Of a stretch of DNA of 64,000 bases, positions 1-64,000 are shown in pieces (positions within the stretch are counted from its first letter, which is position 1; each line of letters begins with the position of its first letter). The translations under genes were made by a program, and so were the position numbers. The stretch comes from Arcobacter nitrofigilis DSM 7299. Lineage in GTDB: Bacteria > Campylobacterota > Campylobacteria > Campylobacterales > Arcobacteraceae. Under the pieces are notes generated by a model that worked only from the letters and a program-made list of their open reading frames with translations, did not search any database and was not told the DNA's origin. The stretch lies in contig NC_014166.1 in assembly GCF_000092245.1 (NCBI RefSeq), positions 310,001-374,000 on the forward strand, in the 5' to 3' direction.

Positions 1-549
1 TACAAGAAGCTACATAAGCATGTAAATATTACTCATTTATATCCAGAACCTGATAATATTATCTCTTTGATTTATGAAGGGAAAGTGGATATTGGATTTA
101 TTGAATTTGAACTTCTTGATAAAAATATTGTAAAGGAATTACTTTACAAAGATGAACTTATTGTTGTGAGTTCAGATAAATCTCTTATAGAAAAAAGTTT
201 TTATATTGATCAATTATTTGACAAAGAATGGATAGTAAGAGAAATATCTTCTGCCGTTACTCAAACTTTTTTTGATTATTTAGGAGAGGTGAAATCAGAT
301 TTAAATATTACATTGGCACTTGAACATACTGTAGCTATAAAGGAACTACTTATAAAACATAAAAATACAATTTCTATTTTACCAGCGAAAAGTGTGGAAA
401 ACGAAATTCGTTCTAATAAATTATATAAAATTGATATTATTAATATGAAGTTTGAAAGAAATACTTATATGATTTATCATAAAAATAAATTCAAGAATAT
501 TATCTTTGAATCATTTAGAAAGTTTGCACTTCAAAATATTGTTAAATAG
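1..549 (+). CDS. LysR-family transcriptional regulator, C-terminal part (5' end outside window)
   Basis: The reading frame is open from the first base of the window and ends at a TAG at 547-549, so about 182 residues of the C-terminal effector-binding domain are visible and the winged-helix N-terminus is lost to the edge. The pattern is the LysR periplasmic-binding-like fold: a GKVDIGFIE strand near the start, then a DELIVVSS strand, then an ILPAKSVE segment near the end. The effector and targets cannot be read from this fragment. It converges on the histidine kinase gene to the right with a 35-base gap. The family call is fairly safe; the function is unknown. Confidence 0.8.
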   Translation, partial: YKKLHKHVNITHLYPEPDNIISLIYEGKVDIGFIEFELLDKNIVKELLYKDELIVVSSDKSLIEKSFYIDQLFDKEWIVREISSAVTQTFFDYLGEVKSDLNITLALEHTVAIKELLIKHKNTISILPAKSVENEIRSNKLYKIDIINMKFERNTYMIYHKNKFKNIIFESFRKFALQNIVK

Positions 550-584
550 TATTTAATTATTTTGAAAAATAGTAAAATTTTCTA

Positions 585-2456
585 TTATAAAACTTTTTCA
601 TCAATAAATGAATCCTTGGGAAGTGTAATATTATACTCCAATCCATTATTATTTTTGCAATTAAGTTTTCCTTTTAATTGAAAAGAGATAAGAGTTTTCA
701 TAAGACTAAATCCAAACCCACTCTCCACTTCATCAATATTTGCTCCAATACCATTATCTTTATACATAAAATTTATATTTTTATCATCTTTAGAAAAATA
801 GATACTAATTTTTGGATTAGGAGTTTGTTTAAAAGCATATTTAACACTATTTAAGATTAACTCATTCATTACAAGTCCTATTGGGATTAGGCTATTTTTG
901 TTTAATAAAATTTTTTGAATATTCAATTCGTATTGGATACCTAAAGAAGAGTAACTATTTTTGATCTCAGATATGATTTTTTCAATATACTTTTTTAACT
1001 CAATTTTATTTGGATTTTCTGTTTCTAAGAAGTTTTCATATAAAATAGATATTGATTTGATTCTTTTTATATTTTCATCTAAAATATCTTTATCTTTTTC
1101 ATTCTCTAATTTGTCCTTATCCATATATAATAAGGCACTTATTATTTGCAAATTGTTTTTAATTCTATGTGATAACTCTTTTAATAATACTGTTTTATTT
1201 TTTACTTGTATATCTAACTCTTTTGTTCTCTCTTCAACTTTTTTCTCTAAGTTTTTATTTAGTAGAGTTACTTCTTTTTTAGTATTTTCTAAAATAAGGT
1301 TCAATGAAGTATATCTATATGCTAAAGCTATAGAAAAAAGAATAGAGTCTATACTTACTCCAATATCCACTCCTTTGTACAAGTACCAATTATAATCAAT
1401 CATAGAAGCTGCAATTGAAGCTGTTAAAAAGGCACCAGTACAACCAAAGAGAGTTGCTAAAGTAAAGAATACTGCTTTTTTATTTCCCTTTAAATAAGAG
1501 TAAACTCCTAAAAATAACATATAGATACTAAATAATGGAGTAATACAAGAGGCATAAAAGACACTATATTTATATCCTAAAATAGAAGTAAGAATACATA
1601 TTATAATATGTCCAATCAAAATATAGTTTGTATAAGTATTTATTTTAGGAAAATTATCTTTTAACTCTAAAAATGATTTAGCAAAAAGTAAACTAAAAAT
1701 CAAATAGAAAAGTATAGGAATAGATTGCATCCAATTTTGAATATTTGGGTAGTCATAGAATATATATTTAAAAGTATGACCATGATAACTTAGACTCATC
1801 ACAAGATATGATAATAAATATAAAGAGTAATAAAAATATGGCTTATATCTTACAATAATAAATATCAAAATATTAAAAATAAAAATAGCAGAAACGATGC
1901 TATATGTACTTATTTCTATCAAATCCATATTCATTATTTTTTTATAAAAGTTCTTTTCACTTAAAATTGAAAAAGGTACTATAAAAGGATCTCTTGTTTT
2001 TATTTGTAAATATACAGTTGATTTACCTTTAGAGAAGTTATGAGCTTGATTTAGAAGATTAATCTTCATTGATCTCTCTTTAAAAGGTAATAAGGTACCC
2101 AATTTATAAGTTGTCAATCTATTTTGGTTATCATATATATAAATATTAATAGAATCTATCCAAGGTGTATCAAATACAAAATATCTTTTTAATTTATTAT
2201 TTGTTTTATTAAGTACATCAAATTTAAACCAATAAGTAGAGTCAGTAAAAAACCTAAGAAAAACTTCTTTTTCTTGTTTTGTAAAGCTTTTATTATTTAG
2301 CTCTTTTATTTTATTTATAGTATAAGATGAGTCTTTATCTTCAAAATAACTCATCTTTTTACCTTCATAAGTTAAATTTTTATTTGATAAATCAATTTCT
2401 GTTGCAAAAACAGAAGAAAAGCTAATAAGTAAAATAATTAAATAATATATTCTCAA
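585..2456 (-). CDS. 7TM-DISM sensor histidine kinase with HisKA_2-type phosphoacceptor domain
   Basis: A 623-residue membrane kinase. Residues 1-18 look like a signal peptide, residues about 20-165 fit the 7TMR-DISM extracellular domain, and residues about 180-385 hold a run of seven hydrophobic segments. A coiled coil follows at about 388-425, then the phosphoacceptor helix with the motif LSHRIKNNLQ (His430), which marks the HisKA_2/HWE-like class, and a C-terminal HATPase with an N-box near MNELILNSVKYA. It is transcribed away from the response regulator at 2785, a plausible partner. The ligand is unknown; 7TM-DISM receptors are thought to sense small molecules or carbohydrates. Start chosen at the ATG before the signal peptide. 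Confidence 0.88.
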   Translation of the reverse strand: MRIYYLIILLISFSSVFATEIDLSNKNLTYEGKKMSYFEDKDSSYTINKIKELNNKSFTKQEKEVFLRFFTDSTYWFKFDVLNKTNNKLKRYFVFDTPWIDSINIYIYDNQNRLTTYKLGTLLPFKERSMKINLLNQAHNFSKGKSTVYLQIKTRDPFIVPFSILSEKNFYKKIMNMDLIEISTYSIVSAIFIFNILIFIIVRYKPYFYYSLYLLSYLVMSLSYHGHTFKYIFYDYPNIQNWMQSIPILFYLIFSLLFAKSFLELKDNFPKINTYTNYILIGHIIICILTSILGYKYSVFYASCITPLFSIYMLFLGVYSYLKGNKKAVFFTLATLFGCTGAFLTASIAASMIDYNWYLYKGVDIGVSIDSILFSIALAYRYTSLNLILENTKKEVTLLNKNLEKKVEERTKELDIQVKNKTVLLKELSHRIKNNLQIISALLYMDKDKLENEKDKDILDENIKRIKSISILYENFLETENPNKIELKKYIEKIISEIKNSYSSLGIQYELNIQKILLNKNSLIPIGLVMNELILNSVKYAFKQTPNPKISIYFSKDDKNINFMYKDNGIGANIDEVESGFGFSLMKTLISFQLKGKLNCKNNNGLEYNITLPKDSFIDEKVL

Positions 2457-2490
2457 AATAAACCTTTCTCGTATTTTATGTGTAATATAA

Positions 2491-2706
2491 GTATTATACT
2501 ATTTTACTTTATGGAAAATATTATAAAAAGAGATTAAAATTGAATATTATTATTTTAGAAGATGAAGCAATTATGATGATGTTTTTAAAAACTACATTTA
2601 ATAGTTATTTAGTTTTTATGGATATTTTACTAAAGGGAGCATTAGATGGCACTCAAATAGCCAAAATATTAATAAAAAAACATTTTCTAACGCCATTCTA
2701 ATTTGC
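2491..2706 (+). pseudogene. Decayed tandem copy of the adjacent response regulator gene
   Basis: This stretch repeats the promoter region, start and part of the receiver of the intact regulator at 2785, then the 3' flank found after that gene (TTCTAACGCCATTCTAATTT at both sites). Relative to the intact gene it has lost 33 bases and 39 bases inside the receiver, both in frame, and then everything from just after the IAK codons to beyond the stop. A TTG-initiated frame of 53 codons remains at 2540-2701 and keeps the MDILLKGALDGTQIAK stretch. The product cannot fold as a receiver. This accounts for most of the 328 bases between the kinase and the intact regulator. Confidence 0.85.
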
Positions 2707-2784
2707 ATGGTTTATAATTTATGTATAGAAATATATATGAGTATTATTTTACTTTATGGAAAAATATTATAAAAAGAGATTAAG

Positions 2785-3411
2785 TTGAATATTATAATTT
2801 TAGAAGATGAAGCAATTATGATGATGTTTTTAAAAGACTCCTTAGAGAAAAAAGGACATACTGTAAAAGCTACATTTAATAGTTATTTAGGTTTTTTTGA
2901 ATTTATTGAAAAAGAAAATATTGATTTAGTTTTTATGGATATTTTACTAAAGGGAGCATTAGATGGTACACAAATAGCCAAAAGACTAAGAGAAATAAAC
3001 AAAACCATAAAAATTGTATTTATTACTTCATATAAAGATAGCCAAATTTTACAAATGGCAAAACTTTCAAAACCCAATGGATATCTTATTAAGCCCGTAT
3101 CAAAAGAGGATTTGGAAGCTATTTTGATGGTTTGTGAAACAAATACTGAAATAGAAGAAAATAATGATTATATAACAATAGCCACTTATAAATATCATAT
3201 TATAAATAAAACAGTAGAAGAGAATAATGAGTTAATAAAACTTACAAAAAATGAATTAAAATGTTTTGAGTTATTACTTCAAAATAAAAACACCTATATC
3301 TCTCCTGAAATCTTAATAAATCACTTATGGAATGTGGAGGCATCTATAAAATTTAATTCCTTAAGAGAACTTGTATATAGAATAAGAAAAAACTACCAAA
3401 CTTATATATAG
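2785..3411 (+). CDS. Response regulator, receiver plus OmpR-like winged helix
   Basis: A 208-residue protein. The receiver (about 1-118) shows the acidic pair EDE at 7-9, the phosphoacceptor Asp52 in VFMDILL, the TSYKD segment and the conserved Lys in LIKPVS. The C-terminal part (about 135-208) resembles a Trans_reg_C winged helix, with LTKNELKCFELLLQ and an LREL..RIRKN recognition-helix region. The start is TTG at 2785, because the homology begins there with NIIILEDE. The divergent 7TM-DISM kinase is the likely partner. Target genes are unknown. A GGGG...CCCC hairpin at about 3503-3535 may end the transcript. Confidence 0.87.
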   Translation: MNIIILEDEAIMMMFLKDSLEKKGHTVKATFNSYLGFFEFIEKENIDLVFMDILLKGALDGTQIAKRLREINKTIKIVFITSYKDSQILQMAKLSKPNGYLIKPVSKEDLEAILMVCETNTEIEENNDYITIATYKYHIINKTVEENNELIKLTKNELKCFELLLQNKNTYISPEILINHLWNVEASIKFNSLRELVYRIRKNYQTYI

Positions 3412-3540
3412 ACAATAGTATAAATATAGGCTATATCCTAAAAGATTAATAAAAAACCATTTTCTAACGCCATTCTAATTTCTATGTTATATAAGTATAT
3501 TTTAAGGGGATAGTTTTTTTAAACCCCACTTTAAAGAGGT

Positions 3541-3900
3541 TTATTTAATGAATTTCTTTTGTATCTCTTCTGTACTAAGTTCTAGATTCTCTTCATTTAA
3601 AAAGCCATAATAATAAGTATCATTTTTATCACTTATTTCGATTATTAGAATATTTTCATCAGAGTGATTTTTTACAAATTTTTCTATTGCTTCTATTGCT
3701 GAGTCTTTCCAATATCTTTCTATCTCATCATTATTCCCTGCATCAAAAAATAAGCAATCTTCACACATTGAAAATAAATAGTTTCCTGCCCCTTCGTATA
3801 TTTCAAAAGAGTTATTATCATTATCAAGTTTTTCATTTGTAAAAGGGCAATATAAACTAAATTTTTTGTTTTCATTTGATTTTAATACTATTTTATTCAT
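3541..3900 (-). CDS. Hypothetical protein with a Cys and CxxC motif
   Basis: I do not recognise this 119-residue protein. The start is placed at the ATG at 3900 because AAAGGAT lies just upstream with good spacing; an in-frame start further upstream at 3990 would add about 30 residues but has no ribosome site. The N-terminal half carries LYCPFTNEKL and later MCEDCLFF, three cysteines that could bind metal, and the rest is acidic with mixed alpha/beta character. There is no signal peptide or membrane segment, so it is probably cytosolic. It stands alone between the response regulator and proV. Confidence 0.6.
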   Translation of the reverse strand: MNKIVLKSNENKKFSLYCPFTNEKLDNDNNSFEIYEGAGNYLFSMCEDCLFFDAGNNDEIERYWKDSAIEAIEKFVKNHSDENILIIEISDKNDTYYYGFLNEENLELSTEEIQKKFIK

Positions 3901-4154
3901 AGAATATCCTTTGTATTTGATTTTTTGAATTATACTATTTGATTCTTTTATTAATATCAAATGGAATTGTTTATTAATTATACAGAGCATAATAACAGAA
4001 AATAAAAGAAATTTTAAAATTTGCTGTATAGTCCTTATTATGGGTATTAGCTATACAAATAATTTTCTTAACAGAGCGCCGTCTTATTGTAGCTTAACCT
4101 TGTTTTTGTTAGTTTGTTAGGGTAGGTGACAATTATTTTTAAAAGGAGCTAGTT

Positions 4155-5360
4155 ATTAGTTTAGAAAAAAAGAAAAAACTCACGATAAAAAATGTATATA
4201 AGGTTTTTGGAGAGAAACCGAAAAAAGCTCTAGAAATGCTCAAAAATGGTCTTTCAAAAGAAGAGATTTTTGAAAAAACAAATATGACTATTGGTGTTCA
4301 AAATGCAAGTTTTGAAATCAATGAAGGTGAAATATTTGTAATCATGGGACTATCAGGTTCTGGAAAATCAACACTAGTAAGATTGTTAAATAGACTAATA
4401 GAGCCAACTTCTGGGCAAATAATTATCGATGAAACTGATATTACAAATTTAAATGACAAAGAGTTGATTGATATTAGAAGAAGAAAAATATCAATGGTAT
4501 TTCAATCTTTTGCACTAATGCCACATATGAACATTATAGATAATGCGTCATTTGGGCTAGAACTAAGTGGAATTAGTAAAGAAGATAGATATAAAAAAGC
4601 ACAAGCTGCACTAGATCAAGTTGGATTATCACATCATGCTTTATCTTACCCAGATGAATTAAGTGGTGGTATGCAACAAAGAGTAGGATTGGCAAGAGCT
4701 TTAGCAAATGATCCAGATATTATGCTTATGGATGAAGCTTTTTCAGCCCTTGATCCTCTTATAAGAACTGAAATGCAAGATGAACTTTTGACCTTACAAA
4801 GTGAACATCAAAGAACTATTGTATTTATTTCTCATGATTTAGATGAAGCTATTAGAATTGGTGATAGAATTGCAATTATGCAAAATGGTGAAATATCTCA
4901 GGTGGGAACTCCAGAAGAGATTATCAATAACCCTGCAAACGATTATGTAAAATCATTTTTTAAAGGCGTTGATGTGACAACAGTTTTAACTGCATCACAT
5001 ATTGCTAAAAAAAGTTATCCTACAATTATAAAAAAAGATGGTTTTGGAATTAATTCGGCAATTCAATATATTAATGATTATGATTTCGATTTTGCATATT
5101 ATCTTACAAAAGATAATAAGTATTTAGGAGTCCTTACCCTTGAAGCTTTAAAAGAACAGAAAAAAATAAATGGAAATCTTGAAGACTCTTTACTAAAACA
5201 AGAGGTTGTAAATGAAAATGATTCTATTGCTGATTTTATAAATATTATCGCAGAATCATTTTTCCCTATTGCAGTTGTAGCTGATAATAGAAAATATAAA
5301 GGGGTCATTTCAAAACGAACCCTATTAAAAACAATTGATGAAGGAGCGATAAATGGCTAG
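4155..5360 (+). CDS. proV: Glycine betaine/proline ABC transporter ATP-binding protein (ProV/OpuAA type), probable AUU start
   Basis: ATPase of a quaternary-amine osmoprotectant importer. It has Walker [10 protein letters not shown], signature LSGGMQQRV, Walker [13 protein letters not shown] and a C-terminal pair of CBS-like segments in the last 110 residues. The first ATG, at 4236, would remove the family's conserved N-terminus ([20 protein letters not shown]). That conserved sequence is open upstream to a stop at 4140-4142, and the only plausible initiator is ATT at 4155, placed six bases after a strong AAGGAG. Its last eight bases overlap proW. Identity is firm; the AUU start is inferred. 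Confidence 0.92.
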
Positions 5361-6378
5361 TGATCCATGGGGAAATGCTTCAACGGCACAAGCAGATAAA
5401 GCATCAAGTGTTGATTGGTCACATGTTGCACCAAATACAACTGCAACACCATCTTTTGACATAAAGAATCCTTTTGATCATAGTATTATTCCTTTTGATT
5501 CTTGGGTAAATGGTGGAATTAATTGGATAGTAGAAAACTTTAGGGATTTCTTTATATCTGCAAAAGCACCCGTTGATGTGATTTTAAGATTTATTGAAAC
5601 TTTTTTACAATCCCTTTCACCTTATGTGGTAATTGGATTTTTTGTTTTACTTGCTTTACAAGTATCTAGTAAGAAGATGGCTTTTGGAACCTTTGTTTCA
5701 CTTGCATTTATTGGATTTATTGGTGCTTGGGATGCTAGTATGACTACTTTAGCATTGGTTATTACTTCTGTGCTCTTTTCCGTTTTAATTGGTTTACCAC
5801 TTGGAATTTGGAGTGCAAAAAGTGATATGGTAGAAAAAATATTAAGACCTATTTTAGATGGTATGCAGACAACACCTGCCTTTGTATATTTAATACCTAT
5901 TGTTATGTTATTTGGAATAGGAAATGTTCCAGGTGTAATAGTAACTATTATTTTTGCCTTACCTCCATTAATAAGACTTACAAATTTAGGTATTAGACAA
6001 GTACCTGCTGACTTGATTGAAGCATCTAGATCATTTGGGGCAAGTTCATCTCAAATGCTTTTTAAAGTACAACTTCCAGTTGCTATGCCTACAATTATGG
6101 CAGGGATAAATCAAACATTAATGCTTTCATTATCTATGGTTGTAATCGCTTCTATGATTGCAGTTGGAGGATTAGGTCAAATGGTTCTAAGAGGTATTGG
6201 AAGACTTGATATTGGTCTTGCAGCTGTTGGTGGTATAGGAATTGTTATACTAGCAGTAATACTAGATAGAATAACTCAAGAAATGGGTAAAAAAGATAAA
6301 AAGAAAAAAAATAAATGGTATGAACAAGGACCAGTTGGTTTAGTTTATAATTTAATAAAAAAGGAGAAAAAAATATGA
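5353..6378 (+). CDS. proW: Glycine betaine/proline ABC transporter permease (ProW type)
   Basis: A 341-residue inner-membrane permease. It has a hydrophilic N-terminal region of about 85 residues, as in Escherichia coli ProW, and then six or seven hydrophobic segments between about residues 90 and 315. The BPD_transp_1 coupling motif is visible around [20 protein letters not shown], the EAA loop that docks on ProV. The ATG at 5353 follows GAAGGAGCG and overlaps the proV 3' end, and the gene overlaps proX by four bases, so the three are translationally coupled. The C-terminus is very lysine-rich (KKDKKKKNK). Confidence 0.93.
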
Positions 6379-7343
6379 AAAAAATATTGATTGCTTTGAT
6401 TGCTATTTTTTTAACATCAAATTTATTTGGTGCTAAGGTTACATTTTTAAGAACAAGTATCGCAGAAGAAGGTTTTCAAATGTATATCGCTGCTGATATA
6501 GTGAAAAGATTGGGTTATGATGTTGAAATAACAAATGATGTTAGTTATGAAGTTGCTTATCAAACAATAGCACAAAATGCAAAAAGCAAAGATGCTTACA
6601 TTATGGCAGCAGCATGGATTCCTCTTCATAATTCAAAAATTAAAGGTGCTGGGGGAAGTAAAAAGATTGATATTATAGGTTCATATATTAAAAATTGTGC
6701 ACAAGGTTATTTAATAGATAAAAAAACAGCAGAAAAATATAATATTAAATATATCAATGATTTAAAAGATCCAAAAATCGCTAAATTATTTGATTCAAAT
6801 GGTGATGGGAAAGCTGACTTAGCAGGTTGTGATGCTGGTTGGGGTTGTGAAAAAGTAATTGAGTATCAATTAGACGCTTTTGGATTAAGAGATACAGTTG
6901 AACATAATCAAGGACAATATTCATCAATTATCACTGACACAATTGCAAGATATAAAAGTGGAAAACCAATTTTATATTATACTTGGACTCCATATTGGGT
7001 AAGTGGGAAATTAGTTCCTGGTAAAGATACTGTATTTTTACAAGTAACTCATTCAGCTCATCCTGTAACAAAATCTACAAAACTTCCAAATGGTGCTGAT
7101 TATGGATTTAATGTAAATACTCAAGATTTTGCAGTAAATGCCTCTTTACCTAAAAACTATAAAGATATTGCAAAGTTATTAGAAGTAATGAGATTAGATG
7201 TAAATGATGTAAGTGGTGAAAATATGCTTATGGAACAAGGTCAAAATAAAGAAGCAGATATAAAAAGACATGCTCAAATGTGGCTTAAAAGTAATGCAGA
7301 TAAAGTAAATAAATGGATTGCTGAAGCAAAAGAAGCTAAATAA
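6375..7343 (+). CDS. proX: Glycine betaine/proline ABC transporter substrate-binding protein (ProX type)
   Basis: A 322-residue OpuAC-fold binding protein with a signal peptide at 1-19 (cleavage near LFGA). The mature start [15 protein letters not shown] matches the E. coli ProX class rather than the lipid-anchored OpuAC class. Several tryptophans ([24 protein letters not shown]) could supply the aromatic cage for the quaternary ammonium group; this is inference from the family. SD GGAGAAAAAA precedes the ATG. It is the last gene of the operon and is followed by a 14-bp hairpin. Confidence 0.93.
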
Positions 7344-7355
7344 TAAATGATTAAT

Positions 7356-7386
7356 TAATTCCTACAAATATAATTTGTAGGAATTA
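7356..7386 (+). terminator. Hairpin after proX
   Basis: A 14-base-pair perfect stem starting with TAATTCCTACAAAT, a three-base loop, and the matching right arm ending at 7386. It lies 12 bases after the proX stop. The following bases are only partly T-rich (TATTTGTAATT), so it may be a leaky terminator or a stabilising 3' end. Confidence 0.7.
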
Positions 7387-7453
7387 TATTTGTAATTAAG
7401 TTGTTATTTGGTTCGCTTGTAATACACTGAAAAATATATGAAAATATAGATAC

Positions 7454-7530
<77 letters not shown>

Positions 7531-7639
7531 ATTTTAAATGATTTTAATCAACAAATAATTCTACTATCGTATTTCTTAAAGGTCTTTTTAACTATAATAA
7601 CATTTCAGAAAAATTATATTATTGATACAGGATATTACA

Positions 7640-8416
7640 TTGGAAAATGAAATTAATAAAGATATAGCTACTACTTTTCTAAAAGGACTTAGTGTTATTG
7701 AAGCATTTGATCATGAAAATCCTAGTATGACACTAACTGATGTTGCAAAAAAAGTTAATATTACTCGTTCAAGTGCAAGAAGATTTTTATTATCCCTTGA
7801 ATCTTTAGGTTATGCAACTCAAAATGATAAACTTTTTTCTCTTACTCCTAAAATTATAAATTTAGGATATAGCTATTTTGCTTCATTATCATGGACAGAC
7901 TTAGCATATAAGTATGTAAAAATGGTTGTGAAAGAGTGCAAGCTATCTTGTGCAGTTTCTATTTTAGATGGTCCTCATATTACTTGTATTATGAGAGTAA
8001 ATTCTTCTAAAATCTTAAAAGGTGGTATTCACGTAGGTGGTAAGTTACCTGCTCCATATACAGCAACTGGAAGATTGTTTATGGCGGAGATGAATGATAA
8101 AGAGTTACGTGAGTATTTATCAAAAACTCCTTTAAAAAAATATACTTCTAAAACAATTTATGATCCTAATGAACTTTTTGAAAAAATTAAATCAGAAAGA
8201 AATCAACCATATCAAGTAATAGAAGAAGAGTTGGAAGATGGTCTTTTAGCTATTGCTGCTCCAATTTATGACTCTCATCACAAAATTCTTGGCTGTATGA
8301 CTATTGGTACTTATATGAGTGAAGAAAATGCTAAATACTTAAAAGAGTATGTATTACCTATGTTAATTGATGCAGCAAATAATGCTACGGAAGCAATAGT
8401 ACTTTTAAAACACTAA
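7640..8416 (+). CDS. IclR-family transcriptional regulator, PcaR/PobR-like
   Basis: About 258 residues. The N-terminal winged helix (LTDVAKKVNITRSSARRFLLSLESLGY) is followed by the IclR effector domain with the CAVSILDG and RVNSSK segments; its spacing resembles the PcaR/PobR/PcaU subgroup that responds to aromatic or carboxylate ligands. I choose TTG at 7640, which has CAGGAT six bases upstream; another TTG at 7622 has no ribosome site. It is transcribed in the same direction as the tct genes and separated from them by a 242-base promoter region with a matching operator, so it probably controls them. Confidence 0.87.
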   Translation: MENEINKDIATTFLKGLSVIEAFDHENPSMTLTDVAKKVNITRSSARRFLLSLESLGYATQNDKLFSLTPKIINLGYSYFASLSWTDLAYKYVKMVVKECKLSCAVSILDGPHITCIMRVNSSKILKGGIHVGGKLPAPYTATGRLFMAEMNDKELREYLSKTPLKKYTSKTIYDPNELFEKIKSERNQPYQVIEEELEDGLLAIAAPIYDSHHKILGCMTIGTYMSEENAKYLKEYVLPMLIDAANNATEAIVLLKH

Positions 8417-8576
8417 AATTTAATTCCTTAATCCTTTTAATACATTTTATTCTACTTTCTTTTGTAAATATTTTAATATATTTATAAAATCTATTTTTCT
8501 TGTTTTTTTAGATAAATTTATAAAGCACTATATTTAGGCTATTTTAGAGATTAAAATTTGTTTTTCTATTAAAAAT

Positions 8577-8615
8577 GTTCATTTATCGAACTTTTACAAA
8601 TTAAGCGAACTTTTA
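8577..8615 (+). promoter_or_regulatory. Probable IclR operator of three half-sites upstream of tctC
   Basis: GTTCATTTATCGAAC (8577-8591) is an imperfect palindrome with GTTC and GAAC arms. The right arm is part of CGAACTTTTA (8587-8596), which is repeated exactly at 8606-8615, 19 bases or two helical turns later. A palindrome plus one direct repeat is the arrangement described for PobR/PcaU. A possible -10 (GATATAGTT) begins at about 8626. The activator or repressor role is not shown. Confidence 0.65.
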
Positions 8616-8658
8616 TTTTGCCAATGATATAGTTTCTTATCACAACAAAGGAGTGAAA

Positions 8659-9630
8659 ATGAAAAAGTTTGATTATATATCAAAAGTAATAATGAGTGCA
8701 GTTGCTTTCTTAACCTTAACTGCAACTGTTGCTCTGGCAAAGTATCCAGATAGACCTATTACAATGATTGTTGCTTATAGTGCTGGGGGCGGTACTGATA
8801 TAGCAGCAAGAACACTTGCACCATATATTGAAAAATATATTGGAACATCAATCACTGTAATAAATAAAGCAGGAGCTGGTGGGCAAATTGGTTTTACAGA
8901 ACTTGCTCATTCAAAACCAGATGGTTATACAATTGGATTTATTAATACACCAAATTTATTAACAATTCCAATTCAAAGAAAAACAAGATATTCTTTAAAA
9001 GATTTAACACCAATTGCTAATGTTATATATGATCCAGGTGCTTTCTCTATGCTTGCAACTAGTAAGATTAAGACTTTAAAAGATCTTATTACATATGCTA
9101 AAAAGAATCCAGGTGCAGTTACTTATGGAACTACTGGAATAGGTTCAGATGACCATTTAGCAGCTTTACAATTTGAAAGAGAAAATGGAATTGTAATGAC
9201 TCATATTCCTTTTAAAGGTAATAATAAAGTAAGAGCTGCATTATTAGGTGGGCATATTATGATGGCAAGTATGAATATAAGCCAATCAATTGATGATTTT
9301 AAAGATGGAAAAATAACGATTTTTGGACAAATGTCAGAAAAAAAATGGCCAGGAGCACCACAAATTCCTACTTTTAAAGAACAAGGCTTTAACATAATTA
9401 TGGGTTCAGATAGAGGTATTGGTGCACCAGCAGGAGTAGATCCAAAAATTATTTCTATTATTTCTGATGCTGTTGCTAAAGCAGTAGCTGATCCAGAATT
9501 TCAAGAAAAAGCAAAAAAACAAAGTCTTCCATTAACATATATGAATGCAAAAGAATTTAAAGACCATTTAGAAAAATTACAAAAAAACTTACAGCAAATT
9601 TGGGATGTAACTCCTTGGGCTAAAAAATAG
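8659..9630 (+). CDS. tctC: Tripartite tricarboxylate transporter substrate-binding protein (TctC/Bug family)
   Basis: A 323-residue periplasmic binding protein. The signal peptide runs to about VALA; the mature protein starts YPDRPITMIVAYSAGGGTD, the hallmark first strand and carboxylate-binding loop of the Bug family. The KAGAGGQIG segment and a C-terminal TPW follow. The ATG at 8659 has AAGGAG five bases upstream and is preferred to the overlapping GTG at 8653. It binds a carboxylate ligand and delivers it to TctAB. A strong terminator-like hairpin follows, which would keep this protein in excess over the membrane subunits. Confidence 0.92.
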   Translation: MKKFDYISKVIMSAVAFLTLTATVALAKYPDRPITMIVAYSAGGGTDIAARTLAPYIEKYIGTSITVINKAGAGGQIGFTELAHSKPDGYTIGFINTPNLLTIPIQRKTRYSLKDLTPIANVIYDPGAFSMLATSKIKTLKDLITYAKKNPGAVTYGTTGIGSDDHLAALQFERENGIVMTHIPFKGNNKVRAALLGGHIMMASMNISQSIDDFKDGKITIFGQMSEKKWPGAPQIPTFKEQGFNIIMGSDRGIGAPAGVDPKIISIISDAVAKAVADPEFQEKAKKQSLPLTYMNAKEFKDHLEKLQKNLQQIWDVTPWAKK

Positions 9631-9634
9631 TTTT

Positions 9635-9673
9635 TAATAAAAGAAGATAATAACTATCTTCTTTTATTATTTT
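9635..9673 (+). terminator. Rho-independent-type hairpin between tctC and tctB
   Basis: A 15-base-pair perfect stem (left arm 9635-9649, loop ATAAC, right arm 9655-9669) directly after the tctC stop, followed by TTTT. Its place inside the operon suggests partial termination, with tctB, tctA and the enzymes expressed by read-through. Confidence 0.78.
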
Positions 9674-9694
9674 AAATTTGGGTGGGGGAATAAA

Positions 9695-10168
9695 ATGATA
9701 AAGAAAATTTATTTAGAAATTATTTTATCAATAAGTTTGATAATAATATGTTTAGCTGGACTAATTTTTGAAGTAAGTACTTATAGTGGAACATCATCAA
9801 TTATGCCATATGGTGTATTAACTATAGCGTGTGTACTTTCGTTCTTTTGGCTAATACAATCAATTTTAGGATTAAAAAAACCACAATTATTAGTTGAAAA
9901 TGTATTTCAAGATAGCATTGAGGGTAAAAGATTTTTTATATTTTTTTGTATTACTTTGATATATGTAATTGGTATTACTTTAATTGGATTTTTTACAGCA
10001 ACTATTATTGCTATACCAATTATATCTATAAGTATGGAATATAGAAGTTTATTAGGAATTGCTACTACAACTATCTTATTTACAGCAATTATATTTATTG
10101 TATTTAGTCTATTTTTAAAAGTTCCTCTTCCTCTTGAGATTTGGAATAAATTATTGGGGGCTTCATAA
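9695..10168 (+). CDS. tctB: Tripartite tricarboxylate transporter small membrane subunit (TctB)
   Basis: A 157-residue, strongly hydrophobic protein with four predicted membrane segments (about 8-28, 40-58, 82-108 and 112-145) and the usual position between the binding protein and the large permease. TctB proteins vary in sequence, so the call rests on size, topology and neighbours. A GGTGGGGG ribosome site precedes the ATG. Its stop overlaps the tctA start by one base, which couples their translation. Confidence 0.88.
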   Translation: MIKKIYLEIILSISLIIICLAGLIFEVSTYSGTSSIMPYGVLTIACVLSFFWLIQSILGLKKPQLLVENVFQDSIEGKRFFIFFCITLIYVIGITLIGFFTATIIAIPIISISMEYRSLLGIATTTILFTAIIFIVFSLFLKVPLPLEIWNKLLGAS

Positions 10169-11667
10169 TGGATATTTTAAATCATATTATGGCCGCTATT
10201 CCATTAGTATTTACAGTAGAAGTTTTTATTGCAATGATTGTAGGTACTACTATTGGGATTGCCGTAGGAGCATTGCCAGGGCTTTCTGCAACAATGGGGA
10301 TTGCAGTACTTATTCCTATTACATTTACAATGCATCCTTTGACAGCATTGGGTATGATTGCAGGTATTTATAATGGTGCCATGTATGGTGGTTCTATTCC
10401 TGCAATTTTGTTAAGGATTCCAGGAACTCCAGCAGGTGTTGCAACTGTATTTGATGGTTACCCAATGGCTCAACAAGGAAGAGCGCCTTTGGCTTTAAAT
10501 ATCTCATTGGCTTCTTCTGCAATAGGTAGTGGATTTAGTGCAATTGCCCTATTACTTTTAGCTCCACCATTAGCCTCAATTGCTATAAATTTTGGTCCAG
10601 CTGATTACTTTTGGTTGGCATTATTTGGACTGACTACTATTTCTGTATTGATGAGTAATAATCCTGTTAAAGGTTTATTAAGTGCTTGTTTTGGATTAGT
10701 TGTGGGTATGGTAGGAATTGATTTTACAACTGGAGATCAAAGGTTTGTATTTGATACAACCGAATTATTAGGGGGTGTTAATATAATTATTATACTAACA
10801 GGTCTTTATGCTATCCCTCCAGCTATAGAATTAGCAATAAAATCTAGTTCAGCAGATGCAACTGGTGGACTAAAAATGGAACAAAAGAAAGAGCGTTTTC
10901 GTTGGCTTTCCTTAACAATGGTATGGTTAAAGTCTTCTGCGATTGGTATTGTAATAGGTATAATTCCAGCCTTGGGTGGAAATGTAGCTGCTTTATTAGC
11001 TTGGAATGAACAAAGACGATCAGATAAAGACAAATCAAAATATATGAATGGGGCACCAGAAGGTGTTGCAGCAGCTGAATGTGCCAATAATGCAGATACA
11101 GCAGCTACACTAATTCCTGCAATTACACTTGGAATTCCAGGAAATGCTGTTGCAGCAGTTATTCTTGGAGCTTTATTAGTTCATGGCTTGCGTCCTGGTC
11201 CTGATTTATTTACAGAAAATGGTGATATTGTATATGGGTTTATGCTTACTATGTTTATAACAGCTATTTTAATGTTTATTATAGGAAGAATTGGAGCGAA
11301 GGCTTATATTCATGTATTAAAAGTACCTTCAGCTTTATTGGCGCCAATGATATTATCATTGACTTTAATTGGAGTGTATGCAGTACATAATAGTATGTTT
11401 GAAGTGGGATTAATGTTGTGCTTTGGGTTAATTGGATTTATAATGGAAAAATTATCAATTCCAACTGCACCTGCTGTACTTGCAGTAATTCTTGGACCAA
11501 TGGCTGAAGAGTCATTAAGAAGAGCGATGTTAATATCAAGAGATTCAGTTGGGTATTTATTTCAAAGTTATATTTCATGGATTATTATTACAATGATTGC
11601 CATTACCCTTATTACCCCAATATTTAAATATTTTAGAAATAGATCTAAAAAAACTATAAAAGAGTAA
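10168..11667 (+). CDS. tctA: Tripartite tricarboxylate transporter large permease (TctA)
   Basis: A 499-residue permease with about twelve hydrophobic segments. Family signatures are visible: GALPGLSATMGIAVLIP near residue 35, YGGSIPAILLRIPGTP near 75 and the later TLIPAITLGIPGNA repeat near 315, which together represent the duplicated TctA motif. It moves the carboxylate delivered by TctC using an ion gradient. The transported compound cannot be told from sequence. It begins at the ATG that overlaps the tctB stop and is followed after three bases by the aldolase-like gene. Confidence 0.94.
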   Translation: MDILNHIMAAIPLVFTVEVFIAMIVGTTIGIAVGALPGLSATMGIAVLIPITFTMHPLTALGMIAGIYNGAMYGGSIPAILLRIPGTPAGVATVFDGYPMAQQGRAPLALNISLASSAIGSGFSAIALLLLAPPLASIAINFGPADYFWLALFGLTTISVLMSNNPVKGLLSACFGLVVGMVGIDFTTGDQRFVFDTTELLGGVNIIIILTGLYAIPPAIELAIKSSSADATGGLKMEQKKERFRWLSLTMVWLKSSAIGIVIGIIPALGGNVAALLAWNEQRRSDKDKSKYMNGAPEGVAAAECANNADTAATLIPAITLGIPGNAVAAVILGALLVHGLRPGPDLFTENGDIVYGFMLTMFITAILMFIIGRIGAKAYIHVLKVPSALLAPMILSLTLIGVYAVHNSMFEVGLMLCFGLIGFIMEKLSIPTAPAVLAVILGPMAEESLRRAMLISRDSVGYLFQSYISWIIITMIAITLITPIFKYFRNRSKKTIKE

Positions 11668-11670
11668 TAA

Positions 11671-12306
11671 ATGAATAATGATAAGTTAAAAAAACTAGAA
11701 AATATAGCAACAACCCTAATTAGTGATACTCGTTCGAGGATGACAGGAATTGTTGGCTTAAAAAGAATAGATAGTGGTTTTAGAACAGTAGGGCGTGCTT
11801 TTACTATAAAAACACGACCTTCTGATAATCTTGCTATTTATGAAGCTCTTACAAAGGTAAAGCCAGGTGATTTTCTAATCGTAGAATCTGGGAATAATTG
11901 TACAAATGCACTTGTAGGAGAATTAATAACTCTGCAATTAGAAAAATTAGGTGGAGTGGGAATTATCGTTGATGGAGCAATTAGAGACTATGACAAACTA
12001 CATGCTTCTACAACTTTGGCATGTTATGCTAGAGGAATATCACACAAAGGACCATTTAAAACTGGACCTGGGTTTTTAAATGTTCCAATAAGTATTTGTG
12101 GACAAATTGTAAATCCTGGAGATATTGTTGTAGCTGATGATGATGGAATTGTTACTTTTCCCGAAGAAGAGTTAGATGCAGTTTTATTAGCAGTTCAAGA
12201 GAGAATAGAAATCGAAGAAAAAGTTATGGATGAAATAAATATGACACCACATTCTATGACATGGATTCAAGATATTTTAAATGTAGCAAAAAGCACTAGT
12301 AAATAA
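11671..12306 (+). CDS. RraA-fold protein, candidate 4-carboxy-4-hydroxy-2-oxoadipate/HMG-type aldolase
   Basis: A 211-residue RraA/MenG-fold protein. It keeps the segment VGELITLQLEKLGGVGIIVDG and then DGAIRD, the Arg-Asp pair associated with divalent-metal-dependent retro-aldol cleavage in class II HMG/CHA aldolases, and a later DDDGIVTFP strand. A catabolic aldolase is therefore more likely than an RNase E inhibitor, since it sits three bases after tctA in a carboxylate-uptake operon under a PcaR-like regulator. A possible product pair would be pyruvate plus a second 2-oxo acid, but the substrate is inference. Confidence 0.75.
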   Translation: MNNDKLKKLENIATTLISDTRSRMTGIVGLKRIDSGFRTVGRAFTIKTRPSDNLAIYEALTKVKPGDFLIVESGNNCTNALVGELITLQLEKLGGVGIIVDGAIRDYDKLHASTTLACYARGISHKGPFKTGPGFLNVPISICGQIVNPGDIVVADDDGIVTFPEEELDAVLLAVQERIEIEEKVMDEINMTPHSMTWIQDILNVAKSTSK

Positions 12307-12332
12307 AAGTTTAGATTTTAGGAGAAATAGTT

Positions 12333-13616
12333 ATGAATGATAATTTGAAAAATGGAGAATTATTTGATAATAAATTATTAAAAAAAATAAGAAAAAAGTT
12401 TTTACATATAAATATTGATCCTAAATCAAAAGAACAAAGACTTTTTTTTGATAATTCAGGAGGAGCATTTAGGTTAAAAGCTGCAAGTGAAGCATTTAAA
12501 TATATTGATGAGTATCCAGACTGTCCAGAGCATGGGAATAAGAGTGCAAGATGGTTGATGAAGATACAAGAAAAAGGCTATAAGTCGATTAAGACAATGC
12601 TAAATTTTGATTCAGGAAGTATTCTTACTTCATATACTGCATCAACTGTTATGTTTAATATGATAAGAGCAGTAATTGAAAATGTTCCAGGGAAAAATAT
12701 TGTTACAACTGCCTTAGAACATCCTTCTTCTTATGATGCTGTAGTAAGTTATGCAAAGAAAAATAATAAAGAAGTAAGAGTTGCTAAAACAAACTCAAAA
12801 ACAGGTGGAGTAGATGTCCAAGAGATAGTGAAACTTATTGATAAAGATACTTCTCTTTTAGTATTTATGTATGCTTCAAATATATCAGGAGCCTTATTAG
12901 ATGCTCAAAAAATAGTAAAAGAGTGTAGAAAAATAAAGCCAGACCTTTTTATTATAGCAGATGCTGTTCAACATGCCCCACATGGGATTATTGATATAAA
13001 AAAAGTACCTGTAGATGGTCTGAATTTTGCCCCTTATAAATTTTTTGGTCCAAGGGGTTTTGGAGTTGGATATGCTTCTAAAAGATTAGCAAAGCTTTCA
13101 CATGATAAATTAATAGCAAAGCCAGAAGATGTTTGGGAGTTAGGAAGTCCAGCTCCCTCTCATTTTGCAGCTTTAACTGAAGTAGTTAATTATGTTTGTT
13201 GGATAGGTAAACATTATCTAAAAAGTAAAAATAAAAGAAAACTTTTTGAAGAGGGAATGAGTCGTATAAAACTACATGAAAGAGCATTAATGCATTTTAT
13301 GTTAGAGGGTACTTCAAAAATAGAAGGATTGAGAAATCTTGATGGAGTAAAAGTCTATTTAGATTGTAAAGACTTAAGAAAAAAAGATTTTATCATGGCA
13401 ATAGGTTTTGATAAATTAGGATTTAAAAAAGCAGTAAAAGAGTATGAAAAACAAGGTGTAATTACATTTGAAAGGGTTATTTCTAGTCCTTATTCTTCTC
13501 GTATGCTTGAATCTTTTGGTTTAAAAGGAAGTATTAGAGTCTCTCCTTTACATAGTCATAGTTTAAAAGATATAGAAAAATTTTTAAAAATTACAAAAAA
13601 ACTTTCCAAAACATAA
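12333..13616 (+). CDS. Class V aminotransferase / cysteine desulfurase-like PLP enzyme
   Basis: A 427-residue fold-type I PLP enzyme. Key elements are LEHPSSYDAV (cofactor-stacking region), IIADAVQHAPHG (the Asp-x-x-Gln/His motif that contacts the pyridine ring) and NFAPYKFFGPRGFG, whose Lys should form the Schiff base. A C-terminal SIRVSPLHSHS arm is present. The SufS-type active-site Cys loop is not apparent, so a transaminase, lyase or epimerase role is preferred to desulfuration. AGGAGAAATAGTT precedes the ATG. It is the last gene of the tct operon and is convergent with acyP. Confidence 0.82.
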   Translation: MNDNLKNGELFDNKLLKKIRKKFLHINIDPKSKEQRLFFDNSGGAFRLKAASEAFKYIDEYPDCPEHGNKSARWLMKIQEKGYKSIKTMLNFDSGSILTSYTASTVMFNMIRAVIENVPGKNIVTTALEHPSSYDAVVSYAKKNNKEVRVAKTNSKTGGVDVQEIVKLIDKDTSLLVFMYASNISGALLDAQKIVKECRKIKPDLFIIADAVQHAPHGIIDIKKVPVDGLNFAPYKFFGPRGFGVGYASKRLAKLSHDKLIAKPEDVWELGSPAPSHFAALTEVVNYVCWIGKHYLKSKNKRKLFEEGMSRIKLHERALMHFMLEGTSKIEGLRNLDGVKVYLDCKDLRKKDFIMAIGFDKLGFKKAVKEYEKQGVITFERVISSPYSSRMLESFGLKGSIRVSPLHSHSLKDIEKFLKITKKLSKT

Positions 13617-13625
13617 TAGAGGTAT

Positions 13626-13895
13626 TTAATATCTAATTTCAAATTTGTTAGAAAATAAAGTGCCAATTGAAGTCTGTTTTATATTGCTTATTTTACTGTA
13701 TTCGCTACCACTTTTTAATATGGTAATAAATTCATTTAATCTATTCTCTTTGCAAGTTACAACGGCTTCAACATCTCCATTGGGTAAGTTTTTAATGTAA
13801 CCACTAAAGTTAGCTCTATTGGCATTATTTGTTACACTTTTTCTATAAAATACACCTTGTACTTTTCCACTTATTATAAATTTGTAGCTTTTCAT
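13626..13895 (-). CDS. acyP: Acylphosphatase
   Basis: An 89-residue protein of typical family length. It shows the phosphate loop GKVQGVFYR with the catalytic Arg18, and the second signature GYIKNLPNGDVE with the catalytic Asn36. It hydrolyses carboxyl-phosphate bonds such as acetyl or carbamoyl phosphate in the cytosol. It follows phnP after 62 bases of AT-rich sequence, so it may be read from its own promoter or as the tail of the phosphonate operon. Confidence 0.93.
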   Translation of the reverse strand: MKSYKFIISGKVQGVFYRKSVTNNANRANFSGYIKNLPNGDVEAVVTCKENRLNEFITILKSGSEYSKISNIKQTSIGTLFSNKFEIRY

Positions 13896-13957
13896 TAGTA
13901 TTTACTTTATTCAAGAATTTTGTTTAACAGTATAACCTTATTCTTGATATTTTATAT

Positions 13958-14683
13958 TTAACTTATATTCATGAAATTATATTTAAGTTTTATATTATTG
14001 GATTTTATATGAGTTAAAGTATTATGAGAAGCATGTATCAAGTGTGATTTTTTTGCGTTTATTCTATCTAAAAGTTTTGTAGCTTCTTCATAATTTAGAT
14101 GGTTTCCATTATTAAAGTTTGGAGCAAGTCCCGCATCAATATAACACTCATCAATATTTTTTGATAATAAGAAATTCATAGATTCCTTAGAAATACCTGC
14201 ACAATCTGTTAGATAGGCTATGGTTTTATTTTCACTTTCTATTAAGTAACCAGTTGTATTTTTTGAGTGTTTTAAAGGTATTGGAGTAAAGATTAATTCA
14301 TTAATTTTAATTGGAGTAAAGGGAGTGTTTTCTATGTAATTTATAGCTTTAGTGTGCTTAAATAAATCAGCAAAACCTTTCTTATCTTTTGGGTGATAAC
14401 ATTCAATACTTTGGGCACTATATCTAAGTCTTAAAAGACCTAAGGTATGATCTGCATGGAAATGTGTTAGAAATATTGCTTTGATTTTTTTATTATCAAA
14501 GATTGTTGAAATATTTTCAATTCCCGCATCAAGTAAAATTATCTCACCATTTTTACAAGTTAGATAGGCACTTGTAGCAAGATTGATTTTGTTATTTTCT
14601 CTGTATTCTTGGCAAATAAGGCATTTGCAATTATGTACGGGAATTCCTCCACTATCAGCTGTTCCTAAAAAATCTAATTTCAT
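13958..14683 (-). CDS. phnP: Phosphoribosyl 1,2-cyclic phosphate phosphodiesterase PhnP
   Basis: A 241-residue metallo-beta-lactamase-fold phosphodiesterase. It opens 5-phosphoribosyl 1,2-cyclic phosphate, the product of C-P lyase, to ribose 1,5-bisphosphate. Visible signatures are GTADSGGIPVHNCKCLIC, the PhnP-specific cysteine-rich loop near the N-terminus, then THFHADH for the dinuclear metal site, YLTDCAG, and a final SHNT. It lies 19 bases after the EEP-family gene in the phn operon. Confidence 0.92.
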   Translation of the reverse strand: MKLDFLGTADSGGIPVHNCKCLICQEYRENNKINLATSAYLTCKNGEIILLDAGIENISTIFDNKKIKAIFLTHFHADHTLGLLRLRYSAQSIECYHPKDKKGFADLFKHTKAINYIENTPFTPIKINELIFTPIPLKHSKNTTGYLIESENKTIAYLTDCAGISKESMNFLLSKNIDECYIDAGLAPNFNNGNHLNYEEATKLLDRINAKKSHLIHASHNTLTHIKSNNIKLKYNFMNIS

Positions 14684-14702
14684 GATATCTCTTTTTCTTA
14701 TT

Positions 14703-15377
14703 TTACCAAATAAAACTATTTTCTAAACAATAATGGTCACTCAAATCTTTGATAGAGATTTTTGATTGTACCTTTAGTTCAAAATTACTTTTATAAAAAA
14801 TATAGTCCAACATCAAATCATCTTCATATGTTGCTAATTCATTTACATAATTATATCCACATCTTTTGATCTTTTTTATCTCTTTTGAGTTTGCATTTGC
14901 ATTCATATCTCCACAAATTATTACAATATCACTTTCATACTTTTCAAGGGCATATTTTATGCTCTCTATTTGATTTAATCTTCCTTGAAAACTTAAATTT
15001 GATAGGTGGGTATTTACTATAATTACTTTTTTATTATTAATTTCAAGTTCAATAATTAGGGCTCCTCTTTCATCCTCTTTATCTTTGTTAAAATAAATCT
15101 CTTCAACTTGTGATACTTTATATTTTGAAAGAATTGTTAAGTTTGAACTTGATTTGTGACCATCTCTTTTTTTTACTCTTAAATGTAGAGTGATTTTATT
15201 AAAACCCAACATCTTATTTATTTTATCACTACTTGAAAAATCTTTATCACAGTAATCTTCTTGTAAACAAAGGCAATCAAGATTTTTTAACTTAGGAGCT
15301 ATCTCTTCTATTCTTTTGGGAAAATCTCCACAGTTTTTCCAAAGGTTATAACTTGCTATATTAAAGGTATGATTCAT
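14703..15377 (-). CDS. Endonuclease/exonuclease/phosphatase-family hydrolase within the phn operon
   Basis: A 224-residue EEP-fold protein without a signal peptide. The catalytic pattern is intact: ASYNLWKN (Asn), LQEDY (metal-binding Glu), VNTHLSN, CGDMNANANS (Asp/Asn) and a C-terminal SDHY (Asp-His). EEP enzymes cleave phosphodiesters or phosphomonoesters. Its first codons overlap the phnN end by 17 bases, so it is made with the phosphonate pathway. It is not part of the classical phn set and its substrate is unknown; a cyclic or diester sugar phosphate from the pathway is one possibility. Confidence 0.82.
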   Translation of the reverse strand: MNHTFNIASYNLWKNCGDFPKRIEEIAPKLKNLDCLCLQEDYCDKDFSSSDKINKMLGFNKITLHLRVKKRDGHKSSSNLTILSKYKVSQVEEIYFNKDKEDERGALIIELEINNKKVIIVNTHLSNLSFQGRLNQIESIKYALEKYESDIVIICGDMNANANSKEIKKIKRCGYNYVNELATYEDDLMLDYIFYKSNFELKVQSKISIKDLSDHYCLENSFIW

Positions 15378-15891
15378 TTTTGATTCTTTCTAATAAGGTT
15401 ATAAAATTCTTTGTTGATTGTTCTATTGAATCTGAGTTATCAAATTGTATGATATTTTTTGCTTCTATTTTTGTATAGCTTCTATTAAGTCTTTTTTGAA
15501 TTTCTTCTTCATTTTCTCTTGCTCTATTTTTTAATCTTTTATATAAAATTTCTTTTGGAAGGGTAATTTCTATTGTAGTTACATTTTTAAAATTATCTTC
15601 AAATTCTTTTATTGCACCCCTTGAAATAGAGATGATATTAAGTCCATTTTTGATTTGATTTTTTGCAATTGCATATTTGTTATTGTGAGCTTCCCAAGTT
15701 GAAATGAAAAAATCATCTTTTTTTAATTTTTCAAAAGTAATTTCATCAATATAGTAATTATTTTCATTTTCATCTGGTTTTCGAGTGATGTACCTTGTTA
15801 CAAAATTTGCTTGAATTTTATTTTGTAGATTTTTTAAAAGGGTATCTTTGCCTACACCACTTGCTCCTACTATTAAAACTATTTGTTTCAT
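15361..15891 (-). CDS. phnN: Ribose 1,5-bisphosphokinase PhnN
   Basis: A 176-residue guanylate-kinase-like P-loop enzyme that converts ribose 1,5-bisphosphate to PRPP, so that phosphonate-derived ribose phosphate returns to nucleotide synthesis. The P-loop is [11 protein letters not shown] at residues 8-18; the RYITRKP segment matches the GMP-kinase-like substrate region, and [17 protein letters not shown] is the lid. It overlaps the acyltransferase gene by four bases and the EEP gene by 17 bases, so all three are translationally coupled. Confidence 0.92.
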
Positions 15892-16526
15892 TTTTTATAC
15901 TTTTCTATAAATAATTCAATACTTTTAAAATCTTCTATTGAAGATTTTATTTTTTCATGTTTCCAATCCCACCAAGCTATACTTTGTAAAGCCTCTATTG
16001 TCTCTTGGTCAAATCTAAACTTTATAATTCTAGCTGGATTACCAACAGCTATTGCAAAGGGTGGAATATTTTTTGTTACGACCGAACTACTTCCTATTAC
16101 TGCCCCATTTCCAATTGTTACACTGCCCATGATTACAACATTATGTCCTAACCAAACATCATTTCCAATCTCAACTTTTCGCTCTCTTCTCCAATCAAAA
16201 AAACTATCATCATCTTTTCCAAATCCATACATCTCTTTTCTATATTGCATGTGATGTTGGCTAGCCCAAGACATAGGATGTTGACTTGGATTTAGTCGTA
16301 CATATGAAGCTATATTTACAAACTTTTTGATTGTACTATGTATTATTTGGCAGTTTTCACTTGTATAAGAATAATCATCAATAACACTATCTTGGATATT
16401 ATTATTTGCTCCAATTTCTACATACTTTCCAAAAGAGCAAGTTTTAATTACTGATGTTGGGTCTATATTTGGCTCTTTTGTTAATATTTTCTTAGCTTTT
16501 GTATTAAATGATTCTATTTTGTACAT
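15888..16526 (-). CDS. Phosphonate-operon hexapeptide-repeat acetyltransferase
   Basis: A 212-residue left-handed beta-helix acyltransferase, recognisable from hexapeptide repeats such as [17 protein letters not shown] and [15 protein letters not shown], ending with [13 protein letters not shown]. It belongs to the CatB-like group found next to phnM and phnN, which is thought to N-acetylate aminoalkylphosphonates in place of PhnO (no GNAT-type PhnO is present in this window). It overlaps phnM by one base and phnN by four. The family call is firm; the substrate is inferred. Confidence 0.88.
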
Positions 16527-17671
16527 TATATTTTGAAACCTCTTATTCCATTATAAACGACTTCCCCATTTTTAAATGTAAGTACCACTTTTGGAAAATG
16601 TGATTCGTCTATTACAACTATATCAGCTAATTTACCTTCTTGTATTTCACCTCTATTTTTTAGATTTGCCAATTTTGCAGGAGTTGAACTAATCATTGCA
16701 AAGCCTTTTTCAAGTTCTAAATTAACATCTTCTTTTAAACGATAAGGACTCAATAAAAGTGAAGCAGGGTGATAATCACTACAAAGGTAATCACATACAC
16801 CTTTTTTGATTAATTCCTTTGCTGCGATATTACCACTTTGACTTCCACCTCGCACAACATTTGGTGCGCCCATTCCCGTACTAATACCTAACTCTTTTGC
16901 TTTTTGTGCAACTTCTATACTTAAAGGAAACTCTGAAAAAGTAACCCCTAAAGCTTTTAGAGTGTTTAGTTTATCTTCACAATCATCATCATGACTAAGA
17001 ACTGGAATATTATGCTTTAATCCAAATTTTACTAAATCTTCTACAATACCAACTTTGTCTTTTGATAGTTTCTTTTCTAAATACTCTTCAACATCTTCAT
17101 CATCAATTGTATAGGCACTTAAATGATATTTTTTCCAAGCTTCCATTGTCTTAAATTGACCTTGACCAGGACTATGATCCATGATAGATAACATATCAAC
17201 TTTTTTCTCAGAAATAAGTTTTTTAATCGTCTCAAGTGAACTTTCACTAGTAATTTCAAATCTTACATGAACTAAATTATCAACTCCAAGATGAGCTTTG
17301 TTTGCTTGGTAAATTTCTTCGATTAATTCCCTTGATTGTTCTGTTCCTCTTCCTTTACTTAGTTCCTCATCATTGAATCCAATAGCATGATACATAGAAG
17401 TAACTCCTGCCATTGATAACTTTTTATCTAGCTCAATTACTGCCATTTTTGTGGGAAATTTAGCTCCTGGTCGTGGTTCTAGCTCTTTTTCTATGGCATC
17501 ACCATGCAAATCAACAAAACCAGGTACAACTCTTCTATCTCCTAAATCAATAGCAACATCATCACTTTTATAAGGACAAACGGCTGTTATTTTTTCACCT
17601 TGGATTACAATATCTGCCCCTTGAAATTTACCATCAATTAGTACATTTGTACTTCTAATGATTGTCTGCAT
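16526..17671 (-). CDS. phnM: Alpha-D-ribose 1-methylphosphonate 5-triphosphate diphosphatase PhnM
   Basis: A 381-residue amidohydrolase-superfamily enzyme that removes pyrophosphate from ribose 1-phosphonate 5-triphosphate, giving the 5-phosphate substrate of C-P lyase. Metal-site elements are [40 protein letters not shown] and CSDYHP, all in the PhnM order. The start at 17671 overlaps phnL by 17 bases. Length and motifs are those of a complete enzyme. Confidence 0.95.
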
Positions 17672-18359
17672 ATCTTTTTTCCTTCATATCATAAATCTTA
17701 TCACTGATTCTTTTCATACAATCCATATCATGGAAAATTCCAATCATGGTTACTCCATCTTTTTTTATTTCTAATAATTTATCAATTACTTTATTTGTAT
17801 TAGTCTTATCTAAAGATGCTGTTGGTTCATCAAGTAAAAGTACAGATTTTGGAGCTATGATTCCTTTTGCAATATTTACCCTTTGTTGCTCTCCACCACT
17901 AAAAGTTAAAGGTGAGATATCAAAAAGTTCTTCTTTTATATTTAAAAAACTAAGCATCTCTTTTGCTTTATCTTTTGCTTTGTTTTCACTTTCACCTTTT
18001 TCAATTAAAGGTTGAGCTACTATATCTACTGCACTGATTCTTGGTAATACTTGTAAAAACTGAGAAACATAACCTAAATGCTCTTTTCTCAAATGAAGTA
18101 TCTCACTCTCACTAGCTTTTGCAATATCCAAAGAACTTCCATCTTCATAATTAAATAATATCTCACCACTAGTTGTTGTATATGTTCTATATAAGGCTTT
18201 TAAAACAGAGGATTTCCCCAATCCACTTGGTCCATAAAGTGATAAAAACTCACCTTTGTTTAGCTCAAAATTTATATCATGGTAACCATTGATTTTAAGT
18301 CCACCTCTTGTATGTACTGTAAACTCTTTATGTAAATTTCTTATTTTTAATTTTTCCAT
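17655..18359 (-). CDS. phnL: C-P lyase system ABC-type ATPase PhnL
   Basis: A 234-residue ABC ATPase without a membrane partner. Walker A is GPSGLGKSS, the signature is FSGGEQQRVNIAKG and Walker B is LLLDEPTAS. In the enteric system PhnK and PhnL bind on the C-P lyase core complex rather than acting as transporters. It starts after a ten-base gap from phnK and overlaps phnM. The N-terminal IRNLHKEFTVHTRGGLKI matches the PhnL subgroup. Confidence 0.94.
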   Translation of the reverse strand: MEKLKIRNLHKEFTVHTRGGLKINGYHDINFELNKGEFLSLYGPSGLGKSSVLKALYRTYTTTSGEILFNYEDGSSLDIAKASESEILHLRKEHLGYVSQFLQVLPRISAVDIVAQPLIEKGESENKAKDKAKEMLSFLNIKEELFDISPLTFSGGEQQRVNIAKGIIAPKSVLLLDEPTASLDKTNTNKVIDKLLEIKKDGVTMIGIFHDMDCMKRISDKIYDMKEKRYADNH

Positions 18360-18368
18360 TTTTTAACC

Positions 18369-19205
18369 TTACAATATACTAGATACAAGAAGTTGAGTAT
18401 ATGGATGTTGTGGGTCTTCTAAGATTTGATCTGTCAGACCTTTTTCGACTATTTGTCCATTTTTCATTACAACTGTTATATCTGTGAGATGTTTTATAAC
18501 ACCTAAATCATGGGATACAATTACCATAGAAAAACCTATCTCTTTTTGTAGTACTTTTATCAAATCTAAAATTTTAGCTTGCACTGATAAATCAAGTCCT
18601 GTCGTTGGTTCATCTAAAAGTAGAAGTTTTGGATTACTTGATAGGGCTTTTGATATTTGGATTCTTTGTTGTTGACCACCTGAAAATCTATCTGGATAAT
18701 CATCCATTCTACTAACTGGTATTTCTGTTTTATCTAAAAAGTATTTAGCGATATTTCTTATATCATCGTACTTCTTATTTCCACCCATAATAACTTTTTC
18801 AGCGATATTTCCACCTGCACTAAATCTATAATTAAGACCTAATCTTGGGTTTTGATATATCATTGACATCAAAGTATTTCTTAGATAATTCATATCATTT
18901 AGACTAGCTTTATTGATATCTCTTTTTTTGCCATTTTTATCTTTGAAATCTTCTATAAAAATCTCTCCCATACTTGCTTTTTGGTCTTGATAAATAAGTT
19001 GTAAAAGTGTTGATTTACCACTTCCACTTTCACCTACTATTCCTAAAACCTCACCTTTTTTTAACTCTAAGTTTACATTGTTTACTCCAACTACTGCATT
19101 ACAGTGTGGGCAAATAGATGAGTTGGTTTTTGCTCCCGTATCTTCTAAACATTTAGGACAAGAAACTCCAAATATTTTTGATAAATCTTTTATTTGTAGT
19201 ACCAT
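18369..19205 (-). CDS. phnK: C-P lyase system ABC-type ATPase PhnK with an N-terminal four-Cys insert
   Basis: A 278-residue ABC ATPase of the PhnK class: Walker A GESGSGKST, FSGGQQQRIQISKAL, LLLDEPTTGLD, SHDLGVIK and the C-terminal DPQHPYTQLLVSSIL that is nearly invariant in PhnK. Between the first strand and VNNVNLELKKG it has an insertion of about 25 residues with CPKC (16-19) and CPHC (32-35), a zinc-ribbon-like knuckle absent from the E. coli protein. PhnK docks on PhnJ, so the insert could contact the core. It overlaps phnJ by one base. Confidence 0.94.
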   Translation of the reverse strand: MVLQIKDLSKIFGVSCPKCLEDTGAKTNSSICPHCNAVVGVNNVNLELKKGEVLGIVGESGSGKSTLLQLIYQDQKASMGEIFIEDFKDKNGKKRDINKASLNDMNYLRNTLMSMIYQNPRLGLNYRFSAGGNIAEKVIMGGNKKYDDIRNIAKYFLDKTEIPVSRMDDYPDRFSGGQQQRIQISKALSSNPKLLLLDEPTTGLDLSVQAKILDLIKVLQKEIGFSMVIVSHDLGVIKHLTDITVVMKNGQIVEKGLTDQILEDPQHPYTQLLVSSIL

Positions 19206-20032
19206 TATTTGCCCTTTTTCTCTAATATTTTATCACAATATGAAGTATCACTACAATAGTAGTTTACTTTTCCCTCTTTATCATAAACTTGGTCTAAAAA
19301 TACCCCACTGTTTCCGCATCTTTTACAATGCTTATCTTCAAAAGTTTCCACTTTGAACTCTCTATCTTCAAATTTTAAAGGTTTTACATCACTATATGGA
19401 GGAATAGCATATATTTTTTTCTCTCGTCCTGCTCCAAAAAGTTGTAGGGCTTTTGAGTTGCCTAATTTTGTTGTGTCATATTTTGGAATTGGACTTGGAT
19501 CCATAGCATATCTATTTTCGACGATTACTGGGTATCTATTTGAAATACGACTATCCCCAAAAAGTGAAGTATCTTCATATAAAAGTACCCATAGTTTTGA
19601 GTAATCAGCATTTGCATGCATTACTCTTGCTTTATAAGTATCAGGTTCAACGGTCTCTAAAATATCAGGCATAGGCACTTGAAACACTAATATTTGACCT
19701 TCACTTAAAGGCTCTTCTGGAATTCTATGTCTTGTTTGAATTAAACTAGCTTTTAAAGTATCTGTTGTGGTTTTATTTTGTGTAACAGAAGTTACAAAGT
19801 TCCTAATATTTACAGCATTTACACTTCCATCACAACCTTGGTCGATGACTTTTAAAGTATCATCTTCTTTTATAAGTGATAAAGTAAGTTGAATACCACC
19901 TGTTCCCCATCCTCTTGCTATTGGCATCTCTCTACTTGCAAAAGATACAATATATCCAGGAATGGCTACTGCTTTTAAAGTTGCACGTCTAATCTCTTTT
20001 TTTGCATCTTCATCTAAAAAGGCATATCTCAT
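19205..20032 (-). CDS. phnJ: C-P lyase catalytic subunit PhnJ (alpha-D-ribose 1-methylphosphonate 5-phosphate C-P-lyase)
   Basis: A 275-residue radical-SAM-type C-P lyase. The iron-sulfur ligands are present with the family spacing: Cys236, Cys239, Cys260 and Cys266 in CKRC and later CSDTSYC. Gly26 in VAIPGY corresponds to the glycyl-radical residue, and MDPSPIPKYD and LQLFGAGREKKIYA are hallmark strands. The enzyme cleaves the C-P bond to release an alkane and cyclic ribose phosphate. It overlaps phnI by four bases. Confidence 0.97.
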   Translation of the reverse strand: MRYAFLDEDAKKEIRRATLKAVAIPGYIVSFASREMPIARGWGTGGIQLTLSLIKEDDTLKVIDQGCDGSVNAVNIRNFVTSVTQNKTTTDTLKASLIQTRHRIPEEPLSEGQILVFQVPMPDILETVEPDTYKARVMHANADYSKLWVLLYEDTSLFGDSRISNRYPVIVENRYAMDPSPIPKYDTTKLGNSKALQLFGAGREKKIYAIPPYSDVKPLKFEDREFKVETFEDKHCKRCGNSGVFLDQVYDKEGKVNYYCSDTSYCDKILEKKGK

Positions 20033-21078
20033 TTTTTATCCTTTGCAAAATCAGAAGCATTTGAAAATACTTGTAAGTCTGATTGAAATGTAACATAATG
20101 TGGTAGTTTGAAGTGATTTGTAAATCCCATAGAATCAACTCCATCTATATGATGAATCATCATCTCTATATCACTTGCAAACTCTTTTTCTCCAACACTA
20201 AATTTAGCACTATATAAAGTCAAATCTAAAATACTCATACTGATTGCTTTTGTTTCATTGAAGCCAAAACAAAAACCAAAACCAGTGGTGAGTTTCACTT
20301 CACCATTTTCTTGTTTTTCAAAAGTTCCAGCACTTTCACAAGCAGTTACATCAAGTGTGGCTACCTTTACCTCTTTTTTTGTAAAAGGGTGGATAAACTT
20401 AACAGTACTAGTACCTGTTCTAATATCTCCAATAGTTGGATGAACATCCCCATAACCTCGAATAGAAGTATAAGCAAAGCCTAACATTGAGCCACCTTCT
20501 CCTCTGCTCATTGTTTGCATAACTGCACTTCTAGGATATGGAGGTTCTGGAAATACCCTTGTAATATCAGATATCTCATTATCAGCTTTTAGCTTTTTTA
20601 CTAAATTTTTTGCTCTTAGAGGTTCTAGGGCACTTTTGATGATGTTATCTTCTTCATTAAAATGTTCCCATTTTTTACTTTGGTGAATATTATTTAAAAT
20701 TAGTTTTACTTCATAATCATTTGAAGCTCCTAAAATCTGTCCACCTTGTATATCTTTAAATGCAGATGAGATTCTTCTTTGAATATGCATCTCATTTGTA
20801 TCAATAGTTTTTGCTATTCCTATTCTTTGGCAAGAACTTCTATGGGCTCTTAAAAAGAATGCAGCATTTAATAAATCACCAGCACTTTTTTTGATAGCAA
20901 TTGAAGCTAACTTTTTACTATAAAGTGAGCCTTCACTCATAACCTTGTCAACTGCAAATCTAAGTCCTGTAGTTACATCTTCTGTTTTTATTTTATTTGA
21001 ACTTTGTAGAGTCTCTTCATAAAAATTTAAAGAGTTCTCAATAGCTTCTTCTCCGCCTTTTATAGCAACATAACCCAT
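20029..21078 (-). CDS. phnI: C-P lyase core complex subunit PhnI
   Basis: A 349-residue PhnI. It begins MGYVAIKGGEEAIENS, the conserved PhnI N-terminus, and contains the paired motifs RVFPEPPYPRSA and MSRGEGGSMLGFAYTS. With PhnG, PhnH and PhnL it is needed to couple the phosphonate to the ribose of ATP by displacing adenine, and PhnI alone has nucleosidase activity in E. coli. The start overlaps the phnH stop by one base. Confidence 0.96.
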   Translation of the reverse strand: MGYVAIKGGEEAIENSLNFYEETLQSSNKIKTEDVTTGLRFAVDKVMSEGSLYSKKLASIAIKKSAGDLLNAAFFLRAHRSSCQRIGIAKTIDTNEMHIQRRISSAFKDIQGGQILGASNDYEVKLILNNIHQSKKWEHFNEEDNIIKSALEPLRAKNLVKKLKADNEISDITRVFPEPPYPRSAVMQTMSRGEGGSMLGFAYTSIRGYGDVHPTIGDIRTGTSTVKFIHPFTKKEVKVATLDVTACESAGTFEKQENGEVKLTTGFGFCFGFNETKAISMSILDLTLYSAKFSVGEKEFASDIEMMIHHIDGVDSMGFTNHFKLPHYVTFQSDLQVFSNASDFAKDKK

Positions 21079-21614
21079 TATGCTATCTCCAATTTTGTTG
21101 TTCTACACAAAGATTTTATTTGTCCATTATTTTTATTTAAAAAGATGATTTCATTTCCTAAAGGATAAAAGATATTATTATTATTGAACTCTTCAATAAA
21201 TCCTTTGTTTACAGGATAAGTTTCATCTTTTTGCTTGTCTATTCCAGGACCTTTTAAAGTAATAGTTTCACCATTAAAAGAGTCGCAAAGACAAATAATA
21301 GTGCATGAGTAATCAGGATTTAAAAAAGTTCCTTTTTTCACTAACAATAAAGCATCATCTAAATTATCACAAAAAAGGTAATCTGTATTTTCTATAGTGT
21401 CCACTTTTGAATTTGTAATTGCATCAATTACTGAAAAATCCTCTTTTGTATTATTTAAATATGATACTTCTGAATATAAAAGTACACTAGCAACTGCTAG
21501 GGTATATGAATCAAAAAGTTTATTTACAGTTTTAATAGTTCCTGGCATCGATAAAGTATCTAATAAATATCTAAAATTTTCTCTATTATTTTTTTCAATA
21601 TCTGTTGTATTCAT
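21078..21614 (-). CDS. phnH: C-P lyase core complex subunit PhnH
   Basis: A 178-residue protein. The N-terminus FRYLLDTLSMPGTI matches the PhnH motif around the conserved Met-Pro-Gly, and the C-terminal half includes a LKGPGID segment also typical of the family. It forms part of the PhnGHIJ core. The sequence is lower in conservation than PhnI or PhnJ, so the call also rests on its invariable place between phnG and phnI. It starts three bases after the phnG stop. Confidence 0.92.
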   Translation of the reverse strand: MNTTDIEKNNRENFRYLLDTLSMPGTIKTVNKLFDSYTLAVASVLLYSEVSYLNNTKEDFSVIDAITNSKVDTIENTDYLFCDNLDDALLLVKKGTFLNPDYSCTIICLCDSFNGETITLKGPGIDKQKDETYPVNKGFIEEFNNNNIFYPLGNEIIFLNKNNGQIKSLCRTTKLEIA

Positions 21615-21617
21615 TTT

Positions 21618-22043
21618 TTATCCTTCCATCAAATCAAAGCTAACTCTTGTAGAGTTGACTTTTTTATTTAGTATATTTTTTTTCTCTTGTATTTGTTTCT
21701 TTGTTTTTTTACAAAGTTTTATGATGTCATCTTTGAACTCTTTATTTTCAAATACGGCATCTAAAGTAGCTATATAAAGTGATAACTGATCATTTTCATC
21801 TTGAACCATAGACCAACCTTTATTTTTATTTACTTCTACAATTGTACTTGTAACTAGTACTTCTCCTGCATAAAATTCTCCACCACTAATTGGGTCTTTT
21901 ACTGGCACAAGTAGAGTTTGACTTGAGGGATTGCTTAAGATTGTAACACCAAATTCATTATCAATTTTTTTATATAATTTTTCTAGTTTTTCTAGTTGCG
22001 CTTCTTGTAAAATATAATTTAAATCTTCTCTTTGTATTTCCAT
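21618..22043 (-). CDS. phnG: C-P lyase core complex subunit PhnG
   Basis: About 141 residues. I place the start at the ATG at 22043 (MEIQREDLNYILQEA), which aligns with the normal PhnG N-terminus and has AAAGG upstream; a GTG at 22073 would add ten residues and overlap phnE. The motif GGEFYAGEVLVTS corresponds to the family's FFAGDATLTRA region. PhnG is the small helical subunit of the core complex, and a PhnG-PhnI pair sits at its centre. Confidence 0.92.
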   Translation of the reverse strand: MEIQREDLNYILQEAQLEKLEKLYKKIDNEFGVTILSNPSSQTLLVPVKDPISGGEFYAGEVLVTSTIVEVNKNKGWSMVQDENDQLSLYIATLDAVFENKEFKDDIIKLCKKTKKQIQEKKNILNKKVNSTRVSFDLMEG

Positions 22044-22044
22044 T

Positions 22045-22902
22045 TTAAATAAACCTTTTTCTAATAACTGCACTTAATTTATCAAGTAACCAAACAGTGA
22101 TAATAATAAAAATCAGAATAGTACAAACACTTCCATTTTCAAAACTTCTTAATTTATCAAATAAGTAATACCCAATACCACCAGCTCCAACAAATCCTAA
22201 AATTGAAGCACTTCTAACATCACTTTCAAATCTATATAAAACCATAGAGACAAAATGTGGCATAGTTTGAGGTACCACAGCATATGCTAAAATCTTTACA
22301 AAACCTGCACCACTACTAGCTAAGGCTTCCACTGGACCTGGATCAATTGCTTCATTTCCTTCACTTAATAACTTACTTAATACTCCAGCTGTATGAATTC
22401 CCAAGGCTAAAATACCTGCCATTGGTCCAAGACCCACAGCACTTACAAAGATTAAAGCCCAGACAAGTTCATTTACCGAACGGCAAACATTTGCGATAAA
22501 AGTTCCAAAAGCATAAAGAGCTTTTCTGATAATTTCATGATAAATTTTTTTCCCAGGTACAAGTATTTGTAAAATATTTCTAGAAGTAATATATGATAAA
22601 GGAATGGCTACTATTACTGATAAAACTAAAGCAATAATTGCCATTTGTACGGTTTCTAGCATTGCCCAAAAATATGTTAATAAATCACTTTTATAAGTAG
22701 TTGGAGGGAAATATGAACTTCCCTCAATATCAGGATTTCCTTGGATATAAGACATCATGTCTCCCCATCCATCAAATAGTCCTTTAAAACTCATCTCTGT
22801 ATCTATCCAACTTTGAACAACAATAAATATAAATACAAATAATAAAACCATATTAAATAGTTTAAAAGGGTTAGATTCTTTTTTTAATCTGTCAACTGAC
22901 AT
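22045..22902 (-). CDS. phnE: Phosphonate ABC transporter permease PhnE
   Basis: About 285 residues in six membrane segments with the BPD_transp_1 fold. The coupling loop ALASSGAGFVKILAYAVVPQ is clear, as is NVCRSVNELVWALIFVSAVG, characteristic of PhnE. I choose the ATG at 22902 because TCCTT on the plus strand (AAGGA in the transcript) lies six bases upstream; starts further upstream are less supported. A hairpin separates it from phnD. Confidence 0.94.
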   Translation of the reverse strand: MSVDRLKKESNPFKLFNMVLLFVFIFIVVQSWIDTEMSFKGLFDGWGDMMSYIQGNPDIEGSSYFPPTTYKSDLLTYFWAMLETVQMAIIALVLSVIVAIPLSYITSRNILQILVPGKKIYHEIIRKALYAFGTFIANVCRSVNELVWALIFVSAVGLGPMAGILALGIHTAGVLSKLLSEGNEAIDPGPVEALASSGAGFVKILAYAVVPQTMPHFVSMVLYRFESDVRSASILGFVGAGGIGYYLFDKLRSFENGSVCTILIFIIITVWLLDKLSAVIRKRFI

Positions 22903-22971
22903 ATTCATTCCTTGTGTAATTAAGTTTAAAAAAGGCAACAAAAGTTATTGTCTTTTTTAAATTTAGGGTTA

Positions 22972-23000
22972 AATAATTAGCTGAAAATCAGCTAATTATT
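22972..23000 (-). terminator. Hairpin between phnD and phnE
   Basis: A 13-base-pair perfect inverted repeat (AATAATTAGCTGA and its complement) with an AAA loop as read on the plus strand, 11 bases beyond the phnD stop. No good U-run follows it in the transcript direction, so it is more likely a 3'-end stabiliser or weak attenuator that favours phnD message than a full stop. Confidence 0.6.
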
Positions 23001-23010
23001 GGTTTTTTGA

Positions 23011-23880
23011 TTATTTTTTTAAAGATTTTTTTAATTCGATTAAGTCTCTTACTGAATCATATTGGCTATCATCAGTTGCTGCATAACCTTTAAGTTTTAA
23101 TTTCTTAAGACCTTCAACATCATTGTATGAAATGAAAGCACCTTTAATTGCCATTTTTAAAGACTCAGGTAAATCAGATCTTACAGCCATAGGAGCACCT
23201 GGGATTAATGAAGATTCCCAAATAACATTGAAGTCGTCTCTTTTCCAGTTTCTTCCTACGCCTCTATTAAAATCAAGATTATTAGTAGATGCTGCATCAA
23301 CTTTTCCAGCTTTTACAGATAAAATAGAAGCCTCATGACCACCTGAATATAATACTTTAGAGAAGTATTTTTGAGGATTGATTCCTTTTTTTGAAAACAT
23401 AACAGAAGGAACTAAAGTACCGCTTGTTGAGTTAGTATCTGTAAATGCCCAAGTTTTACCTTTGATATCTTCTAAAGTTTTAAGTCCACTACCTTTTTTA
23501 GTTATAATCATTCCATAATAACCTGGTAATCCACTCTCAGCATCAACATCAATTACTATTGCTTCAGCTTTTGCTCTTTTGTGAGCTTCAACATATGATT
23601 TTGGTCCAAAGTATGCAAGTTGTACATGGTTGTGTTGCATTGCAGTAATTACACCAGCATAGTCACCAGCTGTTTGTAAATTTACTTTTATTCCTAGTTT
23701 TGATTCAAGATATTTAGTTAAACCACCAAATGTATCTTTCATAGAAGTAGCACCTGCAACTGGAATAACTCCAAAGTTAATCTCTTTTGGCCAATTTTGT
23801 GGGTTTGCACTCAAAGTTGAGGCACTTAATGTTAATGCTAATGTAGCAAGTCCAAGTTTTTTTAAGAAATCTCTTCTCAT
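23011..23880 (-). CDS. phnD: Phosphonate ABC transporter substrate-binding protein PhnD, Tat-type signal
   Basis: About 289 residues, placed from the ATG at 23880, which has AAAGGT eight bases upstream; an upstream ATG would add MKYKRYKT. The mature part begins WPKEINFGVIPV and contains GLTKYLESKLGIKV and FTDTNSTSGTLVPS, as in PhnD. The leader starts MRRDFLKKLG, a twin-arginine consensus (RRxFLK) followed by a moderately hydrophobic stretch to LSA, suggesting export in folded form. Both flanks carry hairpins, consistent with its separate, higher expression. Confidence 0.94.
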   Translation of the reverse strand: MRRDFLKKLGLATLALTLSASTLSANPQNWPKEINFGVIPVAGATSMKDTFGGLTKYLESKLGIKVNLQTAGDYAGVITAMQHNHVQLAYFGPKSYVEAHKRAKAEAIVIDVDAESGLPGYYGMIITKKGSGLKTLEDIKGKTWAFTDTNSTSGTLVPSVMFSKKGINPQKYFSKVLYSGGHEASILSVKAGKVDAASTNNLDFNRGVGRNWKRDDFNVIWESSLIPGAPMAVRSDLPESLKMAIKGAFISYNDVEGLKKLKLKGYAATDDSQYDSVRDLIELKKSLKK

Positions 23881-23911
23881 AGTTTTATACCTTTTATATT
23901 TCAAATTAGGT

Positions 23912-23966
23912 ACACTACAACGTCTATTTTGCAGTGTAATTGTTGTTCAATTATTTTTCAATAATT
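23912..23966 (-). other. Two small stem-loops in the phnD leader
   Basis: ACACTACAA at 23912-23920 pairs with TTGCAGTGT at 23929-23937 (nine base pairs with one wobble), and AATTATT at 23949-23955 pairs with AATAATT at 23960-23966 with a four-base loop. Both would form in the RNA between phnC and phnD. No protein is encoded here. The function is unknown. Confidence 0.5.
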
Positions 23967-23987
23967 CACCAAGATAGTATTAGAAAA

Positions 23988-24033
23988 CTAGCTCTTGCTT
24001 CATGATTCGCCAAAATTTTCAAGTAAGAGCTAG
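23988..24033 (-). terminator. Hairpin between phnC and phnD
   Basis: CTAGCTCTTGCTT (23988-24000) pairs with AAGTAAGAGCTAG (24021-24033), 12 of 13 positions, directly downstream of phnC. In the transcript it is followed by TTTTCT. It is a plausible attenuator that separates phnFC from phnD and later genes. Confidence 0.6.
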
Positions 24034-24042
24034 GTAAAAAAT

Positions 24043-24801
24043 TTAATCAGTAGAATCCATATCTTCTGATTCTCCTTTATAAATCTTTTCAATAATCTTT
24101 TCATTTAATTGAGATGGTTTACCATCAAATACCACTTCACCACCATTTATACCAAGAATTCTTGTGCAATATTTTTCTGCAACATCCAAGTGATGTAAGT
24201 TTGCGATGATAGTTACTTTTAGTTCTTTGTTTATTTTTTCTAAGATTTCCATAACTTTTTTTGCACTTTTTTGGTCAAGGGCAGAAATAGGTTCATCAGC
24301 TAGAATTATTTTAGGTTCACTAGCTAGTGCTCTTGCAATGGCAACCCTTTGCCGCTGACCTCCACTTAGTTCATCACATCTTTTTGAAGAGTGTTTTTGT
24401 ATATCAACTATTTCTAGAAGTTTTTGTACTTTTTTTAACTCTTTTTCTTTATAATATTTTATTACAGCTCGTGCCATTGGGATATCTTTTAACATACCAC
24501 TTACTATATTATCAAGAACACTTAACCTATCAACTAAGTTATAGCCTTGAAATATGATTCCTATTTGTTCTCTTAAGTTTACTAAATCTTTTTTCTTTAT
24601 ATTTTCCATATTATGATTCAACACTTCAAAGTGACCATTAAATACTTTAATCCCACCAACAATTGACATTAGTAGAGTGGATTTTCCTGCACCACTTGGT
24701 CCTATGATTCCTATGAATTCACCTTTTTCAATTTTTAGATTCAATTTATCTAATATCTTTTCTTTTTTATAACCTAAGGTTAGGTTTTTCATTTTTATCA
24801 T
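24043..24801 (-). CDS. phnC: Phosphonate ABC transporter ATP-binding protein PhnC
   Basis: A 252-residue import ATPase. Walker A is GPSGAGKST, the Q-loop segment is GIIFQGYNLVDRLSVLDNI (the NLV-R-S-VL-N pattern is typical of PhnC), the signature is [15 protein letters not shown], and Walker B is IILADEPISALD followed by NLHHLDVA. It energises PhnE with PhnD as receptor. Its ATG overlaps the phnF stop by four bases. Confidence 0.95.
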   Translation of the reverse strand: MIKMKNLTLGYKKEKILDKLNLKIEKGEFIGIIGPSGAGKSTLLMSIVGGIKVFNGHFEVLNHNMENIKKKDLVNLREQIGIIFQGYNLVDRLSVLDNIVSGMLKDIPMARAVIKYYKEKELKKVQKLLEIVDIQKHSSKRCDELSGGQRQRVAIARALASEPKIILADEPISALDQKSAKKVMEILEKINKELKVTIIANLHHLDVAEKYCTRILGINGGEVVFDGKPSQLNEKIIEKIYKGESEDMDSTD

Positions 24802-25520
24802 GCTATGTTTTCCTTATAATCAACTATTATTTTTGCCATATCACTTCTAAAATAAGAGTAACAATAATCTATTGTTTTATTTGAGTTTTTATCTATTGTT
24901 TTTGTAGAGATTTTAATAATGGGTAAATCATTTTGTATATTGAAAATCTGTTTTGATATATAATTAGTTGAGGTAATATCAATCTCTGATTTATCTCTTT
25001 TAGGCTTGAGATTATAAATATCTTTATAAATTTTTGAAATTGAAGTTGCAGTGGGAAGAATTTTTTCTATACCACTTAGGAGTGATTTATTCATATAATA
25101 TTCTGCATATAAAAAAGGTGTATCATCGACAAATCTCATATTTTTCATATAAACAATATCTTCTGCTTCTCTTATGTCTAGTATTTTTGAAATTTCTTCA
25201 TCTGCTTTAATAATTTTCATCTCTAAGAGTTTAATTGAGGGAGTTTTTTTTAGTTTTAATATTTCATTTGTAAAGGTTGTATGAGAGGAGATTGTATAAA
25301 TTATCTTTTTTGGATTTACAAAGTTTCCACTACCTCTTTTTGAGTATAAGTAACCTTCATTTTTTAGTTTATTTATACCTTGTCTTACTGTTAATCTAGA
25401 TAAGGAAAATTTTTCACAAAGAGTATTCTCAGAAGGTATTTTATCATGGTCATTTAGTTTTGTATTTATTAATTTAAAAATATAGTTGTAAACTAATTCA
25501 TAATCAAAAGTTTTCTTCAT
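24798..25520 (-). CDS. phnF: GntR/HutC-family regulator of phosphonate genes, PhnF-like
   Basis: A 240-residue regulator. The N-terminal GntR winged helix (about 5-70) has IPSENTLCEKFSLSRLTVRQGINKLKNEGYLY, and residues about 85-235 form a UTRA effector domain as in HutC/PhnF. It is the first gene of the phosphonate cluster and translationally coupled to phnC. A 26-bp palindrome 67 bases upstream, with a GTATATAC core of the HutC type, is the likely autoregulatory operator. The name PhnF rests on context. Confidence 0.88.
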   Translation of the reverse strand: MKKTFDYELVYNYIFKLINTKLNDHDKIPSENTLCEKFSLSRLTVRQGINKLKNEGYLYSKRGSGNFVNPKKIIYTISSHTTFTNEILKLKKTPSIKLLEMKIIKADEEISKILDIREAEDIVYMKNMRFVDDTPFLYAEYYMNKSLLSGIEKILPTATSISKIYKDIYNLKPKRDKSEIDITSTNYISKQIFNIQNDLPIIKISTKTIDKNSNKTIDYCYSYFRSDMAKIIVDYKENIA

Positions 25521-25586
25521 CCATATTTCCTTTATTAATGTACATTTTTTATAATGAAAGTATAGGTCTGAATAGTTACAAAGTAA

Positions 25587-25612
25587 TTACAACTTGTATA
25601 TACAAGTTGTAA
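25587..25612. promoter_or_regulatory. 26-bp perfect palindrome, probable PhnF operator
   Basis: TTACAACTTGTAT at 25587-25599 is followed directly by its exact reverse complement to 25612. The centre GTATATAC matches the core of GntR/HutC operators. It sits between the divergent phnF and hybrid-kinase genes, 67 bases from phnF and 50 bases from the kinase ATG, so it could affect both promoters. Confidence 0.78.
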
Positions 25613-25661
25613 AGCTTAAACTGGAGGTTTAAATTATAAAAAATTTAGGTAATATTAAGTT

Positions 25662-28600
25662 ATGAAAAAAATATCATATAAATCAAAAGAGATAATTTTT
25701 ATCTTTTTAATATTTTCTTTTATACTTATTTTTGTAAATATTATTGTGGAAAAATTCTTTTTTGTAGATAATATACAAAAAATAGCAATGGAGACTGCAT
25801 TAGGTAAAGCAAGAGAAAGAGAACACACTTTAAATGAATTTTTAAATGAATCAAAACATTTAATAAAATTTCTTAGAAGAATTAAAGCCTTTAATAATTA
25901 TTTGGAAAATGAAAATTCAAAAAGTGAAGTAGAAGAGATATTTTTGACTTATATTCAAAGCCATAAAAGATTTATGCAAGTGCGATATATCGATAAAAAT
26001 GGTTTAGAAAAGATTAGGGTACAAAGAGATAATGAAAATGGTGTTTCTTATAAAGTATCAAATGATAAACTTCAAAATAAAGCTAATAGAGATTATTTTA
26101 TTATTTCAAAAACAAAACCTTTGGAGAAGGTCTGGTTTTCAAAGATAGATTTAAATATAGAAAATAATAGTGTTGAAAAACCATTTAATCCCACACTAAG
26201 AGTAGTTTTACCTATAAAATATAAAAATAAATTTGATGGGATTCTAATCATAAACTATTTTTTAAAAGAATTTTTGAATGATTTTGTACATACTTCATTA
26301 TATGATATGACTATTATTGATGATAAAGGATTTCCTTTATTGCATCATAAAAAAGATAAAAGCTGGAGTTTTTATACTTCTGAAAAATATAATATTTCCC
26401 AAGAGTATCCAAAAGATTATAAAAAAATTTTAAGCAGTGAAAGTTTAGTAAGTAATACTTATGTCTCAAAAAGAATAAACACAGCTATCTCTGACAATCT
26501 AATTTTAATATTAAAATTAAAAGAAAAATATATAGAAGAACAAAGGGAAAATTTAGCTTTTAAATATGCCATTATAGCTACAGTTATACCTCTTTTTATA
26601 TTTACTTTAACTCTGTTTTTAATTAAATTATTTGGTGATAGATTATTTAATACAAAAAAATTATCCCAGCTTAATGATAATTTACAATTAATATCTAAAA
26701 TAGCAAAAGTCGGTTTATGGGAAGTTGATTGGAAAACAAGGAGTATTAACTTTAGTGATGAACTTTATGATATCTTTGAAATTGAAGATAAAAATAGTGT
26801 TATTACAATGGAAAAACTTTTTACATATTTTCCTAAAAATTTAAAAAATGAATATGAACAAGAAATCCAATCTTCTATAGATGAAAAAAGAGAATATTTT
26901 ATTACCCAAGCAATTATTACTGAAAAGGGTAATATAAAATATCTTCAAAGAAGAGGAAAACACTATTTTGATGATAATGGAATACTTATCAAATCTGTTG
27001 GAACTAGCTATGATATCACAGAACAATATTTATCTGAAAAAAAATATAAAGATTTGTTAGATTACGCATCAGATGCGATTCATATTTTAGATAAAGAGGG
27101 AAATCTTATAGAATTTAGTCAATCCTTTGCCCAATCACTTGGATATACAAATGAAGAGATGTGGGAATTAAATATTGTAGATTGGGATATCTTTATTTTA
27201 GAAGTAGAGGTAAAAAATAGAATAAAAGAGCTAATAGATTTTCCAAGTTCTTTTGAAGCAAAGCATAAAAGAAAAGATGGCTCGATTATTGATGTTCAAA
27301 TCAATGCAAAAGGAATAGAAATAAATGGAGAAGAATACCTTTATGCTTCCCAAAGAGATATAACAAAACAAAAAAAATTAGAAAAAGAGATTCTTAGTGA
27401 GAAAGATTTTATTTCCACTATTATAGATAATGCAAATGCAATTATTGCAGTAATTGATAGTATGGGAAGAATGATTAAAATAAATAAATATGCCCAAGAT
27501 TTTGTAGGATATGCAGAAGAAGAAATAGCTAGCGAGCCATACTTTTGGTCAAGATTCCTACCAAAAGATAAGAAACAAAAAGTTTTAGAAATAGTAAAAA
27601 AAGCAAATAAAGGTGAGATAGTAAAAAACTTTAAAAATAGTTGGATTTCTAAAGATGGCGAAGAAAAAGTATTTGAATGGTCAAATATGCTTGTTCAAAA
27701 AGATGATGGAAGCATGAATTATATTGCTACTATAGGAATAGATGTCACAGAAAATCATGAATTATTAGAAGAATTAAAAGGTGCTAAAAAAAATGCAGAA
27801 AAAGCAAATGTAGTAAAATCTGAATTTTTGGCAAATATGTCCCATGAAATAAGAACTCCTATAAGTGGAGTAACTGGGCTTATATCTCTTATATTAGATA
27901 TGCCATTAGAACCACTACAAAGAGACTATTTAAACAAAGCGAAAAAATCTTCAAATGCCTTGTTAAGTATTATTAATGATATTTTAGATTATTCAAAAAT
28001 TGAAGCTGGAAAACTAGATATTATTGAGCAAGATTTTAGTTTAGAAGAAATTTTTAAAAATATCTCTAATCTTTTTGGATATGAAACATATAAAAAACAA
28101 TTGGAATTTACTTTTGTATTAGATGGAAATATCCCTTCATTGATAATTGGGGATTCCCTTCGATTAACACAAATACTAAATAATCTTGTGGGAAATGCTA
28201 TAAAGTTCACTGAAAATGGATATGTAGCATTAAAAAGTGAAATAAAAGAGATAAATGAAGATGTGGTAGTTTTAAGATTTTGTATTGAAGATACAGGTAT
28301 TGGAATAAGTAAAGAAGGTCAAAAAAAGCTTTTTAATACTTTCGAACAACTTGATACTTCAAATAAAAGAAAATATAGTGGTTCAGGATTGGGACTTTCT
28401 ATTACTAAACAATTAATTGAACTTATGCATGGAAAAATTTGGCTTGAAAGTGAAGAAGGGAAAGGTAGTAAGTTCTATTTTGAGATAAAATTTAAATACA
28501 TAAAGAAGTTTTATAAAAAGAAGAAAAACAAAACTATCAATAATGATAAATTTTTAATTATTGATGATAATAAAATAGAAAGTGAGTATATAAAGAATAT

Positions 28601-29924
28601 ATTAAATTCCTGGAAATTAGACTCTATCATTGAGTCTAGTGAAGTGAATGCTTTAGAAATAATCAATAATGAAAAAATAGATTGTCTGATTATTAACTGG
28701 AATACTTCAACTACGAGTCGATTGATATTTTTAGAAAAATTAAAAAATATTGATAAAGAGATAGAGTATATTGTTTTGGTAACACCATATAATAAAAAGC
28801 TTATTTTAGACCTTTTTGAAAAACAAGAGTTTAAAGTTACAAAATTACTGGAAAAACCTTTTACTCCATCAATTTTGCATAATACAATTTTTGATAAAAA
28901 TAATAAAGATATTAAAAATAAAGAAGGATCAACACAAGTTGTATTGCTAAATAAAAAAAGAGCCTTATTGGTCGAAGATAATGAGACTAATCAAATAGTT
29001 TCAAAAGCAATTTTAGAAAAATTGGGGTTTATTATAGATATTGCAAATGATGGAGAAGAGGCTATAAAAAGTGCTAAAGATTTTTCTTATGATATTATCT
29101 TTATGGACTTGCAAATGCCAAATATTGATGGCTTTGAAGCCACGCAAAGAATTAGAGAGTTTGACAAAAAAATACCTATTATTGCATTAAGTGCAGCTGT
29201 AATGCAAAAGGATAAGATGTTAACTAAAGAAGTTGGTATGAATGCTCACATTCCTAAACCAATAATAAAAGAAGAATTGGAGGGAGTAATATCAGAATTT
29301 TTTGAAGTAACATATAAAGATACATGTAAAATAAAGATAAATAATAAATTACATAATATATATGGAATAAATTTTAGAAAATTAATGGAGATATTGTCAT
29401 TTGATGATAAAGAGGCTTTGTCTTTAATAAAAAAATATTACAAAAACTACAGTAATATAGAATCTGAACTTGAAGTATTTAGTTTAAAAAGTGATGACTT
29501 TAATAGTTTTATACATAGGTTAAAAGGCGTAAGTGGAAATATACAAGCAATGAAAGTTTATGATATTTGTTTTGAAATAGAAAAAATAAGTGATGCAAAA
29601 AAAGTATCTGAATTGATAAGTAACTTAAAAAATGAAATGAAAAAAATATTTGAATCTATAGAAGTCAATATCTTAAAAAAGAAAAATGAAGAAAAATCAA
29701 ATCATAGTAATACACAGATTGATAAAATGATAGAAGAGTTAATAAAAGATGTTAATGAAGATAATTTTATTAAAAACTCGATAGTAGAAGAACTAATTAA
29801 TTCTCTAAGAGATAAGATAGAAGAGAATCTATTAGAAAAAGTTGATAATAGTTTTTCTAATTATGAATATGAAAATTTGATAGAAGATTTAAAAAGTATT
29901 CAAAATATACTCAAGAAAGGTTAA
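25662..29924 (+). CDS. Hybrid sensor histidine kinase (Cache-PAS-PAS-PAS-HisKA-HATPase-pseudoREC-REC-Hpt)
   Basis: A 1420-residue membrane phosphorelay kinase. A membrane segment at about 11-31, an extracytoplasmic dCache-like region to about 300 and a second membrane segment at about 306-328 are followed by three PAS domains (about 345-710). The kinase core has FLANMSHEIRTP with His728 and the N-box and G boxes. The first receiver-like domain (about 965-1085) has Asn1012 where the phosphoacceptor Asp should be, so it is a pseudo-receiver. The second receiver has Asp1149 in IFMDLQMP, and an Hpt domain has His1285 in HRLKG. Coupled to the response regulator two bases downstream. The stimulus is unknown. 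Confidence 0.92.
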   Translation: MKKISYKSKEIIFIFLIFSFILIFVNIIVEKFFFVDNIQKIAMETALGKAREREHTLNEFLNESKHLIKFLRRIKAFNNYLENENSKSEVEEIFLTYIQSHKRFMQVRYIDKNGLEKIRVQRDNENGVSYKVSNDKLQNKANRDYFIISKTKPLEKVWFSKIDLNIENNSVEKPFNPTLRVVLPIKYKNKFDGILIINYFLKEFLNDFVHTSLYDMTIIDDKGFPLLHHKKDKSWSFYTSEKYNISQEYPKDYKKILSSESLVSNTYVSKRINTAISDNLILILKLKEKYIEEQRENLAFKYAIIATVIPLFIFTLTLFLIKLFGDRLFNTKKLSQLNDNLQLISKIAKVGLWEVDWKTRSINFSDELYDIFEIEDKNSVITMEKLFTYFPKNLKNEYEQEIQSSIDEKREYFITQAIITEKGNIKYLQRRGKHYFDDNGILIKSVGTSYDITEQYLSEKKYKDLLDYASDAIHILDKEGNLIEFSQSFAQSLGYTNEEMWELNIVDWDIFILEVEVKNRIKELIDFPSSFEAKHKRKDGSIIDVQINAKGIEINGEEYLYASQRDITKQKKLEKEILSEKDFISTIIDNANAIIAVIDSMGRMIKINKYAQDFVGYAEEEIASEPYFWSRFLPKDKKQKVLEIVKKANKGEIVKNFKNSWISKDGEEKVFEWSNMLVQKDDGSMNYIATIGIDVTENHELLEELKGAKKNAEKANVVKSEFLANMSHEIRTPISGVTGLISLILDMPLEPLQRDYLNKAKKSSNALLSIINDILDYSKIEAGKLDIIEQDFSLEEIFKNISNLFGYETYKKQLEFTFVLDGNIPSLIIGDSLRLTQILNNLVGNAIKFTENGYVALKSEIKEINEDVVVLRFCIEDTGIGISKEGQKKLFNTFEQLDTSNKRKYSGSGLGLSITKQLIELMHGKIWLESEEGKGSKFYFEIKFKYIKKFYKKKKNKTINNDKFLIIDDNKIESEYIKNILNSWKLDSIIESSEVNALEIINNEKIDCLIINWNTSTTSRLIFLEKLKNIDKEIEYIVLVTPYNKKLILDLFEKQEFKVTKLLEKPFTPSILHNTIFDKNNKDIKNKEGSTQVVLLNKKRALLVEDNETNQIVSKAILEKLGFIIDIANDGEEAIKSAKDFSYDIIFMDLQMPNIDGFEATQRIREFDKKIPIIALSAAVMQKDKMLTKEVGMNAHIPKPIIKEELEGVISEFFEVTYKDTCKIKINNKLHNIYGINFRKLMEILSFDDKEALSLIKKYYKNYSNIESELEVFSLKSDDFNSFIHRLKGVSGNIQAMKVYDICFEIEKISDAKKVSELISNLKNEMKKIFESIEVNILKKKNEEKSNHSNTQIDKMIEELIKDVNEDNFIKNSIVEELINSLRDKIEENLLEKVDNSFSNYEYENLIEDLKSIQNILKKG

Positions 29925-29926
29925 AG

Positions 29927-30607
29927 ATGGGAAAATTAACTATTTTAGTTGTAGATGATGAATCTATAAATATTCAAATAATATCTGAAATCTTAACTGA
30001 TATATATAATATAAAAATCGCTAAAAATGGAAAAAGTGGATATGAAGCATATGAAAAATATTCTCCTTCTTTAATAATCTCAGATATAAATATGCCCCTT
30101 ATGAATGGAATTGAAATGGTTTCAAAGATTAGACAAAAAGATCAAAATACAAAAGTGATATTTACAACTTCACATTCGGAATTAGATTATTTACTTCAAT
30201 CAAGTTCATTAAAACTTACCAAATATATTCTAAAGCCTATACAAAGAGAAGAATTACTAGAAGCTGTTAATACAGCAGTAGAAGAGTTACAAAAGTATAA
30301 AATAGTCTCAAGTCATATTTTACAATTAAATAAAGAGTATATCTGGGATTTCAAAACTTTAAATTTAATGAAGTCTGAGGAATCTATTGCTTTAACACCA
30401 ACAGAGAGAAAAATTTTAAATTATCTTTTTTCAAATGTTGGTTCTATGCTTACTTATGATGATATTCTTTATGAAGCCTGGGAAGATTATGATATGCCAA
30501 GTAAACAAACATTAAAAACAATGATGACAAATCTTAGGAAAAAAATCCCAGAAAACATAATCCATAACATTTATGGAATAGGATATAAAATCTTGACTAC
30601 TTCCTGA
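29927..30607 (+). CDS. Response regulator, receiver plus winged-helix output
   Basis: A 226-residue regulator beginning at the ATG two bases after the hybrid kinase stop, with AAAGG upstream inside that gene. Receiver residues about 1-120 have VDDE, the phosphoacceptor Asp53 in IISDINMP, TTSHSEL and the conserved Lys in ILKPI. The C-terminal OmpR-like domain has LTPTERKILNYLF and ends NIYGIGYKIL, a standard wing. It is the obvious end point of the upstream phosphorelay. The carbonic anhydrase and MCP genes downstream are candidate targets, but nothing in sequence proves it. Confidence 0.9.
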   Translation: MGKLTILVVDDESINIQIISEILTDIYNIKIAKNGKSGYEAYEKYSPSLIISDINMPLMNGIEMVSKIRQKDQNTKVIFTTSHSELDYLLQSSSLKLTKYILKPIQREELLEAVNTAVEELQKYKIVSSHILQLNKEYIWDFKTLNLMKSEESIALTPTERKILNYLFSNVGSMLTYDDILYEAWEDYDMPSKQTLKTMMTNLRKKIPENIIHNIYGIGYKILTTS

Positions 30608-30681
30608 CTATTTAATTTTATACTTTCATTATAACTTGTATTTCTTCTGGGAAATACAAATTCTTAAAATAAGGATTTATA

Positions 30682-31470
30682 ATGAAAAAGTATGTAATTA
30701 GTCTACTTGTAAGTGGAATTTTATTAGCAGCAAATGCTAGTGAAAATGGTGAAGCAAAAACTTCTAACGAAACTCATAAAAAACATGATTCACATTGGAG
30801 TTATGAGGGTAATAATGGTCCAAAATTTTGGGGAACAATTAATCCTTCTTTTCAAACATGTGAAAATGGAGAAAGACAATCTCCTATAAATATAACAAAA
30901 GAAGCAACTGTTGCTACAAACTCTTTAGGAAATCTTTTCTTTGATTATAAAGATACAAGTATTAGTATAATAAATAATGGACATACTATACAAGTAAATT
31001 CTGACAATCAAAGTTCTGCACTATTTCAAGGTAAAAAATTCAAACTTTTACAGTTTCATTTTCACTCAAAAAGTGAACATACTGTAAATGGGGAATATTA
31101 TCCTTTGGAACTACACTTAGTTCATCAAGCTGAAGATGGTGAGTTGGGAGTTGTGGGAGTATTCTTTAAACTAGGTGATTATAATAGTTCACTACAAAAA
31201 GTATTAAAATTTATGCCTAAAGATGCGGGAGGTAAAAATGAGATTGACAAGTTTAGTATTAATCCAAATGATTTTTTACCAAAAGATAGAGGTTATTATC
31301 ACTATTTAGGTTCACTTACAACACCTCCTTGTACCCAAATTGTAGAATGGTATGTGATGAAAAATCCAATAACTTTATCACAAAAACAATTGGAACAATT
31401 TCAAAATTTATATAATGGAAATTTTAGACCAACTTATCCTCTTAATAAGAGAATAGTATTAGAAAAGTAA
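30682..31470 (+). CDS. Periplasmic alpha-carbonic anhydrase
   Basis: A 262-residue protein with a signal peptide (to about NASEN). The alpha-class motifs are complete: HWSYEGNNGPKFWG, ERQSPINI, the zinc ligands in QFHFHSKSEH and ELHLVH, and LTTPPCTQIVEW near the C-terminus with its disulfide Cys. It interconverts CO2 and bicarbonate in the periplasm, where it can supply inorganic carbon or buffer pH. It is followed after nine bases by an MCP gene, so the two are likely cotranscribed. Confidence 0.95.
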   Translation: MKKYVISLLVSGILLAANASENGEAKTSNETHKKHDSHWSYEGNNGPKFWGTINPSFQTCENGERQSPINITKEATVATNSLGNLFFDYKDTSISIINNGHTIQVNSDNQSSALFQGKKFKLLQFHFHSKSEHTVNGEYYPLELHLVHQAEDGELGVVGVFFKLGDYNSSLQKVLKFMPKDAGGKNEIDKFSINPNDFLPKDRGYYHYLGSLTTPPCTQIVEWYVMKNPITLSQKQLEQFQNLYNGNFRPTYPLNKRIVLEK

Positions 31471-31479
31471 GGAAAAACA

Positions 31480-33393
31480 ATGATTAACAATATGAAAATA
31501 AAAATAAAAATCTTTTTATTATTAGCAATAACCTTAACTTCTTTATTAATAGTATCAGTAAGTTCATATGTTGGAATAAGTTCTGTAGGGCATGAAATTG
31601 AAGAGTTGGCAGAATCTCATATTCCCTTAAATAGAGTAATTACAAATATTGAAGCTGGTATTTTAAAAGAAGAGGTTTTAACTTATGAGTTAATAATTGC
31701 TTCTGAAGATGTATTTAGTGAAAAGTTTCAAGAGGTCAAAGGAAAAATTGAAAAAATTGAAAAAACTTCACAAAAAAATATAAAAGAGTGTGAAGAAATA
31801 GCATCAAAAGCTATAAATAAAAGTAATGAGGATGATGTTAAAAAAAGTTATGAAGAGTTTCTAAAAGAGTGTAAAGAGCTTGAAAAAAAACAAAAAATGT
31901 TTGAACTTGGAATATCAAAATTAGTACATGATTTAGAATCTGGGAATATTCAAGATGTAGAAAAAGAGAAAGAAGAGTTACATAAATTACTTCTTGGTTT
32001 GGATAAATTCGTATTAAATTTGACAAAACAGATTCAAGGCTTAGTTAAAAAAGCAACAACAAAAGCTGAAGAAGATGAAAGTACTATAACTATGATTATA
32101 GAGATAATCTCTATTTTAGCTTTCATTGTTTCTATTACATTTGGAATTTATTTAGCAAATAATATTAAAAATTTGATTAACACTTTTCAAACTGGTTTAT
32201 TAGGTTTTTTTACTTATCTTAATCGTGAAAGTGATGAGGTAAAGGCTATAGAAATAAACTCAAATGATGAAATAGGACTTATGTCAAAAGTAGTAAATGA
32301 GAATATCATTAAAACAAAAGATTTATTGGAGGAAGATAGAGAGTTAATTGAGGAAGTTAAAAAAATAGTTACAAAAGTAAATAGTGGAATATTTAAACAA
32401 GAGATAACAAAAAATACATCAAATGAGAGTTTAAATGAATTGAAATCTCTTTTAAATGAGATGTTAAAAATTTTAACAGCTAATGTTTCTGAAGATTTAA
32501 ATAAAATCCAAGTAGCACTTGATCATTATCAAAACTTAGATTTTAGACATAGAATTGAAGGTTGTAATGGAAAAACAAGTGTAGGATTGACAAAACTAGC
32601 TGAAATAATAAATACTATGTTAGTGGAAAATAAAAAATCAGGAGTATCATTAAATATTTCAGCACAAGCATTATTAAAAAATATTACAACACTAAATACT
32701 TCTTCAAATCAAGCCGCAGCCTCTTTAGAAGAAACAGCAGCTGCATTAGAAGAGATTACAAGTACAATTGTTAGTAATACAGAAAATGTAGTTAAGATGT
32801 CAAACTATGCAAATGAATTATCGAATTCTGCAAATGAAGGGCAATCCTTAGCTACTCAAACTACTACATCTATGGATGAGATAAATGAACAAGTAAGTGC
32901 AATAAATGAAGCAATCAGTGTAATTGATCAAATTGCTTTTCAAACAAATATCCTTTCTTTAAACGCAGCTGTTGAAGCTGCCACTGCAGGAGAAGCAGGA
33001 AAAGGATTTGCTGTAGTTGCAGGGGAAGTGAGAAATCTAGCATCAAGAAGTGCAGAAGCAGCAAAAGAGATAAAAAATTTAGTAGAAAATGCTACCCAAA
33101 AGGCATCTTTAGGTAAAGAAATAGCAACAAGAATGATAAATGGATACTCTGGATTAAATGAAAATGTTGATAAAACATTAGCTATTATAAAAGATATCGA
33201 ATTAGCATCAAAAGAGCAACAAACAGGAATAGTTCAAATAAACGATGCCGTAAATCAGCTTGATCAACAAACTCAAGCAAATGCAAGTGCCGCATCAGAA
33301 GCACAAGAAGTTGCAAATAATACATCGACAATTGCTAATAGAATAATTGAAGATGCCAATGAAAAAGAGTTCATTGGAAAAGAAGATATCTAA
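31480..33393 (+). CDS. Methyl-accepting chemotaxis protein
   Basis: A 637-residue transducer with membrane segments at about 9-31 and 204-228, and a helical, glutamate-rich periplasmic domain with no Cache motif, probably a four-helix bundle. After the second segment comes [12 protein letters not shown], a linker shared with the MCP at 59427, and then a long signalling domain whose tip is [19 protein letters not shown]. Methylation-site helices flank it. It ends soon after the signalling domain and lacks a tethering pentapeptide. The ligand is unknown; its place behind carbonic anhydrase hints at CO2 or pH taxis, a weak inference. Confidence 0.9.
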
Positions 33394-33401
33394 AAATACA
33401 G

Positions 33402-33432
33402 TAAATAAGAGGATTTTTAATTCTCTTATTTA
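33402..33432 (+). terminator. Hairpin after the MCP gene
   Basis: TAAATAAGAG at 33402-33411 pairs with CTCTTATTTA at 33423-33432 around an 11-base loop, starting nine bases after the MCP stop. Little U-run follows, so its strength is uncertain. It separates the chemotaxis gene from galU. Confidence 0.6.
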
Positions 33433-33523
33433 TTCTAAAACTCTCTAAAAGCACCTATTACAAGTATCTTATAAATCCTTTTTTGTTACAATCTTAAAAA
33501 TAAATAATCAAACGAGATATTAC

Positions 33524-34357
33524 ATGAAAGAAAAACTTATTAGAAAGTGCCTTTTCCCAGCTGCTGGATATGGGACTAGATTTTTACCTGCTACAAAAGC
33601 AACACCTAAAGAGATGTTACCAATACTTACTAAACCACTTATTCAATATGGAGTAGAAGAAGCAATTGCTGCTGGCATGGATACTATGGCAATAGTAACA
33701 GGAAGAGGTAAAAGAGCTATCGAAGATCATTTTGATATTTCTTATGAGTTAGAACACCAAATAAAAGGTACAAGTAAAGAACATTATTTAACTGAAATAA
33801 GAAGTGTAATAGAAAAATGTACCTTTTCATATACACGACAAATAGAGATGAAAGGTTTAGGTCATGCTATTTTAACAGGTGGGGAAACTTTAATAGGAAA
33901 TGAACCTTTTGCTGTAATACTTGCAGATGATTTATGTGACCACGAAGGAAATGGAGTTTTAGCTCAAATGGTAGAACTTTATGAAAAGTACAAATGCTCA
34001 ATCGTAGCCATTGAAGAAGTGCCAAAAGATGAAACATATAAATATGGAGTAATAGAAGGTAAAGAGATAGAAGAGGGTATTTTTATGATAAGTAATATGG
34101 TAGAAAAACCAGACCCAAAAGATGCTCCATCAAACCTTGCAATTATTGGAAGATATATCTTAACACCTGATATTTATGAGATAATAAAAAATACAAAACC
34201 AGGTAAAAATGGAGAACTTCAAATAACAGATTCTCTTATGATACAAGCAAAAGAGAATATGGTAATAGGATACAAGTTTAAAGGAAAAAGATTTGATTGT
34301 GGAAGTATAGATGGCTTTGTAGAAGCTACAAACCATTTTTATAATAAAGCGAAATAA
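33524..34357 (+). CDS. galU: UTP-glucose-1-phosphate uridylyltransferase
   Basis: A 277-residue nucleotidyltransferase that makes UDP-glucose for cell-surface polysaccharides. The N-terminal nucleotide loop FPAAGYGTRFLPATKATPKEML is the GalU signature, followed by VILADDLCDHEGN (metal-binding Asp), MVEKPDPKDAPSNLAIIGRY and FDCGSIDGFVEATNHF. It is full length. Its stop is one base from the pgi start, forming a sugar-nucleotide pair common in Campylobacterota. Confidence 0.96.
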   Translation: MKEKLIRKCLFPAAGYGTRFLPATKATPKEMLPILTKPLIQYGVEEAIAAGMDTMAIVTGRGKRAIEDHFDISYELEHQIKGTSKEHYLTEIRSVIEKCTFSYTRQIEMKGLGHAILTGGETLIGNEPFAVILADDLCDHEGNGVLAQMVELYEKYKCSIVAIEEVPKDETYKYGVIEGKEIEEGIFMISNMVEKPDPKDAPSNLAIIGRYILTPDIYEIIKNTKPGKNGELQITDSLMIQAKENMVIGYKFKGKRFDCGSIDGFVEATNHFYNKAK

Positions 34358-34358
34358 G

Positions 34359-35555
34359 ATGAAATATAATAAAAACTTTTATCAAATAAAATCAAATAAA
34401 GAGATATTTGAGAAAATAGAAAAAGAGAAGGGTTATATTGGTTATTATAATCTCCCATATCAAGATACAAGTTATATAAAAGAGTTTGCTAAAAATGTAA
34501 CTCAAAAAGATATAGTAGTTGTGGGTATTGGAGGGAGTTCTTTAGGAACTTTTGCTATTCATAAGTTTTTACAACACAAAGAAAATGACAAAAAACTCCA
34601 CTTTTTAGAATCAACTGATCCTTTAGATTTACAAAGAAGAATTAGTAAAATAAATCTAAATGATGCACTTTTTATAATTATAAGTAAATCAGGAACAACA
34701 GTTGAAACAGTTAGTATCTTAAAGTATTTACATACACTTGTAAATATAGATTCCTCAAATACTATATGTATAACAGAAAATGATAGTAAGCTAAAAACTT
34801 TTGCAAAATCAAGGGATATAAAAACCTTTGAAATCCCAAAAGATGTGGGCGGTAGATTTTCTGTATTTTCAACCGTAGGACTTGTACCATTAGCAATTAT
34901 GGGTTTAGATATAGATGAGTTATTAAGTGGTTGTAAAGAGGTAAGTGATAGCTTCTTCTCACAAGATGAGTATTATTCTTTACTTATGGAAAAAGCTAGA
35001 TTTTTAGTTGAAAATAAAAATAGATTTAATATAAATGTTGTATTCTCATATTCCCTTTTACTTGAAGGTTTTAATAAGTGGTATGTTCAACTTTGGGGAG
35101 AGAGTTTAGGGAAAATAAATATAAATGGAACAAAGCAAGCCTTAACGCCTATTGGATTAGTGGGACCAATTGACCAACACTCTTTTTTACAACTAATAGT
35201 TGAGGGTAAAAGGGATAAGACGGTTACCTTTATAAAAATAGAAGATTTTCAAGATGAGATGACCATTCCTCATTTATCTTTGGAGGGCTTGGAAGAGTTA
35301 GATTATTTAAATGATATTAAATTTAAAGATTTGATAAATAAACAAGCTGATGCGACTATTGAAGCAATAGAAGGCTTAGATGATATACCCTGTGATGTTA
35401 TAACTATCCAATCACAAGATGAATTTAATATTGGGAAACTAATGTTCTCATATGAGTTATTAACTTCTATTGTAGGAAAATTTGTACAGATAAATACCTA
35501 TGACCAACCAGGTGTTGAAACAGGTAAAATCATTTTAAAAGAAAAACTAAAATAA
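34359..35555 (+). CDS. pgi: Glucose-6-phosphate isomerase (short form)
   Basis: A 398-residue PGI, shorter than the roughly 550 residues of the E. coli enzyme but typical of Campylobacterota. The core is complete: VVGIGGSSLGTFAIH, ISKSGTTVETVS (phosphate-binding SIS loop), VGGRFSVFSTVGLVPLAI, the WGESLGK strand, and a final DQPGVETGK. It interconverts glucose 6-phosphate and fructose 6-phosphate in the cytosol. The ATG follows the galU stop after one base, so the two are coupled. Confidence 0.94.
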   Translation: MKYNKNFYQIKSNKEIFEKIEKEKGYIGYYNLPYQDTSYIKEFAKNVTQKDIVVVGIGGSSLGTFAIHKFLQHKENDKKLHFLESTDPLDLQRRISKINLNDALFIIISKSGTTVETVSILKYLHTLVNIDSSNTICITENDSKLKTFAKSRDIKTFEIPKDVGGRFSVFSTVGLVPLAIMGLDIDELLSGCKEVSDSFFSQDEYYSLLMEKARFLVENKNRFNINVVFSYSLLLEGFNKWYVQLWGESLGKININGTKQALTPIGLVGPIDQHSFLQLIVEGKRDKTVTFIKIEDFQDEMTIPHLSLEGLEELDYLNDIKFKDLINKQADATIEAIEGLDDIPCDVITIQSQDEFNIGKLMFSYELLTSIVGKFVQINTYDQPGVETGKIILKEKLK

Positions 35556-35556
35556 A

Positions 35557-38328
35557 GTGAACTCTCTTATTACAAATGGGTCTAATAGCAATTTTTATAC
35601 CCATTTAACAAAACTTCTAAGAGAATGCAAAAGTTACTATTTTTCTGTAGCTTTTATAAACTTCTCAGGGCTGCAACTTTTACTTGATAGTTTGGAATTT
35701 TGCCAAAAAAATGCAATTAAGGGTAAAATTCTAACTTCCACATATTTAAACTTCACCCAACCAAAAGCCTTAAAAAAACTACTCGAATATGAAAATATTG
35801 ATCTAAAAATTTATGATACAAATCACTTCCAAAAAGGGTTTCACACTAAAGCATATATTTTTGAGTTTGAAGATGATTATAAGATACTTCTTGGTTCTTC
35901 AAATATAACTGCAAGTGCTTTTAAAAGTAATGTGGAATGGAATATAAAAACAGTCTCAAAAAAAGATGATATTTTTACAAATGAGATATTAAGTGAATTT
36001 GATACTCTGTTTAAACAAAGCTTTGAAGTGAATACTTCATTTATAAATGAGTATGAAAACTTTTACAATAAAAATAAAATAGAAGAATTCTCATATAAAA
36101 GAAGTTTTACCCTAAATAGTATGCAAGAAGAGGCTTTATATAATTTACAACACCTAAGAGATAAGAGACAAACAAAAGCCTTAGTGCTTGCAGCAACGGG
36201 CACAGGAAAAACTTATCTTGCAGCTTTTGATGTAAAAGCATATGAGCCTAAAAGAGTTTTATTTATAGTTCATCGGGAAAATATTTTAATAAAAGCAAAA
36301 AATAGTTTTGAGAAGATTATTTCAAATAAAACTATGGGTCTATATACAGGAAATAAAAAAGAGATTGATAAAGAGTATCTTTTTACTACTATTCAAACCA
36401 TGAGTTCAAATTATGAGAATTTTTTAAAAGAGGAGTTTGATTATATAATTATTGATGAAGCTCATCATATCACAAGTCCTAGTTATGAAAAAGTTTGTGA
36501 TTATTTTGAGCCTAAATTTTTATTAGGTCTTACAGCTACTCCAAATAGAAGTGATGAGGGAAATATTTATGAAGTCTTTGATGAAAATATTGCTTGTGAT
36601 ATAAGGCTTAATAATGCTTTGGAGCATAATTTAATCTCATCTTTTCACTATTATGGAATATCTGATATTGAATCAATTGATTATGAAAATATTGATATTT
36701 TAAATATATCTCAATTATCTAAAGCTTTGATGGTAAATAAAAGGGTTGATTATATTATTGAAAAGATGGATTTTTATTCTTTTGATGGTAAAAAGAGAAA
36801 AGCTTTAGCTTTTTGTGCTTCAAAAGAGCATGCAAACTTTATGGCTGAAGAGTTTAGCAAAAAAGGAATCATGTCTATTGCCTTAACAAGTGGTGACTCC
36901 ATAGAAAAAAGAGAAGAGTATATAAAAAATTTAGAAGATGATAATAATGACTTAGAAGTGATTTGTAGCGTGGATATTTTTAATGAAGGAATTGATATTC
37001 CCTCAATTAATAGTGTACTTTTTTTACGCCCAACAAACTCTTCAATAGTCTTTGTGCAACAACTTGGTCGAGGTTTACGAAAGCATAAAAACAAAGAGTT
37101 TGTGACTATTTTAGACTTTATTGGTAATCACAATAGGGCTTATATGGTAGCTTTTGGATTATTAGGTGATAAGATTATCGATAAAGAGAGTTTGAAGATT
37201 GCCCTTTCAAATGATTTTGCAAATATTGCTCATGCTTTTATCAGCATGGATGAGATATCTAAAAAAAGAGTATTGGAACAAATAGAAAAAGAGAATTTCT
37301 ATTCGATGAGGTATTTAAAACAAAAATATTATGAATTTAAATCTTTACTTTCAAATAAAATTCCTATGCTAGAAGATTATATCGCTTTTAGTGACCACAT
37401 TAGTCCACTTGATTTTATCTCCGAGTCAAAATCATATATAGAATTTTTACAAAAAGTTGAAGATAAAGATGAATTTAAAATTTTATGCCAAGATGAAAAC
37501 TTCCTAAAAGCCATAAGGTTTTGTGAGTTTTTATTACCTATAAAAAGAGTTTATGAGTTTGTTATCTTGAAGTACTTATTGACATATAAATCTTGTAGTG
37601 AAAAACAGATTTTTGATTTACTAAATAAAGAGTTAGATTTTGTTTGTAAAGATACAATAAAACACTCTTTCAGATATTTAAATCAAGAGTTCTTTGATAA
37701 GTTACAAGTGCAAAGATATCTAAAACTTGTAGATTTAAAAGAGAACAAACTATTTATTACAAAAGAGTTTGAAAAGATATTAGAAAAAGATACCGCAAAA
37801 ACTTTTATGGAACATAGTTTAAATTATGGAATCATAACTTACAAACAAACTTTCAAAGAAAAGAATTATGGTTTACCATTTTTAAAACTTTATGAAAAAT
37901 ATAATATGCTAAATATCGCTTTAGTGTGTAATCTTGATAAAATACATACTTCCTTTAGGGGAAGTGGTTTTTTAAAGCATAAGGATGATTTCTTTTTATT
38001 TATAACCCTACAAAAAGATAAGATGTCAAAGTCATCAAAATATAAAAACAATTTCTTAAGCAAAAAGCTAATTACTTATGTTAGTAAACCAAATATGAGT
38101 AGTGATAAAAGTGATGGATTAAGACTTTCTCAAAATATCAAATATAAAACAAGGTTGCATCTATTTGTAAGAAAAATTTCCCATGAAGATAAAAAGGTTC
38201 AAGCTTTTATTTATCTTGGGCTTTGTAATAGTAAATCTTATGAGGGGAATAAACCTATAAATATAACTTTAGAGCTTGAAAGAGAAGTTAGAGATGAGCT
38301 TTATGAAGAGTTCACAAAGCTTCCCTAA
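35557..38328 (+). CDS. PLD-like nuclease / SF2 helicase fusion with DUF3427-type C-terminus
   Basis: A 923-residue protein beginning at GTG, one base after pgi. Residues about 1-165 form a phospholipase-D-like domain with one HxK motif (HTKAYIF) and GSSNIT. Residues about 190-560 are a superfamily 2 helicase: Walker A AATGTGKT, IDEAHH, TATPNR and QLGRGLRKH. About 360 further residues resemble the DUF3427 region found behind such helicases. The architecture suggests a DNA- or RNA-processing nuclease-helicase, possibly for repair or defence. No toxin, methylase or other defence gene is adjacent. The role is unknown. Confidence 0.85.
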   Translation: MNSLITNGSNSNFYTHLTKLLRECKSYYFSVAFINFSGLQLLLDSLEFCQKNAIKGKILTSTYLNFTQPKALKKLLEYENIDLKIYDTNHFQKGFHTKAYIFEFEDDYKILLGSSNITASAFKSNVEWNIKTVSKKDDIFTNEILSEFDTLFKQSFEVNTSFINEYENFYNKNKIEEFSYKRSFTLNSMQEEALYNLQHLRDKRQTKALVLAATGTGKTYLAAFDVKAYEPKRVLFIVHRENILIKAKNSFEKIISNKTMGLYTGNKKEIDKEYLFTTIQTMSSNYENFLKEEFDYIIIDEAHHITSPSYEKVCDYFEPKFLLGLTATPNRSDEGNIYEVFDENIACDIRLNNALEHNLISSFHYYGISDIESIDYENIDILNISQLSKALMVNKRVDYIIEKMDFYSFDGKKRKALAFCASKEHANFMAEEFSKKGIMSIALTSGDSIEKREEYIKNLEDDNNDLEVICSVDIFNEGIDIPSINSVLFLRPTNSSIVFVQQLGRGLRKHKNKEFVTILDFIGNHNRAYMVAFGLLGDKIIDKESLKIALSNDFANIAHAFISMDEISKKRVLEQIEKENFYSMRYLKQKYYEFKSLLSNKIPMLEDYIAFSDHISPLDFISESKSYIEFLQKVEDKDEFKILCQDENFLKAIRFCEFLLPIKRVYEFVILKYLLTYKSCSEKQIFDLLNKELDFVCKDTIKHSFRYLNQEFFDKLQVQRYLKLVDLKENKLFITKEFEKILEKDTAKTFMEHSLNYGIITYKQTFKEKNYGLPFLKLYEKYNMLNIALVCNLDKIHTSFRGSGFLKHKDDFFLFITLQKDKMSKSSKYKNNFLSKKLITYVSKPNMSSDKSDGLRLSQNIKYKTRLHLFVRKISHEDKKVQAFIYLGLCNSKSYEGNKPINITLELEREVRDELYEEFTKLP

Positions 38329-38333
38329 AATGA

Positions 38334-39449
38334 TTATTTTTTAATTAAGTATTCATACTTTTTATCAGTAAGAAGTTTCAAAAATGCCACAAGTGCATCA
38401 ACTTTTCTATCAGTTAATTTTTGTGCTTTTAACTCTTCTTTTGCAATAGTTTTTTCAACTTCTGGATCAGCCCATTTTTTACCAGTTTCTGGATTTATTG
38501 TTCTATCTGGATTATTATATTTATCATAAAATTCAATTACAGTTCTTAAGTCTTTAAATACACCATTATGCATATATGGACCTGTAACTGCAACATTTCT
38601 TAGTGTTGGAACTTTGAATTTCCCTTTTTGATTTACATCAGTAACTGCTGGATTTGCCAATAATCCCTCATCAGCACCTTTCATACCACTTTTTTTATTT
38701 AAAGCAGGATTTGCAGGAACTCCGATATTAAAATATTGGTGATTTGTAAATGTTTCACCTGCTTTATCTTCTCCTTTTAAAACATGACAAGATGAACAAG
38801 AGTTGTTGTTATTTGAGAAAAATAAAGCTTTCCCTAAATCTTCAAGTGGAGTTAAGTCATATTCATCTTTTAAGTATCTATCATATTTTGAATCAAAAGG
38901 TGAAAATTCACTTGTTCTTTCAAAACTTGCAATACTTTTAGTCAAGGCAGCAAAAGCTTTTTTAGGGTCTTTAAATATATCTTTTCCATAAATATCTTTG
39001 AAAGCACTTACATAATAAGGGTTTTCTAATACTCTACTCATCACTGTTTTTTCATTTGGCATTTCCATCTCAACTGGATTTAATGGTGGTCCTCCTGCTT
39101 GGTCTTCTAAAGTACTAGCTCTTCCATCCCAAAATTGTCCACCTACATAAGCTTTTTCTTTTTTGTCGTAATGGAAGCTTGGTGTTTGATTTGCATATGA
39201 TGCTGTTGGTGCATTTCTTCCACCAACTGATTTACCATTATCTCCCAATGATGCCATATTTGAAACACCATTCCCTCTATGGTCTGTAAATCCCATATCT
39301 GGATTGTGGCAAGTTGCACAGGCCATAGTTTTATTTTTTGATAGGTTTTTATCAAAAAATAGACTTTTCCCTAAAGTCTCTTGGGGTGTTAAGTTACTAC
39401 CATACATACTTACAAAAAGTAAACTTGTAAGTAAAATTGATTTTGTCAT
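38334..39449 (-). CDS. Di-haem cytochrome c peroxidase / MauG-family protein
   Basis: A 371-residue periplasmic protein with a signal peptide of about 17 residues. Two haem c sites are present: CATCH at residues 44-48 and CSSCH near 218. The spacing, GFTDHRG after the first haem and the methionine-containing YMHNGVFKDL region fit the bacterial CcP/MauG family. It reduces hydrogen peroxide or performs haem-based oxidation of a partner. It is the last gene of the leftward iron operon, overlapping the gene before it by four bases. Confidence 0.9.
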   Translation of the reverse strand: MTKSILLTSLLFVSMYGSNLTPQETLGKSLFFDKNLSKNKTMACATCHNPDMGFTDHRGNGVSNMASLGDNGKSVGGRNAPTASYANQTPSFHYDKKEKAYVGGQFWDGRASTLEDQAGGPPLNPVEMEMPNEKTVMSRVLENPYYVSAFKDIYGKDIFKDPKKAFAALTKSIASFERTSEFSPFDSKYDRYLKDEYDLTPLEDLGKALFFSNNNNSCSSCHVLKGEDKAGETFTNHQYFNIGVPANPALNKKSGMKGADEGLLANPAVTDVNQKGKFKVPTLRNVAVTGPYMHNGVFKDLRTVIEFYDKYNNPDRTINPETGKKWADPEVEKTIAKEELKAQKLTDRKVDALVAFLKLLTDKKYEYLIKK

Positions 39450-40363
39450 AATTGTCTCCTGTTTAATAAGTTTTTGAATGGAAAAAATAAAATACCTCTG
39501 ATAGTTGAGTAATCTTTCATTTGTTCTTTTCTAAGTCCAAATTTTAAAACCTTTACATCTTTTGATAGTTTTAAACTTCCAAACATATAATCCCAAATAG
39601 CCAAATAACCTCCATAGTTTTTGTCAAAATGTTTATTACTATGGTGTATTTGGTGCTGTTTTGGGGAAATAAATATTTTTTCTAAATATTTACCATATGA
39701 TATTGGTACATGAGTATGTCTTAAGTTTGATCCTAAAAGGGAAAAAACAACAATAAATATGTTTGCACCAAATATCATATAAATATCAATCATAGCTCCA
39801 AAAAAATATACAAATATACCAGTTACAAAACCAACACTTAAACTATATCTTAGTCCAAAAAGTATATTTTCAACTGGATGAACTCTATAAAAAGTAAGTG
39901 GGTTTAGAACTTTTGCACTATGATGAACTTTGTGAAATTCCCATAAGAATTTTACTTCATGTAAAAGTCTATGTAATACATACCTTGTAAAGTCACTACA
40001 AACAAAAAGAGCTAAGGTATATAAAAGTAGGGTTTCTTTATATGAAAAAAAAGTGTTTTGTACCATTCCAAAATTTAAATATAAAAATCTTGAAACAGCA
40101 AAAGCCACTGATTTTGCACTTAAAATAAATGGTATTAATAAAAAAACATTTATAAAATATCCCAAAAAAAAGTAAGAGTAATCAAGTTTCGCACTAGGGT
40201 GTAACCATAATTTTGATGATAAGATAAGTTTATTACTTTTTTTTGTATAGATAAAATATATAAATGTTATTAAAATCGATGAAATAATATAAACCCAAAA
40301 TATTCTTTTATTTGGGTTTATAAGATATTCAAATACCATTAAGTCGTTCAAATCAATCTCCAT
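39446..40363 (-). CDS. Fatty acid hydroxylase / sterol desaturase superfamily membrane protein
   Basis: A 305-residue integral membrane di-iron protein with about five hydrophobic segments. The histidine clusters of the superfamily are visible: HRLLHE, HKVHHSAK, and QHQIHHSNK, with an additional His in LRHTHVP. These bind two irons in C-H oxygenases. It lies in a Fur-controlled operon between an imelysin and a di-haem peroxidase, overlapping both genes. Its substrate, a lipid or a terpenoid/siderophore-like compound, is unknown. Confidence 0.85.
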   Translation of the reverse strand: MEIDLNDLMVFEYLINPNKRIFWVYIISSILITFIYFIYTKKSNKLILSSKLWLHPSAKLDYSYFFLGYFINVFLLIPFILSAKSVAFAVSRFLYLNFGMVQNTFFSYKETLLLYTLALFVCSDFTRYVLHRLLHEVKFLWEFHKVHHSAKVLNPLTFYRVHPVENILFGLRYSLSVGFVTGIFVYFFGAMIDIYMIFGANIFIVVFSLLGSNLRHTHVPISYGKYLEKIFISPKQHQIHHSNKHFDKNYGGYLAIWDYMFGSLKLSKDVKVLKFGLRKEQMKDYSTIRGILFFPFKNLLNRRQL

Positions 40364-41240
40364 CAGCCTCTAGAATTTTAGCTGTGATACTAAGTTGTTC
40401 TATTAAAGATAAGAAGTAAGAGATATGAAGTTCATTTACTGCATTATATAAATCTTTTGAATTATTTTTTGCAAGTTTAAGAGCTTTGTTTAATAAAGCT
40501 TGTGCTTCTATCGTCTCTTTTTTTGCTCCATTTTCTTTTGCCATATTTGCAAAATTGTAATATTTTTGTTCACCTATAATCTCTTCATTTGCTTCTAATA
40601 TAGCTACGATTGCTGCATTTGTGTTATTACTTAAAATATATTCTTGCTCTTTGTGTGGAACTTTTATTCTCCACTCTTTTAATTTATACGTACTAGCAAT
40701 CAATGTATTCATTACTAAACTATTTTCCCATAAATCATCTTTTTTAGTTCTAGTTAAATAGCCTTCATAAACTTCTTTTATATCTTTTAAATTAGAAATA
40801 ATAGAATCAAGAATAACATCAGCAATTGCTTTTTCTCTTTTTGTGATAGTTTTATCATTAAATAAAACATACTCTAAAGCATTTACAGTTTTAAAGGAGT
40901 TTTTAAAAAGTGCAATTTGGGGTTCATCGTTAGAATCAATCACCCTTTGCATTTGAACATCAAGATTCTCTTTTAAGTTGTGAAATACATCAATATATCT
41001 TGGAGTATCAATATAATTATCATCAATATCTCCAGCAAAATAAAATGCTTCAACTTTTTTCCATGATTTTATAAATTTAGTGAAATTTTTTGCAGAATAA
41101 TCTTTTTTTAGAATTTGTGCATCTTTTATAGTATTGTCAACATTTACTATTGAAACATTTTTTAAAATAGAATCAAGCATAGTATCTTTTGCAAATAATG
41201 ACATGAAACTTATAATAAGTATCAAAAATATTTTTTTCAT
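40353..41240 (-). CDS. Imelysin-family periplasmic protein (second copy)
   Basis: A 295-residue protein with a signal peptide ending near FAK. The imelysin-like helical pattern is seen in FIKSWKKVEAFYFAGDID, LFKNSFKTVNALEYVLFND and DLWENSLVMNT. Imelysin domains occur in iron-regulated periplasmic proteins and are thought to bind iron or haem. It is shorter and more divergent than the lipoprotein copy at 42510. It overlaps the di-haem oxidoreductase by one base and the hydroxylase-like gene by 11, so it is part of one coupled operon. Confidence 0.85.
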   Translation of the reverse strand: MKKIFLILIISFMSLFAKDTMLDSILKNVSIVNVDNTIKDAQILKKDYSAKNFTKFIKSWKKVEAFYFAGDIDDNYIDTPRYIDVFHNLKENLDVQMQRVIDSNDEPQIALFKNSFKTVNALEYVLFNDKTITKREKAIADVILDSIISNLKDIKEVYEGYLTRTKKDDLWENSLVMNTLIASTYKLKEWRIKVPHKEQEYILSNNTNAAIVAILEANEEIIGEQKYYNFANMAKENGAKKETIEAQALLNKALKLAKNNSKDLYNAVNELHISYFLSLIEQLSITAKILEADGD

Positions 41241-42526
41241 TATAATCCTTTTAGAAACTCAGTTAAAAGTTTCTTCTCTTTTTTATCTAAAGCAACATAA
41301 TTTTCTTTTGCTTTTGTTGCTTCACCACCATGCCATAAAATAGCCTCTTGAAATGTCTTAGCTCTTCCATCATGCAATAATCTATAAGCTTTTTTCTCAA
41401 CAGCATATCCCCACAAAGGAGTTGTTCTAAACTCATTTTTTGAAGCTTGAAATTCACTTCTTCCATCACTTAGTCCATCACCCATATCATGTAATAAAAG
41501 ATCTGAAAAAGTATAAACACTCGTACCATCTTTTGCTTTTAGTGATGGTACATGGCAAGATGTACATCCTATTTTTGAGAATATTTCTATACCTTTTTCA
41601 AAGTTTTTACCTTTTGTTGGAGTATAAGTTGGAAGGTTTTCTAAATAATATGTAATGGCATCTAATCTTTTATCTGTAATATCTATTTCATCTCTAGCTT
41701 TGGGAGAGTTTAAACAAGCAGTTTGTGACTTGGTACAATTTTCACCTTTTAGAAAACTAGTTGTTAATCCCATATCATTAAACGCTGCATTTGCTATTTG
41801 TTCTTTTACAAAAGCAACACTAGCTTTGTATGTAAACCTTCCTAATTCTTCTTTTTTTGTGATTTTTGAATATACAAAATTTGCTCTTCCACTTATTCCA
41901 TCATGATTTGAATCGTTTTCATCCACATTTGCAAGAATTGATTTTTTATCTATTTTTGAAAGTAAACCCATTCCATAAAGTGTTGGTGCAATTCTATATG
42001 AAATATTTGTTGATTTTTTAAGTTTTCCATAATGTAAATCTATAAGAGTATATTTTGGTTTATAAATATAGTGCTCTTCCCCATCAAAAAAAAGTTTTAT
42101 TTTTTCAAAATCAAGATTAACTCTTGCTTCATATGGAACATCATGTACACTACTAATTGATATTTGAGCACCATAAATTGGATCAGGAAGAGAACCATCT
42201 CTTTTTAAAATATCTTTATGTAATTTTGAATTATCTGATTTAATTGATAGTTTTGGAATCAAAGATTTTGAAGCTTCATTTTTTTTATTGTATAAAACAC
42301 CTCTTGCAGTGTTTGGATGACATGCCACACAAGCATTTGCATTAAATAATGGTCCAAGTCCATCCCTTGCAGTTGTGGCACTTGGTGCCTCAACCCAAGG
42401 AATAGTAAAAAAACTTCTTCCTAATATATATTTATCATAATCTTCATTATTCATCTCTTGTTGAGATGAATATAGAGTTGTTGTAAATAATAGTAAAAGT
42501 GATAATAAATTAAAGTTTAGTTTCAT
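41240..42526 (-). CDS. Di-haem oxidoreductase (DHOR / thiol-oxidoreductase-like cytochrome c)
   Basis: A 428-residue periplasmic protein, signal peptide to about residue 21. Haem motifs are CVACH at 66-70 and CTSCH near residue 320. The segments GLGPLFNANACVACH and LLLHDMGDGLSDGR, and the final LWHGGEATKAKENY, are characteristic of the di-haem oxidoreductase family that accompanies imelysins. A CTKSQTAC loop is an extra cysteine pair. It overlaps the upstream imelysin lipoprotein by 17 bases. A redox step in iron acquisition is the best guess. Confidence 0.9.
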   Translation of the reverse strand: MKLNFNLLSLLLLFTTTLYSSQQEMNNEDYDKYILGRSFFTIPWVEAPSATTARDGLGPLFNANACVACHPNTARGVLYNKKNEASKSLIPKLSIKSDNSKLHKDILKRDGSLPDPIYGAQISISSVHDVPYEARVNLDFEKIKLFFDGEEHYIYKPKYTLIDLHYGKLKKSTNISYRIAPTLYGMGLLSKIDKKSILANVDENDSNHDGISGRANFVYSKITKKEELGRFTYKASVAFVKEQIANAAFNDMGLTTSFLKGENCTKSQTACLNSPKARDEIDITDKRLDAITYYLENLPTYTPTKGKNFEKGIEIFSKIGCTSCHVPSLKAKDGTSVYTFSDLLLHDMGDGLSDGRSEFQASKNEFRTTPLWGYAVEKKAYRLLHDGRAKTFQEAILWHGGEATKAKENYVALDKKEKKLLTEFLKGL

Positions 42527-43865
42527 CTGCGTCTGTTACATCATCTTTCGTTAAGCTTATTCCATTTGCACTAGCAACATCAACCATAGTATCACCAAGC
42601 TTTCTCATTTCATTTTTAAGTTTTACAATAACTTTTGACATAGGGCTTGTTGGTTTGATTTGATAATCGAAGTGTTCTTTTGTTTTTGCAGTTTTATCTA
42701 TTAAAGCAATTTTTTCTTCAATTGAACTCATAAGTTTTTCAATTTTTGCTTTAGCACTTCCATCAACTTTATCTAATAAAGAAGGTCCATATTTTTTTCC
42801 ATCATATGTTGAAGTTAAAATATTTTTAAAACTTTGGTAATTCATAGCGATATCTCTATGTGTATTATCTGAGAAACAAGAGTGCTCATCTTCTTCAGAT
42901 GGTGTAAGCACAGCAACTGCAATTCTTTCGTTTGCTAATTCTGATTTCATAAATACACCCATACCTGCAATGATTTGTTTTAAAGCATCATTTCTAGAGA
43001 TATTTTTTGAAGCATTATCACCTTTTAATTGATCTAAAATAGCAGCTCTATATAAACCTTTAGTTCCATTTAGATTTTTTGCCCAAGCAGAAGTTACAAT
43101 TTCTAAGTCACTTACTATTTTTTGTGAAGCTGATTTTAAATACTCTAATCTTCTTGGAGCATCTACACTACTTGTAAAGTCACTTAGTGGTCTTTGACCT
43201 GCAGTTAATGGACCATGAGTAATTGAATCTTTTAAGAAGTTAGAATAATCTTGGTCTTGTCCCCATAATAAGAATTCTACTGCATGGTATCCACTAGCTA
43301 CATTTGCTTCTCCACCATCTTCATTTAATTCAGAAATGGCTTCAGGAGTGATTTTTGTTACATCAACAGCTTTTGCATCTTCTCCACCTGGATTAAACTT
43401 TCCAACTGTATCAATTATATTTCCAGATGTTTTTTTACCATTTGCATCAATTGTATAATCAATCATATTCTCATCCAATGGCCAAGCATTGATTTGTCCT
43501 TCTAAAGAACCATAATCTTTTGCAATCCAACCTTCTTCTGCATCAATAGGACCATTTGATAATCTAAATGATTCTGTTTGACCATAAGTTTCTCTTGAAG
43601 TCAACCAAGCATCTTTTGCTTCTTGCAAAGTTTTTTCAGTAGGGTTTGCAGCAAATTTATTAATTGCTTTTTCTAAAGCTTTTGCATCATTTAAAGCATT
43701 AGTATAACTATCAAGTGCGATATTAGCATATGCTTCTAATATTGTGTTTGACTTAACAACTTCTTTGTTTGGTGTACTTGCTGCATTTGTACCTGTAGCG
43801 CATCCCGTTAATGCAATTGCTGTTACAACCGAAAGTGAGACTAATAATTTTTTTGTGTTATTCAT
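42510..43865 (-). CDS. Imelysin-family lipoprotein (IrpA-like)
   Basis: A 451-residue protein starting at the ATG at 43865, with AAAGGAAA upstream; an earlier in-frame start has no ribosome site. It has a lipoprotein signal, VTAIALTGC, with the lipidated Cys near residue 22. The imelysin core includes AWLTSRETYGQTESFRLSNG, the hallmark GYHAVEFLLWGQD (GxHxxE) and ISRNDALKQIIAGMGVF. The family is iron-regulated in cyanobacteria and others. It lies just downstream of the Fur boxes and a 54-codon ORF. Confidence 0.92.
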   Translation of the reverse strand: MNNTKKLLVSLSVVTAIALTGCATGTNAASTPNKEVVKSNTILEAYANIALDSYTNALNDAKALEKAINKFAANPTEKTLQEAKDAWLTSRETYGQTESFRLSNGPIDAEEGWIAKDYGSLEGQINAWPLDENMIDYTIDANGKKTSGNIIDTVGKFNPGGEDAKAVDVTKITPEAISELNEDGGEANVASGYHAVEFLLWGQDQDYSNFLKDSITHGPLTAGQRPLSDFTSSVDAPRRLEYLKSASQKIVSDLEIVTSAWAKNLNGTKGLYRAAILDQLKGDNASKNISRNDALKQIIAGMGVFMKSELANERIAVAVLTPSEEDEHSCFSDNTHRDIAMNYQSFKNILTSTYDGKKYGPSLLDKVDGSAKAKIEKLMSSIEEKIALIDKTAKTKEHFDYQIKPTSPMSKVIVKLKNEMRKLGDTMVDVASANGISLTKDDVTDADETKL

Positions 43866-43887
43866 ATTTAATTTTCCTTTTTTTAGT

Positions 43888-44052
43888 TTAAGCAAGTAAT
43901 TGCTTTGCAAATAGATGTGCCTTACTTGAATCAATATTTTTATGTTTCATATTTAAAACTTTAACTATTGAACAAGCCATTTTTGAACTTTTTTCAAAAC
44001 CAGATTCTCTAACCACTTTTCTAATCTCTCTTTTTAAAAGTAAATCAGACAT
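43888..44052 (-). CDS. Small ORF (54 residues) heading the iron operon
   Basis: ATG at 44052 with AAAGGA six bases upstream, open for 54 codons to a TAA at 43888-43890. The product is basic and probably helical: it begins MSDLLLKREIRKVVRESGF, contains two internal Met and one Cys, and ends HLFAKQLLA. No signal peptide or membrane span is visible. It lies between the Fur boxes and the imelysin lipoprotein, 22 bases upstream of the latter, so it is the first cistron of the operon. I do not recognise it; a regulatory peptide or small cytosolic binding protein is possible. Confidence 0.6.
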   Translation of the reverse strand: MSDLLLKREIRKVVRESGFEKSSKMACSIVKVLNMKHKNIDSSKAHLFAKQLLA

Positions 44053-44065
44053 AATCTATCCTTTA

Positions 44066-44080
44066 TGATAATAATTCTCA
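44066..44080. promoter_or_regulatory. Fur box, proximal to the leftward operon
   Basis: TGATAAT-A-ATTCTCA matches the 7-1-7 Fur consensus TGATAAT-N-ATTATCA at 13 of 14 positions. It is 13 bases upstream of the small ORF start, so it would cover that operon's transcription start or ribosome site. Confidence 0.75.
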
Positions 44081-44114
44081 GAATCTTACATGAATATAAC
44101 TTAAAATAATATAA

Positions 44115-44133
44115 AATGATAATTATTATCATT
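44115..44133. promoter_or_regulatory. Fur box, central, perfect palindrome
   Basis: AATGATAATTATTATCATT is a perfect 9-1-9 palindrome containing an exact 7-1-7 Fur site at 44117-44131. It is the strongest of three sites in the divergent promoter region and can serve both operons. Confidence 0.88.
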
Positions 44134-44187
44134 AATATTTAATAAAATTTATGTTTACTTTGATAGATACTTTTATTCATATAATAT

Positions 44188-44202
44188 TGATAATAATTAT
44201 CT
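44188..44202. promoter_or_regulatory. Fur box, proximal to the rightward operon
   Basis: TGATAAT-A-ATTATCT matches the 7-1-7 Fur consensus at 13 of 14 positions, 67 bases upstream of the TolC-like gene start and close to a likely -10 (TATAAT at 44241-44246). Confidence 0.8.
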
Positions 44203-44269
44203 AAATTAATTATGTTAATAATCTATTAAATATATTTGAATATAATTTGTACAAAAAAAGGGGATTTCT

Positions 44270-45457
44270 TTGTACAAACTAATTATTATGCTAGTTTTCT
44301 GTTCACTACTTAGTGCTAATGAGTTAAGTATTTTAAAAGATAGTAAAAAACAATTAAGGCAGACAGAAAAACAAAGAATAGAAGAAAAATATAATTCAGC
44401 AAATAAAGATTGGATAGCACCTATTACTATTAGTTCTGGGATAAAAAGGGGACACTCTTTTTCATCTCAAAGTGATAACTTGACAAAGAGTGTTTCAATA
44501 GGCTTTACTCAATCAATATATAAATCAGGCGGAATAGAATTTACAATAAAAAATGCAAAAGATGTTCTAAATTCTGATTTGATTAATTGGGAGATAGAAA
44601 ATAATGCAATATTAGAAACTATTTATGAAACACTATTACAAATAAAGCAATTAAAAATCCAAATAGAACAAAATAAATACTCTTTGAAAAATAAAGAAAT
44701 TCAATTGGAATTAAAAAAGATACAATATGAAGCAGGAAATGCAGATATTACTGAATTAAATAATGCAATTATTGATAAAAATAGTCAATTTAAACAAAAT
44801 ATAGCAACAGAAAATGCATTAAAAGACAAAGAGTATGAACTTTCAAAATATACAAATTTGAAATATGACCAAATAGAGTTGCTTGATTTTAAAGGTATAA
44901 ATAAAAAAGACTTTATAAACAACAATTTAAATATAAAATATGAAAAAGCACAAGTTGAATCATTGGATAGTTCTTATAAGAAATTAAAAAGTACTTATCT
45001 TCCTCAAGTTACTTTAGGAACAAGTTATGCTTATTCTAAAAATAATGATATGGTAAATGATTATGAAACAAGTTCAAAAGATGGTTCTATTTCTCTAAAT
45101 GTTTCTATGCCAATATATGATATAAACAAATCTTCTACACTTGAAGAATCAAGATTGAGTCTTCTTAAACAAAAACTCAATTTAAATGATATAAAAGAGC
45201 AAATAAAATATGAATATGATCAAATTCTAAATCAAATTGATACCTATGAAAAACAAGCTAAAGTTATAAAAGATAATCTAAACTTGTATACTGAACTTAT
45301 TAATGCAAATAAAAGCTCAAATGATGCAGGTATGAGTGCAGATTATGATTTAGAAATATTACAAAATACAAAAAAAATAAATGAGTATGATTTATCAATA
45401 AATCAAATTAATATAAAACTTCAATATTCAAAACTATATTTTAAAACGAGGGTATAA
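44270..45457 (+). CDS. TolC-family outer membrane efflux protein
   Basis: A 395-residue protein from a TTG start six bases after AAAGGGG; an N-terminal leader ends near LLSANE. The two-fold outer-membrane-efflux-protein pattern is seen: long charged helices with coiled-coil periodicity (about 25-60, 85-175, 235-255 and 290-385) separated by amphipathic strands such as LPQVTLGTSYAYSK. It should form the outer-membrane channel for the MacA/MacB genes that follow after five bases. It is shorter than E. coli TolC. Fur sites upstream imply iron-repressed export. Confidence 0.88.
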   Translation: MYKLIIMLVFCSLLSANELSILKDSKKQLRQTEKQRIEEKYNSANKDWIAPITISSGIKRGHSFSSQSDNLTKSVSIGFTQSIYKSGGIEFTIKNAKDVLNSDLINWEIENNAILETIYETLLQIKQLKIQIEQNKYSLKNKEIQLELKKIQYEAGNADITELNNAIIDKNSQFKQNIATENALKDKEYELSKYTNLKYDQIELLDFKGINKKDFINNNLNIKYEKAQVESLDSSYKKLKSTYLPQVTLGTSYAYSKNNDMVNDYETSSKDGSISLNVSMPIYDINKSSTLEESRLSLLKQKLNLNDIKEQIKYEYDQILNQIDTYEKQAKVIKDNLNLYTELINANKSSNDAGMSADYDLEILQNTKKINEYDLSINQINIKLQYSKLYFKTRV

Positions 45458-45462
45458 AAATA

Positions 45463-46716
45463 ATGGATGAAAATTTACAAAAAGAGTTAGATAAATACAA
45501 AAATAAGAAATCAAAGAAAAGAACTATTTTTATACTACTTCTTTCTTTATTTATTATTGGGGGAGTTTGTTATTATTATTTTATCGCTAATAAAAATCAA
45601 CAAAAAGAAGTTCATTATAATACTTCAAAGATCAAAAAGGGTGATTTAGAAGTTTTAGTTTCAGCTACAGGGAATCTAAAACCAACTAATAGTGTTGATA
45701 TAGGAATTGAAGTTTCAGGAACTATAAAAAATATATATGTAGATTTTAATGATGAAGTTAAAGTAGGGCAAGTATTGGCAAAGCTTGATACTACAAAATT
45801 ACAAGCACAAGTGGATAGCTCAAAGGCCTCATTAACCATTGCAAAAGCAAACCTAAAAGAAAATGAAGTAAATGTTAAAAGTAAAAAATTAACTTATACA
45901 AGAACATTAAAAATGTATAAACAATCAAATGGAAAATATCCTTCAAAAAATGTGCTTGATGAAGCAAAATTTAATTATGAAAGTGCCCTTTCAGCTTATG
46001 ATTCAATGAAAGCAAGAGTAACACAAGCAGAGTTTAATCTAAAAACAGATGAACAAAATCTTGATAAAGCAGTTGTAAAATCTTCTATAAATGGAATAGT
46101 ATTAAATAGAGCTGTAGAGGTGGGACAAACAGTTGCTGCTTCTATGTCAACTCCTGTATTATTTACCCTTGCAAAAGATTTATCAAAAATGGATTTAGTG
46201 GTTAGTATAGATGAAGCAGATGTTGCAAATATAAAAAAAGGTTTAAAAGTAACCTTTACAGTGGATGCTTATCCTAAAGAGACATTTAAAGGTACAATAA
46301 AACAAGTTAGATTAAATCCTATAGAAGTAAATGGAGTGGTTACTTACGAAACTGTAGTACTTGTTGATAATGAAAAATTACTTTTAAGACCAGGAATGAC
46401 AGCTAGTGCAGAAATTATTACAAAAGAATCAAAGAATAAATTACTTGTACCAAATAGTGCATTAAGATTCAAACCAGTAATAACAAATAAAAAATCAAAA
46501 GTAAGTTTAGTAGGTCCTAAGCGACCTATGAAGAAAAGAGAAGCAAAAGATGTAAATAAAAATGAGTTTGGAATAGTTTGGGTATTAAAAGATAATAAAC
46601 CACAAAAAGTAAGAGTAAAAGTATTAGATACAAATGGTACCCTAACAAGTGTTGAATCAAATGAGTTAAAAGTTGGCGATGAAGTAATTGTTTCTCAAAG
46701 TAGTGATGATGAATGA
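45463..46716 (+). CDS. Periplasmic adaptor subunit (MacA/HlyD family)
   Basis: A 417-residue membrane-fusion protein. A single membrane anchor lies at about 22-41, then come a barrel-sandwich half-motif (GTIKNIYVDFNDEVKVGQVLAKLDTTKL), a coiled-coil hairpin (about 105-195), the returning half-motif (VVKSSINGIVLNRAVEVGQTV) and a beta-barrel domain with DLVVSIDEADVANIKKG. The C-terminal part has a basic loop (GPKRPMKKREAK) that is not usual. It bridges MacB-like permease and TolC-like channel. It overlaps the ATPase gene. Confidence 0.92.
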   Translation: MDENLQKELDKYKNKKSKKRTIFILLLSLFIIGGVCYYYFIANKNQQKEVHYNTSKIKKGDLEVLVSATGNLKPTNSVDIGIEVSGTIKNIYVDFNDEVKVGQVLAKLDTTKLQAQVDSSKASLTIAKANLKENEVNVKSKKLTYTRTLKMYKQSNGKYPSKNVLDEAKFNYESALSAYDSMKARVTQAEFNLKTDEQNLDKAVVKSSINGIVLNRAVEVGQTVAASMSTPVLFTLAKDLSKMDLVVSIDEADVANIKKGLKVTFTVDAYPKETFKGTIKQVRLNPIEVNGVVTYETVVLVDNEKLLLRPGMTASAEIITKESKNKLLVPNSALRFKPVITNKKSKVSLVGPKRPMKKREAKDVNKNEFGIVWVLKDNKPQKVRVKVLDTNGTLTSVESNELKVGDEVIVSQSSDDE

Positions 46717-47413
46717 TAATGAAGTAATAATTGAGTTTAAAAATATAGTTAAAACCTATGGAAAAGGGGAAGCTAAAACTCATGCTCTAAATGGAATAAA
46801 TTTTGCTATAAAAAAAGGAGAGTTTATATCTATTATGGGTTCTAGTGGAAGTGGAAAATCCACATCTATGAATATAATAGGTTGTTTAGATTCTCCAAGC
46901 AGTGGAGAGTATTTATTTAATAATATAAATGTAGAAAAACTAAATCGAAACCAATTGGCATTGATACGAAAAAATTATATTGGCTTTGTTTTTCAAGGTT
47001 TTAATTTACTTGGAAGAACAAGTGCTTTAGAAAATGTTGAGTTACCTTTGATATATAGAAAAGTTCCTTCTAAACAAAGAAAAGAATTAGCAATGAACGC
47101 TCTAAAAAAAGTAGGTTTAGAAAGTGTTTCTCACCATGCACCCTCACAACTTTCAGGTGGACAACAACAACGTGTTGCTATTGCAAGAGCTTTAGTATCA
47201 GACCCTTTGATACTTTTAGCAGATGAGCCAACTGGAAACTTAGATAGTATAAAAAGTGTTGAGATTTTAAATTTATTAAAACAGTTGAATGAAGAATTAA
47301 ATATTACAATTATTATGATAACCCATGAAGAAGAGATGGCAGCATATTCAAATAGAATAATTTATTTTAGAGATGGGCATATTGATGATAGTTTAAAAAG
47401 AGGATTTAAATAA
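46706..47413 (+). CDS. ABC exporter ATPase, MacB/LolD type
   Basis: About 235 residues. Walker A is [15 protein letters not shown], followed by [25 protein letters not shown], typical of the MacB/LolD/FtsE group, the signature [15 protein letters not shown], Walker [15 protein letters not shown] and MITHEEEMA. The start is at one of two adjacent ATG codons (46706 or 46709) inside the adaptor's 3' end; no strong ribosome site is visible, so coupled translation is likely. Together with the next gene it forms a MacB split into ATPase and permease. Confidence 0.93.
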
Positions 47414-48624
47414 TGTTATTAAAAGCCTTTTTAATTGCTATAAAAGAGATAAGAAGAAATATTTTGCGTTCTATTTTAACTGTTTTAGGAATAGTAATAG
47501 GTGTTGCTTCTGTTATTGGTATGGTAATGCTTGGAGATGGAACAACAGCTAGTGTAAAAGCAAATATAGAAAAGCTTGGAACAAATATGCTAATACTTCG
47601 TGTTGGTCAAGAGCGAAGAGGAGGGCCACGAACTGATAATAGTGCAAAACCTTTTAAGCTTACTGATGTAGCTGCTATCAAAAACCAAATAGATAATCTA
47701 AAAGCAGTGGCACCTGATAATAGTACAGGAGTCAATTTAATTTATTTAAATAAAAGTTATACTTCAAGTGTGGTTGGAACCAATAATGATTATTTTGTCA
47801 TAAAAGATTGGAAATTAAAAGATGGAAGATATTTTGATGATAGTGAATTAAATAGTGGGAAATCATCTTGTATTTTGGGTACAACTATTGTAAAACAACT
47901 CTTTGGAGATGAGAATCCTGTGGGTGCAAAAATTAGATTAAAAAGCTTTTCTTGTAATGTTATTGGAGTTTTGGAATCAAAAGGTGCATCAACTTTTGGG
48001 CAGGATCAAGATGAGATAGTTGTTGTTCCTATACGAATGTTACAAAGAAAAATACAAGGGAATAAAGATGTAAAATCAATAGTTATCTCTGTAAATTCAA
48101 ATAAAAATATAAAAAGAGCTAAAGAAGACATAAAACTTTTAATGCAAAATAGAAGAGCTATAAAAGTAGGTGAAAGTGATAACTTTTATATAAGAGATAT
48201 GGAAGACTTACTCTCCTCTATGACTTCAACCACAAAGATGCTTACTTATTTATTGGGTTCAATAGCAGCGATTAGTTTGCTTGTCGGAGGTATTGGTATT
48301 ATGAATATTATGCTTGTATCTGTGACTGAGCGAACAAAAGAGATAGGTATTAGACTTGCAATTGGTGCAATGGAGAGTGAAGTTTTACTTCAATTTTTAG
48401 TTGAAGCCATAGTTTTATCTACACTTGGTGGAATTATTGGGATAATTTTAGGTATTAGTATAGGTTATCTTGGTGTTTCATCTTTTGATTTACCCTTTAT
48501 AATAAATGAAAAAATAATCCTAATTGCCTTTTTATTTTCTACTCTTATAGGAGTTGTCTTTGGATATTTCCCCGCAAGAAAAGCTGCAAGGCTAAACCCT
48601 ATTGATGCCTTAAGATATGAATAA
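47413..48624 (+). CDS. ABC exporter permease, MacB/FtsX type
   Basis: A 403-residue permease with one N-terminal membrane segment (LRSILTVLGIVIGVASVIGMVML), a periplasmic MacB_PCD domain (about 50-240), and three C-terminal segments from LGSIAAISLLVGGIGIMNIMLVSVTERTKEIGIR onward, the FtsX signature. In E. coli MacB the ATPase is fused to this part; here it is separate and overlaps by one base. This mechanotransmission exporter pushes substrates from the periplasm through the TolC-like channel. A siderophore is a reasonable guess from Fur control. Confidence 0.93.
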   Translation: MLLKAFLIAIKEIRRNILRSILTVLGIVIGVASVIGMVMLGDGTTASVKANIEKLGTNMLILRVGQERRGGPRTDNSAKPFKLTDVAAIKNQIDNLKAVAPDNSTGVNLIYLNKSYTSSVVGTNNDYFVIKDWKLKDGRYFDDSELNSGKSSCILGTTIVKQLFGDENPVGAKIRLKSFSCNVIGVLESKGASTFGQDQDEIVVVPIRMLQRKIQGNKDVKSIVISVNSNKNIKRAKEDIKLLMQNRRAIKVGESDNFYIRDMEDLLSSMTSTTKMLTYLLGSIAAISLLVGGIGIMNIMLVSVTERTKEIGIRLAIGAMESEVLLQFLVEAIVLSTLGGIIGIILGISIGYLGVSSFDLPFIINEKIILIAFLFSTLIGVVFGYFPARKAARLNPIDALRYE

Positions 48625-48632
48625 TAAATAAT

Positions 48633-48990
48633 TATTGTAAATAAAAAAGATAAAACAACAAATTATTTAGGTGCATCAGTTGTAACTGCGAGTGTATTAT
48701 TAAGTTCAGTTAGTTTGAATGCTGATTCTTATTCATCAAAATCTAGAGTAGATAGTAATGCTTGGACTATATTTTGTCTGCTTCAGCAGATGAAATAAAT
48801 TATAGAATGAATAAGTAAGCATTCGATAAAATATCTCTTTTAAGCAGAACATTTTATGTTCGCTCTTGCTACCTCAGGAGCTTTAGGTGTAGCACATATT
48901 TTAAAAATACTAAAAGATGAGTTAGAAGTTTCTATGGCACTTACAGGGTGTAAAACCCTTAAAGATATTACAAAAGAGATTTTATATTAG
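48633..48990 (+). pseudogene. Decayed FMN-dependent alpha-hydroxy-acid oxidase (LldD/lactate oxidase-like)
   Basis: Three fragments in different frames make up the 379 bases between the permease and the PepSY gene. At 48633-48764 a secretion-leader-like stretch reads ASVVTASVLLSSVSLNA. At 48765 the frame shifts to DYILSASADEINYRMNK, a stop and AFDKISLLSRT, which match the N-terminal domain of the alpha-hydroxy-acid oxidase family. At 48856-48990 FALATSGALGVAHILKILKD and later ALTGCKTLKDI match the C-terminus. The central roughly 700-800 bases with the FMN site and catalytic His are deleted. Confidence 0.78.
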
Positions 48991-49003
48991 AAAAAGGACT
49001 TAA

Positions 49004-50134
49004 ATGCACAAAAAGTTTTTATTTAAAGTACATATGATTTTAGGTTTAACAGCTGGAGTTATTTTATTAATTATGGGAATAACAGGAGCAATGCTATCTT
49101 ATCAAAAAGAGATATTAAAATATATAAATAAAGATAGTTTTATAGTAGAAGTTCCAAGTACAAAAAGATTATCTGGAAAAGAGATATTAGAAAAATTTGA
49201 GCAAAAATTTCCCGATGCTAAAATAAATGCATTTATTTTTTCTAGTAGTGCAAATAGATCTGTAGTTATTAATGTAAAAGCTAATGGTGAAGGAAAACAA
49301 GCAAGAAGGGGAATAAATTATTATATTAATCCCTATACATCAGAAGTTTTACCAAGCACACAAGGCTATACATTTTTTAAACTTATTGAAAGAATTCATA
49401 GGGGATTGATAATTGGAGAAGTTGGAAAACAAATAAGTGGAATCTGTACTTTTGCACTTTTAATACTTATGTTTAGTGGAATATATGTCTATTGGAAAAG
49501 AATAAAAAATTCATTTTTCAAAAGTTTTACCTTTAGTTTTAAGAATAAAAAAAGAGCATTTTTATCAAATATGCACTTTGCTATTGGTATGTGGGTAATA
49601 CCATTTTATTTGTTATTATGTATTACTGGTGTTACTATGACATATGATTGGGTAAAAGATGGCTTATATAAAGTTTCAGGAGTTGAAAAACCTATACGAC
49701 AAAAAAGAATGCCAGCAGCTAATAATAAAAAAGGTGAAGTTACAGTTTCTATATCAAATGGTGATGTAGAAAAAATAGTTCAACTATTTAATAAAAATGT
49801 CAAAGAGTATGAAAATGCTACTTTACAAATTGGCAAAAAAAGTGATGTAGTAAAAATAAGTTATTTTGCAAAAAATGCAATTCATGATAGGGCAAGAAGT
49901 GAGATAACATTAAATACAAAAACAAATAAAGTAATAAAAGATGATAAATTTGAAGATAAAGCTTTAAATGATAGATTAATGAGAAGTATTATTCCTCTTC
50001 ATACAGGAGAATATTTTGGTCTTTTAGTTCAAGGAATATTAGGAATATCATCCCTAATGATGGTACTATTTACAATAACTGGTTTTATGATGTATTTTAA
50101 AAGAAAAGAGAAAAAATCAGCCAAAAAAATATAA
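49004..50134 (+). CDS. PepSY-associated membrane protein, probable iron/siderophore-reductase type
   Basis: A 376-residue inner-membrane protein with four membrane segments (about 9-30, 145-163, 190-212 and 338-362). A first PepSY domain lies between segments 1 and 2, and a second between 3 and 4. Family signatures include GLTAGVILLIMGITGAMLSY, IHRGLIIGEVGKQISGICT and a C-terminal PLHTGEYFGLLVQ. Histidines in the membrane segments could carry haem, as proposed for iron-uptake PepSY reductases. AAAAAGGAC precedes the ATG. It continues the Fur-associated block; its own promoter is not evident. Confidence 0.88.
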   Translation: MHKKFLFKVHMILGLTAGVILLIMGITGAMLSYQKEILKYINKDSFIVEVPSTKRLSGKEILEKFEQKFPDAKINAFIFSSSANRSVVINVKANGEGKQARRGINYYINPYTSEVLPSTQGYTFFKLIERIHRGLIIGEVGKQISGICTFALLILMFSGIYVYWKRIKNSFFKSFTFSFKNKKRAFLSNMHFAIGMWVIPFYLLLCITGVTMTYDWVKDGLYKVSGVEKPIRQKRMPAANNKKGEVTVSISNGDVEKIVQLFNKNVKEYENATLQIGKKSDVVKISYFAKNAIHDRARSEITLNTKTNKVIKDDKFEDKALNDRLMRSIIPLHTGEYFGLLVQGILGISSLMMVLFTITGFMMYFKRKEKKSAKKI

Positions 50135-50138
50135 TCTA

Positions 50139-50203
50139 ACAAAAAACACCTACTAATTAGCTATTTTTCTTAGTAATATAAATAAAAAACTAGGGAAATA
50201 GCT
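50139..50203 (+). promoter_or_regulatory. phr leader: shared motif plus inverted repeat enclosing the ribosome site
   Basis: ACAAAAAACACCTACTAAT (50139-50157) matches the gpx leader at 17 of 19 positions. It is followed by AGCTATTTTTCTTAG (50159-50173), which pairs with CTAGGGAAATAGCT (50190-50203): 14 pairs, two of them wobble, with one bulge and a 16-base AT-rich loop. The right arm contains the AGGG ribosome site and ends exactly before the TTG start. It may be a DNA operator, an RNA thermometer-like hairpin, or both. Confidence 0.65.
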
Positions 50204-51535
50204 TTGAGACAAATACTTTGGTTCAGACGTGATTTAAGAATTATTGATAATAAAATCTTAGAAAAAGCATCCAATGAAGTACTGCCTATATTTATTTTCG
50301 ATAAAAATATTTTAGAAAAACTAGATTTTGATGATAAAAGGGTTACTTTTATTTATGATGCAGTATTAGCTTTAAAAAAGTCACTCCAAGAGCTTGGATT
50401 AGATTTATATATTTTTTTTGATACTCCTAAAAATGTATTTACAAAATTAAAAAATGAAGGTTTTGATGAAGTCTTATGTTCATGTGATTTTGACTCTTAT
50501 TCGATAAAAAGAGATAAACAGATAAATGAAATATTGCCTTTAAAAAGATATTTAGACTCATTTCTAATCAATCCAAATAAAAACCTGAAAAAAGATGGAA
50601 CACCTTATAAAGTATTTACCCCTTTTTACAAATCCCTATCTTGGTTAACTTCATCAGATAAAATAGGGGAAGCTATGATAAATCCAAATTTAAAGTTAAG
50701 TAAATATGAAAATAAGACTCCTACACTAGACGAGCTAGGATTTGAAAGGGTTACTTTACCAGAGTTTTTAAAAAAATCACCACAAAACAGGCTAGATGAT
50801 TTTAAAGAAAAAGTTAAAGAATATGAGAAAAATAGAGATATATTTTACAAAGATGGAACTTCAAATTTAGGAGTTGATTTAAGATTTGGAACCCTATCAC
50901 CTAGAATGATTTTTAATGAAATAAAAAAATCAGATAAAGAAAATAGTGAAGCTTTTATTAGACAACTTTTTTGGAGAGAGTTTTATAATTATATTTTATT
51001 TCATTTTCCAAATAGTGAAAATGAAAATTGGAATGGTATTGAAATATCTTGGAGTGAAGATGAAGAAGACTTTCAAAAATGGTGCGAAGGAAAAACAGGA
51101 GTACCTATAATAGATGCAGCTATGCGACATTTTAATAAAACAGGTATGATGCACAATCGACTTAGAATGATTGTCTCTTCTTTTTTATGTAAAAATTTAT
51201 TAATTGATTGGAAAAAAGGGGAGCAATATTTTGCAAAAAAGCTACTTGATTATGAGGCAAGTTCAAATATTGGCTCATGGCAATGGGCTGCAAGTACAGG
51301 GGCTGATAGTGTGCCATATTTTAGAATCTTTAATCCATACTTACAATCAGCAAAATTCGATAAAGAAGCTATATTTATAAAAAGTGTAATGCCTGAACTA
51401 AAAGATGTGGATGCTAAATTAATACATATTGAAGGAGCTTTAAAAGACAAATATGTAAATTCAATAGTAGATATTAAGTACTCAAGAGATAGGGCAATGA
51501 GAATTTTTAAAGAGGCAAAAAATGCAAAAGTATGA
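50204..51535 (+). CDS. phr: Deoxyribodipyrimidine photolyase
   Basis: A 443-residue class I CPD photolyase of full length, starting at TTG. The N-terminal photolyase domain begins ILWFRRDLRIIDN (antenna-binding alpha/beta domain), and the FAD domain has SNLGVDLRFGTLSPR, QLFWREFYNYILFHFP, VPIIDAAMRHFNKTGMMHNRLRMIVSSFL and SNIGSWQWAASTGADSVPYFRIFNP. It repairs UV-induced pyrimidine dimers using blue light. It begins a four-gene operon: the next gene overlaps by 14 bases. Confidence 0.96.
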   Translation: MRQILWFRRDLRIIDNKILEKASNEVLPIFIFDKNILEKLDFDDKRVTFIYDAVLALKKSLQELGLDLYIFFDTPKNVFTKLKNEGFDEVLCSCDFDSYSIKRDKQINEILPLKRYLDSFLINPNKNLKKDGTPYKVFTPFYKSLSWLTSSDKIGEAMINPNLKLSKYENKTPTLDELGFERVTLPEFLKKSPQNRLDDFKEKVKEYEKNRDIFYKDGTSNLGVDLRFGTLSPRMIFNEIKKSDKENSEAFIRQLFWREFYNYILFHFPNSENENWNGIEISWSEDEEDFQKWCEGKTGVPIIDAAMRHFNKTGMMHNRLRMIVSSFLCKNLLIDWKKGEQYFAKKLLDYEASSNIGSWQWAASTGADSVPYFRIFNPYLQSAKFDKEAIFIKSVMPELKDVDAKLIHIEGALKDKYVNSIVDIKYSRDRAMRIFKEAKNAKV

Positions 51536-52940
51536 TTTGGCAATAATTGGTTCAGGAATTGGTGGAGCATTAATTGCAGCACTAAATAAAGATAAAAGTC
51601 ATATTCTTTTTGAAAAAGATTCTAATCTTGGAGGATGTGCTAGTACTTTTAAAAGATTTGGAAATTATTATAATACAGGAGCTACAACTTTTGTAGGATA
51701 TGAAGAAAATCATATTTTAAAAAATATGTTTGATAAAATCAAATATGTCCCAAATATCTCTGAATCAAAAATCGCAATAAGAACAATACAAAATAAAAAA
51801 GTAGTAGATAGAGTAAGGGATTTTGAAGAGTTTTTAACACAAATACAAGAAAACTATCCAAATGAAAATAATAGAATTTTTTGGGAAAAAATAAAAGATA
51901 TTGATGAAAAGTTTTGGCAAATCAAAGATATACATTTTGCAAAATATAGTCTGAACTCTTATATAAAATCTTTGAGTACTTTTAAAGATATGATAAAAGT
52001 TTTTAAGCTGGATTTGCTTAAAAGTGCAAGTTCATTTATCAAAGAGACTTTAGGAGAGATAACACAAGGATATCAAAGTTTTATAGATGCTCAACTTCTT
52101 ATTACTGTGCAAAGTAAATCAAAAGATATCTCTTTATTATCTATGGCTTTAGGCTTAGCTTACCCTTTTCATAAAGTATTTTATGTAAATAATGGCATGG
52201 GTTCAATTATAGAAGAGATACTAAAAGAGGTAAATGTTCATAAAAAAGAAGAGATATTAAAAATCAAAAAATCAAAAGATTCTTATGTGATTACTTCATC
52301 AAAAGGTGAATATCAAGCAAAAAAAATTGTACTAAATACAACTGTATATGATAGTAAAAATCTTTTTGGAGAAAAAATAAAAAAATATTATGAAAAGTTT
52401 GAGTTTAGTGATCAAAGTGCTTTTACAAGCTATCTTACAATTAACAGTAAAGAGAAGTTTTTAGACCACTATCAAATCATATTAGAGCCTGATATCCCAA
52501 ATTGTATTTCCAATTCATTTTTTATCTCTTTTTCAAAACTAAGTGATGAGAAAATGAGTCAAAATGGATATAGTGTAACTATTTCAACCCATACAAAAGT
52601 TAGTACTTGGAAAGCCCTATCAAAAGATGATTATAAAAAACAAAAAGAGTTGACACAAAACTTTATATTAGAGCATTTTTTAGATTATTTTGATAACATA
52701 AGTTCAGAACAAATAACAAAAATATTTTCTGCTACTTGTTTGACTTTTCAAAGATTTATAGGAAGAGCAAATTGTGGAGGAAAAGCTTTAAATATAAAGT
52801 CAGCTTTACAAATTCCCTCTTGTAAAACACCTTTTGAAGGTTTATATAATGTAGGAGATACAGTCTTTGCTGGTCAAGGGTGGCCAGGAGTTGCTATAGG
52901 TGTAAATATATTAAATAAGGAGCTAAATGAAAAGCTTTGA
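51522..52940 (+). CDS. FAD-dependent oxidoreductase, CrtI/CrtISO-like
   Basis: A 472-residue flavoprotein. The N-terminal dinucleotide fold is IGSGIGGALIAAL with the second motif NLGGCASTFKRFG, and the C-terminal FAD contact is YNVGDTVFAGQGWPGVAIG, the arrangement of phytoene-desaturase/carotene-isomerase-like enzymes. No carotenoid synthesis genes are in the window, so the substrate may be another lipid or isoprenoid. It overlaps both phr and the kinase gene by 14 bases, which makes one light/stress operon. Confidence 0.85.
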   Translation: MQKYDLAIIGSGIGGALIAALNKDKSHILFEKDSNLGGCASTFKRFGNYYNTGATTFVGYEENHILKNMFDKIKYVPNISESKIAIRTIQNKKVVDRVRDFEEFLTQIQENYPNENNRIFWEKIKDIDEKFWQIKDIHFAKYSLNSYIKSLSTFKDMIKVFKLDLLKSASSFIKETLGEITQGYQSFIDAQLLITVQSKSKDISLLSMALGLAYPFHKVFYVNNGMGSIIEEILKEVNVHKKEEILKIKKSKDSYVITSSKGEYQAKKIVLNTTVYDSKNLFGEKIKKYYEKFEFSDQSAFTSYLTINSKEKFLDHYQIILEPDIPNCISNSFFISFSKLSDEKMSQNGYSVTISTHTKVSTWKALSKDDYKKQKELTQNFILEHFLDYFDNISSEQITKIFSATCLTFQRFIGRANCGGKALNIKSALQIPSCKTPFEGLYNVGDTVFAGQGWPGVAIGVNILNKELNEKL

Positions 52941-53916
52941 ATTACAAATTTCTTATAAAGACTGGCTTTATATAATTATTATAGGAATACTTTTTGGTTT
53001 TTTGATTTCTTTAGTTTTTTATTATACAAATGAAGAGATTAGATATCTCTCAACTATTGCTTTTAGTACTTCATGTGCTTTTTTTATATCTTTCTTTTCT
53101 TTTTTATTTATCTCTATTTCAAATTTTTATATTTTGCCAAATGTTAAAAAAAGATATTGGTATTTTATTAGTTTTATATTCTCTTTTTTAGCTGGGTGGT
53201 GTGGGTTTTCTTTGACTTATATTTTATTTAGTGATAGCTATCCAATAGTAAAATTAATATCACAATATTGGCTAGATATTAGTACAACTATTGGATTATT
53301 AACTTTTTTGATTGGTTTGATATTGCATCAATTTATTTCCATGAAATATAAGAATGAAATAACTCATAGTGAGATATTACAAACAAAATTACAAGCCTTG
53401 GAGGGTGAGTTAAATCCCCACTTTTTATTTAATGCTTTAAATTCTATTTCAGAACTTATATATCAAGATCAAAAAAAAGCAGAAGAATCAGTTTTGAAAT
53501 TATCAAAATTTTTAAGAAATGCCATTACAAAAAAGGGTTTGATTGATTTAAAAAGTGAAATTGATATGTTAAATACATATTTACATATAGAGAATATAAG
53601 ATTTGATAAAAAAATAGTTTTTAATCTAAATTGTGATGAAAAATATTATGATATGCTTTTACCAAAATTTTCCATCCAACTTCTTGTAGAAAATGCAATA
53701 AAACATGGTTTTACAGGGGAGAGTTTGCTTATTGATGTGAATGTAACTGATAAAAAAATAGAAGTAATAAATAGCGGGAAAGTTACTTCTAAAGTTACCT
53801 TTGGAGTGGGATTAAATAATTTGCAAAAAAGATTACAAATACTTAAAATCGGATATTTAAAAAGTTCAATAGAAAATAATAAAATGAAATTTACAATATA
53901 TAGGAGTAATAGATGA
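52927..53916 (+). CDS. LytS/YpdA-like sensor histidine kinase
   Basis: A 329-residue kinase with four hydrophobic segments (about 12-33, 40-68, 80-103 and 118-138) and almost no extracytoplasmic loop, so it senses something within or near the membrane. The His_kinase domain has GELNPHFLFNALNSISELIY (the conserved His after NP) and LVENAIKHG in a short HATPase with GVGLNNLQKRL. This class normally pairs with LytTR regulators, and such a gene overlaps by four bases. It overlaps the FAD oxidoreductase by 14 bases. Confidence 0.93.
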   Translation: MKSFELQISYKDWLYIIIIGILFGFLISLVFYYTNEEIRYLSTIAFSTSCAFFISFFSFLFISISNFYILPNVKKRYWYFISFIFSFLAGWCGFSLTYILFSDSYPIVKLISQYWLDISTTIGLLTFLIGLILHQFISMKYKNEITHSEILQTKLQALEGELNPHFLFNALNSISELIYQDQKKAEESVLKLSKFLRNAITKKGLIDLKSEIDMLNTYLHIENIRFDKKIVFNLNCDEKYYDMLLPKFSIQLLVENAIKHGFTGESLLIDVNVTDKKIEVINSGKVTSKVTFGVGLNNLQKRLQILKIGYLKSSIENNKMKFTIYRSNR

Positions 53917-54623
53917 AAGTAATGATAGTAGATGATGAAAAGCTAGCTCTTAGTAGATTAACAAGACTTCTAAATGAAGAAGGAATAAAAGATATTGTAA
54001 GTTTTGATTCTCCAAGTCTTGCTTTAGTAGAGGCAACAAAGAGTAAGTTCGATGTAGTATTTTTAGATATTTCAATGCCACAAATGAATGGCTTGGAACT
54101 AGCTAATGTTATTTTATCTATGGAACCTAAAACTTTTATTGTATTTCAAACAGCATATAGTGAGTATGCAATAGAGGCTTTAAAAATTGGTGGAATAGAT
54201 TATTTAATGAAACCAATAGAGAGTGATGATATAAAAAGAGTACTAGAAAAAATAAAAAGTTTTAAACAATCAAATGAAGCTAGTGATGAAAAACTTTTAG
54301 GGAAAAGGGGAAATAAAATATATTTAATCAAACTTGATGATATATATTTTATAAAAGCAGATCTTGATGAGGTGCTTGTTCGTATAAAAGATGCAGATGT
54401 ATATGTAAAAAGAAAAATTGGGGATTTAGAAAAACTTTTAGATAAAAAGAAGTTTTTTAGAATACACCGCTCAATTATTGTAAATGTGGACAAAATAAAA
54501 TCAATGGAGAGTGTAGAACAGTCAAAATTGACTATTAGCTTTGAAAATATCGATTCAGTGGTTACAAGTTCAAAAGATGGAGCAAAAGAGTTTAGAGAAT
54601 ATTTAGAAAGAAGAAGTCTTTAA
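53913..54623 (+). CDS. LytTR-family response regulator
   Basis: A 236-residue regulator. The receiver has VDDEKLALSRL at the N-terminus, phosphoacceptor Asp52 in VVFLDISMPQMNG, QTAYSEYAIEAL and YLMKPI. The LytTR DNA-binding domain runs from about residue 133 to the end, with IYFIKADLDEVLVR, FFRIHRSIIVNVDKI and a terminal REYL. It is cotranscribed with its kinase and lies just upstream of the gpx operon; the phr and gpx leaders share a motif that is a candidate binding site. Confidence 0.94.
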   Translation: MKVMIVDDEKLALSRLTRLLNEEGIKDIVSFDSPSLALVEATKSKFDVVFLDISMPQMNGLELANVILSMEPKTFIVFQTAYSEYAIEALKIGGIDYLMKPIESDDIKRVLEKIKSFKQSNEASDEKLLGKRGNKIYLIKLDDIYFIKADLDEVLVRIKDADVYVKRKIGDLEKLLDKKKFFRIHRSIIVNVDKIKSMESVEQSKLTISFENIDSVVTSSKDGAKEFREYLERRSL

Positions 54624-54627
54624 ACTG

Positions 54628-54688
54628 ACAAAAAACGACTACTAATCCTTTTATTTTGATGATAAGATTTCTAAAATAGAAGGATTAG
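54628..54688 (+). promoter_or_regulatory. gpx leader: shared motif plus 16-bp inverted repeat enclosing the ribosome site
   Basis: ACAAAAAACGACTACTAAT (54628-54646) matches the phr leader at 17 of 19 positions. CTAATCCTTTTATTTT (54642-54657) pairs fully, with one wobble, with AAAATAGAAGGATTAG (54673-54688) around a 15-base loop. The AAGGA ribosome site lies in the right arm, which ends one base before the ATG. Confidence 0.7.
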
Positions 54689-54689
54689 C

Positions 54690-55223
54690 ATGAAAAAATT
54701 ATTATCAATACTGCTTTTTTTTATTCCAATATTAGGAATCTCACAAACATCAATTTATGATTTTAAAGTTAAAACAATAGACAATAAAGAGATATCTTTA
54801 TCAAAATACAAAAATAGAGTTATGTTAATAGTAAATGTTGCTAGTAAATGTGGTTTTACTTACCAATATGAAGGTTTAGAAAAATTGCATGAGAAATACT
54901 CTTCAAAGGGTTTAAGCATCTTAGGTTTTCCTTGTAATCAATTCTTAAATCAAGAACCAGGAACAAATGAAGATATAAAAGAGTTTTGTTCTTTGACTTA
55001 TCAAGTGAAGTTTGACATGTTTTCAAAAATAGATGTAAACGGAGATGATGCTTCACCTTTATATAAATATTTAAAATCATCTCAATCGGGACTATTTGGT
55101 ACTGGCATTATAAAATGGAATTTCACAAAATTTTTAGTTAATAGAGATGGAAAAGTAGTAAAAAGATACTCTCCTTCAACAAATCCAAGTGAAATTGAAG
55201 ATGATATAAAAGAGTTATTATGA
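54690..55223 (+). CDS. Periplasmic glutathione peroxidase-family thiol peroxidase
   Basis: A 177-residue protein with a signal peptide (MKKLLSILLFFIPILGISQ). The catalytic Cys54 lies in VASKCGFT, and the Gln/Trp partners are seen in GFPCNQFLNQEPG and IKWNFTKFLV; the second Cys in GFPC may be the resolving residue, as in thioredoxin-dependent members. It reduces peroxides, including lipid peroxides, outside the cytoplasm. First gene of a three-gene operon, overlapping the next by four bases; the start lies one base after a hairpin holding its ribosome site. Confidence 0.93.
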   Translation: MKKLLSILLFFIPILGISQTSIYDFKVKTIDNKEISLSKYKNRVMLIVNVASKCGFTYQYEGLEKLHEKYSSKGLSILGFPCNQFLNQEPGTNEDIKEFCSLTYQVKFDMFSKIDVNGDDASPLYKYLKSSQSGLFGTGIIKWNFTKFLVNRDGKVVKRYSPSTNPSEIEDDIKELL

Positions 55224-55675
55224 AAAAATACGAAAAAACATCACTCATCTCCTGTACATTAGATGAATTATTTGAGTTTCATTTAGATTCAAATAACATA
55301 AAAAAAATTACCCCAAAAGATACAAAAGTAGAACTCCTTAGTAAAGATTTTGTACCAAGTGAAGGCAAAGTCTTAAAAATAAAAACTACAAAATTTTGTA
55401 TACCAACTTTATGGGAAGTTGAAATTAGTTTGATAAAAAAACCAAGTATGTTAGTTGATACAGCAGTTCAGTCACCCTTTGAGTTTTGGAGACATTCTCA
55501 TATCTTTACAAAAAAAGGAAATGTTTGTGAATTAAAAGATGTGATTGAATATGAAATGCCATTTGGTTTTATAGGAAATATTTTTTCTACTTTTATGGAA
55601 AAACAACTTGATAATATGTTTTCATATAGACATAAACAAACAAAATTGATATTAGAAAAGAAGGATGAAGCTTGA
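55220..55675 (+). CDS. SRPBCC-superfamily (START-like) protein
   Basis: A 151-residue protein that begins KKYEKTSLISCTLDELFEFHLDSNNIKKITP, the usual helix-grip start of the polyketide cyclase/SRPBCC group, and has the strand pattern TLWEVEI...FEFWRHSHIF...VIEYEMPFGFIGNIF. It binds a hydrophobic ligand in a deep pocket. Similar genes occur in photo-oxidative stress clusters next to photolyase, though their role is not settled. It is coupled by four-base overlaps to gpx and hemH. Confidence 0.82.
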   Translation: MKKYEKTSLISCTLDELFEFHLDSNNIKKITPKDTKVELLSKDFVPSEGKVLKIKTTKFCIPTLWEVEISLIKKPSMLVDTAVQSPFEFWRHSHIFTKKGNVCELKDVIEYEMPFGFIGNIFSTFMEKQLDNMFSYRHKQTKLILEKKDEA

Positions 55676-56604
55676 AAAAAGCAGTAGTGCTCATGAATAT
55701 GGGTGGACCAAATAATTTAGATGAAGTAAAAGTTTTTTTGACGAATATGTTTAATGACAAATATATAATAGGTGCACCACAGCCTATAAGAGCTATGATA
55801 GGATTTTTGATTACAAGTATGAGAAATAAAGAGGCTAAAAAAAACTACGCTTTACTTGGAGGAATGTCTCCAATAGTAGGTCATACCAAAAGACTTGTAA
55901 GAAGGTTAAATGAAAGAATAGAAGATAAGGATGTCTTTTATGCCATGAGATATACTCCACCTTTTTCAAAAGAAGTAGTAAAAGAGCTAAAAGAGTATGA
56001 TGAAATTATTGCTTTTCCTATGTATCCACATTACTCTAGTACAACTACAAAATCTTCAATTGAGGATTTTGAAAAGGCTTTAAAAAAGGCAAAAATAAAT
56101 ACTCCTGTTAAGACTATAAATAGTTATTATGACAATGAAAAATACAATAAAGTAATAGTTGAAAGAATAAAAGAGAGATTAAATGGTGATAACTCAGAAG
56201 AGTTTGAATTGGTCTTTTCTGCTCATGGACTTACCCAAAGAGTTATTGATAAAGGTGATTTATATCAAAAACATATTTTAGCAAATGTTGAATGTGCAAA
56301 AAAAGAGTTAGAAAAACAAGGAATAAAATTCAAAGATATCCATGTAGCTTATCAATCAAGACTTGGACCTATGGAGTGGCTTAGACCTTATATGGATGAT
56401 AAGTTAAGAGAACTTGGAGATAAAGTTTTAGTCTATCCTATCTCATTTACAGTAGATAATTCAGAAACAGAATTTGAACTTGTAATGGAGTATAAAGAGA
56501 TAGCTGATGAGGTAGGAATAAAAGATTATAGAGTTGCCCGTGCTCCAAATCATCATCCACTTTTTATGGAAGCGTTAAGTGAGCTTTTTGAGCAGGCAGT
56601 ATAA
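55672..56604 (+). CDS. hemH: Ferrochelatase
   Basis: A 310-residue ferrochelatase starting at TTG (AAGGA upstream, overlapping the SRPBCC stop). The N-terminus KAVVLMNMGGPNNLDEVKVFLTNMFND is the family signature. Catalytic residues are found in YPHYSSTTT, FSAHGL (the invariant His), YQSRLGPMEWLRP and the acidic NSETEFELV. It inserts iron into protoporphyrin to make protohaem. Coupling to peroxide-stress genes could limit photosensitising porphyrin build-up in light; that is inference. Confidence 0.95.
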   Translation: MKKAVVLMNMGGPNNLDEVKVFLTNMFNDKYIIGAPQPIRAMIGFLITSMRNKEAKKNYALLGGMSPIVGHTKRLVRRLNERIEDKDVFYAMRYTPPFSKEVVKELKEYDEIIAFPMYPHYSSTTTKSSIEDFEKALKKAKINTPVKTINSYYDNEKYNKVIVERIKERLNGDNSEEFELVFSAHGLTQRVIDKGDLYQKHILANVECAKKELEKQGIKFKDIHVAYQSRLGPMEWLRPYMDDKLRELGDKVLVYPISFTVDNSETEFELVMEYKEIADEVGIKDYRVARAPNHHPLFMEALSELFEQAV

Positions 56605-56605
56605 A

Positions 56606-58141
56606 TTACTTGTAAAAAAGTTTTATAATACCTGCTAAAAATAATACTAAAGCAAAGCTTTTTAAATCTTTGTCATACAAAAGAATAAAAAAGCTAGATA
56701 GAATTAGAATTAAAGAGTTTGTGATTCCTTTTACATAACTTTTTAACTCTTTTGCTAAATACTCAATTTGATTATTTGAAACTTCAATTTGTAAAGTTCC
56801 CTCACTAGCTTTTTTTACTACATCCTTTAACTCTTTTACAAAAAATGGTAAATCTTTTACTTCATCAATAATTGTCTCCGTTATTGTATCTTTTGCCCCA
56901 AGGGCTTTTGGAAGATTATTTTGCAAGATTGGTAGGATGTCTTTTATTCCATTGAAATTTTCTATATAAGTAGTCCCTAAACCTTCCACAATAGCACTAA
57001 CTCTTAAGATATAAATAGCATCACTTGGTAGTTTAAAAGGCATATTTCTAGTTGTTTCTAAAATCTCAAAGGCAAGTTTTTGCATAGATTCACTACTTAA
57101 ATTATCATTTGAAAATATATCAAACATATTTGAGGTAAACTCTGCAAGTTCTGAAGTAGGAGCTTCATATGATATGGTTCCAAGTCTTTTACTAGCAGCA
57201 ATATAGAGTTCATAATTTTGTTCATTGGCTGCTTTTATTAACTCAATTATTGCTATTCTTTTATCATTTGGTACAGTTTTTACCATCCCAAAATCAAGTA
57301 AAATAAGCTCACCTTTTTTATTTACAAGTAAATTCCCAGGATGGGGATCTGCATGGAAGTATCCATTTATAAGCATTTGAGTAGTATAAAAATCGACTAA
57401 TTTTGCAATAATATTTTTAAAGTCAATTTTGTGTTTAAAGATATTTTCTTTATCATCAAATCTAAATCCTTCTTCATAACTCATAACAATAGCATCATCA
57501 CTACAATACTCTTCATATGGTTTAGGAAACTTTATACCACTATTCTCATATACATGGGAAAATTTTTTTAGATTTGCTAACTCTTTATTTAGTGAAACTT
57601 CTTCTTTAATCATCTTTGAAAACTCAACAATAACAGCTTCTATAGAGTTTTTAGTATAATGTGAAAATAAAGGTTTAAATAAAAAATTAAAAAAGCTTAT
57701 GATTTTTATATCAGCTAAAATTTGTTTTTTTATGCCATCTCTTCTTAATTTTACAGCAACTTTTTCTCCACTATTTAAATATGCCACATGAACTTGTCCA
57801 ATAGAAGCAGAAGCTATGGCTTTTTTATCAAAGCTTTTGAAAGTAAGATCTTTAAAGGCCTTATTATAAATCTTTTCATAACTTTTTTCATTCATTGGTG
57901 GGATTTGGTCATGGAGGTTTTTTAACTCATCAAGATAATCTTTTGAAAAAAAATCAGACCTAGTAGCCAATACTTGAGCTAGTTTTATAAAACTAGCCCC
58001 AAGTTTAACAATAGTATTTTTTAAACTTTTTGGTTTTAGTGGTTTTAAAAATAAAAAGCTCTCTTTTCTTTTTATAACTAAATAGATTGTTAATAAAAAG
58101 AAAAATACACTTAGTATTCTTTTTGGTGAATAATTATTTAT
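56606..58141 (-). CDS. AarF/ABC1/UbiB-family kinase-like protein with no canonical start codon
   Basis: About 511 residues if read from an ATA at 58141. The first ATG/GTG/TTG in frame is the TTG at 57970, but that would cut the N-terminal family motif: KLAQ (53-56, the KxGQ position, here with Ala for Gly) and an upstream membrane segment (about 9-23) are open in the same frame. Other motifs are IASASIGQVHVAYL (Ala-rich loop), YFHADPHPGNLL and LLDFGM. The frame is -1 to the preceding phasin-like gene, at a TTTAAAA heptamer next to its stop, with AGAGGA just before. Either AUA initiation or frameshifting is possible. UbiB proteins support quinone or lipid metabolism. Confidence 0.88.
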   Translation of the reverse strand: MNNYSPKRILSVFFFLLTIYLVIKRKESFLFLKPLKPKSLKNTIVKLGASFIKLAQVLATRSDFFSKDYLDELKNLHDQIPPMNEKSYEKIYNKAFKDLTFKSFDKKAIASASIGQVHVAYLNSGEKVAVKLRRDGIKKQILADIKIISFFNFLFKPLFSHYTKNSIEAVIVEFSKMIKEEVSLNKELANLKKFSHVYENSGIKFPKPYEEYCSDDAIVMSYEEGFRFDDKENIFKHKIDFKNIIAKLVDFYTTQMLINGYFHADPHPGNLLVNKKGELILLDFGMVKTVPNDKRIAIIELIKAANEQNYELYIAASKRLGTISYEAPTSELAEFTSNMFDIFSNDNLSSESMQKLAFEILETTRNMPFKLPSDAIYILRVSAIVEGLGTTYIENFNGIKDILPILQNNLPKALGAKDTITETIIDEVKDLPFFVKELKDVVKKASEGTLQIEVSNNQIEYLAKELKSYVKGITNSLILILSSFFILLYDKDLKSFALVLFLAGIIKLFYK

Positions 58142-58401
58142 TTTAAATCCTCTTTTAATTTTTCTAAATCCTCTTTTGTAGCAAGTCCTAGTTCATCAAT
58201 TACTTCTTTTAAGATTCTTTTTATTTCATCTTTTGCTTTTTGTTCTTCGTCTTTACCTTTTTGTTCAAGGGATTCTAAAAAGCTTTTTGCATCATCTTTT
58301 TTTAATTTACCTTTTTTTTCTAAGGCTTTTATCTCTTCTTCAACTTTTTCCCTAATAACAGCTGCTGCACCAAAGCCAGTATTTAATAATTCTTTTAGCA
58401 T
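58138..58401 (-). CDS. Phasin-like coiled-coil protein
   Basis: An 87-residue, highly charged helical protein: MLKELLNTGFGAAAVIREKVEEEIKAL... then lysine/glutamate heptads to the end, of the PHA-granule-associated/PhaF-like type. The hydrophobic GFGAAAVI patch could touch a lipid or granule surface. A gene of this kind is often found beside UbiB genes. Its stop codon overlaps the start region of the UbiB gene, and the last sense codons form U UUA AAA, a -1 slippery heptamer. It follows thiD after 80 AT-rich bases. Confidence 0.75.
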   Translation of the reverse strand: MLKELLNTGFGAAAVIREKVEEEIKALEKKGKLKKDDAKSFLESLEQKGKDEEQKAKDEIKRILKEVIDELGLATKEDLEKLKEDLK

Positions 58402-58481
58402 TTTGATATCCTTTTTTATTTTTAGATTTCTATTATTATATAATATAATACAATAGTATATGCATTGGTAGCAAAAAAATG

Positions 58482-59252
58482 TTAATTAATAATTTCTCCT
58501 GCTACCTTATGGGCGATTGGGCCTTTCCCTGAACCTAAACTTGGAGCATTTTTTATTGCATGAAAAATAAATTCTTTTGAGATACTAATTGACTCCTCAA
58601 GTGTTTTCCCAAGAGCTAGATTTGCAGCAATTGCACTTGAAAAACTACAACCTGTTCCATGGGTATTTGAGGTATCTATAAAATCAGATTGAAAAATCTT
58701 TTTTTGCCCATTTTTGTAAAATAAAGTATCTATAGAGACTTTTTTATTATCTATTTGTTGGGTATGATTTTTTATTAAAATTTCACAAGGTATATTAATA
58801 ATTTTCTTTAAAGCATCATTTCCAAAAAGTTCTTTTGCTTCATATAAGTTTGGAGTAGTAACTTTTGAATATGGAAACAGAGTTTTTAAATTTTCAATTG
58901 CATCTTCATTTAAAAGTTTTGAACCAGCTTTTGATATAAAAACAGGATCAAATACTATAGGAATATTTAAATCTTTTATAGAGTCTCTAACTACATCAAT
59001 AATATCATTTGAAAAAAGCATTCCAATTTTTATGCAAGCTACATCAAAATCATCTAAAACTGCATCGATTTGGTCTTTGATAAAAGATGGACTTACTTCT
59101 TGAATATTTGTTACACCTTTTGTATTTTGAGCAGTTAAAACAGTAATCACACTACAACCAAAAACACCAAATGCCTCAAAGGTTTTTAAATCAGCTTGAA
59201 TACCTGCTCCTGCACTACAATCACTTCCTGCTATTGTTAATACTACTTTCAA
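58482..59252 (-). CDS. thiD: Hydroxymethylpyrimidine/phosphomethylpyrimidine kinase
   Basis: A 256-residue ribokinase-like enzyme of thiamine synthesis that phosphorylates HMP and HMP phosphate. Signatures are TIAGSDCSAGAGIQADLKTFEAFGVFG at the N-terminus, IKIGML, FDPVFISKAGSKLL, TPNLYEAKELFG and the anion-hole GTGCSFSSAIAANLALG with the catalytic Cys region. It is full length. It diverges from the MCP gene at 59427 and may be cotranscribed with the phasin-like and UbiB genes. Confidence 0.95.
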   Translation of the reverse strand: MKVVLTIAGSDCSAGAGIQADLKTFEAFGVFGCSVITVLTAQNTKGVTNIQEVSPSFIKDQIDAVLDDFDVACIKIGMLFSNDIIDVVRDSIKDLNIPIVFDPVFISKAGSKLLNEDAIENLKTLFPYSKVTTPNLYEAKELFGNDALKKIINIPCEILIKNHTQQIDNKKVSIDTLFYKNGQKKIFQSDFIDTSNTHGTGCSFSSAIAANLALGKTLEESISISKEFIFHAIKNAPSLGSGKGPIAHKVAGEIIN

Positions 59253-59426
59253 TTTACTTCCTTTAAATGTTTTCTAATTCTACTGAATTTATCATTATGT
59301 TAGGAAAAGAAACAATAAAAGTAAAAGAAGCATAGTAAAGATAATAATTAAACTTATTTTAATAAAAGGAAGGCTTTTTATGTTACAATTTAGTTACAAA
59401 TTATGAAGAAGATAAAAGGGGATTGA

Positions 59427-61997
59427 ATGTTAAAATCATTGTCGATAAAAGCAAGGCTTTTACTTATAGTTATAAGTTCTATAGTTATTGTTTCTGCCGT
59501 TATGCTTGCACAATCGGTAATTTCTTTACAGGAGACATCGGCAACTGTAATAGAAAAGTTTAAACAAAATGCTTATGCTACAAAAGAAGAGGAACTAAAA
59601 AACTATGTTTCCTTAGTTATGAAAACAGTAGAGTCTTACTATGCAAGAACAGCCCCTGAAAAAATAAAAGTTGAAGTTCAAGCTAGACTAAAAGAACAAA
59701 CTGAATTTATGTTATCAATCATGCAAGGGGAGTATGACAAGTATAACGGAAAAGTACCTGAAGATGAATTGAGAAATATCATTAAAACTTCAGTACAAAA
59801 AGCAAGATACGGAAGTACAGGATATTTTTGGATAAATGATTTAGATGCAAAAATTATCATGCACCCAATAAAACCAGCTTTAGATGGTAAAGATATGTCT
59901 GAGTATAGAGATAAGGGTGGGAAAAGAATTTTTTATGAATTTGCACAAGTTGCAAAAAAATCAGGTTCTGGATTTGTTGATTATGTTTGGCCAAAGCCAG
60001 GTTTTGAAAAACCTCAAGAAAAGGTATCTTTTGTAAAACTTTTTGAACCCTTTGGTTGGGTTATAGGTACTGGTGAATATGTTGATAATGTAACTGATAA
60101 ATTAAAAAAAGAAGCACTAAACGCAATATCACAAATGAAGTACGGTAAAGCTGGTTACTATTGGATTAATGACTCAAATCATGTAGTAGTAATGCACGCA
60201 ATGAAACCATCTTTAGTGGGTAAAGATATGTCTGATTTACAAGATCCAAAGGGTAAATACATATATCGAGAAATCGTTAAAACAGCTAATGAAAAAGAAG
60301 AGGGTGGCTTGGTTAAATATATGTGGCCAAAACCTGGTAAGAAGCTTGATCAACCTAAATTTTCATATGTTCAAAGATTTGCTCCTTGGGATTGGATTAT
60401 TGGAACAGGTGCATATGTAGATGATATTGAAGATAAAATTTTACAAATGCATGATGAAACAGAAGCTCAAATAGAAGCGGTGATTATAAGAAATTGTGTA
60501 ATTATTTTTGTTATTATGGTTATCTTAGCAATAGTTATGGGTATGTTATCTAATAGATCTATTTTTGTGCCTTTAAATAAATTCCAAGATGGATTATTAG
60601 GATTCTTTAGATATTTAAATAAAGAGCAACCTGATGTTGATAATCTTGATGATTCAGCAAATGATGAAATTGGAGCGATGGCAAAAATTATAAATCAAAA
60701 TCTAGGAAAAACAAAATCTTTAATTAAACAAGATGATGAATTAATTCAAGATGTCACAAGAGTAGTTGGAGAGATAGAAAAAGGGTATTTATTTAACAGA
60801 GTTGAGAAAAGAACAGAAAATGAGTCTTTACAAAAACTTCAAAATAAACTAAATGAAATGTTAGATAATCTTGAGACTAATATTGGTAAAGATACAAATG
60901 TTATTTTAGATTGTTTATCAAAATATGGAAAACTTGATTTTAGAGATAATATACAAAATGCTCAAGGAAAAGTTGAAGTAGCAATAAATGAGTTGTCGGA
61001 TATTATTAATAATATGTTAAAAGAGAATAAACAAAATGGTTTAACATTAGATGCAAGTTCAGATATTCTACTTAAAAATGTTGATACTTTAAATAAAAAC
61101 TCTACTTCAACTGCTGCTTCATTGGAAGAAACAGCAGCAGCACTAGAAGAGATAACTTCTGCAATTGTTAGTAATACAAATAATATTTCTACAATGGCAA
61201 TATATTCTGATGAATTGGTTGATTCTATTAATTTAGGTAAAACTTTAGCTGAGTCAACTGTTGTTGCGATGGATGAGATTAATAGTCAAACAGAAGCAAT
61301 TGCTGATGCAATTGTATTAATTGATCAAATAGCCTTCCAAACAAATATTTTATCTTTAAATGCAGCTGTAGAAGCTGCAACTGCAGGTGAAGCTGGAAAA
61401 GGATTTGCTGTAGTTGCCCAAGAAGTTAGAAATCTCGCATCAAGAAGTGCGGATGCTGCAAAAGAGATAAAAGCTTTAGTAGAAAATGCAACACAAAAAA
61501 CAAATGCAGGTAAAGAGGGAACTGATAAGATGATTAAAGGTTATGAGACCTTACATTTAAATATCAAAAAAACAACAGAAACTATACAATCAATTGCTGA
61601 ATCATCAAAAGAACAAAGAGCAGGTATCGAGCAGATAAATGATGCAGTAAATAGATTAGATCAACAAACACAAGAAAATGTTTCTATATCTAATACTACA
61701 CATGCAATTGCAGTTGAAACTGATGAGTTAGCTAAACTTATTGTTACAGTTACAAATGAAAAAGAGTTTAGAGGTAAAAATGATTTGAAAGCAAAAATTT
61801 CAAATTATGAAACACCAAAAGTTACTATACCTGCAAAAAAAGTAGAAGTGAAAAAAACAGAAGTAAAAAAAGTGGAAAAGCCTTCTGATACAAAAAAAGA
61901 AGTAAAACGTGAAGATAGTTCTAAAATAGAATCTAAACCTAAAGTTGAAATAATCAAAAGTCAAAGTTCTTCTGATGATGAATGGGAAAGTTTCTAA
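59427..61997 (+). CDS. Methyl-accepting chemotaxis protein with tandem sCache domains and a CheR-type C-terminal pentapeptide
   Basis: An 856-residue transducer. Membrane segments lie at about 10-30 and 350-372. Between them are two consecutive sCache_2-like domains with repeated signatures ([20 protein letters not shown] and [20 protein letters not shown], each ending WPKPG ... GTGxYVDxx), evidently an internal duplication. The signalling tip is [20 protein letters not shown] Lys/Val/Glu-rich tail of about 60 residues ends DDEWESF, matching the xWxxF tether for CheR/CheB. The ligand is unknown; sCache_2 receptors often bind small carboxylates. Confidence 0.93.
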
Positions 61998-62007
61998 GAT
62001 AAAAAAA

Positions 62008-62038
62008 GAAGAGATATAAAGTTAATTTATATCTCTTC
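62008..62038 (-). terminator. Terminator at the cbiX-like 3' end, in the MCP-cbiX convergent region
   Basis: GAAGAGATATAAA and its perfect complement form a 13-base-pair stem with a five-base loop. Read leftward it is followed by a seven-T run, a good intrinsic terminator for the leftward chelatase gene; it overlaps that gene's last four codons. It may also slow rightward transcription from the MCP gene. Confidence 0.8.
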
Positions 62039-62383
62039 AGATATTATTGTACTTATTTTTTTTGATGAGCCAAAATGTGGGAATAATTTGAACTTTATAT
62101 TTTGGTAGTTGCTTCCTAATTCTTCAATTATATTTGGAATATCATTTACAACATGTTTACCAGAGTTTAAAAAATATGGATAAAGACTAATTTCAGTAAT
62201 ATTTTTTGAATTTAATTGTTCTACAATCTCTTCAATAGAAGGTTTAGCAAACTCTAGAAAAGCAGTTTCTATTTTTTCATATTTAATCGAATTTAGTTTT
62301 CTTATTTCTTCTACCAAATCTTTAAATTCTTGATTTGATTTATATTTTTTACTACCATGGGCTACTAGTATTAATGCTTTCAT
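62027..62383 (-). CDS. Sirohydrochlorin cobalto/ferrochelatase-like protein (CbiX small form)
   Basis: A 118-residue single-domain chelatase of the CbiX short (CbiXS/SirB-like) kind. It has ILVAHGSKKYKSNQEF (the catalytic His at residue 9), ETAFLEFAKPSIEE and ISLYPYFLNSGKHVVNDIP with the second metal-binding His. It inserts cobalt or iron into sirohydrochlorin for sirohaem or cobalamin. Half the length of the fused enzymes, so it should act as a homodimer. Terminator overlaps the 3' end. Confidence 0.9.
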   Translation of the reverse strand: MKALILVAHGSKKYKSNQEFKDLVEEIRKLNSIKYEKIETAFLEFAKPSIEEIVEQLNSKNITEISLYPYFLNSGKHVVNDIPNIIEELGSNYQNIKFKLFPHFGSSKKISTIISEEI

Positions 62384-62413
62384 TATCTTCCTTAGCTTTT
62401 CAATAACTATTCT

Positions 62414-63514
62414 TTACTCAAGGCTAATTTGCTTGAATTCTTTTACTATAGCTACTTCTCTTTGATAAATATATTTTTCTAAAATCTTTTTGTTTGCTAT
62501 ACTTAAATCAAGTAGCATTACTATTTTAGTTAAATTATTTTCTAGTTTTTCTATTTTCAAAATAGTTGCTTTTGTATCAACTCTTTCTTTATGTGTTTGT
62601 GTATCATGATATGAAGTACCATAATATGTATTAAAGCTTAGTGTTAAATTAACACTCTCATTTAGTTTAATTTTTTCATCGAAAAATTTAACTTCAAAAG
62701 AGATAGCTTTTGTAGATATGGTTGATACTTCAAAAGAGTATCTATCATCTTTTTTAAAAACTGAAGCCGTAAAGTTTTCATCTGGAACGACTCTAATTAC
62801 TTCTCTTTTTTTTGGTGAGTGTTCTAGTTTTTCTAAATTATCAAAAATTAATTCATTATTTTGTTCATCAAACTCTTTTAATCTGACTTTTATCGTAGAG
62901 TTATTTGTCTCAATAGTGCTAGTTTTTTCTTTTAATATAACTTTTACTTGGACATTAAGTGTTTGTACTTTAATACTATCTTCTTTTACTAGAGTAATAA
63001 TCCCTTCATGAATAAAAGGTAAACCCTTGTAGTGATTAATCAAAGTAATTGGGGCTTTATTCTTTTTTATAATTACCAAGTTTTTTAATAATTCATCCTC
63101 AAAATTATCTTCATCTTTTTCTCCAACTATAACTTTTAATAGGGTATTTGTTAATTGGTCAAAATTTACAGGCTTTTGAATGAAATTTGTAATTCCTTCT
63201 TTTGAAAACTTTTCTATGTTTTCTGAGTAACCATAAGCAGAACAAACTATAATTTTAGAAGAATGCTTTGTTTTATTTAGATTTTCTATAAATTCATGAC
63301 CATCCATTTTAGGCATTTGAATATCTGTTAATATAATATTAGGATCATAGTTTTTGCAAATTTCTAGGGCCTCAAGGCCATTTTTAGCCACAAAAACTTT
63401 ATCAAAAAGTTTTTCTAAGAATACTCTCATTTGATTTTGAATAGCTATGCTATCTTCTACTATTAGTGCTGATAAATCTTTTGCAACCTCTTTTAGTGCT
63501 TTTAAGTTAGACAT
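62414..63514 (-). CDS. Response regulator with PilZ-like output
   Basis: A 366-residue protein. The receiver (about 15-130) has VEDS, phosphoacceptor Asp64 in ILTDIQMPKMDG and QKPVNF. Residues about 145-230 are beta-rich, and residues about 235-355 look like PilZ, starting with the RxxxR motif REVIR (237-241); the second PilZ motif is weak (VSTISTKAI), so c-di-GMP binding is uncertain. It lies four bases after a histidine kinase gene, its likely partner. A post-translational output such as motility or surface control is inferred. Confidence 0.8.
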   Translation of the reverse strand: MSNLKALKEVAKDLSALIVEDSIAIQNQMRVFLEKLFDKVFVAKNGLEALEICKNYDPNIILTDIQMPKMDGHEFIENLNKTKHSSKIIVCSAYGYSENIEKFSKEGITNFIQKPVNFDQLTNTLLKVIVGEKDEDNFEDELLKNLVIIKKNKAPITLINHYKGLPFIHEGIITLVKEDSIKVQTLNVQVKVILKEKTSTIETNNSTIKVRLKEFDEQNNELIFDNLEKLEHSPKKREVIRVVPDENFTASVFKKDDRYSFEVSTISTKAISFEVKFFDEKIKLNESVNLTLSFNTYYGTSYHDTQTHKERVDTKATILKIEKLENNLTKIVMLLDLSIANKKILEKYIYQREVAIVKEFKQISLE

Positions 63515-63518
63515 TTAT

Positions 63519-64000
63519 TTATATATCCTTTGCAGAAAATCTTATTTCAAAACAAGCACCATCATCTTTATTTGATGCTTGTATTTGCCCATTTAAATGT
63601 TTTTCAATTATTACTTTTGACATATATAAACCCAGCCCTGTTCCTAATTCATCTTTAGTGGTGAAATAAGGATCAAAGATTTTGTTTAAAATATCTTCAT
63701 CTATTCCACCTGCATTATCACTTATTTGAATTATTATTTGATTATTATCCATAAATTCATTTATTTTTATTATTCTATCTTTTTGTCTTTTTTCAATTAA
63801 AGCTTCTTTTGCATTTTTTATAATATTTATAAACACTTGCAAAAGTTCTTTAGAATAAGTATAAATCTCATTTTGTGATTTATACTCTTGAAGAATAGTA
63901 ATGTTATTATTCTCTAACATTTTACCCATTACTTTAAAGGTTTCGTTAAATACAGATTTAACGGTAACTAAATCTTTCTCTTTATTTGGTTTAAAAAAGT
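63519..64000 (-). CDS. Sensor histidine kinase, C-terminal part (5' end outside window)
   Basis: The frame stays open to the right edge, giving about 160 residues of the catalytic part of a kinase. Motifs are FINIIKNAKEALIE (N box), IQISDNAGGID (G1), IFDPYFTTKDELGTGLGLYMSKVIIEKHLNG (F and G2 boxes). The HisKA helix and sensor part lie outside the window. ATG codons inside this part are not the start. It precedes the REC-PilZ regulator by four bases on the same strand. Confidence 0.9.
   Translation of the reverse strand, partial: FFKPNKEKDLVTVKSVFNETFKVMGKMLENNNITILQEYKSQNEIYTYSKELLQVFINIIKNAKEALIEKRQKDRIIKINEFMDNNQIIIQISDNAGGIDEDILNKIFDPYFTTKDELGTGLGLYMSKVIIEKHLNGQIQASNKDDGACFEIRFSAKDI

Follow-up and report, generated by a model that had tools for sequence, protein, structure and literature searches.

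Two near-identical 19-mers in the genome of Arcobacter nitrofigilis DSM 7299, lying in the 64,000-nt stretch of DNA analysed here (the window), make up the 3′ portion of a longer conserved element of ~29 nt with the approximate form TATAAACTRACA-N9-TACTAAA. They are probably operator copies of the adjacent LytS/LytTR two-component system, whose regulator would act as an activator.

The element and its promoter layout

The sequence bore out the 19-bp motif that the initial annotation had placed before phr and gpx, with the same positions, 17 of 19 identities and spacing. ACAAAAAACACCTACTAAT (50139–50157, + strand) ends 46 nt before the TTG start of phr (50204), and ACAAAAAACGACTACTAAT (54628–54646, + strand) ends 43 nt before the ATG start of gpx (54690). 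The gene frame described with it, two operons that flank and include a LytS/LytTR pair, also held, the phr-oxr-HK-RR genes overlapping head to tail. In the genome-wide search suggested as a check, exact matches in the 3.19-Mb genome were confined to the two window copies, but with up to 3 mismatches the 19-mer had 39+39 matches versus 36+38 for a reversed control pattern; since the count equalled that of the control, the 19-mer alone marks no larger set and was dropped as a genome-wide mark. When intergenic segments of the window were shuffled, a pair at least 17/19 alike with at least 5 G/C in both members was absent from 17 of 20 shuffles and equalled in 3, and a pattern search allowing up to 3 mismatches returned at least 2 matches in 37/100 shuffles. 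The 19-mer pair by itself is modest evidence; the element was accepted as real on account of its conservation.

The motif was thus genuine, but its full extent had been missed: the true element measures ~29 nt and has a third copy in the window, before an 87-aa gene (Table 1). A 29-nt matrix built from 42 other sites, with the two window sites excluded from training, ranked the phr element first in the window (27.4) and the gpx element second (22.3), followed by the third copy (17.2) and a next-best score of 10.2; the top scores in 12 shuffled windows were 8.8–16.2. A −10-like hexamer lies 15–16 nt past the element, whose right half occupies the −35 location. This position reads CTACTA/TACTAA, a 2/6 match to TTGACA, and a consensus promoter scan listed no + strand promoter at 50130–50203 or 54619–54689. 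CTGACA was rejected as a σ70 −35 sequence, the conserved −10-like hexamer lying 31 nt further on. The left block TATAAA and the right block TACTAA are separated by 21 bp, start to start. LytTR sites are normally described as pairs of 9-bp direct repeats 10–13 bp apart (PMC11347149); direct-repeat similarity in the element at periods of 13, 17 and 21 did not rise above a column-permutation null.

Table 1 Features of the locus in window coordinates.
Feature	Position	Strand	Basis
Operator-like element before phr-oxr-HK-RR, contains 50139–50157	50130..50158	+	Matrix/pattern searches; orthologous sites in G032, G033
Inverted repeat AGCTATTTTTCT / AGGGAAATAGCT, Shine-Dalgarno paired with sequence upstream of predicted transcript start	50159..50203	+	Stem/shuffle computations
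−10-like hexamer TAATAT, 16 nt past right half-site	50174..50179	+	Sequence; conserved columns in A1/A2; putative −10
phr, DNA photolyase, TTG start	50204..51535	+	Pfam PF03441, PF00875
oxr, CrtI/CrtD-like FAD/NAD(P) oxidoreductase	51522..52940	+	Profile matches; co-distributed with regulator
Membrane LytS-type histidine kinase, His_kinase PF06580	52927..53916	+	Profile match, orthologue alignment
LytTR response regulator, sole LytTR protein of genome	53913..54623	+	Profile matches, orthologue alignment
Operator-like element before gpx-SRPBCC-hemH2, contains 54628–54646	54619..54647	+	Matrix/pattern searches
Inverted repeat 54642–54657 / 54673–54688, covers Shine-Dalgarno, overlaps operator end	54642..54688	+	Stem/shuffle computations
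−10-like hexamer TAAGAT, 16 nt past right half-site	54663..54668	+	Sequence; A1/A2; putative −10
gpx, glutathione peroxidase family	54690..55223	+	Profile match
SRPBCC/polyketide-cyclase-like protein	55220..55675	+	Weak Pfam match
hemH2, second ferrochelatase; paralogue at genome 777296	55672..56604	+	Profile match
87-aa phasin-like protein gene	58138..58401	−	NCBIfam phasin-related, below cut-off
Third operator-like element, before 87-aa gene; orthologues also with sites	58463..58491	−	Matrix search

Conservation and co-distribution with the LytTR regulator

Absence of the motif from orthologous promoters had been named as one refuting observation; instead, the element preceded the same gene set in Arcobacteraceae and other Campylobacterales, and its conservation at orthologues was family- and order-wide. 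With a matrix trained without hemH sites, all 22 stand-alone hemH2 promoters of regulator-bearing genomes scored 6.4 to 23.1, above every one of 25 control regions, comprising 8 housekeeping hemH genes (−17.4 to −2.0) and 17 hemH2 genes inside operons (−9.8 to 4.9). When this gene changes place, the element goes with it.

Strong sites (R1, E<0.01) were present in 47 of 72 genomes with the regulator versus 3 of 32 without it, and in 27/51 regulator-bearing genomes outside the training set. Across the 104 genomes, oxr and the regulator occurred together in 70, neither was found in 30, and each occurred alone in 2, so oxr was present in 2/32 regulator-less genomes. Among the R1 hits fetched, 15/41 preceded other genes, sat inside genes or had no gene nearby, and in 77 of 79 distant LytTR loci the regulator had neither a phr nor an oxr homologue as its neighbour.

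The regulator is the genome's only LytTR protein, and 71 of the 73 genomes with any LytTR gene had exactly one. It matched the PF00072 receiver domain at 88.4 bits (cut-off 30.2) and the PF04397 LytTR domain at 77.1 bits (cut-off 22.6), and reached 122.4 bits against the BtsR equivalog NF008677 of NCBIfam, below the cut-off of 246. It carries FFRIHRS, which matches the LytTR recognition motif FhRhHRS (PMC4227749). FfR.HRS is conserved in 80 orthologues, in which the recognition segments FFRIHRS and SSKDGAKEFREY are almost invariant.

The motif had initially been offered as an operator either for this regulator or for an alternative sigma factor. The first limb was sustained by inference from the element preceding the regulator's own operon, its conservation at orthologues, the 47/72 versus 3/32 distribution and the single LytTR protein of the genome; the second found no support, as set out below.

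Activation and its alternatives

The same regulator could bind the element as a repressor released by the signal, a reading that we regard as rather unlikely. The right half-site does overlap the −35 position, and the LytTR protein CoxC, with an operator that overlaps the −35, is described as a repressor (PMC11347149); however, the lack of a recognisable −35 of the promoters' own (2/6 to TTGACA) and of any promoter in the consensus scan suits activation, and the same source describes LytTR regulators as mostly activators. Still less probable is an unlinked transcription factor that binds the element and has the LytTR operon as merely one target. A few genomes lacking the regulator retained sites, with a site-like sequence in G066 (E 6.4e-5), others before hemH2 in G047 and G049, and one before oxr in G085 consisting of the right half only. 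Yet these may be relicts, G047 and G049 are fragmented assemblies, and the element is strongly associated with the LytTR protein.

It is highly improbable that the element is an alternative (ECF) sigma promoter, as in the RpoE-ChrR photo-oxidative response, even though the genes involved are reminiscent of ChrR-dependent and blue-light regulons. The genome contained no Sigma70_r4_2 (PF08281) match at E≤1e-5 and no Cupin_7/ChrR (PF12973) match at E≤0.001, leading us to reject ECF sigma factors and ChrR as regulators here, and the element has two parts and precedes a σ70-like −10. Chance likeness of AT-rich intergenic sequences, compatible with the reversed-control count and with the equal pairs in 3/20 shuffles, was refuted by the hemH2 promoter test and the leave-out ranking, and conservation across genera also speaks against it.

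In the favoured reading, activation by the LytTR regulator, the phosphorylated protein would bind the element at about −55 to −28 and stand in for the −35, activating a σ70-type promoter having only a −10. The sequence data show a conserved element, the genes it precedes and its occurrence alongside the regulator; the binding protein, activation over repression, and the signal are inferred. The predicted regulon would comprise phr-oxr-HK-RR, gpx-SRPBCC-hemH2 and two more operons, one with an SDR gene and the other lipocalin-oxidoreductase-DUF1365-CFA synthase-DUF3833; the 87-aa gene is a probable further member. The R2 model listed the two window sites first in this genome, followed by the SDR and lipocalin promoters. 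As phr-oxr-HK-RR would itself be a target, the system would be autoregulated. The CFA-synthase-type gene presumably resembles UfaM. The gene content points to a putative photo-oxidative stress response, in which phr would mend light-damaged DNA, other products would remove lipid peroxides and modify membrane lipids, and the second ferrochelatase, hemH2, would use up the photosensitiser protoporphyrin.

Comparable gene sets, induced by blue light in Vibrio and Pseudomonas, have been described under other regulators. In Vibrio cholerae, blue light induces photolyase/cryptochrome genes and CFA synthase via ChrR and a MerR-like protein (PMC5241685); photolyase and CFA synthase genes recur here, whereas the sole candidate regulator found was the LytTR two-component pair, without an ECF/ChrR match. 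In Pseudomonas, genes for a photolyase, a short-chain dehydrogenase, an FAD oxidoreductase and the furan-fatty-acid enzyme UfaM share an operon of the LitR/PplR light regulon (PMC9758184). The first three gene types are also present here, but the Pseudomonas system is described as pairing MerR-type LitR with a LOV photoreceptor, in contrast to LytTR with a membrane kinase. The regulator shares with AgrA, BtsR and CoxC a LytTR DNA-binding domain and the FhRhHRS motif, and its putative sites likewise lie at or near the −35, but its predicted target genes differ. The present system offers a candidate regulator and operator for light/singlet-oxygen defence, none having been found for this bacterial group in the literature searched. 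By its example, genes governed by ChrR or LitR in other bacteria may come under the control of a LytTR two-component system; it also raises the question of what the LytS-type membrane kinase senses.

Predicted hairpins at the ribosome sites

The ribosome-site stems exceeded those of shuffled sequences, and the site opened when the RNA began at the predicted start, which is placed near 50185 for phr and near 54674 for gpx (±3). An Rfam search of 48500–60000 returned nothing at gathering scores. The ribosome sites of phr and gpx would pair with bases lying 5′ of the predicted transcript start, and therefore read-through RNA would be locked: in mRNA reading through from the upstream gene the hairpin would bury the ribosome site, and mRNA started at the regulated promoter, without the 5′ arm, would be translated. 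We tentatively propose, as a possibility somewhat short of even, a Campylobacterales-wide photo-oxidative regulon with a LytS-type kinase and a (mostly sole) LytTR regulator, with the read-through hairpin as a second gate at the promoters of phr, gpx and SRPBCC, an arrangement familiar from late genes of phage T4.

The stems showed no significant tie to promoters that follow a co-directional gene (8/37 versus 0/15, p 0.087), in a count that left out L225 (omitted), L113 (locus without a downstream ORF) and L231 (too short). The hemH2 promoters were mostly without stems (0/11 at p≤0.01). For the SRPBCC stem of genus g2, sequence variation seemed too slight for counting covariation. Sequestration of the ribosome site only in upstream-started RNA is also the logic of the phage T4 genes I-TevI, soc and e, whose start-dependent hairpins hide it in such transcripts (PMC2988022); those hairpins are phage-borne, whereas the ones predicted here lie at bacterial chromosomal promoters.

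The element upstream of phr and gpx

The initial annotation had drawn attention to two 19-mers before phr and gpx, identical at 17 of 19 positions, and both were found where it placed them, 46 nt before the phr start codon (TTG 50204) and 43 nt before that of gpx (ATG 54690). As intergenic sequences the pair is uncommon, though short of extreme: shuffling the intergenic segments of the window gave at least one equally good pair in 3 of 20 shuffles. The genome-wide search proposed there covered the entire genome, in which the window is G000:C1:310001-374000, and returned little for the 19-mer itself, which has exact matches only at these two places and, at up to 3 mismatches, 78 matches vs 74 for the reversed pattern, making the 19-mer alone a weak genome-wide signal.

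Promoter comparison over 60 regulator loci fetched from Arcobacteraceae revealed a longer element, of which the 19-mer is the 3′ part, composed of TATAAACTRACA, 9 nt, TACTAAA, 15–16 nt and a TATAAT-like hexamer. Orthologous promoters, where absence of the motif would have counted against it, do carry the element: it recurs upstream of the SRPBCC gene, gpx, phr and further nearby promoters. A sequence-only model of 24 family sites (R1), whose E-values are rough, gave strong matches ahead of oxidative or light-damage genes across 104 genomes. Twenty-six of the 41 matches that were hand-picked and fetched for gene context stand before one of nine gene types, namely SDR (7), lipocalin (6), 87-aa phasin-like (5), renalase-like and epimerase-DUF2867 (2 each), and hemH2 (second ferrochelatase), second photolyase, DUF523/DUF1722 and oxr (CrtI/CrtD-like oxidoreductase; 1 each); the other 15 lie before other genes (including thiD and pyruvate kinase, 2 each), within genes, or with no gene nearby. 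In two related genomes (loci L163 and L164) an operator-like site is located ~100 nt upstream of pyruvate kinase. Applied to 20 regulator loci (17 outside the family, 3 in the distant family genera g15 and g20), R1 gave 13 matches at E<0.05 for 230 kb, spread over 10 of the loci, most of them preceding oxr, hemH, SRPBCC, DUF523, phr or the phasin-like gene and the rest with no gene of that list nearby.

Ferrochelatase genes served as a control, scored with a matrix of 22 sites containing no hemH site. Each of the 22 stand-alone hemH2 promoters from genomes with the regulator had a score between 6.4 and 23.1, vs −17.4 to −2.0 upstream of housekeeping hemH (n = 8) and −9.8 to 4.9 upstream of hemH2 placed behind the SRPBCC gene in an operon (n = 17). 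Since only stand-alone hemH2 scored high, the element belongs to the promoter and travels with the gene.

In the A. nitrofigilis genome, a 44-site model including both window sites (R2) ranked these at the top (2.4e-7 and 1.8e-6), followed by sites before an SDR-SnoaL-MFS operon (0.0033) and a lipocalin-FAD oxidoreductase-DUF1365-CFA synthase-DUF3833-PdxH-EAL operon (0.024); the next match was at 0.39. A 42-site matrix built without both window sites still ranked them 1 and 2 in the window. Its third-ranked site, before the 87-aa gene and absent from the initial annotation, scored 17.2, barely above the maximum over 12 shuffled windows, 16.2; orthologues of this gene likewise carry element sites.

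Features of the window and of the A. nitrofigilis genome
Feature	Position	Strand	Remark
Element before phr	50130-50158	+	
Element before gpx	54619-54647	+	
Third operator-like element	58463-58491	-	before 87-aa phasin-like gene
phr inverted repeat	50159-50203		Shine-Dalgarno paired with sequence upstream of predicted transcript start
gpx inverted repeat	54642-54688		Shine-Dalgarno paired with sequence upstream of predicted transcript start
Histidine kinase (HK)	52927-53916	+	
LytTR regulator (RR)	53913-54623	+	
hemH2	55672-56604		
Other ferrochelatase	G000:C1:777296-778213		A. nitrofigilis genome
R2 rank 3	1641793-1641851	-	genome; SDR-SnoaL-MFS operon
R2 rank 4	1639303-1639354	-	genome; lipocalin operon
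CATTTTCTAACGCCATTCTAATTT, two copies	2681-2704; 3458-3481		24 nt, intergenic
Response-regulator gene	2785-3411		between the CATTTTCTAACGCCATTCTAATTT copies

The regulator and its neighbourhood

Gene order bore out the proposal that the operons flank and include a LytS/LytTR pair: phr (photolyase), oxr, HK (His_kinase PF06580) and RR (receiver plus LytTR) overlap head to tail, and a second overlapping series begins 66 nt past RR with gpx and continues with an SRPBCC-like gene and a ferrochelatase gene. No terminator-like sites were found in 49900–58600. The membrane part of HK has conserved positions and no named domain.

The regulator occurs in 72 of 104 family genomes (E≤1e-20) and, at E≤1e-40, in 70 of 398 Campylobacterales genomes, 35 of these outside the family; a same-genus relative (L241) shares 92% identity with it. 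It is found together with oxr in 70 genomes, each occurs alone in 2 and 2, and 30 have neither. The order oxr-HK-RR is grouped on one strand in 16 of the 20 distant loci; oxr is on the opposite strand in L220 and L221, L222 has phr-DUF523 and no oxr, and L228 shows the regulator alone. Arcobacteraceae possess a housekeeping ferrochelatase plus a second one mostly in regulator-bearing genomes, and A. nitrofigilis has two paralogues. Protoporphyrin is a photosensitiser whose level a second ferrochelatase would bring down.

The motif had been assigned to either this regulator or an alternative sigma factor. Co-occurrence favors the regulator: strong R1 matches (E<0.01) were present in 47 of 72 genomes with it vs 3 of 32 without, and in 27 of 51 vs 3 of 32 when training genomes were left out, both comparisons uncorrected for kinship. 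The sigma-factor alternative found no counterpart in the A. nitrofigilis genome, where searches returned neither a ChrR-type cupin nor, at E≤1e-5, an ECF region-4 match, although such matches exist in 47 of 104 family genomes. Exactly one LytTR match is found in 71 of the 73 genomes with any LytTR domain, A. nitrofigilis among them. The domain matches AgrA structures (e.g. 3bs1, 4xqj) by sequence (E about 0.002); the recognition motif, outlined as FhRhHRS in PMC4227749, reads FFRIHRS here and, with SSKDGAKEFREY, is almost invariant over 80 orthologues. The element has the block TATAAA on the left and, at a distance of 21 bp, TACTAA on the right; such spacing would agree with the canonical LytTR site as sketched in PMC11347149 (two 9-bp repeats, 10–13 bp apart); lag similarity within the element (21, 17 or 13) was not above null.

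Among regulator-less genomes, G047 and G049 have sites before hemH2 (18.1 and 12.5; G044, −0.9), G066 before a small membrane-peptide ORF, and G085 the right half only, before oxr; G084 has oxr and no site. Such sites may have outlived a regulator since lost, or they may point to a second reader. The g17 pair G084 and G085 (L319, L320), retaining oxr with the LytTR regulator missing, offers a natural experiment on what else could control oxr. The G066 site (L189) precedes a ~37-aa predicted membrane peptide, possibly a small target protein; a similar site exists in G058 (L321).

Promoter architecture and light responses

The −10-like hexamer, 15–16 nt past TACTAAA, puts the right half-site at −35, where just 2 of 6 positions match TTGACA. 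This arrangement suits an activator, and the LytTR regulator would probably stand in for −35 at these promoters. Repression is the less probable reading, with a precedent in CoxC, described in PMC11347149 as repressing from a comparable position.

The A. nitrofigilis set is similar in gene content to the responses to blue light in Vibrio cholerae (ChrR, MerR) and Pseudomonas (LitR), as these are outlined in PMC5241685 and PMC9758184. Among the papers listed by full-text search on LytTR or photolyase in Arcobacter, Campylobacterota or epsilonproteobacteria with light or singlet oxygen, none dealt with this regulon, which may be in print elsewhere.

Leader stems and a second repeated sequence

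Inverted repeats at p≤0.01, judged against shuffled 5′ parts, were detected in 23 of 37 promoters. In these the Shine-Dalgarno/start region pairs with a 5′ arm that either straddles the predicted start or lies between it and the operator. Such stems were found at phr (3/3), gpx (3/3), SRPBCC (16/17) and SDR (1/1), and not at hemH2 (0/11), lipocalin (0/1) or 87-aa (0/1) promoters; their arms vary from gene to gene. Among the window genes examined, 4 of 23 reached p≤0.01, and phr and gpx alone scored at least 25. The predicted unpaired probability of the Shine-Dalgarno was 0.00–0.20 in RNA from 150 nt upstream vs 0.18–0.86 from the predicted start in 13 of 15 leaders, the pattern being less clear for the lipocalin and 87-aa leaders. 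The stems may constitute a translation lock on read-through RNA; their association with co-directional neighbour genes was not significant. Promoter-dependent hairpins of this kind, here predicted only, are in use in phage T4 according to the account in PMC2988022.

Elsewhere in the window, CATTTTCTAACGCCATTCTAATTT lies on either side of a response-regulator gene. At up to 3 mismatches it has four copies in the genome vs none for the reversed control, and looks like a further operator.

Follow-up and report, generated by a model that had tools for sequence, protein, structure and literature searches.

Organization of the junction between the phasin-like gene and ubiB

The window, by which we mean the whole 64,000-nucleotide stretch of Arcobacter nitrofigilis DNA analyzed here, carries on its minus strand a gene for an ABC1/COQ8-type atypical kinase (ubiB-like) whose beginning overlaps the end of a small phasin-like gene. 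The features of this junction are as follows, where AUH stands for AUA, AUC or AUU:

58138..58401, minus strand: phasin-like coiled-coil gene, 87 aa, with a TAA stop that overlaps the AUA (AUAA)
58148..58155, minus strand: Shine-Dalgarno (SD) sequence AAAGAGGA, within the last codons of the phasin-like gene
58141..58147, minus strand: U_UUA_AAA heptamer (TTTAAAA), judged incidental
58139..58141, minus strand: putative start codon (AUA) of the ubiB-like gene, in frame and at GGA-N6, with AUH at the corresponding site of about 100 relatives
56606..58141, minus strand: ubiB-like gene, 511 codons counted from the AUA
57968..57970, minus strand: TTG, the first start codon of conventional type in this frame, which we do not take to be the start

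Read from the AUA, the protein is an ABC1/UbiB-like kinase in which the ABC1 kinase domain is present (Pfam PF03109, E 1.7e-59, 201 bits against a cut-off of 22.9), and its relatives in the PDB are COQ8A/ADCK3 and ABC1 proteins. With TIGR01982, the model of the UbiB equivalog of ubiquinone synthesis, it scored 253 bits, below the curated cut-off of 487.55, and we therefore refer to it as a UbiB-like ABC1 protein and not as the curated equivalog. In another locus (L210, G338:C1:1365127-1366646) the ubiB-like gene lies in two frames, possibly owing to a frameshift or a sequencing error. The phasin-like protein matched NF047773 weakly, below the cut-off of that model; its ORF (58401-58138, minus strand) ends in GAG GAT TTA AAA TAA, and a phasin-like gene was found upstream of ubiB in 152 of 165 loci. 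A search with Rfam over 57800-58600 found no known RNA element.

The first-pass annotation had placed TTTAAAA at 58147-58141, AGAGGA at 58153-58148 and ATA at 58141-58139 of the minus strand, and these positions are correct. It had also described the UbiB frame as lying at -1 to the phasin-like frame and as devoid of ATG, GTG and TTG ahead of the conserved N-terminus. The minus-strand sequence bears out both statements, the first conventional codon being the TTG at 57970, inside the motif KLAQVLATR. Ribosomal slippage and a start at AUA had both been left open, with a lean to initiation; our analysis strongly supports the AUA start and does not uphold slippage.

Start codons of ubiB-like genes among relatives

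Homologous ubiB loci were taken from genome contigs and from the family and class of the window, and their regions were extracted. After removal of loci identical around the junction, 168 scannable loci remained, and in each of these as many as 20 codons ahead of the conserved Tyr 4 of the UbiB-like protein were scanned. No ATG, GTG or TTG preceded the conserved N-terminus in 92 of the 168 loci, and 88 of these 92 carry ATA, ATC or ATT exactly at GGA+6. Of the remaining four, L005 has its SD one base further away, L052 has a weak SD, and L069 and L209 were given a misplaced anchor. AUH at GGA+6 alongside a conventional codon elsewhere was seen in another thirteen loci. ATG, GTG or TTG at GGA+6 was found in none of the 168 loci scanned.

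Start types were classified for 165 ubiB loci from Campylobacterota, of which 103 were assigned an AUH start (63 ATA, 36 ATC and 4 ATT) and 62 a conventional one (23 GTG, 20 ATG and 19 TTG). One start was called per locus, and where several conventional options existed the one with the best SD was taken, a rule that favours the conventional class. The AUH call for L185, a locus of a Sulfuricurvum-type branch, is probably spurious. The junction of this locus reads GTA where sister loci have a GTG start, possibly another near-cognate start. One supported branch of 116 loci, in which AUH dominates, contains those of the Arcobacteraceae and of the Sulfurimonas, Sulfurovum and Sulfurospirillum type. 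According to a tree built from 164 proteins, there were at least 10 switches of start type, and ATA, ATC and ATT replace one another at least 10 times within the AUH loci.

An ATG at this position in sister genomes, which the first-pass annotation had named beforehand as refuting evidence, is absent, since both genomes of the same genus have ATA with the same SD. These two genomes, together with AUH in about 100 loci, already refute the idea that the AUA arose by faulty sequencing or by decay of a start codon; we found no point in its support and consider its probability negligible.

The N-terminal region of the UbiB-like protein is conserved from the AUA onward according to the comparison with relatives. 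This bears on the reading that translation begins at TTG 57970 and that the in-frame sequence upstream of it is untranslated. Although this TTG is the first conventional start codon in the UbiB frame, a start there would delete 57 residues, strongly conserved positions among them, and over these residues synonymous changes exceed non-synonymous ones between close pairs. Moreover, the Leu codon at this place varies among 101 relatives (TTA in 39, TTG in 29, CTA in 16, CTT in 15 and CTG in 2). We regard a start at this TTG as extremely improbable.

Strength and spacing of the Shine-Dalgarno sequence

In 864 kb of this genome, the distance from AGGA to ATG peaks at exactly 6 (79 cases), and the GGA-N6-AUA spacing of ubiB, with TTTAAA as the six-base spacer between GGA and ATA, equals this modal value. 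The duplex energy of AAAGAGGA with CCUCCUUU is about -5.8 kcal/mol. Across the 165 ubiB loci, the median SD duplex energy was -5.8 kcal/mol for AUH loci versus -0.75 kcal/mol for ATG/GTG/TTG loci (p 3e-25). SD strength also tracks AUH along the tree, where a mean of 8.6 out of 9 independent contrasts went the same way and 0 the opposite way (p 0.004). Lineages with ATG, GTG or TTG starts have mostly lost the strong SD site, a trade-off visible in sister loci, L120 having ATG and no GGA whereas L087 has ATA and retains GGA.

The Glu codon of the phasin-like gene that overlaps the SD is GAG in 68 of 68 loci with Glu at this place, compared to 25% GAG in a genome sample, which is a supporting and not an independent observation because it follows in part from the AUH calls, for which GGA was required, and GGA after GAN needs the final G of the preceding codon. 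Other Glu codons near the end of the phasin-like gene are GAG in 115 of 256 cases. In 55 AUH loci the AUA overlaps the phasin stop (stop at +1), so that a change to ATG would turn TAA or TAG into TGA. This constitutes a partial constraint against ATG; TGA makes up 14% of the stops in the genome sample.

Judged by these comparisons, the arrangement of SD and AUA at ubiB is far beyond chance, and about 100 further ubiB loci show it too. The comparative evidence establishes where the start lies, that AUH is conserved and that it goes together with a strong SD, and in our view the ubiB-like gene very probably initiates at the AUA at 58141-58139.

Frameshifting and translational coupling

A programmed -1 frameshift at U_UUA_AAA would produce a phasin-UbiB fusion, alone or beside a separate protein. 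The heptamer does lie in the right frame, immediately ahead of the phasin-like stop, and exact TTTAAAA occurs in 33 of the 86 overlapping AUH loci, but in 44 of the 86 the overlap within reach contains no X_XXY_YYZ heptamer. Twelve AUH loci are without an upstream phasin-like ORF; after exclusion of L020, for which only 45 bases of upstream DNA were available, there remain 11 loci whose upstream DNA is ample but shows no recognizable phasin gene, and these keep SD-N6-AUH. In five AUH loci, the phasin gene ends upstream of the ubiB start. The missing heptamer in 44 loci and the persistence of the start in loci that have no phasin gene mean that frameshifting is neither conserved nor needed.

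Downstream RNA structure was not better than that of shuffled sequences (z -0.94 and -0.29). An SD that stimulates -1 frameshifting usually lies at least 10 bases upstream of the heptamer, whereas the SD at ubiB abuts it; the earlier remark had likewise taken its closeness as unusual for -1 stimulation and as favouring initiation. The heptamer itself can be put down to Asp-Leu-Lys codons in an AT-rich genome. In E. coli, frameshifting on such motifs depends strongly on stimulators, yet the motif is the primary determinant (PMC4066793). As a candidate for programmed -1 frameshifting the junction was rejected, having the heptamer in frame and lacking both conservation and downstream structure, and we hold a fusion made in this way to be very unlikely.

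Initiation at the AUA could also depend on coupling alone, with ribosomes that terminate on the phasin-like gene being delivered to AUAA and re-initiating there, so that the AUA is merely tolerated and weak expression is not selected. The phasin stop at +1 in the 55 loci named above and the fact that coupled gene overlaps are common among bacteria would fit such an arrangement. Against it, loci in which the phasin gene is missing or stops short of the ubiB start still keep AUH and a strong SD, and both occur also in unrelated genes with no phasin partner. We therefore consider coupling unlikely as the sole explanation; it may add to AUA initiation as the main mechanism, and is possible without being required for initiation.

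Other genes with probable AUH starts

A scan for AUH starts covered 864 kb and then 400 kb of the 3.19-Mb A. nitrofigilis genome (G000), 1.26 Mb in total, and yielded nine candidate ORFs with an SD and AUH and no plausible conventional start. A rough extrapolation from these nine suggests about 20 such genes per genome. A strict test for enrichment of AUH at AGGA+6 over 864 kb yielded only 2 of 4 cases (p 0.07). Numbers this small do not by themselves prove a class spanning the genome, for which the support comes from gene-by-gene comparisons. The following genes were compared:

4155..5360 of the window, plus strand: ProV-like ABC ATPase, the second AUH-start gene in the window, with a likely ATT start and AAAAGGAG upstream
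G000:C1:664974: HI0933/BaiN-like flavoprotein (L252), putative ATA start
G000:C1:128619: AEC-family transporter (L376), putative ATT start
G000:C1:890390: uvrB (L396), putative ATA start, the first ATG lying within the Walker A motif

The open frame of the ProV-like gene contains no ATG, GTG or TTG before codon 31, which is its first ATG, and most of the relatives examined have ATT or ATC at the start place, alternatives being possible in some. Of 27 parsed loci of the HI0933/BaiN-like gene, 26 have AUH at GGA+6 and one has ATG and no GGA. For the AEC transporter, 13 family members have AUH (ATT, ATC or ATA) and most others ATG, GTG or TTG with no comparable SD.

The clearest positional control for AUH starts is uvrB: at the exact place where other genomes have the ATG or TTG of the MAKF-like N-terminus, G000 has ATA, and L397 and L405 have ATC. 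The uvrB gene of L412 has ATG at GGA+6, and the exclusion of ATG from a strong SD is therefore limited to the ubiB and BaiN-like loci seen and does not apply to every gene. The related genomes L406 and L420 show CTG at the uvrB start position. A sensor kinase gene (G000:C1:387353) appears to start with ATC, ATC and ATA in three genomes. Further candidates with an SD and AUH from the scan of G000 are a second sensor kinase, a secreted protein and an HD-like protein (G000:C1:151120, ~907871 and 1275868). The infC gene was considered as a fellow AUH gene and rejected, as in the Arcobacteraceae (L211) it has a conserved TTG start overlapping the thrS stop codon (ATTTGA).

These comparisons raise the idea that Arcobacteraceae and in part other Campylobacterota possess perhaps 20 genes per genome that start with AUA, AUC or AUU behind strong SDs. 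They would form a stable second tier of initiation with a shared low, IF3-tunable expression, missed by gene finders that accept only ATG, GTG and TTG. We consider this proposal about as likely to be right as wrong. Its members would perhaps be the ubiB-like, baiN-like, AEC transporter and proV-like genes, uvrB and the sensor kinases. The ubiB-like gene shows the sequence features of such a class, with no conventional start, optimal spacing and AUH kept in 103 of 165 loci.

Proposed mechanism of AUA initiation

We posit that the 30S subunit binds AAAGAGGA and that the initiator tRNA pairs imperfectly with the AUA six bases downstream, the strong SD compensating for the weak codon. The product would be a separate UbiB-like protein of 511 residues, probably with formyl-methionine as its first residue. 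We infer that the weak AUA holds synthesis low and leaves it open to control by IF3, which rejects AUU, AUC and AUA, and that ubiB may be under a second control, exerted by translation of the phasin-like gene that overlaps it; the stop of the one and the start of the other have two bases in common (AUAA).

That AUH is conserved and preceded by a strong ribosome-binding site suggests a start that is weak by design and not a slipping ribosome. By analogy with known genes, we lean slightly towards IF3-type control as the purpose of the AUA start. Since infC starts at TTG in this genome, an autoregulatory IF3 loop of the infC type is not evident.

Comparison with known systems

In bacteria, starts at AUH are considered isolated rarities, namely infC, pcnB and a few in S. 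aureus, and no report of AUH starts in Campylobacterota was found in the literature searched, coverage of which was partial. The ubiB-like genes display deep AUH conservation with free exchange of AUA, AUC and AUU, and in none of the loci that we examined does ATG, GTG or TTG stand at the strong SD. If confirmed, the annotated starts of a conserved gene set in Arcobacteraceae and their relatives are likely wrong or truncated, and the group would offer a natural system for studying what selects weak starts and whether IF3 coordinates them.

In E. coli, the weak AUU start of infC limits its translation. The same effect is attributed to the AUU start of pcnB (Binns and Masters 2002, as cited in PMC13009471). 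Like these two genes, ubiB has a weak AUH start of conserved identity; it differs in being another gene, in the interchange of AUA, AUC and AUU within the family and in its phylum-level range, and infC itself starts at TTG in Arcobacteraceae, unlike in E. coli. In S. aureus, infC and ccpN (AUA) and cvfC1 (AUU) have extended SDs, were mapped by Ribo-Ret and are conserved across species, and reporter output from the AUA and AUU starts was lower than with AUG (PMC13009471). The ubiB-like genes share the AUH start, the strong SD and the conservation across species. In contrast to the experimentally studied S. aureus cases, which concern Bacillota and other genes, they are known by comparison alone, and AUC is common among them.

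With -1 frameshifting of the dnaX/IS type, the ubiB junction has in common an X_XXY_YYZ heptamer and a nearby SD. It departs from this type in that the heptamer is not conserved, the SD spacing is wrong, downstream structure is missing and the start outlives the upstream gene. The ubiB-like gene thus probably exemplifies a known kind of start in a new gene family, with an unusual depth of conservation and a probable wider class in the group.
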